Assembly: GCA_009784565.1 (NCBI GenBank)
Contig: WRBL01000014.1
Span: 1 to 42,137 of the forward strand
Source: Streptosporangiales bacterium
GTDB taxonomy: Bacteria; Actinomycetota; Actinomycetes; Streptosporangiales; Streptosporangiaceae
DNA: 42,137 bases
Direction of reading: 5' to 3'
The notes beneath the pieces are model-generated. The model saw nothing but the letters and a program-made list of their open reading frames with translations, was not told where the DNA came from and made no database searches. Below are positions 1-42,137 of the stretch, one piece after another (within the stretch, counting starts at the first letter, position 1; every line of letters starts with the position of its first letter). The position numbers and the translations under genes were made by a program.

Positions 1-1
1 G

Positions 2-2836
2 GGCGCGATCATCGGCGTCGGCGCGATGGAGTACCCGGCCGAGTACCACGGCGCTTCCCCCGAGACGCTGGCCAGGCTCGCGGTCAGCAAGATCATGACG
101 CTGACGTCGACCTACGACCACCGGATCATCCAGGGCGCCCAGTCCGGCGACTTCCTGAAGACGGTCCACCAGCTGCTGCTGGGCGACGACGGCTTCTACG
201 ACGGGATCTTCGAGAGCCTGCGGATCCCGTACGAGCCGATCCGCTGGATCAAGGACTTCCCGTACGGTCACGAGGACGACGTCACCCGCTCCGCGCGCGT
301 GCAGGAGCTCATCCACGCCTACCGGGTCCGCGGCCACCTCATGGCCGACACGAACCCGCTGGAGACCACCCAGCGCAAGCACCCCGACCTGGACGTCAAC
401 CAGCACGGCCTGACGCTGTGGGACCTGGAGCGCGAGTTCGCCACCGGCGGGTTCGGCGGCAAGCCGCTCATGAAGCTCCGCGACATCCTGGGCGTCCTGC
501 GCGACTCGTACTGCCGCACCATCGGCACCGAGTACATGCACATCCAGGACCCCGAAGAGCGCCGCTGGATCCAGGGATGCGTTGAGGTTCCGCCGTCGCG
601 CGCGACGCACGACGAGCAGATCCGCGTCCTGTCCAAGCTGAATGTGGCCGAGGCCTTCGAGACGTTCCTGCAGACCAAGTACGTCGGCCAGAAGCGGTTC
701 TCGCTGGAGGGCGGCGAGTCCCTGATCCCGCTGCTCGACATCGTGATCAGCGAAGCCGCGGAGAACAACCTCGACGAGGCCATCATCGGCATGGCCCACC
801 GCGGCCGCCTGAACGTGCTGGCCAACATCGTCGGCAAGTCCTACGGGCAGATCTTCAAGGAGTTCGAGGGCAACCTCGATCCCAAGTCCACCCAGGGCTC
901 CGGCGACGTGAAGTACCACCTGGGTGCCCAGGGCACGTTCACCGCCCCGTCCGGCAAGACCATCCCCACCGAGCTGGTCGCCAACCCGAGTCACCTCGAG
1001 TGCGTCAACCCGGTGGCCGAGGGCGTCGCCCGGGCCAAGCAGGACCTCCTGGACAAGAGCGAGGGCGGCTTCACCGTCCTGCCGGTCCTCGTCCACGGTG
1101 ACGCGGCCTTCGCCGGCCAGGGCGTCGTGGCCGAGACGCTGAACCTGTCCCAGCTGCGCGGCTACCGCACCGGCGGCACCGTGCACATCGTGGTCAACAA
1201 CCAGGTCGGCTTCACCACCTCCCCGCAGTACAGCCGCTCCAGCGTGTACGCCACCGACGTGGCCCGGATGATCCAGGCGCCGATCTTCCACGTGAACGGC
1301 GACGACCCCGAGGCGGTCGCCCGGGTCGGCAGGCTGGCCTTCGAGTACCGGGAGACGTTCCGCAAGGACGTCGTGATCGACATGATCTGCTACCGGCGCC
1401 GCGGCCACAATGAGGCGGACAACCCCAGCTTCACCCAGCCGCTGATGTACGACGTGATCGAGGCCCGGCGCAGCACCCGCAAGCTTTACACCGAGGCCCT
1501 GATCGCCCGCGGCGACATCACGATGGAAGAGGCCGAGGCGGCCTTGCGCGACTACCAGCAGCAGCTGGAGCGCGCGTTCACCGAGACCCGCGAGGCGAAC
1601 GAGCAGCCGACCCAGCCGGGCACGGTGGCCGTCCCCGAGCCGGCCGTCGACGGACCGGCCAGCCAGGCCAGCGTGCCCACCGCGATCTCGCAGGAGTCCC
1701 TGAAGCAGATCATCGACACGCAGGTCGAGCTGCCCGAGGGCTTCACCGTCCACCCGCGGCTGAAGCCGCAGCTGGAGCGGCGGGCCGCGAGCGTCGGCGA
1801 CGGCACGATGGACTGGGCGACCGGCGAGCTTCTCGCGTTCGGCTCCCTGCTGACCGACGGGCACCCGGTCCGGCTGGTCGGCCAGGACAGCCGCCGGGGT
1901 ACCTTCGGCCAGCGGCACGCCACGCTCGTCGACCGGCACACCGGCGAGGAGCACTCGCCGCTGAAGACCCTGGACAACGGCCTGAACCGGTTCTTCGTCT
2001 ACGACTCCCTGCTGTCGGAGTTCGCGGCGATGGGCTTCGAGTACGGCTACTCGGTGGCCCGGCCGGAGGCGCTGGTGCTCTGGGAGGCGCAGTTCGGCGA
2101 CTTCATGAACGGCGCCCAGACGATCATCGACGAGTTCATCACCTCTGGTGAGCAGAAGTGGGGCCAGAAGTCCAGCGTCGTGCTGCTCCTGCCCCACGGC
2201 TACGAGGGTCAGGGCCCGGACCACTCCAGCGCCCGGATCGAGCGGTTCCTGTCGCTGTGCGCCCAGGACAACATGACCGTGGCGATGCCCACTACGCCCG
2301 CGAACTACTTCCACCTGCTGCGGTGGCAGGCGCTGGGCGGCCGGGGCAAGCCGATGGTCGTGTTCACGCCGAAGTCGCTGCTGCGCTCCAAGGCCGCCAC
2401 GTCCGCGGCCGAGGACTTCACCAGCGGCACCTTCCAGCCGATGATCGGCGAGCCGAAGGACTTCAACGCCTCGGCGGTCAAGCGGGTCGTTCTGTGCAGC
2501 GGCAAGATCTACTACGACCTTGAGGCGCAGCGGAAGAAGGCGAACAACAACAGCGTCGCCATCGTCCGCACCGAGCAGCTGTACCCGATCCCGGTCGAGG
2601 ACCTGCGGGAAGAGCTGTCGCGCTACCCGTCGGACGCGGAACTGGTCTGGGCGCAGGAAGAGCCGTCCAACCAGGGTGCCTGGCCCCGGATGGCGCTGCG
2701 CCTGCCGGAACTGCTCGGCCGGCCGCTGTCGGTCGTGGCCCTGCCCGCGAGTTCGGCTCCGGCCTACGGCTCGGCGAAGGTCCACGCGGCCACGCACAAG
2801 GAGATCGTGGAGACCGCTATCCCCGCGGAGGCCTAG
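2..2836 (+). CDS. kgd: Multifunctional 2-oxoglutarate decarboxylase / 2-oxoglutarate dehydrogenase E1 (Kgd-type), 5'-truncated by window edge
   Basis: Frame stays open to the window edge ([17 protein letters not shown]...); E2-like [10 protein letters not shown] motif followed by TPP-dependent E1 sequence ([48 protein letters not shown]). Confidence 0.96.
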
Positions 2837-2839
2837 GGC

Positions 2840-3019
2840 ATGTACTTCACCGACGCCGGCATCGAGGAACTCGAGGAGCGTCGCGGGGACGAGGAGGTCA
2901 GCATGGGCTGGCTGGCCTCCCGCCTGCGCGATTTCGTCGACCTCAACCCGGAATTCGAGACTCCGGTGGACCGGCTCGCGAAGTGGCTCGCCCGCCTCGA
3001 CTCCGATGACGACGATTAA
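2840..3019 (+). CDS. DUF6104 family small protein (59 aa)
   Basis: Translated by hand: MYFTDAGIEELEERRGDEEVSMGWLASRLRDFVDLNPEFETPVDRLAKWLARLDSDDDD; starts 3 nt after the kgd stop; resembles the small acidic protein that often follows kgd in actinomycetes. Not in supplied ORF track. Confidence 0.85.
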   Translation: MYFTDAGIEELEERRGDEEVSMGWLASRLRDFVDLNPEFETPVDRLAKWLARLDSDDDD

Positions 3020-3193
3020 CCACAACCGCATATAGCCGAACGGATCGGGCCGCCTCGATCGCACCACCCCTTCTCTCCCGGGAAGCGGAACGCGACGAGT
3101 GCGGCCCGTCCGCGTATCCGCGGCCCTCTCCTCTCCCGGGGAACGCGATATATCGTGCTAGCGTAGGACTGAGAAGCAGGAGAGGAGTCTCGC

Positions 3194-4045
3194 ATGAGCC
3201 CGGTTTTCCGACACGGACGGCTCCGCCTGTACCTGCTTCGCCTGCTGGACGAGGAGCCCCGGCACGGCTACGAGGTTATCCGGCTGCTGCGCGACCGGTT
3301 CATGGGGATCTACGCCCCGTCTCCCGGGACGATCTACCCGCGCCTGGCCCGGCTCGAAGAAGAGGGCCTGGTCACCCACGACGAGGCGGACGGCCGCAAG
3401 GTCTACCGGATCACCGAGGCCGGCCGCGAGGAACTGCGCAGGCGCGGCAGCGAACTCGACGAGCTCGAGGCGGAGCTGGCGGCGTCCGTCAACGACATCG
3501 TCCGCGAGGTCCGGGAAGACGTCCGGGACACGGTACGGAGCCTGCGCGAGGGACTGACCCGGGCCGCGCGCGACCAGGACCGCCAGCCCCGGGATCAGGC
3601 CAGGGAAGAGGCCCGCGATCAGGCCCGGGCCACCCGCGACCAGGCCATGCGCCACGCGCAGCGCATCCGGGAAGAGGCGGCGCACCTGCGGGACGAGGCG
3701 GTTAACTGGCTCGGCCGGGAATGGGGCGACCGGGAAAGCCGCGATAACTGCGGGGACCCCCGCGATATGGCGGCTTTCCAGGACCTGGAAAGCCTGGCCC
3801 GGGATTTCGCCGCCGATATAAGAAAGGTCGCCTGGGAATCGGAGGCCCTCGGCGGCGACGTTCTCAATTCGCTGCGCGGAATTCTCCAGGACACGCTCGA
3901 CCGCATCAAGACCGAGGTATTTACACCGCCGCCCGGCCCTTCTTCAAAGGAGACCGGGGAAAAGGACGATACGTCAGGTCCGCACGGCGGGAATGACGGC
4001 CAGGGCGGGCGTTCCGGCGGAGCGGACGCGGCCGGCGGGGCATGA
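3194..4045 (+). CDS. PadR family transcriptional regulator with long charged helical C-terminal extension
   Basis: N-terminal PadR winged-helix: LRLYLLRLLDEEPRHGYEVIRLLRDRFMGIYAPSPGTIYPRLARLEEEGLVTHDEADGRKVYRITEAGREEL. Confidence 0.9.
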   Translation: MSPVFRHGRLRLYLLRLLDEEPRHGYEVIRLLRDRFMGIYAPSPGTIYPRLARLEEEGLVTHDEADGRKVYRITEAGREELRRRGSELDELEAELAASVNDIVREVREDVRDTVRSLREGLTRAARDQDRQPRDQAREEARDQARATRDQAMRHAQRIREEAAHLRDEAVNWLGREWGDRESRDNCGDPRDMAAFQDLESLARDFAADIRKVAWESEALGGDVLNSLRGILQDTLDRIKTEVFTPPPGPSSKETGEKDDTSGPHGGNDGQGGRSGGADAAGGA

Positions 4046-4048
4046 CAG

Positions 4049-4087
4049 GGGGCGCCCGGGCGATCCATGTGTTCGCCCGGGCGCCCC
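4049..4087. terminator. Hairpin terminator between convergent genes
   Basis: Perfect 15-bp arms GGGGCGCCCGGGCGA / TCGCCCGGGCGCCCC with 9-nt loop between the padR stop and the convergent dehydrogenase stop. Confidence 0.75.
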
Positions 4088-4121
4088 GGAAATCACAGCG
4101 CCAGCGGCGCCTAAGGAAAGA

Positions 4122-5090
4122 TCAGGGCTTGAATACGATCTTGCCGTTGTGGGTGCCGTCGATCATGGCGCCAAAGCCCTCGGCGGCCTGCGACAGCGGG
4201 AGAACCCGGTCAATCAGGGGGCGGGTGCCGGTCTGCTCGCAGAAGCGGATCAGGCGGCCCAGCTGGTCGCGGGTGCCCATCGTGGAGCCCACGACAGAGA
4301 GCTGGGTGAAGAACACCCGGTTCAGCTCAGCGGACGGCGTCTGGCCGCTCGTCGCCCCGCAGGTCACGATGCGGCCGCCGGGGCGCAGAGACTTCAGCGA
4401 GTGGCTCCAGGTGGCCTGGCCCACCGAATCCATCACCACGTCAACCCGCTCCGGAAGCCGGGCCCCGCTCTCGAAGGCCTGGTCCGCGCCGATCTTCAGG
4501 GCCGCGGCCCGCTTCTCCTCCGACCGGCTGGTCGCCCACATGCGGTAGCCCGCGGCCCGGCCGAGCAGGATCAGGGCAGTGGCCACGCCCCCGCCGGCCC
4601 CCTGGACCAGGATCGTCGACCCGGGCTGGGCCCCGGACTTGTCGAACAGCATCCGGTAGGCGGTCAGGTACGCGGTCGGCAGGCAGGCCGCCTCCTCGAA
4701 GGAGAGCGCGGCCGGCTTGGGCACCAGGTTGCGGCGGGGAACGGCGACCTTCTCAGCGAACGTTCCGGGGTACCGCTCCGACAGCAGGGACCGCTTCGGG
4801 TCCAGCGTCTCGTCCCCGTTGCCCGCCTCCGGGTCCCCGATCACCCCGTGGATGACGACGTCGTTGCCGTCGGAGTCGACGCCCGCGGCGTCGCAGCCGA
4901 GGATCATCGGCAGGCGGTCTGACGGCAGGCCCACCCCGCGCAGGGACCACACGTCATGGTGGTTGAGGGCGGTGGCCTTGACGGTGACGACGTCCCACCC
5001 GTCAGCGGGCTTGGGGTCGGGCCGCTCCCCCGTTTCCAGGGCGCTCAGCGGGTTCTCGGCATCGATACGCGCGGCGGTGACAGCAAACAT
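4122..5090 (-). CDS. Zinc-binding/quinone oxidoreductase-like alcohol dehydrogenase (MDR superfamily)
   Basis: MFAVTAARIDAENPLSALETGERP start; ALNHHDVWSLRGVG, ILGCDAAGV, ILVQGAGGGVATALILLGRAAG (Rossmann) motifs. Confidence 0.9.
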   Translation of the reverse strand: MFAVTAARIDAENPLSALETGERPDPKPADGWDVVTVKATALNHHDVWSLRGVGLPSDRLPMILGCDAAGVDSDGNDVVIHGVIGDPEAGNGDETLDPKRSLLSERYPGTFAEKVAVPRRNLVPKPAALSFEEAACLPTAYLTAYRMLFDKSGAQPGSTILVQGAGGGVATALILLGRAAGYRMWATSRSEEKRAAALKIGADQAFESGARLPERVDVVMDSVGQATWSHSLKSLRPGGRIVTCGATSGQTPSAELNRVFFTQLSVVGSTMGTRDQLGRLIRFCEQTGTRPLIDRVLPLSQAAEGFGAMIDGTHNGKIVFKP

Positions 5091-5290
5091 GGTGACGACA
5101 TTACGGCAGGCACCGCGCAAGCGGGAGAACCGGGACCGTCTCGAGGGATACGTGGGGGGTGAATGTGACGTCCACCCCTTCTCCCCGAACTGGACGACTC
5201 GTTCACCCCCATAGACGGGGAACGACGTCACGTCCAGTCCCCTGGCGATCGGGGCAGCGGGCGATCGGGGCAGCGGGCGGAAACGCGAGC

Positions 5291-5321
5291 GGCGGCGCCT
5301 CCCGGGCCGGGAGACGCCGCC
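5291..5321 (-). terminator. Putative terminator hairpin downstream of the malic enzyme gene
   Basis: Arms GGCGGCGCCTCCCGG / CCGGGAGACGCCGCC (one mismatch) about 22 nt beyond the stop codon of the minus-strand gene. Confidence 0.6.
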
Positions 5322-5343
5322 GTAAGCCGGTACGAACGGGAAA

Positions 5344-6546
5344 CTAGCGCCTCGCGACGCCGTCGGCGCGGGCCGCCTCGGCGACCGCCGCCGCGACGGC
5401 CGGGGCCACGCGGGCGTCGAACTGGCTCGGGATGATGTAGTCGGCCGACAGGTCGTCGCCGACCAGGCCGGCGATCGCGTCCGCGGCAGCCAGCTTCATG
5501 TTCTCGGTGACCGTGCGGGCCCGCACGTCCAGCGCGGCCCGGAACACGCCCGGGAACGCCAGCGAGTTGTTGATCTGGTTCGGGAAGTCGCTGCGGCCGG
5601 TCGCCACGACGGCGGCGTGCCTGCGCGCGATCTCCGGGTGGATCTCCGGGTCCGGGTTGGACAGGCAGAACGTGATCGCGCCGTCGGCCATCGACTCGAT
5701 GGCGGACTCGGCGATGGTGGCGCCGGACAGGCCGATGAACACGTCCGCGCCGTTGAGGGCCGACTCGGTGGAGCCGCTCAGCCCCGCCTTGTTGGTCACC
5801 TCGGCCAGGGCCGTCTTCACCTTGCCCATTCCGTCGCGGCCCGCGTAGAGCAGGCCCTTGCTGTCCGCCACCGCGATGTCGCCGACGCCGGCGTCCAGCA
5901 GGAGCCTGGTCACCGCGACCCCGGAGGCCCCGGCCCCGGCCACGACGACGCGGAGGTCGCCCAGGCCCTTGCCGGTCGCCCGGGCGGCGCCGCGCAGGGC
6001 GGCCAGGGTGACGATGGCGGTGCCGTGCTGGTCATCGTGGAAGACCGGGATGTCGAGCATCTCGCGCAGCCGGTCCTCGATCTCGAAGCAGCGCGGGGCG
6101 GAGATGTCCTCCAGGTTGATGCCGCCGAAGCTCGGGGCCAGGGCCGCGACCGTGCGCACCACGTCGTCGACCGCGGTGCAGTCGAGGCAGATCGGCACGG
6201 CGTTGATGCCGGCGAAGCGGTTGAACAGCAGCGCCTTGCCCTCCATGACGGGCATGGCCGCGCCGGGGCCGATGTCCCCGAGGCCGAGGACGGCGGTGCC
6301 GTCGCTCACGACCGCGACGGTGTTGCCCGCCCACGTGTACTCGCTGACGAGGTGCGGTTCCTCGGCGATGGCGCTGCAGACCTTGGCCACGCCGGGCGTG
6401 TAGGCCATGGCCAGGGCCGCGTGGTCGGCCACCTCGACGGTGGGCGGAGTGTGAATCTTGCCGCCGCGGTGCATCGCGAAGATCGGGTCGGCGTCACGGG
6501 AATGGGCGGTGGTGCTAGGAACAGAAGCCGTCGGCTCAGCAGTCAC
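5344..6546 (-). CDS. NAD(P)-dependent malic enzyme
   Basis: [85 protein letters not shown] motifs. Confidence 0.95.
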
Positions 6547-6795
6547 GGTGTAACCCCCAGGAACGAAGGTGAGGTGCGAAGTAACCTGGCGCCGGATGCA
6601 GCACAGAGAGAGGATCGCGGGGTAAAACTGGGCCCTCGGGGCTGGACCGTCAGATTGGTCCTAGCGCGCTGAACGTCCGGGTACGGGGGTTGCCCGCCGC
6701 TCCAGTATGCCACACCGCGGCCGGTACTCGCGGCTCTACCAGCCAGTTATGTAGCATGCAGCCGACCGTCACGCCAGCAGCCAGGGGACTCGCGA

Positions 6796-7311
6796 GTGGA
6801 TCTTTCTTCGTACGCCGAGCTCGCCGTACGGCTCGTGAACACCGACGGCCTCGGCCACGACGACGGCGACCAGCTCGGCTCGCTCGACAGCCTGCGCGCG
6901 CTGCTGGCCGACCGCGAGCACCTGAGCCGCGGCATCACCCGCGACGACCTGGAGATCCTGCGCCAGCTGCGGGACGACTTCCGCGCGGTCTTCTCCGCCT
7001 GCGCCGAGGGAGACGGGGCCCGGGCCGCCGAACGGCTGAACGGGCTCCTCATGCAGTACCCGGTCCACCCTCAGCTGTCCGGGCACGACGGCCAGCCCTG
7101 GCACGTGCATTACACGGAGAGCGGGTCGATGTCGGCCAAGTACGCGGCGGGCGCCGCGATGGGGCTGGCGGTGCGGATCACCAGTCTCGGCACCGGCCGG
7201 TTCGGCGTCTGCCGGGCGGCCCCGTGCCAGGGGGCCTACATCGACACCTCCGCCCGGGGCGGCCGGCGGTACTGCTCCGCCCGCTGCGAAGCCCGGGCTT
7301 CGAGTTCGTGA
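6796..7311 (+). CDS. CGNR zinc finger domain-containing protein (ABATE/CGNR family), GTG start
   Basis: 171 aa; C-terminal FGVCRAAPCQGAYIDTSARGGRRYCSARC matches the CGNR zinc finger layout (C-x4-C ... C-x3-C). Confidence 0.88.
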   Translation: MDLSSYAELAVRLVNTDGLGHDDGDQLGSLDSLRALLADREHLSRGITRDDLEILRQLRDDFRAVFSACAEGDGARAAERLNGLLMQYPVHPQLSGHDGQPWHVHYTESGSMSAKYAAGAAMGLAVRITSLGTGRFGVCRAAPCQGAYIDTSARGGRRYCSARCEARASSS

Positions 7312-7631
7312 TTTCTTTCACAACCTCGGACAAATGATTTTACCCAGGGCCGGACGCCGGTAAGCGCCTGCGCTGAAATCTTCTCGAAATTCCGGGCAAT
7401 GAACACGACACGCCTCTCCGGAGTAATCATTCCACCACCGACGTGGGTACATACAGGCGTGCTGCGTTATGAAACCGAATCCGAATGATGACTTCTCACA
7501 GCAGATGATCGTCTCTACGATGTTCTCACTCTGCATAAATGAGACGCTCATCCGCTTGCGGTCCGCCGCGGGCACGGGTGGCATCGCCCCACCGGGGTTC
7601 GATAGAGGAAACGAGAAGAGAGCTATCGACC

Positions 7632-9314
7632 ATGGCAACTGAAACTGGCTCCGCCGGAGCCCCCGTCACCAGGCCGGCGGACGCCGGCCTCAAACGGGAA
7701 CTTGGGCTCATCGGCGCCGCGTGGACGTCGGAGACATCCATCATCGGCTCGGGCTGGCTGTTCGCCTCGCTGGGCGCGGCCACCCTCGTCGGCGGTGCCG
7801 CCATCCTCGACTGGGTCATCGCGGGTGTCGTCGTCATCGTGCTCGCGCTCTGCCACGCGGAACTCGGCGCGATGTACCCGGTCTCCGGCGGGACCGCCCG
7901 GTTCCCGCACTTCGCCTTCGGAAGCCTCGCCGGCGTCGGGTTCGGCTTCTTCGCCTACCTGCAGGCGGTCACGATCGCGCCGGTCGAGTGCTTCGCGGTC
8001 ATGAACTACACCTCCCACTGGTGGCCGGCCATCTACGACTCCAATACCGGCAACGTGACCGGCATCGGGTTCGTGATGACCATCGTGCTCATGATGATCT
8101 TCGTCGGGGTGAACTTCCTCGCCATGCGGCTGTTCGCCCGGGTGAACAACGTCGTCACCTGGTGGAAGATCGCGATCCCCGTCGTCACCATCATCATCCT
8201 GCTGTTCAAGTTCCACAGCGGCAACTTCGCGCCGCACGGCGAGAGCTTCATGCCCGGCGGGATCCACAACCTGTTCGAGGCGCTGCCGGCGGCGGGCATC
8301 ATCTTCGCCTACTCCGGCTTCGAGCAGGCCGACCAGCTCGCGGGCGAGATCAAGAACCCGGGCCGGAACCTCCCGCTGGCGATCATCATCGCGGTCGTCA
8401 TGGGCACCATCATCTACACCCTGCTGCAGCTCGTGATGATCGGCGCCATGCCCAGCAACCTGCTGAGCCACGGCTGGCTGAACTTCAGCAACGCGGACAT
8501 CACGGCCGGGCCGTTCGCCGGACTGGCCGGCGCGGTCGGGCTCGGCGGGCTGGCGTTCGTCCTGCGGCTCGACGCGGTCGTCTCCCCGTCGGGCACCGGC
8601 ATGATCTACACCACCGGCACCTCGCGGATCAGCTACGGCCTGGCCCGGAACCGCTACATCCCGCAGGTCTTCGGCAAGGTCGACAAGAACGGCATCCCGT
8701 GGGTCGGCCTGGTCGGCGCCTTCCTGGCCGGCCTGGTGTTCCTGCTGCCGTTCCCGAGCTGGCACTCGCTGGTCAGCCTGATCACCGGCGCCAGCGTCCT
8801 GATGTACGCCGGCGCGCCGCTGTCCCTCGGCGCGTTCCGCGGCCAGGTGCCCGACGCGAACCGGCCGTACCGGCTGCCGGCCGCCCAGGTGCTCGCGCCG
8901 CTCGCGTTCATCATCGCCAACCTGCTCATCTACTGGTCGGGCTTCGAGGTGATCTGGAAGCTCGGCATCGTGCTGGTCATCGGGTACGCGATCATCGGCA
9001 TCTGCATGGCGTTCGACAAGAACCGGCCGCCGCTGGACGTCAAGTCGGCCAGCTGGCTGCCGGTGTGGCTGATCGGCCTCGGCATCATCTCGTGGCTGGG
9101 CCAGTTCAGCGGCGCGGCGAGCGACGACACCCACCCGCTGCCGCCGACGAACACCGGAACCATCCCGTTCTGGTGGGACATCGTGGCCGTCGCCGTGTGG
9201 AGCCTGATCATCTTCCTCTGGGCCATGCGCACCAAGCTGCCCCGGGAGGAGATGCTGGCGCTGGTGGACCGGCAGGCCCACGAGAACGAGCCGGAGGCCC
9301 CGGCCGCGGCGTAA
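7632..9314 (+). CDS. APC family amino acid permease
   Basis: Start ATG at 7632 (MATETGSAG...); multi-TM protein with ELGLIGAAWTSETSIIGSGWLFAS, PVSGGTARFPHFAFG, FAYSGFEQADQLAGEIKNPGRNLPLAI motifs. Confidence 0.92.
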   Translation: MATETGSAGAPVTRPADAGLKRELGLIGAAWTSETSIIGSGWLFASLGAATLVGGAAILDWVIAGVVVIVLALCHAELGAMYPVSGGTARFPHFAFGSLAGVGFGFFAYLQAVTIAPVECFAVMNYTSHWWPAIYDSNTGNVTGIGFVMTIVLMMIFVGVNFLAMRLFARVNNVVTWWKIAIPVVTIIILLFKFHSGNFAPHGESFMPGGIHNLFEALPAAGIIFAYSGFEQADQLAGEIKNPGRNLPLAIIIAVVMGTIIYTLLQLVMIGAMPSNLLSHGWLNFSNADITAGPFAGLAGAVGLGGLAFVLRLDAVVSPSGTGMIYTTGTSRISYGLARNRYIPQVFGKVDKNGIPWVGLVGAFLAGLVFLLPFPSWHSLVSLITGASVLMYAGAPLSLGAFRGQVPDANRPYRLPAAQVLAPLAFIIANLLIYWSGFEVIWKLGIVLVIGYAIIGICMAFDKNRPPLDVKSASWLPVWLIGLGIISWLGQFSGAASDDTHPLPPTNTGTIPFWWDIVAVAVWSLIIFLWAMRTKLPREEMLALVDRQAHENEPEAPAAA

Positions 9315-9332
9315 CCGCTCCGACTCACGGCA

Positions 9333-9367
9333 CGCGCCCCCGCTCCTGGTCCAGGAGCGGGGGCGCG
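9333..9367 (+). terminator. Strong hairpin terminator after APC permease gene
   Basis: Perfect 17-bp arms CGCGCCCCCGCTCCTGG / CCAGGAGCGGGGGCGCG followed by TTT. Confidence 0.75.
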
Positions 9368-9388
9368 TTTGCTGTAAGCGAAGGCCCG

Positions 9389-9764
9389 TTAGGAAAAACG
9401 CTTTCGGGCTGGGGTGGTAGCGGGCCAGGACCACGCCGGTGATCTTGTCCGGGGAGACCGGCCCGAAGGACCGGCTGTCCCGCGCACCGGGGGCGCCGGC
9501 GAAGTCCGAGCGCAGCCACCAGCCGGTGCCGTCCCAGCGCGCGATCCGCTTGACCAGCACCAGCCCCGGGCGCTCCGGGTCCTCGGCCAGCACGATCCAT
9601 CCCGGGCGGACCCGGCGGGTACGGAACGCGATAATCCAGTCACCGTGACGGAGCGCCGGGACCATGGAGGGTCCCTGAACCGACACGCGCAGTAGCGGCA
9701 ACTTCAAGAGGGGTACCGGATCACGTTTGACTCCCGGCAGGCGGAGTAGTGTCTTCAAGTGCAA
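9389..9764 (-). CDS. sodX: Nickel-type superoxide dismutase maturation protease (S26 signal peptidase-like); 3' end uncertain
   Basis: VSVQGPSMVPALRHGDWIIAFRTRRVRPGWIVLAEDPERPGLVLVKRIARWDGTGWWLRSDFAGAPGARDSRSFGPVSPDKITGVVLARYHP (S26 Ser and Lys motifs); divergent from sodN. Frame has no stop at the expected C-terminus (see findings). Confidence 0.85.
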
Positions 9765-9796
9765 CCCTATTGATCTGGCACGGAGAAAGGGAATCG

Positions 9797-10204
9797 ATGA
9801 GGCTGCTTACAACGCTGCTCGCGCCGAAGTCCATCGCGCACGCCCACTGCGACCTGCCGTGCGGTGTCTACGACCCCGCGCAGGCCCGCATCGAGGCGGA
9901 GTCCGTCAAGGCCATCGCGGAGAAGTACGCGTCCAACGCCGACCCGGAGTTCCGGGCCCGCGCGCTGGTCATCAAGGAGCAGCGCTCCGAGCTCGTGAAG
10001 CACCACCTGTGGGTGCTGTGGACCGACTACTTCAAGCCCCCGCACTTCGAGAAGTACCCGCAGCTCCACCAGCTCTTCAACGAGGCCACGAAGCTCGCGG
10101 GCGCCACCGGCACCAAGGGCTCCGTGGACGTCGCCAAGGCGGACGAGCTTCTGGCGAAGATCGAGGAGATCTCGAAGATCTTCTGGGAGACCAAGAAGGC
10201 CTAG
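9797..10204 (+). CDS. sodN: Nickel-containing superoxide dismutase precursor
   Basis: Mature N-terminus HCDLPCGVYDPAQ (Ni-hook) after a short leader MRLLTTLLAPKSIAHA; C-terminal EISKIFWETKKA. Confidence 0.97.
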   Translation: MRLLTTLLAPKSIAHAHCDLPCGVYDPAQARIEAESVKAIAEKYASNADPEFRARALVIKEQRSELVKHHLWVLWTDYFKPPHFEKYPQLHQLFNEATKLAGATGTKGSVDVAKADELLAKIEEISKIFWETKKA

Positions 10205-10217
10205 CGGCGACCCCGAT

Positions 10218-10248
10218 GTGACTGATCGCGAAAATCGCGCTCGGTCAC
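10218..10248 (+). terminator. Imperfect hairpin immediately after the sodN stop
   Basis: GTGAC-TGAT-CGCGA-AAA-TCGCG-CTCG-GTCAC; nested complementary arms. Confidence 0.45.
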
Positions 10249-10274
10249 TGGGGAGCATGTGGTTACTGAATACT

Positions 10275-10321
10275 CGGCGTGGCGGTGTTGTTTCCTTCAG
10301 CGGAACGGCGCCGCCACGCCG
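10275..10321 (+). terminator. Second hairpin downstream of sodN
   Basis: Perfect 11-bp arms CGGCGTGGCGG / CCGCCACGCCG with 25-nt loop. Confidence 0.5.
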
Positions 10322-10496
10322 CTTTCATAGGGGACATAAGCCTCCCACCTGCGCGTTCCCGGTTACCGAACGCTCACAGACGGGGGACCCTGGTAGTAGC
10401 AATCGACAGCTGACGGTAAGTTGCTTTCAGTGGCCGGCACCCGTTGCCGGCCCCCTGTGGCCGGCCCTCGGCCACACGAGAAAGCGACGGAGTGAC

Positions 10497-10949
10497 GTGA
10501 CCGAAGACACAGCCGCAGCCACGGCCGTGCCCGACGAGTCCGCGGGCTCGGTGGCGGAGCGCGAGACCGCCGACTACGTACATGTGCGCATGCCCGCCGA
10601 AGGCGCCTACCTGTCCGTGTTGCGAACCGCGACCGCAGGCCTGGCGGCCCGGCTTGATTTCACCCTCGACGAGATCGAGGACCTGCGCATCGCCATCGAC
10701 GAAGCCTGCGCCATGCTGCTCGCCCAGGCCATCCCCGGTACCGACCTGGAATGTGCCTTCGAGCTAGGCGCCGACGAGGTGACGATTACCGTGTCCGTGG
10801 TCGCCGCCCAGGCCCGTGTCCCCGCCCGGGACACGTTTGCCTGGACCGTGCTGGCCGCCCTGGCCGGGGATGTTGACTCCCGGCTCGGGCCAGACGACCG
10901 GGTCGCCATCGTGATGATCAAGCGCCGCGAAGCATCGGGGTCCGGGTGA
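10497..10949 (+). CDS. RsbW-like ATP-binding anti-sigma regulatory protein (HATPase_c_2), GTG start
   Basis: RLDFTLDEIEDLRIAIDEACAMLL resembles the RsbW N-box; overlaps the start of a SigB/SigF-type sigma gene by 4 nt. Confidence 0.82.
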   Translation: MTEDTAAATAVPDESAGSVAERETADYVHVRMPAEGAYLSVLRTATAGLAARLDFTLDEIEDLRIAIDEACAMLLAQAIPGTDLECAFELGADEVTITVSVVAAQARVPARDTFAWTVLAALAGDVDSRLGPDDRVAIVMIKRREASGSG

Positions 10950-11944
10950 ACAGCGAATACGAGGTCCAGGTGACCGTGCCGGACGATGTCGAGTCCGTCG
11001 GGCCCGAACCGGCGGGCAGCGATGCCGAGGCTCTGGAGACCGAGTCCGTCGAGCCGGACGGCCCGGAGTCCCTTGAGGGCCCGGAGTCCATCGAGGACCT
11101 GGCCGTCGATGACGACGCCCCGGAAGCCGAGGGCGACGGCGAGGCCAGCCCCTCCGGCTCCCGGGCGCCGCGCGGCGATCACTCGACGCCGGACCGGACC
11201 CAGGCCCGCGAACTGTTCGAGCGCCTCGCGGCGCTGCCGCCCGACTCGCCCGAGCGGACCCAGATCCGGTCCACGCTGGTCGAGCTGCACCTGCCGCTCG
11301 TGGAGTACCTGGCCCGGCGGTTCCGCAACCGGGGAGAATGGCTGGACGATCTCACGCAGGTCGCCACCATCGGCCTGATCAAGTCCATCGACCGGTTCGA
11401 CCTGGAGCGCGGCGTGGAGTTCTCCACCTACGCCACGCCGACGATCGTGGGCGAGATCAAGCGCCACTTCCGGGACAAGGGCTGGGCCGTCCGGGTTCCG
11501 CGACGGCTGCAGGAGCTGAAGCTCTCCCTGACCAAGGCGATCGGCGATCTCGCTCAGCGCGAGGGCCGGGCGCCCACGGTGTCGGAACTGGCCCAGCACC
11601 TGCAGATGTCGGAGGAAGAGGTCCTGGAGGGCCTGGAGTCCGCGAACGCGTACTCCACCGTCTCCCTGGACGCACCGGACTCCGGCGACGAGGACGCCCC
11701 GGCGGTCGCCGACTCGCTCGGCATGATCGACGACGCCCTGGAGGGCGTGGAGTACCGGGAATCTCTCAAGCCGCTGCTGGAACGGCTCCCGCCGCGGGAG
11801 AAGAAGATCCTGCTGCTCCGGTTCTTCGGCAACATGACGCAGTCGCAGATCGCGGCTGAGCTCGGCATCTCGCAGATGCACGTGTCCCGGCTGCTCGCCC
11901 GGACACTGGCCCAGCTCCGCGAGGGGCTTACTACCGACGACTGA
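10946..11944 (+). CDS. SigB/SigF/SigG-subfamily RNA polymerase sigma factor with acidic N-terminal extension
   Basis: Regions 2-4: LVEYLARRFRNRGEWLDDLTQVATIGLIKSIDRFDLERGVEFSTYATPTIVGEIKRHFRDKGWAVRVPRRLQEL ... LPPREKKILLLRFFGNMTQSQIAAELGISQMHVSRLL. Confidence 0.95.
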   Translation: MNSEYEVQVTVPDDVESVGPEPAGSDAEALETESVEPDGPESLEGPESIEDLAVDDDAPEAEGDGEASPSGSRAPRGDHSTPDRTQARELFERLAALPPDSPERTQIRSTLVELHLPLVEYLARRFRNRGEWLDDLTQVATIGLIKSIDRFDLERGVEFSTYATPTIVGEIKRHFRDKGWAVRVPRRLQELKLSLTKAIGDLAQREGRAPTVSELAQHLQMSEEEVLEGLESANAYSTVSLDAPDSGDEDAPAVADSLGMIDDALEGVEYRESLKPLLERLPPREKKILLLRFFGNMTQSQIAAELGISQMHVSRLLARTLAQLREGLTTDD

Positions 11945-11959
11945 GCCGGGCCGGCCGGA

Positions 11960-12421
11960 CTAGCGCCCGGCCGGTTTCCCGGACTTGCCCGCGGGCTTCG
12001 CGGGCTTCTCAGCGTCCCCGGGCGCCGGGTCGAGGTTCCGGGCCAGCGCCTTGAGGCTGGCCGGGGCCAGGAAGCCGGCGAGTCCGGCCAGGGCCAGGGC
12101 CAGGGCGAGCGCGCCCCACGGGTACTGATGCGCCCGCAGAAGGACGTAGCCCACCACGCCCACGAGCACCTGGACCATCACCGCGGGCGTCCGCGTCCAC
12201 GGCCGCAGGCCAAGCGCGCCCCGGGCCAGCAGTACCAGGGCCGCGATCACGATCACCTGGATACCGATCAGCGCGGCGGCGTTCGAGGCCGTGCGGCTGC
12301 TGGCCGTCATGAGATCGATCACGTTGTAGACCGTGTACGCGGTCAGCGCCAGAGCCTCGACGGCCAGGGCCGCGGCTCCGGCTACCAGCAGAGGCGGGCG
12401 TCCCTTTATGCCCATACCCAC
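11960..12421 (-). CDS. Small four-TM-like hypothetical membrane protein
   Basis: 153 aa with several hydrophobic helices and Lys/Pro/Gly-rich tail (GDAEKPAKPAGKSGKPAGR); divergent from lipid kinase. Confidence 0.7.
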   Translation of the reverse strand: MGMGIKGRPPLLVAGAAALAVEALALTAYTVYNVIDLMTASSRTASNAAALIGIQVIVIAALVLLARGALGLRPWTRTPAVMVQVLVGVVGYVLLRAHQYPWGALALALALAGLAGFLAPASLKALARNLDPAPGDAEKPAKPAGKSGKPAGR

Positions 12422-12459
12422 AGTTTCGCATCCTTCCGCAGCGCATTACCCTGTGGCTC

Positions 12460-13395
12460 GTGCGCGCGCTGCTCATCATCAACCCTCGCGCGACCTCGAT
12501 ATCGGGGCGCGTAGTCGGCCGGGTGGCCCAGGAACTCGGATCCAGTCTCGAGCTGGACACCACTCAGACACGTTATCGCGGTCACGCTCGCGAACTGGCC
12601 GCGACCGCCGGCGGCTACGATCTCCTGGTGCCCCTCGGCGGCGACGGGACGGTCAACGAGGTCGTGAACGGCCTGATGGAACGGAAGGAATCCAGGCCCG
12701 CGCTGGCGCCTGTCCCCGGCGGCGGCGCCAACGTATTCGCGCGGACTCTCGGGCTGCCCGCGGACCCGGTCGGCGCGGCGCGGCAGATCTCGGCCGCGGT
12801 CCGGGCGGGACTGACCCGCACCATCGGCCTGGGCCTGGCCATGTCCGGCACCGGGGACCGGCACTTCATGTTCAGCGCGGGCCTCGGCGTCGACGCCGAG
12901 GTGGTCGCCGACATGGAACGGATACGGGCCAGCGGCCAGAAGGAGAGCGCACCGCTGTTCGTCTGGACCGGGCTCCGCCGCTACTACACCGGGACCGACC
13001 GCCGGAATCCGGCGCTCACGCTGGAACCGGACGGCTATCCGACGGAGGCCGGGCTGTTCATGGGCATCGTGACCAACAGCGCCCCGTGGACCTATCTCGG
13101 GGACCGCCCGGTCCGGTCCGCGCCCCGCAGCGACCTGCGGTCCGGGCTTGACGTGTTCGCCCTCCGCCATCTGCGCACGCTCAGCACGCTGATGGCCCTC
13201 GGGCAGATGATGCGCACCGACCCGCAGCCGGTTTCCGGAAAAGACCTGGTGACCGCGGTAGGCCTGCCGGGACTGGTATTCCAGGCGAGCCGTCCGGTGG
13301 CTTTCCATATCGACGGCGAATACCTGGGAGAGACCGAGAAGGTTGCTTTCCGGCACCTCCCCGCTGCAATGCGTGTTATTGCGTTACCGATGTGA
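12460..13395 (+). CDS. Diacylglycerol kinase family lipid kinase (YegS/BmrU-like), GTG start
   Basis: ALLIINPRATS, VPLGGDGTVNEVVNGL, PVPGGGANVFARTLGLP motifs. Confidence 0.93.
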   Translation: MRALLIINPRATSISGRVVGRVAQELGSSLELDTTQTRYRGHARELAATAGGYDLLVPLGGDGTVNEVVNGLMERKESRPALAPVPGGGANVFARTLGLPADPVGAARQISAAVRAGLTRTIGLGLAMSGTGDRHFMFSAGLGVDAEVVADMERIRASGQKESAPLFVWTGLRRYYTGTDRRNPALTLEPDGYPTEAGLFMGIVTNSAPWTYLGDRPVRSAPRSDLRSGLDVFALRHLRTLSTLMALGQMMRTDPQPVSGKDLVTAVGLPGLVFQASRPVAFHIDGEYLGETEKVAFRHLPAAMRVIALPM

Positions 13396-13630
13396 TTGAG
13401 ATGACATCCGTGCATGAACAAATGTTTCCCCGTCCCCTTGCGCAGGTCGCCGGGCTGTTGAGAGGCTAGTTGCGGTGCCGGGGGAGAGTGTGCCCGGGCG
13501 TGAAAATGCGCTCGACGGCCGCGGGTACGTCGCTCAACTGAGCGCGTCAGGGACCGCCTGGTTAATCCGGACGCGACCAGATCGGCGCCAAACAAGATTG
13601 GGAACAAAAAGGTACTTCCCGACATATGGC

Positions 13631-13658
13631 ATAGCTCGTGAAATACTTCACAAGCTAT
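13631..13658. promoter_or_regulatory. 28-bp near-perfect palindrome containing CGTGA-N6-TCACA (CRP-type site) upstream of whiB
   Basis: ATAGCTCGTGAA-ATAC-TTCACAAGCTAT: 12-bp arms, single mismatch; centre about 75 bp upstream of the whiB ATG. Confidence 0.7.
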
Positions 13659-13719
13659 CGAGTGGCGCTCGCGACGGACCGCCGTCGGTCGGCCGCGACG
13701 CCGAGAAGGAGTGGACATC

Positions 13720-13974
13720 ATGGACTGGCGCCACGTTGCTGCCTGTCGTGAGGTGGACCCTGAGCTGTTCTTCCCCATCGGGAACAGCGGGCCGGCGCTC
13801 CTCCAGATCGAAGAGGCCAAGCAGGTATGCCGGCGCTGCCCGGTGACCGAGGACTGCCTGCGCTGGGCCATCGACTCTGGCCAGGACGCCGGTGTCTGGG
13901 GCGGAATGAGCGAAGACGAGCGCCGGCTGCTCAAGCGCCGCACCCTGCGCCTGCGAGCCCGCGCCCACGCGTAA
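13720..13974 (+). CDS. WhiB family Fe-S transcriptional regulator (WhiB1/WblE type)
   Basis: MDWRHVAACREVDPELFFPIGNSGPALLQIEEAKQVCRRCPVTEDCLRWAIDSGQDAGVWGGMSEDERRLLKRR; four Cys and GVWGG motif. Confidence 0.96.
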   Translation: MDWRHVAACREVDPELFFPIGNSGPALLQIEEAKQVCRRCPVTEDCLRWAIDSGQDAGVWGGMSEDERRLLKRRTLRLRARAHA

Positions 13975-13982
13975 CCACGACA

Positions 13983-15557
13983 TCAGCTCGGCTCGTAGCG
14001 GACCGGCAGGTCGACGACCGCCACGGTCCCGCCTCCCGCCCGGGGGGTGATGCTCAGACGGCCGCCGAGCTCGGCCACCACGAGTGTCCGGACAATCTGG
14101 AGCCCGAGGCTTGTCGAGGATTCAATGTCGAATCCCTCCGGCAGCCCGGCCCCGCTGTCCGACACGGTAACGGTCAGCTGTTCCGGAGCCCGGGCGGCCA
14201 GAACCTCAATCATTCCGTCGTCTTTATCTTGAGCTTCTTTGGCCGCGCAATTCCCCGCCGGGCCGCCCCCGAAGCCGTGCTCCAGGGCATTCTGAAGCAA
14301 TTCCGTGAGCACCATCGCCAGCGGAGTCGCGACCGACGCCGACAGCATCCCGAACTGACCGGTTATTTTCGGCGTGATCCGCACCTCGGGTGAGGAAACC
14401 TCGCCCGCCATCATCGCCACCCGGTAGGCGATGTCATCGAAGTCCACGATTTCTTCCGGGGCGTGCGACAGGGTTTCATGCACGATGGCGATCGACCCGA
14501 CCCGGCGCACCGCCTCCTCCAGCGCGGCCCGCGCCTCCGGAGCCTGCAGCCGGCGAGCCTGCAGCCGCAGCAGCGCCGCCACCGTCTGCAGGTTGTTCTT
14601 GACCCGGTGGTGGATCTCGCGGATCGTCGCTTCCTTGCTCAGCAGTTCCCGTTCGCGGCGCCGCAGTTCGGTCACGTCCCGGACCATGATCAGGGCGCCG
14701 GTCCGGTTGCCCCCGACGACCAGCGGGATCGCCCGCAGCTGGACGACGGCCCCGTTCCCGTCGATCTCCGTCTCCCCGGGCGCCCGGCCCCGGGCCACCA
14801 GCGTCAGCGACTCGTCCACCGGCTCCCCCGGAGTACTGAGCTGCCGGGTGGCCACCCCGAGCTCGGCCCCCATCAAGTCGGCGGCCAGCCCGAGCCTGCG
14901 GTAGGCCGACTGGGCGTTCGGGCTGGCGTAGGTCACCCGCCCCGTCGCGTCCAGCCGCAGCAGCCCGTCGCCCACCCGGGGCGACCGGACCATCATGGCG
15001 TCATGACCGTGGTAGGGGAACGTTCCCTCCGACACCATCCGGGACAGGTCGTCGGCGCCCTGCAGGTAGGTGAGTTCCAGCCGGCTGGGGGTCCGGGCCG
15101 AGTTCAGGTTCGTGGACCGCTCGATAACGGCGATCGCGTGTCCCTCGCGCGTTACCGGGATCGCCTCGGCCCGGACCGGCACGCCGGTCGTCCAGTCCGG
15201 GTCGCTCTCCCGCCAGATGCGCTGCTCGGTGCGGGCCGTGTCCAGCAGCGGCCGCTCTCCCGGGCTGACCCGCGACCCCACCACGTCCTCGGGGAAGGAC
15301 GTCGGGCCGGTCGTCGGCCGCATCTGGGCCACCGCTACCCATCCGGCGCCGGCCGGTTCCCCCTCCGGGGGCGTGTCGTCCGGCGAAGGCTCCCTTTCCG
15401 GTCCCTGGGCGGGGGAACGCAGCGGAACCCACAGGATGAGGTCGGCGAACGACAGGTCGGCGAGAAGCTGCCAGTCCGACACCAGCGAGTGCAGCCATTC
15501 CAGGTCGGCACCCGTCAGGTTGGTGTAATTCCTGGCCAGGTCTGTGAGCGTCGGCAC
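13983..15557 (-). CDS. pdtaS: Sensor histidine kinase, PdtaS-like (HisKA_2 / HATPase with N-terminal GAF-like and PAS domains)
   Basis: EIHHRVKNNLQTVAALLRLQARR (HisKA_2 phosphoacceptor), LTELLQNALEHGF, VSDSGAGLPEGF, SLGLQIVRTLV; located next to whiB as in mycobacteria. Confidence 0.92.
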   Translation of the reverse strand: MPTLTDLARNYTNLTGADLEWLHSLVSDWQLLADLSFADLILWVPLRSPAQGPEREPSPDDTPPEGEPAGAGWVAVAQMRPTTGPTSFPEDVVGSRVSPGERPLLDTARTEQRIWRESDPDWTTGVPVRAEAIPVTREGHAIAVIERSTNLNSARTPSRLELTYLQGADDLSRMVSEGTFPYHGHDAMMVRSPRVGDGLLRLDATGRVTYASPNAQSAYRRLGLAADLMGAELGVATRQLSTPGEPVDESLTLVARGRAPGETEIDGNGAVVQLRAIPLVVGGNRTGALIMVRDVTELRRRERELLSKEATIREIHHRVKNNLQTVAALLRLQARRLQAPEARAALEEAVRRVGSIAIVHETLSHAPEEIVDFDDIAYRVAMMAGEVSSPEVRITPKITGQFGMLSASVATPLAMVLTELLQNALEHGFGGGPAGNCAAKEAQDKDDGMIEVLAARAPEQLTVTVSDSGAGLPEGFDIESSTSLGLQIVRTLVVAELGGRLSITPRAGGGTVAVVDLPVRYEPS

Positions 15558-15698
15558 TTTCCAATGATGTCATGCGCCGGCGGCCCGGTCGCTGACGGCA
15601 GCCGGCTCGCAGAGAAGATTCACGGAAAATGCGGATAATACGGACCGTAACTGGAGGGTGAATTTCCCTGTCCGGAGGCAACCTGGCATTATTCGGAG

Positions 15699-16976
15699 AT
15701 GCAGGCGTCCACGCATCAGGCCTCCGGCCCCCTCTCCCGGCTCCGCGCCGCGACGGCCGAGCGGGAGAACGCCGGGCTGCGCCGGCACCTGTCTCCCCGG
15801 CGGCCACCGCGGCAGCAGCCCGAACAGCAGCCCCTTGATCTGGCCTCCAATGACTATCTCGGCCTGTCGGGCGACGCCAGGCTGGCGGAGGCGGCGGCCG
15901 AGGCCGCCCGGACCTGGGGCACCGGGTCGACCGGATCCCGGCTGGTGACCGGGTCGACCGCGCTGCATGCCCGGCTCGAGGAGGAACTGGCGGACTTCAG
16001 CGGAGCGGCGCGGGCGCTGGTGTTCTCCTCCGGCTACCTGGCCAACCTGGCCGCCGTGACGTCCCTGGCGTCGGCGCTGAGCGCCGGGCCCGGATCCGGG
16101 AGCGGCCGGCCCTCGGGCGGCGACGGCCTGCTGATCGTGGCGGACGAACGCAACCACGCGTCGCTCGTCGATGCCTGCCGCCTGGCCCGCAAGCCCCGCG
16201 TCCGGCTCCAGGTGGCCCCGCACCTGGACACCGCCGCGATCGACGGCGCCCTCCGCGAGCGGACCGAGCCGGCCGCGATGATCGTCAGCGACGCCGTGTA
16301 CTCGGTCTCCGGGGCCCTGGCCCCGGTGGCGGAACTGCACGCCCTGGCCCGCCGGCACGGGGCACTGCTCGTCCTGGACGAGGCGCACTCGTTCGGCGTG
16401 CTCGGCGAGGGCGGCCGGGGCGTGGCACACGCGGCCGGGATCGCGGGGGAGCCTGACCTCGTGCGGACCATCACCCTGTCGAAGTCGCTGTCCGGGCAGG
16501 GCGGCGCCGTGCTGGGCGCGCCCGAGGTGATCCAGACGGTGACCGATACCGGACGCGGGTTCATTTTCGACACCGGCCTGGCCCCGCCGTCGGCCGGCGC
16601 CGCCCTCGCCGCGCTGGACGTCCTGCGCGGCGAGCCAGGCCGCCCGGCCCGGGCGACCCGCGCCGCCGCCCGCCTGTCGGAACTGGCCGGGGAACTGGGC
16701 CTGAGAACAACAGTTCCGGATGCGGCCGTAACGTCGGTTATCCTGGTCGATCCCCGCAAAACGCTGGCGGCGCAGCAGGCGTGCGCCGACGCCGGGGTGC
16801 GGGTCGGGTGCTTCCGGCCGCCCTCCGTGCCCGCCGGGGAGGCCTGCCTGCGCCTCACCGGCCGGGCGACGCTGACCGAAGAGGATTTCCATTTGGCGTA
16901 TCAGGCACTGGCCGTGGCGGCCGAACACTGCGATCATTGCTCGAATACCGCTCAAGCGGGAAGGAGCGCCCCATGA
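15699..16976 (+). CDS. bioF: 8-amino-7-oxononanoate synthase
   Basis: [62 protein letters not shown] (PLP Lys) motifs. Confidence 0.93.
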
Positions 16977-17815
16977 CCGTGTCTCCGATACCGGCCGACG
17001 ACGGGATCACCGGCAGCGCGACGGCCAGGCACGGGCAGCCGGCGGTGTCCCAGGCACCGGGGGCTGAGACGCAAGGCACCCCGGACACGCCCGCGGAACT
17101 ACTGCGCCTTCCCAAGTACTACCAGGTCAAAAAGCAGCTCCTCGACCTCACCGAGAGCATGTCTCCCGGGAGCCCGGTCCCGCCCGAGCGCGAGCTGGCC
17201 AAGAGCTACGGCACCTCCCGCACCACGGTCCGGCAGGCGCTCGCCGAGCTCGTGGTGGAGGGACGCCTGCTGCGCATGCAGGGCAAGGGAACCTTCGTGG
17301 CCAAGCCCAAGGTCGGCCAGCCGCTTTCGCTGGCCAGCTACACCGAAGGCCTCCGGGAGCACGGGCTGCATCCGCAGACCAAGATCCTGGAGATCGGCTA
17401 CGTGACGGCGGACGAGCACCTCGCGAGCCTGCTCGGCATCCGCCCGGGCGCCCGGACGCTGCGCGTCCACCGGCTCCGCCTCGCCGACGGCGAGCCGATG
17501 TCGATCGACACCTCCCACCTCCCGGCCAAGCGCTTCCCGGGCCTGCGCCGCCAGCTGGAACGCCACTCGTCCCTGTATGAGACGCTGCGGACCTGCTACG
17601 ACGTCCAGCTCACCGAGGCCGAGGAGACCATCGAGACCGTGCTCGCCGACCCGCACGACGCGCGGCTGCTCGGCGTCGACCCCGGGCTTCCGCTCCTGCT
17701 GCTGTCGCGGCACGCGATCGACTCCACCGGCCAGCCGGTGGAGTGGGCCCAGTCCTGGTACCGGGGCGACCGGTACAAGTTCATCACCCGTCTGCGCCGG
17801 ACCGCGCCGGAGTGA
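16973..17815 (+). CDS. GntR/HutC family transcriptional regulator, DasR-like
   Basis: w[72 protein letters not shown] plus UTRA domain ending [23 protein letters not shown]; 4-nt overlaps with bioF and bioD. Confidence 0.94.
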
Positions 17816-18528
17816 GCTCGGACAGCGGCCGCGGCATCCTCATCGTCACCGGCACCAGCACCGGGGTCGGCAAGACGGTCGTCACCGCCGCGATCGCCGC
17901 CCTGGCCGCGGCCGCCGGCCGGAGCGTCGCGGTGGTCAAGCCCGCTCAGACCGGCGTGAAGCCCGGCGACCCCGACAGCGACGTGCCGGACCTCGACACC
18001 GTCACCCGGCTGTCCGGCGTCACCGACACGCACGAACTGGCCCGCTACCCGGACCCGCTCTCCCCCGAGGCCGCGGCCCGGATGTCCGGACTCGCCCCGC
18101 TCGCTCTCGATGACGCCGCCCGCTACACCGCCAAGCTCGCCGCCGAACGGGACCTCGTGCTCGTCGAGGGCGCCGGCGGCCTGCTGGTCCGGTACGACCC
18201 CGAGGGCTCCACCCTGGCCGGCCTGGCCGCGAAACTGCGGGCCCCCGTCCTGACCGTGGCGGCCGCGGGCCTGGGCACCCTCAATCACACCGCGCTTACC
18301 CTGGAGGCGCTCCGGGCCCGGTCTCTCGCCAGCGCGGGCGTCGTGATCGGAAGCTGGCCCCGCGAGCCCGGCCTGGCCGAGCGCCTGAACCGGTCCGACC
18401 TGGAGACCGTGGCGGGCGGCCCGCTGGCCGGGATCCTGCCCGAGGGCTCGGGAAGCCTCTCCCGGGCGGAGTTCGCCGTTACCGCGAGAGCGGGCCTGGC
18501 CAGGAAATTCGGAGGGTCCTTCCGGTAG
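17812..18528 (+). CDS. bioD: Dethiobiotin synthase, GTG start
   Basis: [24 protein letters not shown] (P-loop), [23 protein letters not shown] motifs. Confidence 0.94.
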
Positions 18529-18659
18529 CCTCCTGGCAAACGATTGCATAATGGTTACGAGGGATTGTCTATTCCTCCGACGTGGTGCAACATGGTCAAA
18601 CTGCGTGTCTTGGGTCACACCCGCACACATAGCAGCAGATCAACGCCGAGAGGATCCCG

Positions 18660-18977
18660 ATGACAGAGTCGGCCGCAGCAGCAAGCGCGCCCGAGGACCC
18701 CCCGAACAGAACAGGCAAGCACCCGATCGCCGCCCATCCCGTCGCATCGGCGATCATCACCGTTCTGGTGCTGGGAACAATCGTCTGCACGCTCGTGGAA
18801 CCGATCTACGGAAGCGTTTCCCCCAAGGTCGGCAGCTGGCCCTTCTTCTACGTCTACCTGCTGGCCTTCATGCCGGTCGTCGCGATCGCCTTGTGGATCG
18901 CGATGCTCCTGCAGCGCCGTCTGGCCCCCGCCGGCGGCACCACGAGCACCAGCGCGAGCACGGAGGACGGCCAGTGA
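18660..18977 (+). CDS. DUF3311-like small two-TM membrane protein (symporter partner)
   Basis: 105 aa; PKVGSWPFFYVYLLAFMPVVAIALWIAMLLQRRLA; 4-nt overlap with the downstream symporter. Confidence 0.87.
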   Translation: MTESAAAASAPEDPPNRTGKHPIAAHPVASAIITVLVLGTIVCTLVEPIYGSVSPKVGSWPFFYVYLLAFMPVVAIALWIAMLLQRRLAPAGGTTSTSASTEDGQ

Positions 18978-20635
18978 GCGGTGTGAACATGACGACGTTC
19001 TCCATCGTCGTCGTCCTCTTCGTCGTGGTCACCGTGGTCGGCTTCGCGGCGGCCCGCTGGCGCCGGGCCGAGGACATGCTCCACCTGAACGAGTGGGGCC
19101 TGGGCGGCCGCAGCTTCGGCACGTTCATCGCGTGGTTCCTCCTCGGCGGCGACCTCTACACCGCCTACACGTTCATCGCCGTCCCGGCGCTGGTGTACGG
19201 CTCGGGCTCGATCGGCTTCTACGCGGTCGCCTACACGATCATGGCGTTCCCGATCGCGTTCGTCTTCCTGCCGCGGCTGTGGTCGGTGTCGCGGATCCAC
19301 AATTACGTCACCCCGGCCGACTTCATCCGGGGCCGCTACGGCTCCAAGGGCCTGTCCACCGCCATGGCGGTTACCGGCATCCTGGCCCTCATGCCGTACA
19401 TCGCCCTGCAGCTGGTCGGCATCCAGGCCGTGCTCACGGTCATGGGCGTGCATATCGGCGGCGGCAGCGGCTGGATGAAGGACCTGCCCCTGTTCATCGC
19501 CTTCCTGGTGCTGGCGATCTACACCTACGTGTCCGGGCTCCGCGCCCCGGCCGCGATCGCCTTCGTCAAGGACACGCTGATCTACGTGTTCGTGATCGTC
19601 GCGGTCTTCTACATCCCGACGAAGCTCGGCGGCTGGGGTCACATCTTCGGCACGGTCCAGACCCACATGGCCTCGACCAGCCCGAAGACCGGCAAGCCGT
19701 TCGGCACCTTCGTCCCGTCCACCAAGTCCATCGGCTCCACCCAGTTCGACTTCGCCACCCTCGCCCTCGGCTCGGCCCTGGCGCTGTTCGTCTACCCGCA
19801 CTCGATCACCGGCGTGCTGTCCACCAAGCGCCGCGAGACCATCAAGCGGAACATGGCCCTGCTGCCCGCGTACTCGCTGCTGCTCGGCCTGATCGCCCTG
19901 CTCGGGTACATGGCTCTCGCCGACAAGACGACGGTGGCCCACGTCAAGGGGGCCAAGAACAACGCCCAGCTGGCGATCCCCTACCTGTTCCAGCACATGT
20001 TCCCGAGCTGGTTCACCGGCATCGCGTTCGCCGGGATCATCATCGGCGCCCTCGTGCCGGCCGCGATCATGGCGATCGGCGCGGCGAACCTGTTCACCCG
20101 CAACATCTTCAAGGAGTTCATCCGGCGGGACGCGACGCCGCGGACCGAGACGAGGGTCTCCCAGTGGGCGTCGCTGGTGGTCAAGCTCGGGGCGCTCTAC
20201 TTCGCGGTCGCGCTGCCCAGCACGTTCGCGATCAACCTGCAGCTGCTCGGCGGGCTGTGGATCCTGCAGATCTTCCCGATGCTGGTGGGCGGCCTGTTCA
20301 CCCGCTGGTTCCACAAGTGGGCGCTGCTCATCGGCTGGGCGGCCGGGATGATCTTCGGCACGATCGCGGCCTACAAGGTGTCCAGCCCGACCGCGTCGCA
20401 CTGGGCCGGGTCCTCGGACATCATCTGGGGCCACAGCGTCTACATCGGCTTCGCCGCGTTCGTCCTCAACGTGGTGATCGCGGTCGTGCTGACGCTGGTC
20501 TTCAAGGCGGTCAAGCTGCCTGAGGGCGCCGACGAGACCCAGCGCCACGAATACACGGCGGACCCGAAGCCGGAAGAGGTCCCGGTCCCCGTGGGAGCCG
20601 CCGCGGCCACGGCCACGGCCACAACAACCGAATAG
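18974..20635 (+). CDS. Sodium:solute symporter family protein (MctP-like), copy A
   Basis: NEWGLGGRSFGTFIAWFLLGGDLYTAYTFIAVPALVYGSGSIGFYAV; multi-TM SSS family features. Confidence 0.93.
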   Translation: MSGVNMTTFSIVVVLFVVVTVVGFAAARWRRAEDMLHLNEWGLGGRSFGTFIAWFLLGGDLYTAYTFIAVPALVYGSGSIGFYAVAYTIMAFPIAFVFLPRLWSVSRIHNYVTPADFIRGRYGSKGLSTAMAVTGILALMPYIALQLVGIQAVLTVMGVHIGGGSGWMKDLPLFIAFLVLAIYTYVSGLRAPAAIAFVKDTLIYVFVIVAVFYIPTKLGGWGHIFGTVQTHMASTSPKTGKPFGTFVPSTKSIGSTQFDFATLALGSALALFVYPHSITGVLSTKRRETIKRNMALLPAYSLLLGLIALLGYMALADKTTVAHVKGAKNNAQLAIPYLFQHMFPSWFTGIAFAGIIIGALVPAAIMAIGAANLFTRNIFKEFIRRDATPRTETRVSQWASLVVKLGALYFAVALPSTFAINLQLLGGLWILQIFPMLVGGLFTRWFHKWALLIGWAAGMIFGTIAAYKVSSPTASHWAGSSDIIWGHSVYIGFAAFVLNVVIAVVLTLVFKAVKLPEGADETQRHEYTADPKPEEVPVPVGAAAATATATTTE

Positions 20636-20670
20636 GCCGAACGGGCTGGCGGCACCCGCGCCGCCGCCGG

Positions 20671-20705
20671 AACGCCGCCGTGTCCTCTCCGGACACGGCG
20701 GCGTT
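20671..20705. terminator. Shared bidirectional terminator between convergent symporter modules
   Basis: Perfect 15-bp arms AACGCCGCCGTGTCC / GGACACGGCGGCGTT, 5-nt loop. Confidence 0.8.
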
Positions 20706-20714
20706 CGCTTTTCG

Positions 20715-22349
20715 TCAGTCGGAGGCCGCTCCCGCCGGAACCGGGGCCGGGGTGTCCGACGGGTCGGCGCGGTACTGATGCGGCAGGGTCTCGTCGGCGC
20801 CTTCCGGGGCCCTGACGGCCTTGAAGACCAGCGTCAGCACGACGGAGAGCACGACGTTAATGACGAGCGCGGTGAACCCGATGTAGACGCTGTGCCCGAA
20901 GACGATGTCCGACGAGTTCGCCCAGTGCGACTCCGTCGGGCTGGACACCTTGTAGGCCGCGACGGTGCCGAAGACCATCCCCGCCGCCCAGGCGATGAGC
21001 AGCGCCCACCTGTGGAACCAGCGGGTGAACAGGCCTCCCACCAGCATCACGAAGAGCTGCAGGATCCACACGCCGCCCAGCAGCTGCAGGTTGATGGAGA
21101 ACGTGTGCGGGAGCCAGATGGCGAACGCCAGAGCGCCGAACTTGACCACCAGGGAGGCCCACTGGGACACCCTGGTCTCAAGCCGGGCCGAGGCGTCCGG
21201 TTTGAAGAAGTCCTTGAAGATGTTGCGGGTGAACAGGTTCGCGGCGGCGATGGCCATGATCGCGGCCGGGACGAGGGCCCCGATGATGATCCCGGCGAAC
21301 GCGATGCCGGTGAACCAGCTCGGGAACATGTGCTGGAACAGGTACGGCACCGCGAGCTGCGCGTTGTCCGCCTTCTTGACTTCCCCGGCGGTGGTCTTGT
21401 CGGCGATGGCCATGTACCCGAACAGCGCGATGCACCCGAGCAGGACCGAGTAGGCGGGAAGCAGCGCCATGTTCCGCTTGATCACGTCACGCCGCCTGGT
21501 GGACAGCGCGCCGGTGATGGTGTGCGGGTAGAGGAACAGCGCCATGGCCGAGCCGATCGACAGGGTGACGAAGTCGAACTGGGTGGAGCCGGTGGACTTG
21601 CTGGTCGGGATGAACGTGCCGAACGGCTTCCCGGTCTTGGGGTTCGTCGACGCCATGTGCGTCTTCACCAGGCCGAAGATGTGCTCCCAGCCGCCCAGCC
21701 GGGACGGGATGTAGAAGATCGCCACGAGCACGAACACGTAGATCAGCGTGTCCTTGATGAAGGAGATCGCGGCCGGGGCCCGCAGCCCGGACACGTAGGT
21801 GAAGACGGCCAGGACGATGAACGCGACGAACAGCGGGATGTCCTGGACGTAGGGGTTGGACGCCCCGGCCGCGACGCCCATCACCGTCAGCACCGCCTGG
21901 ATGCCGACGAGCTGCAGCGCGATGTAGGGCATCAGCGCCAGGATGCCGGTGAAGGCCGCCGCCAGGGACAGGCCGCGGGACCCGTACCGGCCGCGGATGA
22001 AGTCCGCGGGCGTCACGTAATTGTGGACCCGGGACACCGACCACAGCCGCGGCAGGAAGATGAACGCGATCGGGAACACCAGGATCGTGTAGGAGACCGC
22101 GAAGAAGCCGATCGAGCCGGACGCGAAGACCAGGGCGGGGACCGCGATGAACGTGTAGGCGGTGTACAGGTCGCCGCCGAGCAGGAACCAGCCGATGAAC
22201 GTGCCGAACCCCCGGCCGCCGAGGCCCCATTCGTTGAGGTGCAGCATGTTCTCCGCGCGGCGCCAGCGGGCCGCGGCGAAACCGACGAAGGTGACGACGA
22301 GGAACAGGACGACGACGATGGTAAAGGTGACGGGGTTGACGTTGGTCAC
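20715..22349 (-). CDS. Sodium:solute symporter family protein (MctP-like), copy B
   Basis: Closely similar to copy A over most of its length (NEWGLGGRGFGTFIGWFLLGGDLYTAYTFIAVPALVFASGSIGFFAV...). Confidence 0.93.
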   Translation of the reverse strand: MTNVNPVTFTIVVVLFLVVTFVGFAAARWRRAENMLHLNEWGLGGRGFGTFIGWFLLGGDLYTAYTFIAVPALVFASGSIGFFAVSYTILVFPIAFIFLPRLWSVSRVHNYVTPADFIRGRYGSRGLSLAAAFTGILALMPYIALQLVGIQAVLTVMGVAAGASNPYVQDIPLFVAFIVLAVFTYVSGLRAPAAISFIKDTLIYVFVLVAIFYIPSRLGGWEHIFGLVKTHMASTNPKTGKPFGTFIPTSKSTGSTQFDFVTLSIGSAMALFLYPHTITGALSTRRRDVIKRNMALLPAYSVLLGCIALFGYMAIADKTTAGEVKKADNAQLAVPYLFQHMFPSWFTGIAFAGIIIGALVPAAIMAIAAANLFTRNIFKDFFKPDASARLETRVSQWASLVVKFGALAFAIWLPHTFSINLQLLGGVWILQLFVMLVGGLFTRWFHRWALLIAWAAGMVFGTVAAYKVSSPTESHWANSSDIVFGHSVYIGFTALVINVVLSVVLTLVFKAVRAPEGADETLPHQYRADPSDTPAPVPAGAASD

Positions 22350-22597
22350 TGGTCCGCCTCCCGGCCGGCAAGCCTGCGCTGCAGCAGCATGGTGATCCAC
22401 AGCACGATCGCGACGACCGGCATGTACGCCAGCAAGTAGAAGTAGAAGAACGGCCAGCTGCCGATCTTCGGCGTTTCGACAGCGTAGAGCGGGATCCAGA
22501 TCGTGAAGAATATCGTCGCCGTCAGCAGCAGGACGATGACGGCGGCGGTAACCGGATGGGCGGCGGCCGCGTTTCGGTGCTTGGTGGACTCGGACAT
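22346..22597 (-). CDS. DUF3311-like small two-TM membrane protein (symporter partner), copy B
   Basis: 83 aa; TPKIGSWPFFYFYLLAYMPVVAIVLWITMLLQRRLAG; same 4-nt overlap architecture as copy A. Confidence 0.87.
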   Translation of the reverse strand: MSESTKHRNAAAAHPVTAAVIVLLLTATIFFTIWIPLYAVETPKIGSWPFFYFYLLAYMPVVAIVLWITMLLQRRLAGREADQ

Positions 22598-22622
22598 CGG
22601 ATGTCCTCCCGGGCAACATTCA

Positions 22623-22638
22623 TGTGACTTACGTCACT
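22623..22638. promoter_or_regulatory. CRP-like site TGTGA-CTTACG-TCACT upstream of symporter module B
   Basis: Nearly consensus TGTGA-N6-TCACA, nested within GGGCAA (22611-22616) / TTGCCC (22642-22647). Confidence 0.5.
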
Positions 22639-22716
22639 CGATTGCCCATCATGGTCCGCCCGTTCAGCGCATATGGCAATGCCCAATAAATCGCGTCTAT
22701 CAGGACAGGACGCCTG

Positions 22717-23997
22717 TCATGGCCGACGTGACCGGGCGACGACGCGGCTCAGGGCCTCGACCACCCGCGGGTCGTACTCGCCCGCGGTGTCGAGGCGGAG
22801 CCGTTCCACCGCGGCGGTGGAACGGCTGGCCTCGGCGGAGCTGCCCACCAGGTCATCGAAGGCGTTGGCCGCGCGGATGATGCGGCTGCTCAGGGGCGGT
22901 TCCTGATCGTTCCCGGCGGGGCGGCAGGGGTCGCTCTGACGGCGGACGATGTCGGCGACCGAGTCGAGCACCCGGGCCTGCTGGATGACCTCGGCCCCGT
23001 ACTCGGCGATCCGCCGCTGCTCGTCGCGGACGACGAGGACGGTGGCCCCTCCGGGAATGGGGTCGCGCAGGGACAGCTGGCCGATGTCGTGCATGAGCGC
23101 GGCGTACTCGAGTTCCAGCAGCGCGGGCTCGGGCATGCCGAGCTCCCGGCCGACCGCCACCGCCAGCCGGCTGACCCGGGTGGAGTGGCCCGGCTCGACG
23201 TAGCCGCCGATCTCGGTAACGCGGGACAGGGCCCGCACCGTCTGCAGGTAGGTTGCCCGGATGCCGGCGTAGCGGCGCAGCGCCACCTGGGTAACCAGCA
23301 GCGGGACGCTGAACACGGCCACGGCCGCCAGCCCCATGACCTCGGCCGCGAAGGCGATCAGCAGGGCGGAGGCCCCGACCGCGGTGCCGAGCGGAAGCTG
23401 GACGCGCATCTCGTCGGTGAGCGTCACGCCGAACCGGCCGCCCAGTGCCTCGGCCCGGACGAGGGCCGAGATCACGGCCTCGACCAGCCAGGCCAGGATG
23501 ACCAGGGAGATCATCACGGGCAGTTCGGACCACCAGTGCCGGGTGACCACGCTGCCTATCACCAGGGGGCAGAAGATCCCGGCCACGCAGGCGACGGCCA
23601 GCAGCCGGGCGCCCATCCCCTCGAGCCGGACGGCCCGGCCCACCGCCAGGTGCGGCAGCGCCCCGATGACCATGCCGATGGCGGCCACCGCGACCACCTG
23701 CTGGGCGGTCTCCAGCGCCGGACGGTCGCCTATCCGGAGCAGCAGCGCGTAGCCGAGCGAGCCCGCCGTCGCGATCGGCGACGCCTCGCGGTCGCCGGGC
23801 ATGTTCAGCCGCAGCAGCTCGCCCAGCGCGATCAGCGCCCCGAAGACCAGCGCCGTCGACGGGTCGCGGACGCCGGCCACGGCGGTCTGCACGACGCACG
23901 CCGCCATCAGCAAAGCGGCGAAAGCGATCAGCAGCGATCGCCCGGAGTCGAGGAGCCGCCGCGGGAAGCCCCGCGGCCGGCGCGCGCGTTCCCCCAT
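22717..23997 (-). CDS. Multi-TM HD-domain protein lacking the GYP motif
   Basis: Hydrophobic N-terminal half followed by HSTRVSRLAVAVGRELGMPEPALLELEYAALMHDIGQLSL; no HHE...DGKGYP segment. Confidence 0.82.
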   Translation of the reverse strand: MGERARRPRGFPRRLLDSGRSLLIAFAALLMAACVVQTAVAGVRDPSTALVFGALIALGELLRLNMPGDREASPIATAGSLGYALLLRIGDRPALETAQQVVAVAAIGMVIGALPHLAVGRAVRLEGMGARLLAVACVAGIFCPLVIGSVVTRHWWSELPVMISLVILAWLVEAVISALVRAEALGGRFGVTLTDEMRVQLPLGTAVGASALLIAFAAEVMGLAAVAVFSVPLLVTQVALRRYAGIRATYLQTVRALSRVTEIGGYVEPGHSTRVSRLAVAVGRELGMPEPALLELEYAALMHDIGQLSLRDPIPGGATVLVVRDEQRRIAEYGAEVIQQARVLDSVADIVRRQSDPCRPAGNDQEPPLSSRIIRAANAFDDLVGSSAEASRSTAAVERLRLDTAGEYDPRVVEALSRVVARSRRP

Positions 23998-24002
23998 CCC
24001 GG

Positions 24003-25307
24003 CTACATGCTCTCGATGGCGGGCAGTCCGGCGGAGTCCGCCTCATCGGCGGCGACCGGCGGCGGTTCGGGCGTCTTCCAGCCGTCGCGCTCAAGCGCCG
24101 CGATGAACGCGTCGACGAAGGCCGGGTCGAACTGCAGGCCCGCCCACCGGCGCAGTTCCTCGATGGCCTCGGGGATGGGCCGGGCGCCGCGGTAGGAACG
24201 GGTGGACGTCATGGCGTCGAAGGCGTCGGCGACCCCGAGCACCCGGCCGAATTCCGGGATCTCGTCCCCGGCCAGGCCCATCGGGTACCCCTTGCCGTCG
24301 ATGCGCTCATGATGGTGCATGATCCCGGCCAGGGCCTCGTCGAGGAATCCGATCTCCCTGACGATGTCGAGGCCGCGCATCGGGTGAAGCTGGATGGCGG
24401 CGTACTCGTCGTCGGTGAGCTTGCCGCTCTTCTGCAGGACCGTGGTGGGCACGCCGAGCTTGCCGACGTCGTGCAGCATGCCCGCCAGCCGGAGGGCGTC
24501 GGTCCGGTCGGTCCGCATCCCGATCTCGCGGGCGATCATCACCGCGCCCCGCGATACCCGCTCGCTGTGTCCCCGGGTGTAGACGTCCTTGGTCTCCACC
24601 GCCTGGCACAGCGCGCTGACCGTGGCCTCGTAGGCCCGCTGCTGGGCGGCGAACTGCGCGACCGCCCACCGGGCGACCACCAGCGGGATCAGCACCAGGA
24701 ACGGGGCGAACGGCCCGAGCACGGTCCACAGCGCCGCGGTGAGCAGGCCGAAAGCGCCGTAGCCCAGGTCGGTGACGATGAGCTTGGCGTGAAGGTCCGG
24801 CCTGCGGGACTGGCCTGGTTCCCGGGTCAGCCAGAGCACGCCGCCCACCAGGGCGAAGTTAACGATGACGTGGACCAGGTCAGCGGCCGCGAACGGCGCG
24901 ACGATGCCGGGAAACGACCTGGGGCCCGGCTGCCCCACGTGCCCGCCGGCCAGGACGAACACCTTGCCCGCCGCGTACGCGCTGAGCGCGAACACGGCGG
25001 TGTTGAACAGCCGCTGCTGGGGCGACGGGCCGCGGCGGATGCTGAAGAGCGTGCAGCAGCCCACGAGGGCGCCGCCCACGGGCCCGACCAGGACCACCGC
25101 GGCCAGGCTGGCGATGCTGACCGCCGACCAGGCCAGGCTCCGGGACCGGAGCACGGTGGCATAGGACTCCGAGACGATCACCAGGAGGCCGAGCGCGGCA
25201 ACCTGCGCCCAGTCCATTCCGGCGAACGGGCCAAAGGCGATAGCCGCCACGGCCGCGGCGATGACCACACCGATGTACGGCCACGCGCCCCACCGGAACC
25301 TGCCCAC
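24003..25307 (-). CDS. Multi-TM HD-GYP domain protein (putative cyclic-di-GMP phosphodiesterase), GTG start
   Basis: HSERVSRGAVMIAREIG, LAGMLHDVGKLGVPTTVLQKSGKLTDDEY, HHERIDGKGYPMGLAGDEIP; GGGGGGAGC precedes GTG at 25307. Confidence 0.88.
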   Translation of the reverse strand: MGRFRWGAWPYIGVVIAAAVAAIAFGPFAGMDWAQVAALGLLVIVSESYATVLRSRSLAWSAVSIASLAAVVLVGPVGGALVGCCTLFSIRRGPSPQQRLFNTAVFALSAYAAGKVFVLAGGHVGQPGPRSFPGIVAPFAAADLVHVIVNFALVGGVLWLTREPGQSRRPDLHAKLIVTDLGYGAFGLLTAALWTVLGPFAPFLVLIPLVVARWAVAQFAAQQRAYEATVSALCQAVETKDVYTRGHSERVSRGAVMIAREIGMRTDRTDALRLAGMLHDVGKLGVPTTVLQKSGKLTDDEYAAIQLHPMRGLDIVREIGFLDEALAGIMHHHERIDGKGYPMGLAGDEIPEFGRVLGVADAFDAMTSTRSYRGARPIPEAIEELRRWAGLQFDPAFVDAFIAALERDGWKTPEPPPVAADEADSAGLPAIESM

Positions 25308-25360
25308 GCTCCCCCCTAGTACCCAGTGACGGTTAACCCTCACCGCGCCGTCCGACAGCA

Positions 25361-25429
25361 TTACCCCCAGGAAACCCCGAAGGTCAACGACGAGGCCAGC
25401 TTGAAGTTCGCTACCGACTGAGTCTGCAT
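25361..25429 (-). CDS. Unannotated 22-aa small ORF
   Basis: Hand translation ATG CAG ACT CAG TCG GTA GCG AAC TTC AAG CTG GCC TCG TCG TTG ACC TTC GGG GTT TCC TGG GGG TAA = MQTQSVANFKLASSLTFGVSWG; GGGAGG Shine-Dalgarno 7 nt upstream of ATG. Confidence 0.55.
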   Translation of the reverse strand: MQTQSVANFKLASSLTFGVSWG

Positions 25430-25561
25430 GGGTAGACCTCCCTCGCGCTACTGCCGACGACAAGGCACTTGTCGTCCGTCCACAACAGGATAACGTGGCC
25501 GCTCGAATTCGCGCAGACCTAGTTTTCCGCCGTGAGGCGAGGGATGCCGGCCGACTCCCCG

Positions 25562-25834
25562 CTAGTCGGCGACTTCGAGATCCGCCTGGGCTTCCCGGAT
25601 GCGGACCAGCACCTTGTCCCGGAGCTCGGAGGGAGCGGGGTCGCAGCCGCAGTGCTTGTGCACGAGCTTCTTGACCGCTTCCTCGAGCCCGACCTCCCGC
25701 AGGCAGGGCCCGCACTCCTCCAGGTGCTGGCGGATGGTCTCGCAGTCCGCCTCCGACATCTCGCCGTCGAGGTACCAGTAGACCCGGTCGAGTACCTCGC
25801 TACAGCCGACTTCGTTCGGGTCTCCGCAGCTCAT
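25562..25834 (-). CDS. rsrA: Mycothiol-system zinc anti-sigma factor RsrA
   Basis: [67 protein letters not shown]-x3-C-x2-C motif; 1-nt overlap with sigR. Confidence 0.95.
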   Translation of the reverse strand: MSCGDPNEVGCSEVLDRVYWYLDGEMSEADCETIRQHLEECGPCLREVGLEEAVKKLVHKHCGCDPAPSELRDKVLVRIREAQADLEVAD

Positions 25835-26619
25835 TACGCACCTTCCTCAGCCTGGCTGGCCTCGGTCGCTGGGGTACTGTCCCCAGAGCCGCTGGCGGTG
25901 GCGCGGACCAGGCCGCGATCGGCGGCGTAATCCTGGAGCATCTCGCGCAGCTGACGGCGGCCGCGGTGCAGCCGGGACATCACGGTACCGATGGGGGTAT
26001 TCATGATGTCAGCGATTTCCTTGTACGCGAATCCTTCGACATCGGCCAGGTAGACCGCGATCCGGAACTCCTCCGGAAGGCTCTGCAGGGCCGTCTTGAT
26101 GTCGGAGTCCGGTAGTCCTTCCAGGGCCTCGGCCTCAGCCGATTTCAGCCCCGTGGACGTGTGTGACGCCGCCCGGGCGAGCTGCCAGTCCTCGACCTCG
26201 TCCGCCCCGGAACGCTGCGGCTCTCGCTGCCGCTTCCGGTAGGTGTTGATGAACGTGTTGGTGAGGATCCGGAACAGCCACGCCTTAAGGTTCGTCCCTG
26301 GCTGGAACTGGTGAAACGACGCATAGGCCTTAGCGAAGGTCTCCTGCACCAGGTCCTCGGCGTCCGCCGGGTTCCGCGTCATCCGGAGGGCGGCGGAGTA
26401 CAGCTGGTCCAGGTACGGCATGACGTCCGCTTCGAAGCGCTCACCGCGCTCCTGGAGTGTCTCTGGAACGGGACCCACCCCCTCTCGGTTCTCGTTCTCC
26501 TGCACGCGAAGACCGTACGAGAATACCCGGCCGCCCCGTGCGGGCTGCGGCGGACATGACCGCAGCCGACGATTAGCGAGCTTACCGCCCGCGTGCTGAG
26601 AGGGTGAGGCAACTGCCAT
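25834..26619 (-). CDS. sigR: ECF sigma factor SigR (redox stress); start codon uncertain
   Basis: [66 protein letters not shown] ... [50 protein letters not shown] carries about 55 extra N-terminal residues; a shorter form from an internal GTG is possible. Confidence 0.94.
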
Positions 26620-26628
26620 GACCGGTGC

Positions 26629-26654
26629 AACACGTTTCGCTTCCCTGTCATTCC
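26629..26654 (-). promoter_or_regulatory. SigR-type promoter GGAAT-N18-GTT upstream of sigR
   Basis: Minus strand reads GGAAT-GACAGGGAAGCGAAACGT-GTT; spacer is exactly 18 nt. Confidence 0.8.
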
Positions 26655-26777
26655 GTCCCTGGCCACAGATCCGCGATTGTTTGCCGCGGCTGCCGGAGAT
26701 CGGCGCAAGAATCCCTCAAAATCAGGGCACGAAGGCCGGTGATGGAACGTCTAAGGGGGGAAGGTTAAGAAGCGAGG

Positions 26778-27554
26778 GTGCTCCCGAGCGGGCACCCGGC
26801 CAGGAGTCACCCCGTGTACGCAAGCGCCATCGCCGTCACCGGCGCCGACCCGGCCACGGTCTATGCGCAGTTCCGCGCGGCCGTCGCACAGGCTCAGCTC
26901 ACCCAATGGCTGGCGGGCCTGGATTCGGCGTCCACTCGGTCGACCATCATCGACATTTCCGGAAAAGAAACGAACGCATCCGAGCTGGCGACGAGGCGCG
27001 GCCACCACGTGGTCAGGGTGCTCCCGGCCGGCGAGGAGCCGATGCCCCCTCCCGGGGCGGCAACGGTCCTCGGCGACGAATTCGGACTGGAATTCGTCGC
27101 CGACGGGTGCGCCGACGGGGTGATCGCCGAGGACGGGACCCTGTCCCGCAACCTCGCCGCCGAGAGCATGGTCAGCGAGATCGCCCGGGTCCTGAGGCCC
27201 GGCGGCCGGGTGTTCGCCTGCGTGGACAACCAGACGCGGGGCATGGCGGCACTGGCCCAGCAGAACGCGTGGCCCAACCTGGCCGACCTGCCGCGCGCCG
27301 ATGTCCTGCTGGTGCCCTGGCCCGACGGCACGATCACCCGCTGCTACGCCTCCGAGCAGCTCCGCGAGCTGTTCACCGCGGCGGGCTTCGACGTGAGCTG
27401 GATCCGGCCCCGCACGGTCTTCGCGCAGCGCGCGGTCAGCTACCTGCTGGCCCGCGACCCGGGCAGCTTCCCCCAGCTCCTGAGCGCCGAACTCCGCGCC
27501 CGCTCCGATGATTCCGTCGGCGACCAGCTGGTCGTGTCCGCGCGGAGACGTTAG
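26778..27554 (+). CDS. Class I SAM-dependent methyltransferase-like protein
   Basis: ADGVIAEDGTLSRNLAAESMVSEIARVLRPGGRVFACVDN, ELFTAAGFDVSWIRPRTVF; alternative GTG start at 26814. Confidence 0.75.
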   Translation: MLPSGHPARSHPVYASAIAVTGADPATVYAQFRAAVAQAQLTQWLAGLDSASTRSTIIDISGKETNASELATRRGHHVVRVLPAGEEPMPPPGAATVLGDEFGLEFVADGCADGVIAEDGTLSRNLAAESMVSEIARVLRPGGRVFACVDNQTRGMAALAQQNAWPNLADLPRADVLLVPWPDGTITRCYASEQLRELFTAAGFDVSWIRPRTVFAQRAVSYLLARDPGSFPQLLSAELRARSDDSVGDQLVVSARRR

Positions 27555-28267
27555 TCCAGCGCCTCGATCAGTTCCGGGCCGTTGTTGCGGACGGAGTTGA
27601 CCGTGGTGGAGACGGGACGCCAGGTGAGGCCGCCGCCGGGGGAATCGGTGGCGGGGCGCATCGTGGCCCGCATCAGTTCGGAGTCCCGGTTGGCCGGGTC
27701 GAGCCACTCGGCCCAGCCCTCGGGAGGGATCACCATCGGCGTCCGGTCGTGGATCTGGCCGAGCGCGTCGGCGGCGCTCGTCGTGATGATCGTCGCCGTC
27801 CACAGCCAGGCTTTCTCGTGATCGGTGGGCAGGGACTCATCCCGCCAGAGTTCGTAGAGGCCGGCGAAGGCGAGGATGCCCTGATCCGTTCGGTGGATGT
27901 AGAAGGGCTGCTTGGGGGCTTTCCCCTCCCCCGCCTGCCACTCGTAGTAGCCGTCCGCCGGGATCAGGCACCGGCGGCGGGCGAAGGCGCTGCGGAACGA
28001 GGGCTTGACCGCGACCGTCTCCGACCGCGCGTTGATCAGCCGGGCGCCGCCCGAGGCGCTCTTGGCCCAGGACGGCACGAGCCCCCACTTCAGCAGCCGG
28101 AGCTGCCGTGTCTCCTCGCGGTGCAGGACCGCGTAGATCTGCTTGGTGGGCGCCACGTTGTAGTCGGTGTTGTCCGGGGCCCGTTCGGCCGGGACGGCGT
28201 CACGCTCGACGGCGAACTCTTCCAGCAGTTCCGCGCGCTTGCGCGCGGACACGAAACGACCGCACAT
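27551..28267 (-). CDS. SOS response-associated peptidase (SRAP/YedK/HMCES family)
   Basis: MCGRFVS catalytic Cys2, NVAPTKQIYAVL, LKWGLVPSWAK, INARSETV, RRCLIPADGYYEWQ. Confidence 0.96.
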   Translation of the reverse strand: MCGRFVSARKRAELLEEFAVERDAVPAERAPDNTDYNVAPTKQIYAVLHREETRQLRLLKWGLVPSWAKSASGGARLINARSETVAVKPSFRSAFARRRCLIPADGYYEWQAGEGKAPKQPFYIHRTDQGILAFAGLYELWRDESLPTDHEKAWLWTATIITTSAADALGQIHDRTPMVIPPEGWAEWLDPANRDSELMRATMRPATDSPGGGLTWRPVSTTVNSVRNNGPELIEALD

Positions 28268-28299
28268 AGAAGACCTCTCCCTCCGCTACCCTCAACCTT

Positions 28300-29616
28300 A
28301 TGGAATCTGGCCGCTGGGCGGCACCCGCCGCGCCCGGGCCGGTGAGCGCCAGGCTGCGGCTCCCCGGCTCCAAGTCGATCACCAACCGCGCCCTGGTACT
28401 GGCGGCGCTCAGCTCGTCCCCGTCCCTGGTCCGGGGCCCCCTCAAGGCCCGCGACACCACCCTGGCGACCGGGGCGCTGCGCGTGATGGGCTGCGGCATC
28501 GACGATTCCGGAACGGACCTGACGATCTCCCCCGGTTCCCTGTCCCCGGGCGCCCCGGTCAGCGTGGACGTGGGCAACGCCGGGACCGTCATGCGGTTCC
28601 TGCCCGCGGTGGCGGCGCTGCAGGCGGCGCCGGTGGCGTTCGACGGCGACCCGCGGGCCCGCGAGCGGCCAGTCGGCGCTCTGCTCGACGCGCTGCGCGC
28701 CCTCGGGGCATCCATCGACGACGGCGGCCGCGGCGCGCTGCCGTTCACCGTGCACGGCTCCGGGGCGGTGCGGGGCGGGCCGGTCACCCTGGACGCCTCC
28801 GGCTCCTCCCAGCTGGTCTCGGGTCTGCTGCTGGCCGCGCCCCGGTTCACCGAGGGCGTGGAGGTGCGGCACTCGGGGCCGCCGGTTCCCTCCCTCCCCC
28901 ACATCGAGATGACCCTGCGCATGCTGGAGATGGCCGGCGCTTCGGTGTCGTCGTCTTCCAGTTCCTCCGGGTCCGCGGACCGGCCGGACACCTGGCGGGT
29001 GGAACCCGGCGACCTGAACCTCGGGGACTTCACCGTCGAGCCAGACCTGTCCAACGCCGGGCCGTTCCTGGCCGCGGCCCTGGTCACCGGCGGCTCGGTC
29101 ACGCTTCCCGACTGGCCCCGTGACAGCCTGCAGGCCTCGGACGCGATCGTCTCCGTGCTGACCTCGATGGGCGCTTCGGTTTCCCTGGGCGCCGACGGGC
29201 TCACGGTCCGCGGAAGCGGCGTCATCAACGGGATCGAGGCCGACCTGCGCGACATCCCGGAACTGTGCCTGCCGCTCACCTCGGTGGCGGCGCTGGCCTC
29301 CGGGCCTTCGGAATTCACCGGCGTGGGACACACCCGGGCCCAGGAAACCGACCGGCTGGCCGCCATCGCGAAGGAGATCAACGCGCTCGGCGGCGACGTC
29401 GCCGAACGGCCCGACGGCCTGGCGGTGACCCCGCGCCCGCTGCGGGCCGAGCCGGGCCACGGGTTCGACAGCTACGACGACCACCGCATGGTCATGGCCG
29501 CGGCCGTCCTCGGCCTGGCCGTCCCCGGGATCGAGGTCCTGAACGCGGCCACGGTCGGCAAGACCTTCCCCACGTTTACCTCCGCCTGGGGCGAGATGCT
29601 GGAGGCGGGCCGCTGA
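28300..29616 (+). CDS. aroA: 3-phosphoshikimate 1-carboxyvinyltransferase (EPSP synthase)
   Basis: LPGSKSITNRALVLAALS, GNAGTVMRFLPAVAAL, DLRDIPELCLPLTSVAAL, YDDHRMVMAAAVLGL. Confidence 0.97.
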   Translation: MESGRWAAPAAPGPVSARLRLPGSKSITNRALVLAALSSSPSLVRGPLKARDTTLATGALRVMGCGIDDSGTDLTISPGSLSPGAPVSVDVGNAGTVMRFLPAVAALQAAPVAFDGDPRARERPVGALLDALRALGASIDDGGRGALPFTVHGSGAVRGGPVTLDASGSSQLVSGLLLAAPRFTEGVEVRHSGPPVPSLPHIEMTLRMLEMAGASVSSSSSSSGSADRPDTWRVEPGDLNLGDFTVEPDLSNAGPFLAAALVTGGSVTLPDWPRDSLQASDAIVSVLTSMGASVSLGADGLTVRGSGVINGIEADLRDIPELCLPLTSVAALASGPSEFTGVGHTRAQETDRLAAIAKEINALGGDVAERPDGLAVTPRPLRAEPGHGFDSYDDHRMVMAAAVLGLAVPGIEVLNAATVGKTFPTFTSAWGEMLEAGR

Positions 29617-29626
29617 GGACGCGTTC

Positions 29627-30628
29627 GTGAGGAAGCGCTCGGCCTACCTCGACGAGGACGACGTCCGGGTCCGGACGGGCCGGGGCGGCTCGCGCCCGCG
29701 GACCCGCCGCCGCCCGGCCCACCAGGACGCGCCCGAGGGGTTCGTGGTCAGCGTGGACCGCGGCCGGTACGGGTGCCTGGTGGGCAGCCAGGTGGTAACC
29801 GCGATGAAGGCCCGGGAACTGGGCCGCAACTCCATCGTCGTCGGGGACCGGGTATCGCTGGCCGGCGACACGTCGGGCTCCCCCGGTTCGCTGGCCCGCG
29901 TCGTCCGGGTCGCCGAGCGGTCCACCGTCCTGCGCCGTTCGCCGGACGACACCGATCCGAGCGAGCGGATCGTGGTGGCCAACGCCGACCAGATGGTCAT
30001 CGTCTGCGCCCTGGCCGACCCGGAGCCCAAGACCCGGTTCATCGACCGCTGCCTGGTCGCCGCCTACGACGCGGGCCTGGACCCGCTGCTGGTCCTGACC
30101 AAGTCCGACCTCGCCCCGCCGCGGAAGATGCGCGCCTTCTACCGGCCGCTGGGCTTCCCCATGCTGACCGTGCGCCAGCCGCTGCCCGCGGCGACCCGGA
30201 CCCGCTTGCACTCCGCCCTCAACGGGCGGATCTCGGTCCTGATCGGCCAGTCGGGGGTCGGGAAATCCACCCTGGTCAACGGGCTGGTCCCGGACGCCGA
30301 GCGCGCCATCGGCACCGTCAACGCCGTCACCGGCAAGGGCCGCCATACCTCGTCGTCGGCCGTCGCCCTGGCTCTGCCCGATACCGGCTGGCTGATCGAC
30401 ACTCCGGGAGTACGGGGGTTCGGCCTCGGGCACATCACGCCGGACCGGGTGGCCGAGGCGTTCGGGGACCTGGCCGACGGCATCACGGACTGCCCGCCGG
30501 GGTGCGATCACCTCTCCGAGGACTGCGCCCTGGACGAATGGGCCGACGGGCACGAGGCCGGCCCCCGCCTGAACTCCCTGCGCCGCCTGCTGGCTATCCG
30601 CAGCGACGCCGAGCCCGACTCCGAGTAG
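29627..30628 (+). CDS. rsgA: Ribosome small subunit-dependent GTPase A (circularly permuted GTPase)
   Basis: VLTKSDLAP (G4) precedes LIGQSGVGKSTLVNGL (G1) and DTPGVRGFGL (G3); C-terminal Cys/His zinc site GCDHLSEDCAL. Confidence 0.95.
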   Translation: MRKRSAYLDEDDVRVRTGRGGSRPRTRRRPAHQDAPEGFVVSVDRGRYGCLVGSQVVTAMKARELGRNSIVVGDRVSLAGDTSGSPGSLARVVRVAERSTVLRRSPDDTDPSERIVVANADQMVIVCALADPEPKTRFIDRCLVAAYDAGLDPLLVLTKSDLAPPRKMRAFYRPLGFPMLTVRQPLPAATRTRLHSALNGRISVLIGQSGVGKSTLVNGLVPDAERAIGTVNAVTGKGRHTSSSAVALALPDTGWLIDTPGVRGFGLGHITPDRVAEAFGDLADGITDCPPGCDHLSEDCALDEWADGHEAGPRLNSLRRLLAIRSDAEPDSE

Positions 30629-30644
30629 CCGCCGCGCGCCCGGC

Positions 30645-31535
30645 CTATTCGGCTTCGGCCTCATCCGCCTCGTCTTCGGCGGCTGCCTTCGCCTCGCCTT
30701 CGGCTTCGGCGGCCTTCGCGGCCTCGGCCTCGGCGGCTTCCGCTTCGGCGTCGGTGGGGCCGAGGATGGCCAGGGCCTCATCGTGCAGGTGGCCGTTGGT
30801 GCAGACCACGCTGCCGCCGTCGGGAGTGGCCTCGCCGGACAGGTCGGTGAATCTGCCGCCGGCTTCCTCCACGATCACCTGCAGCGCGGCCAGGTCCCAC
30901 AGCGAGACCTCGGGCTCGGCCGAGATGTCCGCGGCGCCCTCGGCGACGAGCATGTGGGACCAGAAGTCCCCGAATCCCCGTGACCGCCACGCCGACTGGT
31001 TCAGCGACAGGAACCCGCCCAGCCGCCCGGCCTGGGCCCAGCCGCCGACACCGGAGTAGGAAAAGGAGGCGTCGCTGAGCTTGGACACGCCGGAAACCTT
31101 CATGCGGCTGGCCTTCGCCAGGCTGCGGCCGGTCCACGCGCCGCCGCCGGACGCCGCCCACCAGCGTTTGCCCAGCGCGGGCGCGGACACGACACCCGCC
31201 ACGACCTCGTCTCCGTCCATCAGTCCGATCAGCGTCGCCCACACCGGAACGCCCCGCACGTAGTTCTTGGTGGCGTCAATCGGGTCAATCACCCAGCAGC
31301 GGGGCCCCCGGCCGGTCCGGCCGGATTCCTCGCCGAGCACCGCGTCCCGGGGGCGTGACCTGCGCAGGATGTGGCGGATCGCGTCCTCGGTCGCCTTGTC
31401 CGCGTCGGACACCGGCGTGAGGTCCGGCTTCGTCTCGACTCTCAGGTCGAGGGCCCGGAACCGCCGCGTCGAAATATCATCCGCCGCGTCCGCGAGAACA
31501 TGTGCGAAACGCAGGTCGTCGTCATAATCTCCCAC
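30645..31535 (-). CDS. hisN: Inositol monophosphatase family histidinol-phosphatase-like protein with Glu/Ala-rich tail
   Basis: LGEESGRTGRGPRCWVIDPIDATKNYVRGVPVWATLI, DLAALQVIVEEAGGRFTDLSG; GTG start assumed at 31535. Confidence 0.88.
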   Translation of the reverse strand: MGDYDDDLRFAHVLADAADDISTRRFRALDLRVETKPDLTPVSDADKATEDAIRHILRRSRPRDAVLGEESGRTGRGPRCWVIDPIDATKNYVRGVPVWATLIGLMDGDEVVAGVVSAPALGKRWWAASGGGAWTGRSLAKASRMKVSGVSKLSDASFSYSGVGGWAQAGRLGGFLSLNQSAWRSRGFGDFWSHMLVAEGAADISAEPEVSLWDLAALQVIVEEAGGRFTDLSGEATPDGGSVVCTNGHLHDEALAILGPTDAEAEAAEAEAAKAAEAEGEAKAAAEDEADEAEAE

Positions 31536-31654
31536 CCGTGAAACGCTACCGCCTGCCATAACCAGTGACCAGCACGCAGGAGTCACGGTGCAGCGCGTCG
31601 CACCGGGCCAGTAAACTCACAATAGGAACTTATCGGGATAAACAGGCAGGCTAA

Positions 31655-31680
31655 GCGTTACGCGGTAGGCAAACGGGTAT
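31655..31680 (+). promoter_or_regulatory. SigB/SigF-type promoter candidate GCGT-N16-GGGTAT
   Basis: Matches the actinobacterial SigB pattern GNNT-N14-16-GGGTAY, 44 nt upstream of the CBS gene ATG. Confidence 0.5.
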
Positions 31681-31723
31681 ATCACCACACCAAATAAACG
31701 TGCCCAATGGGGGTGGTACGCCC

Positions 31724-32143
31724 ATGAAGGTAGCGGATGGCATGACCACGGTGGTCCTGTCAATCGGACCGGCCCATACCCTGCGAGATGCCGCGCGGAT
31801 GATGGCCGAGCGACGGGTCGGCGCCGCCGTCGTGGCGGATCCCGACGACGCCGGAGTCGGGATCATTACCGAACGGGACATTCTCAACTCGATCGGCGAG
31901 GGAGAGAATCCCGACACCGAGCTCGTGGAGCGGCACTGCACGGGCGATCTCGTGTTCGCCGACCGGAGCTGGACCCTGGAGGAGGCCGCGGGCGCGATGG
32001 TGCGGGGCGGCTTCCGGCACCTGGTGGTCGTGGAGGGCCACGAGGTGGTGGGACTGTTGTCGATGCGCGACATCGTCCGCTGCTGGTCCGGCGGTCACGT
32101 TCCCGCGCAAGCCGGGCCCGACGTTACACTTGTGGCAAAATAA
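31724..32143 (+). CDS. Tandem CBS domain protein
   Basis: MKVADGMTTVVLSIGPAHTLRDAARMMAERRVGAAVVADPDDAGVGIITERDILNSI ... HLVVVEGHEVVGLLSMRDIVRCW. Confidence 0.93.
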   Translation: MKVADGMTTVVLSIGPAHTLRDAARMMAERRVGAAVVADPDDAGVGIITERDILNSIGEGENPDTELVERHCTGDLVFADRSWTLEEAAGAMVRGGFRHLVVVEGHEVVGLLSMRDIVRCWSGGHVPAQAGPDVTLVAK

Positions 32144-32321
32144 CCTCGGCGAAACGCTGTCAACCCGCGGGCACCGTTCAGTAGGCTGTGATCTTGGTCC
32201 CAAGCTCACGGGACACTTTCACATACGCGGGGCAGCGCCCCGCTCAGACGCCAGGCGGCGAGTTCCCGCTCCAGCCGCCCGGCTAGCGCCCGGCTGGTTT
32301 CCCCGGCCGTCCGGGCGCCGC

Positions 32322-32363
32322 GGCGTCCGGCCCGGACATCCCCCGTCCACCGGGCCGGACGCC
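32322..32363. terminator. Hairpin terminator between CBS gene and unknown operon
   Basis: Perfect 14-bp arms GGCGTCCGGCCCGG / CCGGGCCGGACGCC, 14-nt loop. Confidence 0.65.
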
Positions 32364-32413
32364 GCCCCTTTACGTGGCCAATGTGCCGTTGGGTCCCTAC
32401 GCTGGACCCCACG

Positions 32414-33784
32414 ATGAGCGTTGAAGACCCCGAGACGTACCTGCGCCGCTTCGCCGAGACCCAGCTGCGCCGCCTGGCCGCCGGCGAGGTGACCGCCGCC
32501 GAGTGCGCGGCGCATGTCGACTCCGTCGCCGTGGCGTTCGAGGAAACCGGCGCCCTGGACGGCCAGGTCACGTCTCACGTTACCGAGCACCTGCATGTCG
32601 CACTCATGGCGCGGGCGACATCCCCGGGTTCGGGCCCGATGGGCCGCTCGGCCCTGCGCGGCAGGCCAGGGTTCGCGGATCTTTTCGCCCGCCAGCGCTC
32701 TCGGACTCAAGTGCCTGAAGGACCAACCGGGGAAGTCTCCGTCGTGCCTGCCACGGCGGCGCTCCATCTCAGGAAGGACGATGGCGACGAGGACATCTAC
32801 CTGCTGGGATACACCACCGTCCCGGGACGGGCCTGGCTCAGCGTAGCCGCCCGCACAAGTCAGCCGCTGGTTCCCCGCCGGCATGCTTCTCCCCCGTCAG
32901 CACGGAATCCGAGAGCGCTTCAGTCCAATCGCTACCGGCCCACGTTCGCTGGTGGCGGCATCGTCGCGATCGACGACACCGGGCGGGGGTACACCCTGGG
33001 TTTCGCCGGAGGCGGCGGTGACTGGTATATCGGCCGGCTGACACTCAATCCCGTCCCCGCGTCGGGTACCGCGTGGCTTGAAGTCCGGTGCGGCGGCGAG
33101 TCGGTGCGGCTTGACCTGCGGGCGAAATCGCCGGCCGCCGACGTGACGGTCCAGTCTCTGGCGGGTACCCCCGGCGAGAACTACCTCCGTCGTCAAGCCG
33201 AATCCTTGATCGGTTCCCCGGAGTCCGCCGAGGGCCCGCTCAGAGCCCGGGCAACCGGGCTATCCGACGCGGTGCCCGCGCTACGGGCTGTTGGCCTGCT
33301 GCCGCCAGACAGCCCCGTGCCGGGAGAGGTCGCGGCGCTCTTCGAATCTTTGGGAGGCCCAGGTGAGCTCATCGCCGTTCCCGGGAGATCGCCCGCACAG
33401 TGGGTGGCCGGGAGAGATTCGGAGTTTCCTCCCCAGACCAGCGTCACGGTCGCGGCGGGATCGCTGGCGGTGGCACTTCCTGAGGCCGACGGCGTAGCGG
33501 TGCACCTCACCGCGGTGCTGACCCGACCCGATGCGGGAACTTGGATCTTCGGGGGGATCCGGATGACCGCCGACAGCGGCGAGCCGGCCTTCTGGCTCCG
33601 CGACGACACAAATAGCTGGCATTCCGTTTCCGTCCGGGGCATGTCCGGCCAAGGCGGCGACTATGCGTTCCAGGCGGCGGTGGTACCTCCGCTCACGCCG
33701 GAGACCTCCCAGGTTGAGCTCCACGTGACGGGCAAGACCACAGAAGTGCGGGCCACTATCCCGGTTAGGTGGTGGCTCTCATGA
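32414..33784 (+). CDS. Hypothetical protein, first gene of polymerase/MoxR/vWA block
   Basis: 456 aa from MSVEDPETYLRRFAETQLRRLAAGE; no recognised motif; Gly/Thr/Val-rich, probably beta-rich C-terminal half; 4-nt overlap with next gene. Confidence 0.75.
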   Translation: MSVEDPETYLRRFAETQLRRLAAGEVTAAECAAHVDSVAVAFEETGALDGQVTSHVTEHLHVALMARATSPGSGPMGRSALRGRPGFADLFARQRSRTQVPEGPTGEVSVVPATAALHLRKDDGDEDIYLLGYTTVPGRAWLSVAARTSQPLVPRRHASPPSARNPRALQSNRYRPTFAGGGIVAIDDTGRGYTLGFAGGGGDWYIGRLTLNPVPASGTAWLEVRCGGESVRLDLRAKSPAADVTVQSLAGTPGENYLRRQAESLIGSPESAEGPLRARATGLSDAVPALRAVGLLPPDSPVPGEVAALFESLGGPGELIAVPGRSPAQWVAGRDSEFPPQTSVTVAAGSLAVALPEADGVAVHLTAVLTRPDAGTWIFGGIRMTADSGEPAFWLRDDTNSWHSVSVRGMSGQGGDYAFQAAVVPPLTPETSQVELHVTGKTTEVRATIPVRWWLS

Positions 33785-34677
33785 GCTGGCACAAGTCCCT
33801 GCCACCAGCGGAGGCATCCGTGTCCTGCGGGAAGGGGACGCACACCATCAGGTGGGAGGATGGGCAGCTGACGCTGTCCGATCACCCCGACGCGGAGGCG
33901 GAGCTGGTGCTGGGCGCTCTCGGCGGCGACAAGCCCGAGTGCCTGACGCTGCTCGAAACCTGGAACGCACACACTGCTGACCTCGCCGTGCTGGCGGTCG
34001 GCCCGCGCGCGGCCAGCGACCGCACCACGATCACCTGGGAACAGCTCGGCGAGGCTCCGCTTCCCCCCTCGCGGCCCCGGCCCAGACCCCGCGCTTCGAG
34101 CTTCACGGGCGGCCAGGGCTACGCGATACCGAGCGGGAAGAGAGCCACCGCCAAGACGGTCATGGTCGGAACGGGCGCGGTCTCGCCCCGGAAATTTCTG
34201 GCCGCGGCGGAGAACGCTGACCCCGAACTTGCCCGGCGGGCACGGAAACGAGTGGAACTGCTGGAACTGATGACCCTCGGGCCGGAGTTCCAGTACCGGC
34301 TGAGCGGGGCGGTGGCCGCGTCCTGGGCGGGCGAGGATCGCGCCGGGGAACGGGCGGAGCGCCGCCCGGAACTGGCGGCCGCCCTGACCGGGCGGTTCGC
34401 CCCCGTCGCGGCCGAATGGGCCGGCATCGACCCGGACGCGGTCACCGTCACCCCGCACGAGGGGCCGGGCTGGGGCCGCCTGGAGGTTACCGGCGACGGG
34501 CGGCTCGCCGGAGCTCTCCCGGTCTCCTGGCTGGCGGAGGTGTGGGCTTGCGGGCTGGCCCTGGCCGACGGGCACCTGGTCGTCAGCGTCACCGGACCCG
34601 GCCATCCCCGGGCCCGGGTCCTGGCCCTGCCCGCGCCAGGCGCCTCCGCTGTCCCGCTTGAGGTTGATCGCTGCTAA
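33781..34677 (+). CDS. Hypothetical protein, second gene of the block
   Basis: 298 aa from MSWHKSLPPAEASVSCGKG; no recognised motif; translationally coupled to the preceding gene. Confidence 0.75.
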   Translation: MSWHKSLPPAEASVSCGKGTHTIRWEDGQLTLSDHPDAEAELVLGALGGDKPECLTLLETWNAHTADLAVLAVGPRAASDRTTITWEQLGEAPLPPSRPRPRPRASSFTGGQGYAIPSGKRATAKTVMVGTGAVSPRKFLAAAENADPELARRARKRVELLELMTLGPEFQYRLSGAVAASWAGEDRAGERAERRPELAAALTGRFAPVAAEWAGIDPDAVTVTPHEGPGWGRLEVTGDGRLAGALPVSWLAEVWACGLALADGHLVVSVTGPGHPRARVLALPAPGASAVPLEVDRC

Positions 34678-34686
34678 ATTCGGAGC

Positions 34687-36357
34687 GTGCGCGGCGAGCT
34701 TGCCGGTATCGCGGTGGCACCGGACGGGACCGTGGCCATCGCCCCGGGCGGCGCCGGCCCCGGCGGGCACAGTCCCGGGCGGATCATGACCATCGCGGAG
34801 GCCGGCGCCTACGATGAGGCGTTCCGGCCCCGGTGGGCCACCTGGTCCCAGGCGACGGCCCGGCGACTGATCGCGGGCGGCGTCCGGGTCTCGACCTGCT
34901 GGGACGTCGCCGCGGTGCACCGCCTGGCCCACGGCGGGCTCCGGGCCGACCCCGGGTACGTCTGGGCCGGCCTGCGCGGGCTCCCCCTGGACAAGGTCCC
35001 GGCCACGGGGGCCGAACCGGACCTGTTCAGCTCGCTGGAGGAGACCGGCGAGCCCGCCGGGGCGGACGGGCACCTGCGGCCGGAGTGGACGCGCGGCGGC
35101 TGGGCCCGCACCCCGGGAACCGTGGCGGCCTGGGCCGCTCTCGCGCTCCAGGCGGCCGAGCTTCAGCGGCAGGCACTCGGCGGCGGCAAGGCGGGCGATG
35201 CCGGGGCAGCGACGATCCGTTCGGAATCGACGGTTGAGCTTCTGTGCGCGGAACTGGCCGCGGACGGGCTCCCGGTCGACCGGGCCGCCGCCGAGAACCT
35301 GCTGTCGGCCATCGCGGGGCCGCGGCCCCGCGACGAGCGGGACGCCGCCGCCATCCGGGCCCGGCGGGACGCCGTCGTGCTCCGGCACGCGCCCGCCGGA
35401 GCCAGCGCCGACCTGCGCAGCCCGGGCCAGGTCAGGACACTGCTCGCCGCGGCCGGGATAGACGTGCCCGACACCCGGGCCCACCGGCTGGAAGAGTTCT
35501 CCTCCTCCAGCCCGCTGGTCGCGGCGCTGCTGGAATGGCGCAAGGCCGAGCGGATCTCCACCACCTACGGCTATTCCTGGCTCGACTCCCACCTCGGCGA
35601 CGACGGACGCCTGCGCGGGGAATGGACCGGGTGCGACGGCGCCGCCGGGCGGATGACCGCCTCCGCCGGGCTGCACAACATGCCCGCGGTCCTGCGAAGG
35701 GCCGTGATCGCCGACGAGGGGCACGTGTTCGTCCGGGCCGACCTGGGGCAGATCGAGCCGCGCGTGCTCGCCGCCGTGTCCGGCGACCGGGCCCTGGCCG
35801 CGGCCACCCGGGCCGACGACATGTACCAGCCGGTCGCGCGGGAACTGGGCGTGGACCGGCCCGTGGCCAAGGTCGCGATGATCGCCGCGATGTACGGGCA
35901 GACCACCGGGCACGGCGGAGCCGCCGCCCGGCGGATGCGGCAGGCCTACCCGGTGGCCATGGGCTACCTGGACCGGGCCGACGCCGAAGCCCGCGCGGGC
36001 CGGGACCTGCGCACCTACGGCGGGCGGCTGGTGCGGATGGCCAGCGGCGGGACCCCGGCCCAGGTCGCGGGCCGGGGCCGGTACGGGCGCAACGCGCTGA
36101 TCCAGGGGGCGGCCGCGGAACTGTTCAAGATGTGGGCGGTGACCGTACGATCGCGCGGTCAGGCGCTCGGTGCCGAAATCGTGATGTGCCTCCACGACGA
36201 ACTGCTGGTGCACGTGGCCTCCGAGAAGGCGGAAGCGGCGGCGCGGCTGGTCGCGGACTGCCTGGACGAGACCGCCCGCTGGTGGACGCCGCGCGGAAAC
36301 GTGCGGTTCATCGCCGACATCGCCGCCGTCCGGTGCTGGGCAGACGCGAAGGGCTGA
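34687..36357 (+). CDS. Family-A DNA polymerase-like protein (actinobacterial 'bifunctional 3'-5' exonuclease/DNA polymerase' family), GTG start
   Basis: Motif A VRADLGQIEPRVLA, motif B RPVAKVAMIAAMYGQTTG, motif C CLHDELLVHV. Confidence 0.9.
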   Translation: MRGELAGIAVAPDGTVAIAPGGAGPGGHSPGRIMTIAEAGAYDEAFRPRWATWSQATARRLIAGGVRVSTCWDVAAVHRLAHGGLRADPGYVWAGLRGLPLDKVPATGAEPDLFSSLEETGEPAGADGHLRPEWTRGGWARTPGTVAAWAALALQAAELQRQALGGGKAGDAGAATIRSESTVELLCAELAADGLPVDRAAAENLLSAIAGPRPRDERDAAAIRARRDAVVLRHAPAGASADLRSPGQVRTLLAAAGIDVPDTRAHRLEEFSSSSPLVAALLEWRKAERISTTYGYSWLDSHLGDDGRLRGEWTGCDGAAGRMTASAGLHNMPAVLRRAVIADEGHVFVRADLGQIEPRVLAAVSGDRALAAATRADDMYQPVARELGVDRPVAKVAMIAAMYGQTTGHGGAAARRMRQAYPVAMGYLDRADAEARAGRDLRTYGGRLVRMASGGTPAQVAGRGRYGRNALIQGAAAELFKMWAVTVRSRGQALGAEIVMCLHDELLVHVASEKAEAAARLVADCLDETARWWTPRGNVRFIADIAAVRCWADAKG

Positions 36358-36402
36358 TACCGTTACGGACAGCTGAATTCTGGTCGGGAGGGGGCTGCAC
36401 GC

Positions 36403-37125
36403 GTGCCGCGCTACCGCAGGGTCGTCGTCAAGCTGAGCGGCGAGGCTCTGGCCGGGGCCTCCCAAAGCGGAGCTGACCCGGCCAGTCTTGCCCGTGTTGC
36501 CGATGAGGTGCTGTCACTGCACGACATCGGCGTCCAGGTCGCCGTGGTCGTCGGCGGCGGGAATTATTTCCGCGGGCGGATGGCCGAGGGCTGGGGCATC
36601 AGCCGGGCCGAGGCCGACAACATCGGGATGCTCGCCACCGTCATGAACGGGCTTATGCTGCGCGGTGCGCTCACCGCGCGGACCCAGGCCGACGTGCGGG
36701 TGATGACGGCGATGCCGATCACCAGCGTGGCCGAGCCGTTCATCCGGCTGCGGGCGGCGGGTCACCTGTCCCGGGACAAGATCGTCGTCTTGGCCGGCGG
36801 CATCGGCCAGCCCTACGTGACCACGGACTACCCGGCGGTGCAGCGGGCGCTCGAGCTCGAAGCCGACGCGCTGCTGGTTGCCAAGCACGGGGTGGACGGC
36901 GTGTACGACTCCGACCCGAAGACCAATCCCGACGCGAAGCGCTTCTCCACGCTCACCTACGACGAGGCCATCTCCTCCGACATCCGGGTGATGGACACCA
37001 GCGCGTTCGTGCTCGCGAACGAGCAGGGGCTGACCATGCACCTGTTCGACGTCGCCGCGAAGGGCATCATGCGCGGCATCTGCGAGGGCCAGGAACTGGG
37101 CACCCGGATCACCGCCAAGGGCTGA
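36403..37125 (+). CDS. UMP kinase (PyrH-like; amino acid kinase family), GTG start
   Basis: RVVVKLSGEALAG, VAVVVGGGNYFRGRMAEGWGISRAEADNIGMLATVMNGLML, HGVDGVYDSDPKTNPDAKRF. Confidence 0.92.
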   Translation: MPRYRRVVVKLSGEALAGASQSGADPASLARVADEVLSLHDIGVQVAVVVGGGNYFRGRMAEGWGISRAEADNIGMLATVMNGLMLRGALTARTQADVRVMTAMPITSVAEPFIRLRAAGHLSRDKIVVLAGGIGQPYVTTDYPAVQRALELEADALLVAKHGVDGVYDSDPKTNPDAKRFSTLTYDEAISSDIRVMDTSAFVLANEQGLTMHLFDVAAKGIMRGICEGQELGTRITAKG

Positions 37126-38252
37126 TGACCGGACACTCTTCCGCGAAGGCGCTCGGCGTCGCGGTGGCGGCGCGGGTCCCGGTGCTGCTGTGGGGCGCGC
37201 CCGGCACCGGAAAGACTTCCGCCATCCGGGCCATGGCGTCGGCCATGGGACTGCACTGCGAGACGGTGATCGCGTCCATCCGGGAGCCTTCGGACTTCGC
37301 GGGACTGCCGGTCATCGCCGGGGATGCCGTTCCCGGGGCGTCCGGGGGAGCTCTTCCCGGGGTACACCTCGCGCCGCCCCGGTGGGCACAGCGGCTGGCC
37401 GAGACCGGCACCGGCGTCCTCTTCCTCGATGAACTGTCCACGGCCCCGCCCGCGGTCCAGGCCGCGCTGCTGCGGGTCGTCCTCGAACGGACCGTCGGCG
37501 ACCTCGCGCTCCCCGACGACGTGGCCGTTGTCGCCGCCGCGAACCCTCCCGAGCAGGCCGCCGACGGCTGGGATCTGTCCGCGCCGCTGGCCAACCGGCT
37601 GTGCCACCTGAGCTGGGAGACCACCCCGGCCTCGATCGCCGACGGCCTCGCCTCCGGCTGGGACGCCCCGCCGGTCCCGTCGTTGCCGTCTGACTGGGAA
37701 GCGGGCGAGGTCGCGGCCCGGGGGCTGGTCGCCGCGTTCCTGCGCGTCCGGCCCGCCCTCGCGCTGGCCCCGCCGGCCGACGCGGATGCCGCGGGCCGGG
37801 GCTGGCCCAGCCCGCGCACCTGGGAGATGGCGGCCCGGCTCCTGACCGCCGCCGACGCCTCCGGGGCGGGCGAAGAGGTCCGGTCGGCGCTGATCCTGGG
37901 CGCGGTCGGCGAGGCCGCAGGCGTGGAGTTCCTGACCTGGCTGGCCGACATGGACCTGCCCGACCCGGAGAAGGTCCTGGCCGACCCGGCGTCGTTCACG
38001 CTGCCCGAACGAGGCGACCGGGCCTACGCGGCGCTGGCCTCGATCGCCGCGGCCGTCGCCACGGATCCCACGGCCGACCGGTGGACCGCCGCCTGGAAGG
38101 TCCTGGGCGACTGCGCGGAGACCGCGCCCGACGTGGCCGCGACCGCCGCTGTCGTCCTGGCCAAGTGCAGGCCCCCGGACCTGCCCGCCGGGCAGATGCC
38201 GCCGGAGATCAGGCTCTTCCTGCCGCTGATTCGCGACGCCGGCCTGGCCTAA
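37125..38252 (+). CDS. MoxR-like AAA ATPase
   Basis: Walker A LLWGAPGTGKTSAIRAMA, Walker B VLFLDELSTAPPAVQAALLRVV, sensor VVAAANPPEQAADGWDLSAPLANRLCHL; 1-nt overlap with upstream gene. Confidence 0.92.
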   Translation: MTGHSSAKALGVAVAARVPVLLWGAPGTGKTSAIRAMASAMGLHCETVIASIREPSDFAGLPVIAGDAVPGASGGALPGVHLAPPRWAQRLAETGTGVLFLDELSTAPPAVQAALLRVVLERTVGDLALPDDVAVVAAANPPEQAADGWDLSAPLANRLCHLSWETTPASIADGLASGWDAPPVPSLPSDWEAGEVAARGLVAAFLRVRPALALAPPADADAAGRGWPSPRTWEMAARLLTAADASGAGEEVRSALILGAVGEAAGVEFLTWLADMDLPDPEKVLADPASFTLPERGDRAYAALASIAAAVATDPTADRWTAAWKVLGDCAETAPDVAATAAVVLAKCRPPDLPAGQMPPEIRLFLPLIRDAGLA

Positions 38253-38254
38253 CC

Positions 38255-39436
38255 GTGGGCTCGGATCTCCCTGGCCTGGGGCCGGCCAGGCTGTGGGCGG
38301 CGCGGAAGTTCCCGTACCTGGCGACCGGGCTGTTCGGAGCGCCGGTGACGGCGGATCCGGGCAGCGGCACGGTCTCGGTGGACCGGCGCTGGCGGATGCT
38401 GGCCGACCCGGACCTGACCGCGCGATGGTCGGCGGCCGAACTGGGCAGCGTCCTGGTGCATCACGTCTGCCACCTGATCCGGGACCACTCCGGGCGGGCG
38501 TCGGCCCTGGGCGTCGGCCCGCCGGAGTCTCCCCGGTGGATCCGGGCCGCGGACGCGGAGATCAACGACGACCTGATCCCGGCGGGGCTGGAGCTTCCCG
38601 GTTCGCCGGTAACGCCCGCGGACTTCGGGGCCCGCGAGGGGAAACTGGCCGAAGAGTACTTCGAGATGCTGGGGCAGGCCCGGGTCGTCCCTTCTCCGTC
38701 GGCCTGGTTTGACTGCGGGTCCGGGGCGGACGGGCGGCATCAGGACGGACCCGGCGACGAGGACGGGCTGAGCGACGCTCAGGCGGACCTGCTGCGGCGG
38801 CAGGTCGCCCGGGACGTCGCGCGAGCCGGACGGGAACCCGGCGCCGTGCCGTCCGGGCTGCTGCGCTGGGCCCGGGACGTACTGTCACCCCAGGTCGACT
38901 GGCGGCGCCTCCTGGCCGCCGAACTGCGGCGCGCCGTGGCCGATGTCGCGGGCGCGGCCGACTATTCCTACCGGCGGCCCTCCCGGCGGGCGCCGTCGTC
39001 CCCGGCGGTGGTGCTGCCGGCGCTGCGGCGGCCGGTGCCGGAACTCGCGGTGGTCTGCGACACCTCGGCGTCGATGACCCCCGAACTGCTCGAGATGGCC
39101 CTGGCCGAGGTGTCGGGCCTGCTGCGCGGGCTGGGCCTGGCCCGGCGGCTGCGGGTGCTGGCCTGCGACACGGCGGTGGGCCCGGCGCAGCGAATCACGA
39201 AGGCCCGGGAGGTGACGCTGTTCGGCGGCGGCGGCACGAACATGGGCGCGGGCATCGCCGCCGCCTCGGCGCTGCGGCCGCGACCGTCGGTCTGCGTGGT
39301 GCTGACCGACGGGTACACCCCCTGGCCGGGCCAGGCACCGCGGGGCATGCGCGTGATCGCCGGCCTGCTCGGCCCCGACGCCCCGGACGCCCCGCCCTGG
39401 GCCCGGGCGGTACGCGTCACGCCCGATCACCCGTGA
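38255..39436 (+). CDS. vWA domain protein with DUF2201-like metallopeptidase-type N-terminal region, GTG start
   Basis: VLVHHVCHLIRDHSGRA (HEXXH-like but HHVCH); MIDAS DTSASM and VVLTDGYTPWP in C-terminal vWA domain. Confidence 0.88.
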   Translation: MGSDLPGLGPARLWAARKFPYLATGLFGAPVTADPGSGTVSVDRRWRMLADPDLTARWSAAELGSVLVHHVCHLIRDHSGRASALGVGPPESPRWIRAADAEINDDLIPAGLELPGSPVTPADFGAREGKLAEEYFEMLGQARVVPSPSAWFDCGSGADGRHQDGPGDEDGLSDAQADLLRRQVARDVARAGREPGAVPSGLLRWARDVLSPQVDWRRLLAAELRRAVADVAGAADYSYRRPSRRAPSSPAVVLPALRRPVPELAVVCDTSASMTPELLEMALAEVSGLLRGLGLARRLRVLACDTAVGPAQRITKAREVTLFGGGGTNMGAGIAAASALRPRPSVCVVLTDGYTPWPGQAPRGMRVIAGLLGPDAPDAPPWARAVRVTPDHP

Positions 39437-40187
39437 GCAGTTCCCTGGACCTCTGAATCACCCTCTGCAGCTGGCCATCCGCCGTCTCCAGGCTGAACAG
39501 GGGCGTCACCCCTACCCGGGCTCGCGGGAGCGGCTCGATTTTCTCCCGGAGAAACAGGGTCAGGCTGAAGGTAGGCTCCGGCAGCGGGTCGATGTCCACC
39601 CAGCAGACCTGCTCGAACGGGCTGGCGAGCCGGATCCGGACCGGCCCGTGCATGGACCGGTAATCGGGTGACCCCGGTATCCGCAGGTCACGATTCTCGT
39701 AGTCGCCGCGGCCCGCGCCGATCGCTTCCAGCATGAACGTCATCCGCTCAAGTGCTTCCTCGTCGTCCGCGGCCACCGCGATCTCCAGGGTTTCCACCGG
39801 GACGGGCACTCCCTGCAGGGCCGCGGCGGCCGCGCCCTCAACGACGAACGGGATCCCGTCGAAGAGCGAGAAGTACGCGGCGGCGTCAGTCCCCCAGCCG
39901 GCGACGACATCGGTGAGCGGCCGCCCAGCCCCTTGCCTGATCACGTCATCGACGTCGGCGAACTGCGGCTCCGTCTCCAGATGCAGCCTCAGTCCCATCG
40001 ATCGAAGCACCCGGTCAACCAGGTCCAGCGTCGAGGCACGCCGACCGAGCTCAAGCTGGGAGATGGTCGTAGAGCTCACCCCGGCCATCTCGGCCAGGGT
40101 CGTTTGACTCAGAGCGCGTCCCTCGCGCTCGGCTCGAAGCACTTCCGCGACGCGATCCGCTGACCGGTCATCCTTGATACTGGCCAC
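39417..40187 (-). CDS. XRE-type HTH protein fused to a degenerate nucleotidyltransferase-like domain
   Basis: HTH LSQTTLAEMAGVSSTTISQLELGRRASTLDLVDRVLRSMGLRL; VVEGAAAAALQGVPVPVETLEIAVAADDEEALERM resembles an NTase core; overlaps the convergent vWA gene by 20 nt. Confidence 0.8.
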   Translation of the reverse strand: MASIKDDRSADRVAEVLRAEREGRALSQTTLAEMAGVSSTTISQLELGRRASTLDLVDRVLRSMGLRLHLETEPQFADVDDVIRQGAGRPLTDVVAGWGTDAAAYFSLFDGIPFVVEGAAAAALQGVPVPVETLEIAVAADDEEALERMTFMLEAIGAGRGDYENRDLRIPGSPDYRSMHGPVRIRLASPFEQVCWVDIDPLPEPTFSLTLFLREKIEPLPRARVGVTPLFSLETADGQLQRVIQRSRELLTGDRA

Positions 40188-40233
40188 CTTCGTACCCCCT
40201 GAGCACGGAGCAACGTATTCGAGCGAGTCGGCC

Positions 40234-40260
40234 TATCGGAAAACGGTTGCCTTCCCGATA
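40234..40260. promoter_or_regulatory. Imperfect palindrome, candidate operator for the HTH-NTase gene
   Basis: TATCGGAAA-N9-TTCCCGATA, one mismatch, 47 bp upstream of the minus-strand start. Confidence 0.4.
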
Positions 40261-40323
40261 TCCGGTAAGCCGAGAAAACTGAGACCATGACCTCGTTCCG
40301 AGGACACCGTCCATGGGGGAAGA

Positions 40324-41046
40324 GTGACACGCGGGTCTGACATTTCAGGGGCGGAGCCGCCAGCCGGGCAGCCGACGGAGCGGGTGCTGACCGGGATCGC
40401 GGTGCTGCTGACGTTCGCGTCGGGAGCCTCCGACGTCGCCAGCTACACCCGGCTGGGCGGGGTCTTCACCAGCGTGATGACCGGGAACATGGTGGTGCTC
40501 GGGCTGTCGCTGGCCCGGGGGTCGGCGGTGCTGGCGACGCATACCGTCACGTCGGTCGCCGGGTACGCGCTGGGCGTCGTCGCGGGCACGCGGATCGCCT
40601 GGTACCGCGCAGCCGGGAAAACCGCCCGTGACGACACCTGGCCTCCGCACATCACCCTGGCCCTGCTGGCCGAGTTCGTGCTGGTCTGCGGCGTCGCCGC
40701 CGGCTGGGAACTGACCGGGAGCCGGCCCGCCGGAGCCGTGCAGTTCATCATGCTGGTGATCGCCGCCGCGGCCATGGGGATCCAGTCGTCGACGGTGAAC
40801 CAGATGGGGCTGGGCAACGTGTCCACCACGTACCTGACCGGGACGCTGACCGGGCTGGTCACCGTGATCGCCCGGCCCGACGGGACCCGGCCCGGTCTGC
40901 GGCGGCCCGGCGTCCTGGCCGGGCTGCTTCTGGGCGCGGTGCTGGCAGGCGTTCTCGTGGCCTTCGTCCCCGCCGCCGTGCCGGCCCTGCCGCTGCTGGC
41001 CGTCGGCACGGCGACCGCGCTCGCGTCGGGCCCGCTTCGCCGCTGA
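40324..41046 (+). CDS. DUF1275 (YoaK-like) membrane protein, GTG start
   Basis: FASGASDVASYTRLGGVFTSVMTGNMVVLGLSLARG, AAAMGIQSSTVNQMGLGNVSTTYLTGTLTGLV. Confidence 0.93.
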   Translation: MTRGSDISGAEPPAGQPTERVLTGIAVLLTFASGASDVASYTRLGGVFTSVMTGNMVVLGLSLARGSAVLATHTVTSVAGYALGVVAGTRIAWYRAAGKTARDDTWPPHITLALLAEFVLVCGVAAGWELTGSRPAGAVQFIMLVIAAAAMGIQSSTVNQMGLGNVSTTYLTGTLTGLVTVIARPDGTRPGLRRPGVLAGLLLGAVLAGVLVAFVPAAVPALPLLAVGTATALASGPLRR

Positions 41047-41058
41047 GGCGTCAGCGGG

Positions 41059-41595
41059 TCAGGAGAAAATCCCGTTGATCTTGTGCGGGCTGGTCTTGAC
41101 CGGGCCGTTCCAGTCCGCCTCGCGGATCGCCTTCATGGCCTGCTTGCGGTTGGCGGCGTCCATGCGGTCGATGAACAGCACGCCGTCCAGGTGGTCGGTC
41201 TCGTGCTGCATGCAGCGGGCCAGGATCTGGGTGCCCACGATCTGGACCGGGTCACCGCGGTCGGTGAAGCCCTTGGCCACCGTGTTCAGACGGCGCTTGA
41301 CGTCGTGGTAGACGCCCGGGAACGACAGGCAGCCCTCTTCGCCCTCTTCTTCCTCCTCATCGGGGAACTCGAGGACGGGGTTCACCAGGTGACCGCGTTC
41401 CTCGCCCACCGCGTACACGAACACCCTCTGGCTCACGCCGATCTGCGGCGCGGCCAGGCCGGCGCCCTGGGCGTCGTCGAGTGTCTGCGTCAGGTCCTTG
41501 ACGAGGTTGCGGAGCTGCTTGTCGAAGTCGGTGACGGGGTCGGCTTCAGTGCGCAGCACCGGGTCGCCGAACAGCCGGATCGGACGGATGGCCAT
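41059..41595 (-). CDS. def: Peptide deformylase
   Basis: GAGLAAPQIGVSQRVFV, EEGCLSFPGVY, MQHETDHLDGVLFIDR. Confidence 0.96.
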   Translation of the reverse strand: MAIRPIRLFGDPVLRTEADPVTDFDKQLRNLVKDLTQTLDDAQGAGLAAPQIGVSQRVFVYAVGEERGHLVNPVLEFPDEEEEEGEEGCLSFPGVYHDVKRRLNTVAKGFTDRGDPVQIVGTQILARCMQHETDHLDGVLFIDRMDAANRKQAMKAIREADWNGPVKTSPHKINGIFS

Positions 41596-41646
41596 GCCTT
41601 CCAGGGTAATGCCTTCCGGTGACCGCCGATCCAGGCAGAAAGTTTC

Positions 41647-41686
41647 TTGACAAGGCGAGTACAGAGAATCTATAACTGAAGTTGTA
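41647..41686 (+). promoter_or_regulatory. Housekeeping-type promoter with palindrome overlapping the -10 upstream of hsp20
   Basis: TTGACA (41647-41652)-N18-TATAAC (41671-41676); TATAACT-GA-AGTTGTA palindrome at 41671-41686. Confidence 0.6.
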
Positions 41687-41711
41687 AGTTTCCTAGAACG
41701 GAGGAAGCAAG

Positions 41712-42137
41712 ATGTACCTGACGGCTCTGGACCGCGACTTCGACCGGCTCGTCCGCCGGGCCTTCGGCCCCAGCACCCTGATCGAGACCGCCAGCGGCGG
41801 CCCCGCCCCGGCCATGCCGATGGACACCGTCCGCCGCGACGGCGAGGTCGTCCTGCGCTTCGACATCCCGGGCGTGTCCCCGGATCAGATTGAGGTGACC
41901 GTCGACAAGGGCATCCTGTCGGTGAGCGCCACGCGCGAGGCAGACAAGACCGAGGGCGAAACCGAGCAGCACGTCGTCCGCGAGCGCTACTACGGCAGCG
42001 TGACGCGCCGCGTCCGCCTGTCGGACAACCTGGACGCCGAGAAGATCGAGGCGTCCAACGACAACGGCGTCTTGGAGATCCGGATCCCGGTCCAGGAGGA
42101 GGCCCAGCCCCGCAAGATCACCATCGGGGCCAGGCAC
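41712..42137 (+). CDS. Hsp20/alpha-crystallin family small heat shock protein, 3'-truncated by window edge
   Basis: MYLTALDRDFDRLVRRAFGP... VVLRFDIPGVSPDQIEVTVDKGILSVSATRE ... NGVLEIRIPVQEEAQPRKITI. Confidence 0.94.
   Translation, partial: MYLTALDRDFDRLVRRAFGPSTLIETASGGPAPAMPMDTVRRDGEVVLRFDIPGVSPDQIEVTVDKGILSVSATREADKTEGETEQHVVRERYYGSVTRRVRLSDNLDAEKIEASNDNGVLEIRIPVQEEAQPRKITIGARH

Follow-up and report, generated by a model that had tools for sequence, protein, structure and literature searches.

Gene organization of the block

The window, the whole stretch of 42,137 nucleotides from a Streptosporangiales bacterium that was analysed here, contains six adjacent genes on the plus strand between positions 32,414 and 39,436. 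They encode P1 (32,414-33,784, 456 aa), P2 (33,781-34,677, 298 aa), the family-A DNA polymerase POL (34,687-36,357), UMPK, a paralogue of the housekeeping UMP kinase (36,403-37,125), a MoxR-like AAA+ ATPase (37,125-38,252), and VWA, a protein with a DUF2201 metallopeptidase domain and a VWA domain (38,255-39,436). P1, P2, MoxR and VWA are referred to below as the quartet, and POL and UMPK are inserted together as a unit between P2 and MoxR.

A previous sequence-only reading of this DNA described six co-directional genes with junctions of -4, +9, +45, -1 and +2 nt. All six ORFs were found again, and all five junctions were exact. The reading took the compact block as probably one transcript; the tightness was confirmed, and the six genes are probably co-transcribed. 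Its pairing of MoxR with a vWA protein was upheld, as were the two coupled unknown proteins, which proved to belong to new families, and the family-A polymerase of actinobacterial type (DNA_pol_A, E = 1e-30, with features of PolA2/APEX). The VWA domain was also confirmed, but the metallopeptidase domain of the same protein (DUF2201_N) had been overlooked. The terminator hairpin reported upstream was confirmed as a hairpin, not as a terminator: a perfect 16-nt inverted repeat with a 14-nt loop (32,320-32,335/32,350-32,365, no strand assigned) lies 48 nt 5' of P1, but its tail is only TTT and the terminator scan made no call. The repeat is possibly the terminator of the CBS gene or a regulatory hairpin.

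All six genes were found in the same order at locus L120 and also at L114, where the block is cut by contig ends, while the contig of L138 begins inside POL and continues with UMPK-MoxR-VWA (genes in relatives were called with a simple custom script). Because the order recurs in these other assemblies, it is real, and an assembly chimera was rejected.

Two other features of the window were observed. A gene on the minus strand (39,417-40,187), coding for a protein with a HipB/Y4mF-like antitoxin HTH and a C-terminal part without a known match, is convergent with the VWA gene and overlaps its 3' end by 20 bp. At 18,660-22,597, two similar transporter-like pairs, each made up of a protein of about 550 aa and a short membrane protein, are oriented toward one another, apparently as an inverted duplication.

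The MoxR and VWA proteins

In the MoxR-like AAA+ protein, Walker A, Walker B and the arginine-finger region are conserved, and Walker A starts at residue 24, leaving little sequence ahead of it. The VWA protein matched DUF2201_N (125.3 bits) and DUF2201 (66.3 bits), both over the cut-off. MoxR was adjacent to VWA in all 20 relative loci examined, and the VWA protein was present in 34 of 121 genomes of the order, with the window's own genome counted. Upstream of MoxR-VWA in most relatives, P1-P2-POL-UMPK is replaced by an ankyrin-repeat-like protein, often after LRR-like and SDR-like proteins; these labels are our own reading of the sequences. The set of SDR-like, LRR-like, ankyrin-like, MoxR and DUF2201 VWA genes recurs at L074, L077, L078, L084, L086 and others of L071-L088, and it seems to be a sister system of the quartet. 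The window's MoxR and DUF2201 VWA proteins are 45-55% identical to the ankyrin-linked orthologues (L074-L086).

The metallopeptidase motif separates the two kinds of VWA protein. In the alignment, HExxHxxxxH was whole in 18 of 18 ankyrin-linked relatives. The window protein has HHVCHLIRDH, in which the catalytic Glu is missing, and Glu was replaced by His or Leu in all 11 window-type proteins, for ten of which P1 and/or P2 was directly seen. The three His of the motif were kept in these proteins, and DAEINDD and the MIDAS residues of the VWA domain were kept wherever the sequences covered them. Since the general base is lost, the peptidase domain of the window-type VWA protein is predicted to be dead.

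A third type of MoxR-VWA locus was also noticed (L089, 1,467-4,632; L090, 615-3,888). There HGxxH replaces HExxH, with Gly at the position of Glu, and a helical-repeat-like protein of about 250 aa lies downstream, with neither P1-P2 nor the ankyrin protein.

P1 and P2

Searches of P1 and P2 against Pfam, NCBIfam and PADLOC gave no noteworthy match. We define them here as two new protein families, which are tied to MoxR-VWA machines.

The AlphaFold2 model of P1 (pLDDT 78.6) contains helices at residues 6-69, strands at 109-248, helices at 253-334 and strands at 347-455, and comparison of the P1 profile with itself detected an internal duplication (E = 1.5e-6). P1 as modelled is thus a tandem duplicate, in which a helical bundle and a beta-sandwich occur twice. 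In the fold search 3fbq alone scored under E = 0.001; its TM-scores were low, and it was disregarded. Within the quartet P1 diverges most, with 27-31% identity to relatives beyond the closest one, against about 70% for MoxR. Its GC3 is 77.5%, compared with 91-93% in the genes from POL to VWA. A recent acquisition of P1, which the low GC3 might indicate, was rejected, as P1 is syntenic across related genomes.

The N-terminal domain of P2 has invariant C16, H21, H35, C54 and H64. In profile comparison this domain matched (E = 2.1e-6) a segment of the ankyrin protein that precedes MoxR in relatives. Because the domain is common to P2 and a protein beside MoxR, P2 is independently tied to MoxR-VWA machines. 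Profile comparison detected no relation of P1 to the ankyrin protein or to P2. The structure model of P2 was poor, too poor for use, and its fold search gave nothing significant.

Distribution of the quartet

Searches with P2 in POL-bearing genomes led to four loci, L151-L154. There P1-P2-MoxR-VWA stands at the same place in the chromosome, with P1 following hisN and, if there is one, CBS, and neither POL nor UMPK interrupts the four genes. The contig of L152 stops inside MoxR, and the VWA gene of that genome is on another contig. L153 has POL about 3 kb past VWA, and the genomes of the other three loci carry it on a different contig.

A profile search with P2, whose sensitivity drops with distance, gave five further strong cases among the 394 other genomes of the class. 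P1-P2 adjoin MoxR-VWA in four of them (G242, G261, G321, G359), and in G219 the order is MoxR-VWA-P2. Quartet genes sit beside MoxR-VWA in genomes of families f19 and f15, and in f19 the quartet occurs without POL-UMPK between its genes. A search of the order for P1 covered 120 genomes besides the window's own and found none.

When POL-bearing genomes were tested with both P2 and VWA as queries, both were present in six (G121, G125, G126, G127, G128 and G138) and both were missing from the others. The one exception was G137, where VWA is present on a contig that begins past the position of P2. This shared presence and absence, together with the quartet without inserted POL-UMPK at L151-L154 and in f19, indicates that P1-P2-MoxR-VWA is, as judged by gene content, a conserved unit that is gained and lost as a whole.

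POL and UMPK

DNA_pol_A was the sole domain detected in POL, and polymerase motifs A, B and C were intact in the alignment. No exonuclease domain was detectable, either by domain search or among full-length PDB matches, which start at residue 259 or later; a vestigial exonuclease region is present. POL therefore has a family-A core, lacks a FEN-like 5'-3' exonuclease and carries an inactive 3'-5' exonuclease region, as in PolA2/APEX. A clamp-like EPDLF lies at residues 110-114, in the loop where 11 of 11 canonical relatives have QxxLF. In these points POL resembles the actinobacterial polymerases described as PolA2/APEX, whose predicted role is mutagenic repair with low fidelity (PMC12926913). 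A match of POL to RTasPolA of PADLOC ran through the polymerase core only and was set aside.

Deep relatives of POL (L129, L132, L135, L137, L139-L141) have GQLDLL in the vestigial exonuclease loop, near the classic clamp-binding motif, which suggests that APEX comprises two subclades differing in their clamp motif. One locus with an actinobacterial-type POL (L134, 8,827-10,590) is in a MAG titled Thermoanaerobacterales; the label is probably wrong or the contig is contamination.

UMPK matched TIGR02075 with 273.5 bits (cut-off 243.9), has the conserved kinase motifs in the alignment, and is by sequence a member of the PyrH family. A second pyrH was found in the same genome on contig C9, with neighbours that we take from their sequences to be frr, tsf and rpsB. 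Since the C9 gene sits with these genes, the window's UMPK is the paralogue.

Scanning for POL gave 29 loci of the close subtype, from Trebonia-like genomes to Acidimicrobiia. POL-UMPK between P2 and MoxR was limited to one Trebonia-like clade, and POL-UMPK occurred without the other four genes in L115, L116 (Trebonia kvetii) and L122. No P2 and no intact VWA were detected in these three genomes. An absence is less secure in a MAG, as several genomes of the study are; the T. kvetii genome is 9.3 Mb and comes from a named strain. In the maximum-likelihood POL tree, one clade (support 100/97) held the window, L156 (= L114), L116, L122, L115, L155 (= L120) and L136, and within it members with and without the quartet were interleaved. 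In L136 the contig ends inside POL, which P1-P2 do not precede, and the genome lacks VWA. A search for quartet remnants in L116, L122 and L136 gave none. In L115, an N-terminal fragment of P1 precedes POL and two short fragments of VWA follow UMPK. Because these fragments flank POL-UMPK, the ancestor of L115 very probably carried the full block, lost the quartet and retained POL-UMPK. An economical history would be a single insertion of POL-UMPK between P2 and MoxR, followed by repeated loss of the quartet.

These results bear on the proposal of the sequence-only reading that the six genes form one module for repair, nucleotide stress or defence. In such a module UMPK would feed a pyrimidine pool and MoxR/VWA would load or remove the polymerase. 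The block is tight and co-directional in four related genomes, and POL belongs to a group predicted for mutagenic repair, both as such a module would have it. The reading also stated that failure of the other genes to co-occur with the polymerase elsewhere would speak against it, and this is largely what the survey gave: the quartet occurs without adjoining polymerase and UMPK in L151-L154 and f19, POL-UMPK occurs alone in L115, L116 and L122, and L115 shows the loss of one half with retention of the other. PADLOC called no complete system in the block, and searches for P1 and P2 in plasmids and for P2 and POL in viral contigs came back empty, giving the block no tie to viruses or plasmids. 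We consider a single six-gene module very improbable.

Whether POL and UMPK are themselves a true functional pair, with the kinase supplying or clearing a nucleotide for the polymerase, is a narrower question. The two stayed together after loss of the quartet in L115, L116 and L122, inside the 100/97 clade, as expected from such a pair. However, the association is limited to that one clade, most POL genes lack a neighbouring UMPK, and in G104, G106 and G125 the two genes lie apart. Moreover, the product of UMP kinase is UDP rather than a dNTP. A functional pair is thus unlikely.

Proposed function

We rather favor the view, with moderate confidence, that the block consists of a MoxR-VWA remodelling machine (P1-P2-MoxR-VWA) and a separable POL-UMPK pair that was inserted into it. 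MoxR would be an ATP-driven ring and the VWA protein a co-chaperone holding a client, and P1 and P2, as dedicated adaptors or clients, would make the machine specific. The metallopeptidase domain, predicted to be dead, would serve as a metal- or peptide-binding scaffold, so that the machine would refold or assemble rather than cleave. POL and UMPK would share the transcript by position, and their function need not be shared with the quartet. If so, sharing of an operon does not imply shared function here, as the two halves were gained and lost separately, which corrects an assignment by guilt of association.

Some functional link between the quartet and POL may remain. Against a full separation, the distance between POL and the quartet in L153 is about 3 kb, and the four f19 genomes with P2 also have a window-type POL, unlinked. 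As evidence for a link, the presence of POL in P2 genomes was set aside as weak against the background: of the 394 other class genomes, 61 have window-type POL. P2 was not detected in 57 of these, and the four with P2 all belong to one genus.

Alternatively, the quartet could serve in conflict (immunity) as one of the MoxR-vWA ternary systems, with P1 sensing an invader, MoxR-VWA acting as the switch and the dead peptidase domain as a decoy or scaffold. The fast divergence of P1 relative to MoxR would agree with this, and inactive peptidase domains have been described in ternary conflict systems. The block, however, has no VMAP, iSTAND, FtsH or beta-propeller component and no effector domain, and P1 and P2 have no PADLOC match. 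The quartet also keeps one chromosomal position in related genomes, unlike mobile defence genes. We therefore judge an immunity function to be improbable.

The same stability of gene order and locus would suit a housekeeping-like assembly chaperone for one protein or metal complex, of the CoxD/CoxE type, whose client would be P1 or P2. A role as assembly chaperones is known for MoxR-vWA pairs, and the metal-site His residues are kept in VWA. However, no metalloenzyme gene is linked, and the quartet is rare in the class and repeatedly lost. This explanation is doubtful, if somewhat less so than immunity.

Beyond the remodelling machine that we favor, a more speculative and rather unlikely extension is that the quartet is a kind of MoxR-vWA system not described before. 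Its pseudo-metallopeptidase would be a metal-dependent client-binding module and P1/P2 a fast-diverging sensor-adaptor pair, and capture of an APEX polymerase with UMPK would tie it to mutagenic repair in one clade.

Comparison with known systems

Chaperone pairs of MoxR and vWA proteins are a precedent for the machine proposed here (PMC7159879), and one of them has a metallopeptidase-vWA fusion (PMC7824862). The first of these sources describes MoxR-vWA ternary conflict systems, with VMAP, iSTAND, FtsH and beta-propeller components, in which inactive peptidase domains occur. The quartet resembles them in its MoxR-vWA core, in a further dedicated and fast-evolving protein and in the inactive peptidase domain, but it lacks the defining third component, and its VWA carries DUF2201_N without a C-terminal effector. 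No VMAP third component was found upstream of MoxR, where P1 and P2 stand; MoxR has no extra N-terminal region of the VMAP type (WxhapG, PsWRxa); and no beta-propeller is fused to the vWA protein, which consists of DUF2201_N and DUF2201 only. The window's MoxR passed the bpMoxR model narrowly and with a partial match (28.3 vs 27 bits). The quartet falls outside the VMAP type by these marks, though it may work like a VMAP system.

A MoxR AAA+ protein is also paired with a metallopeptidase-vWA fusion in group 2.2 jumbo phages (PMC7824862). The likeness is in the two genes, one for MoxR and one for the metallopeptidase-VWA fusion. The window's system differs in being chromosomal and actinobacterial, in the loss of the metallopeptidase Glu and in the additional P1 and P2, and the window protein is matched weakly by phage proteins (29% identity, 39% coverage).

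POL shares with PolA2/APEX (PMC12926913) the family-A core, the lack of the 5'-3' exonuclease, the vestigial exonuclease region and a clamp-motif-like sequence in the same loop. It differs in forming a separate subclade with 31-36% identity to canonical relatives in the order, in having EPDLF instead of QxxLF, and in its UMPK neighbour.

The SDR-LRR-ankyrin-MoxR-VWA sets (L074-L086) are like the quartet in their orthologous MoxR and DUF2201 VWA proteins and in the ankyrin protein with the N-terminal domain of P2, but HExxHxxxxH is intact in them, and P1, full-length P2, POL and UMPK are lacking. The ankyrin-linked machines with the intact motif and the P1-P2 machines with the dead motif form a natural contrast, by which the role of the peptidase domain becomes directly testable.
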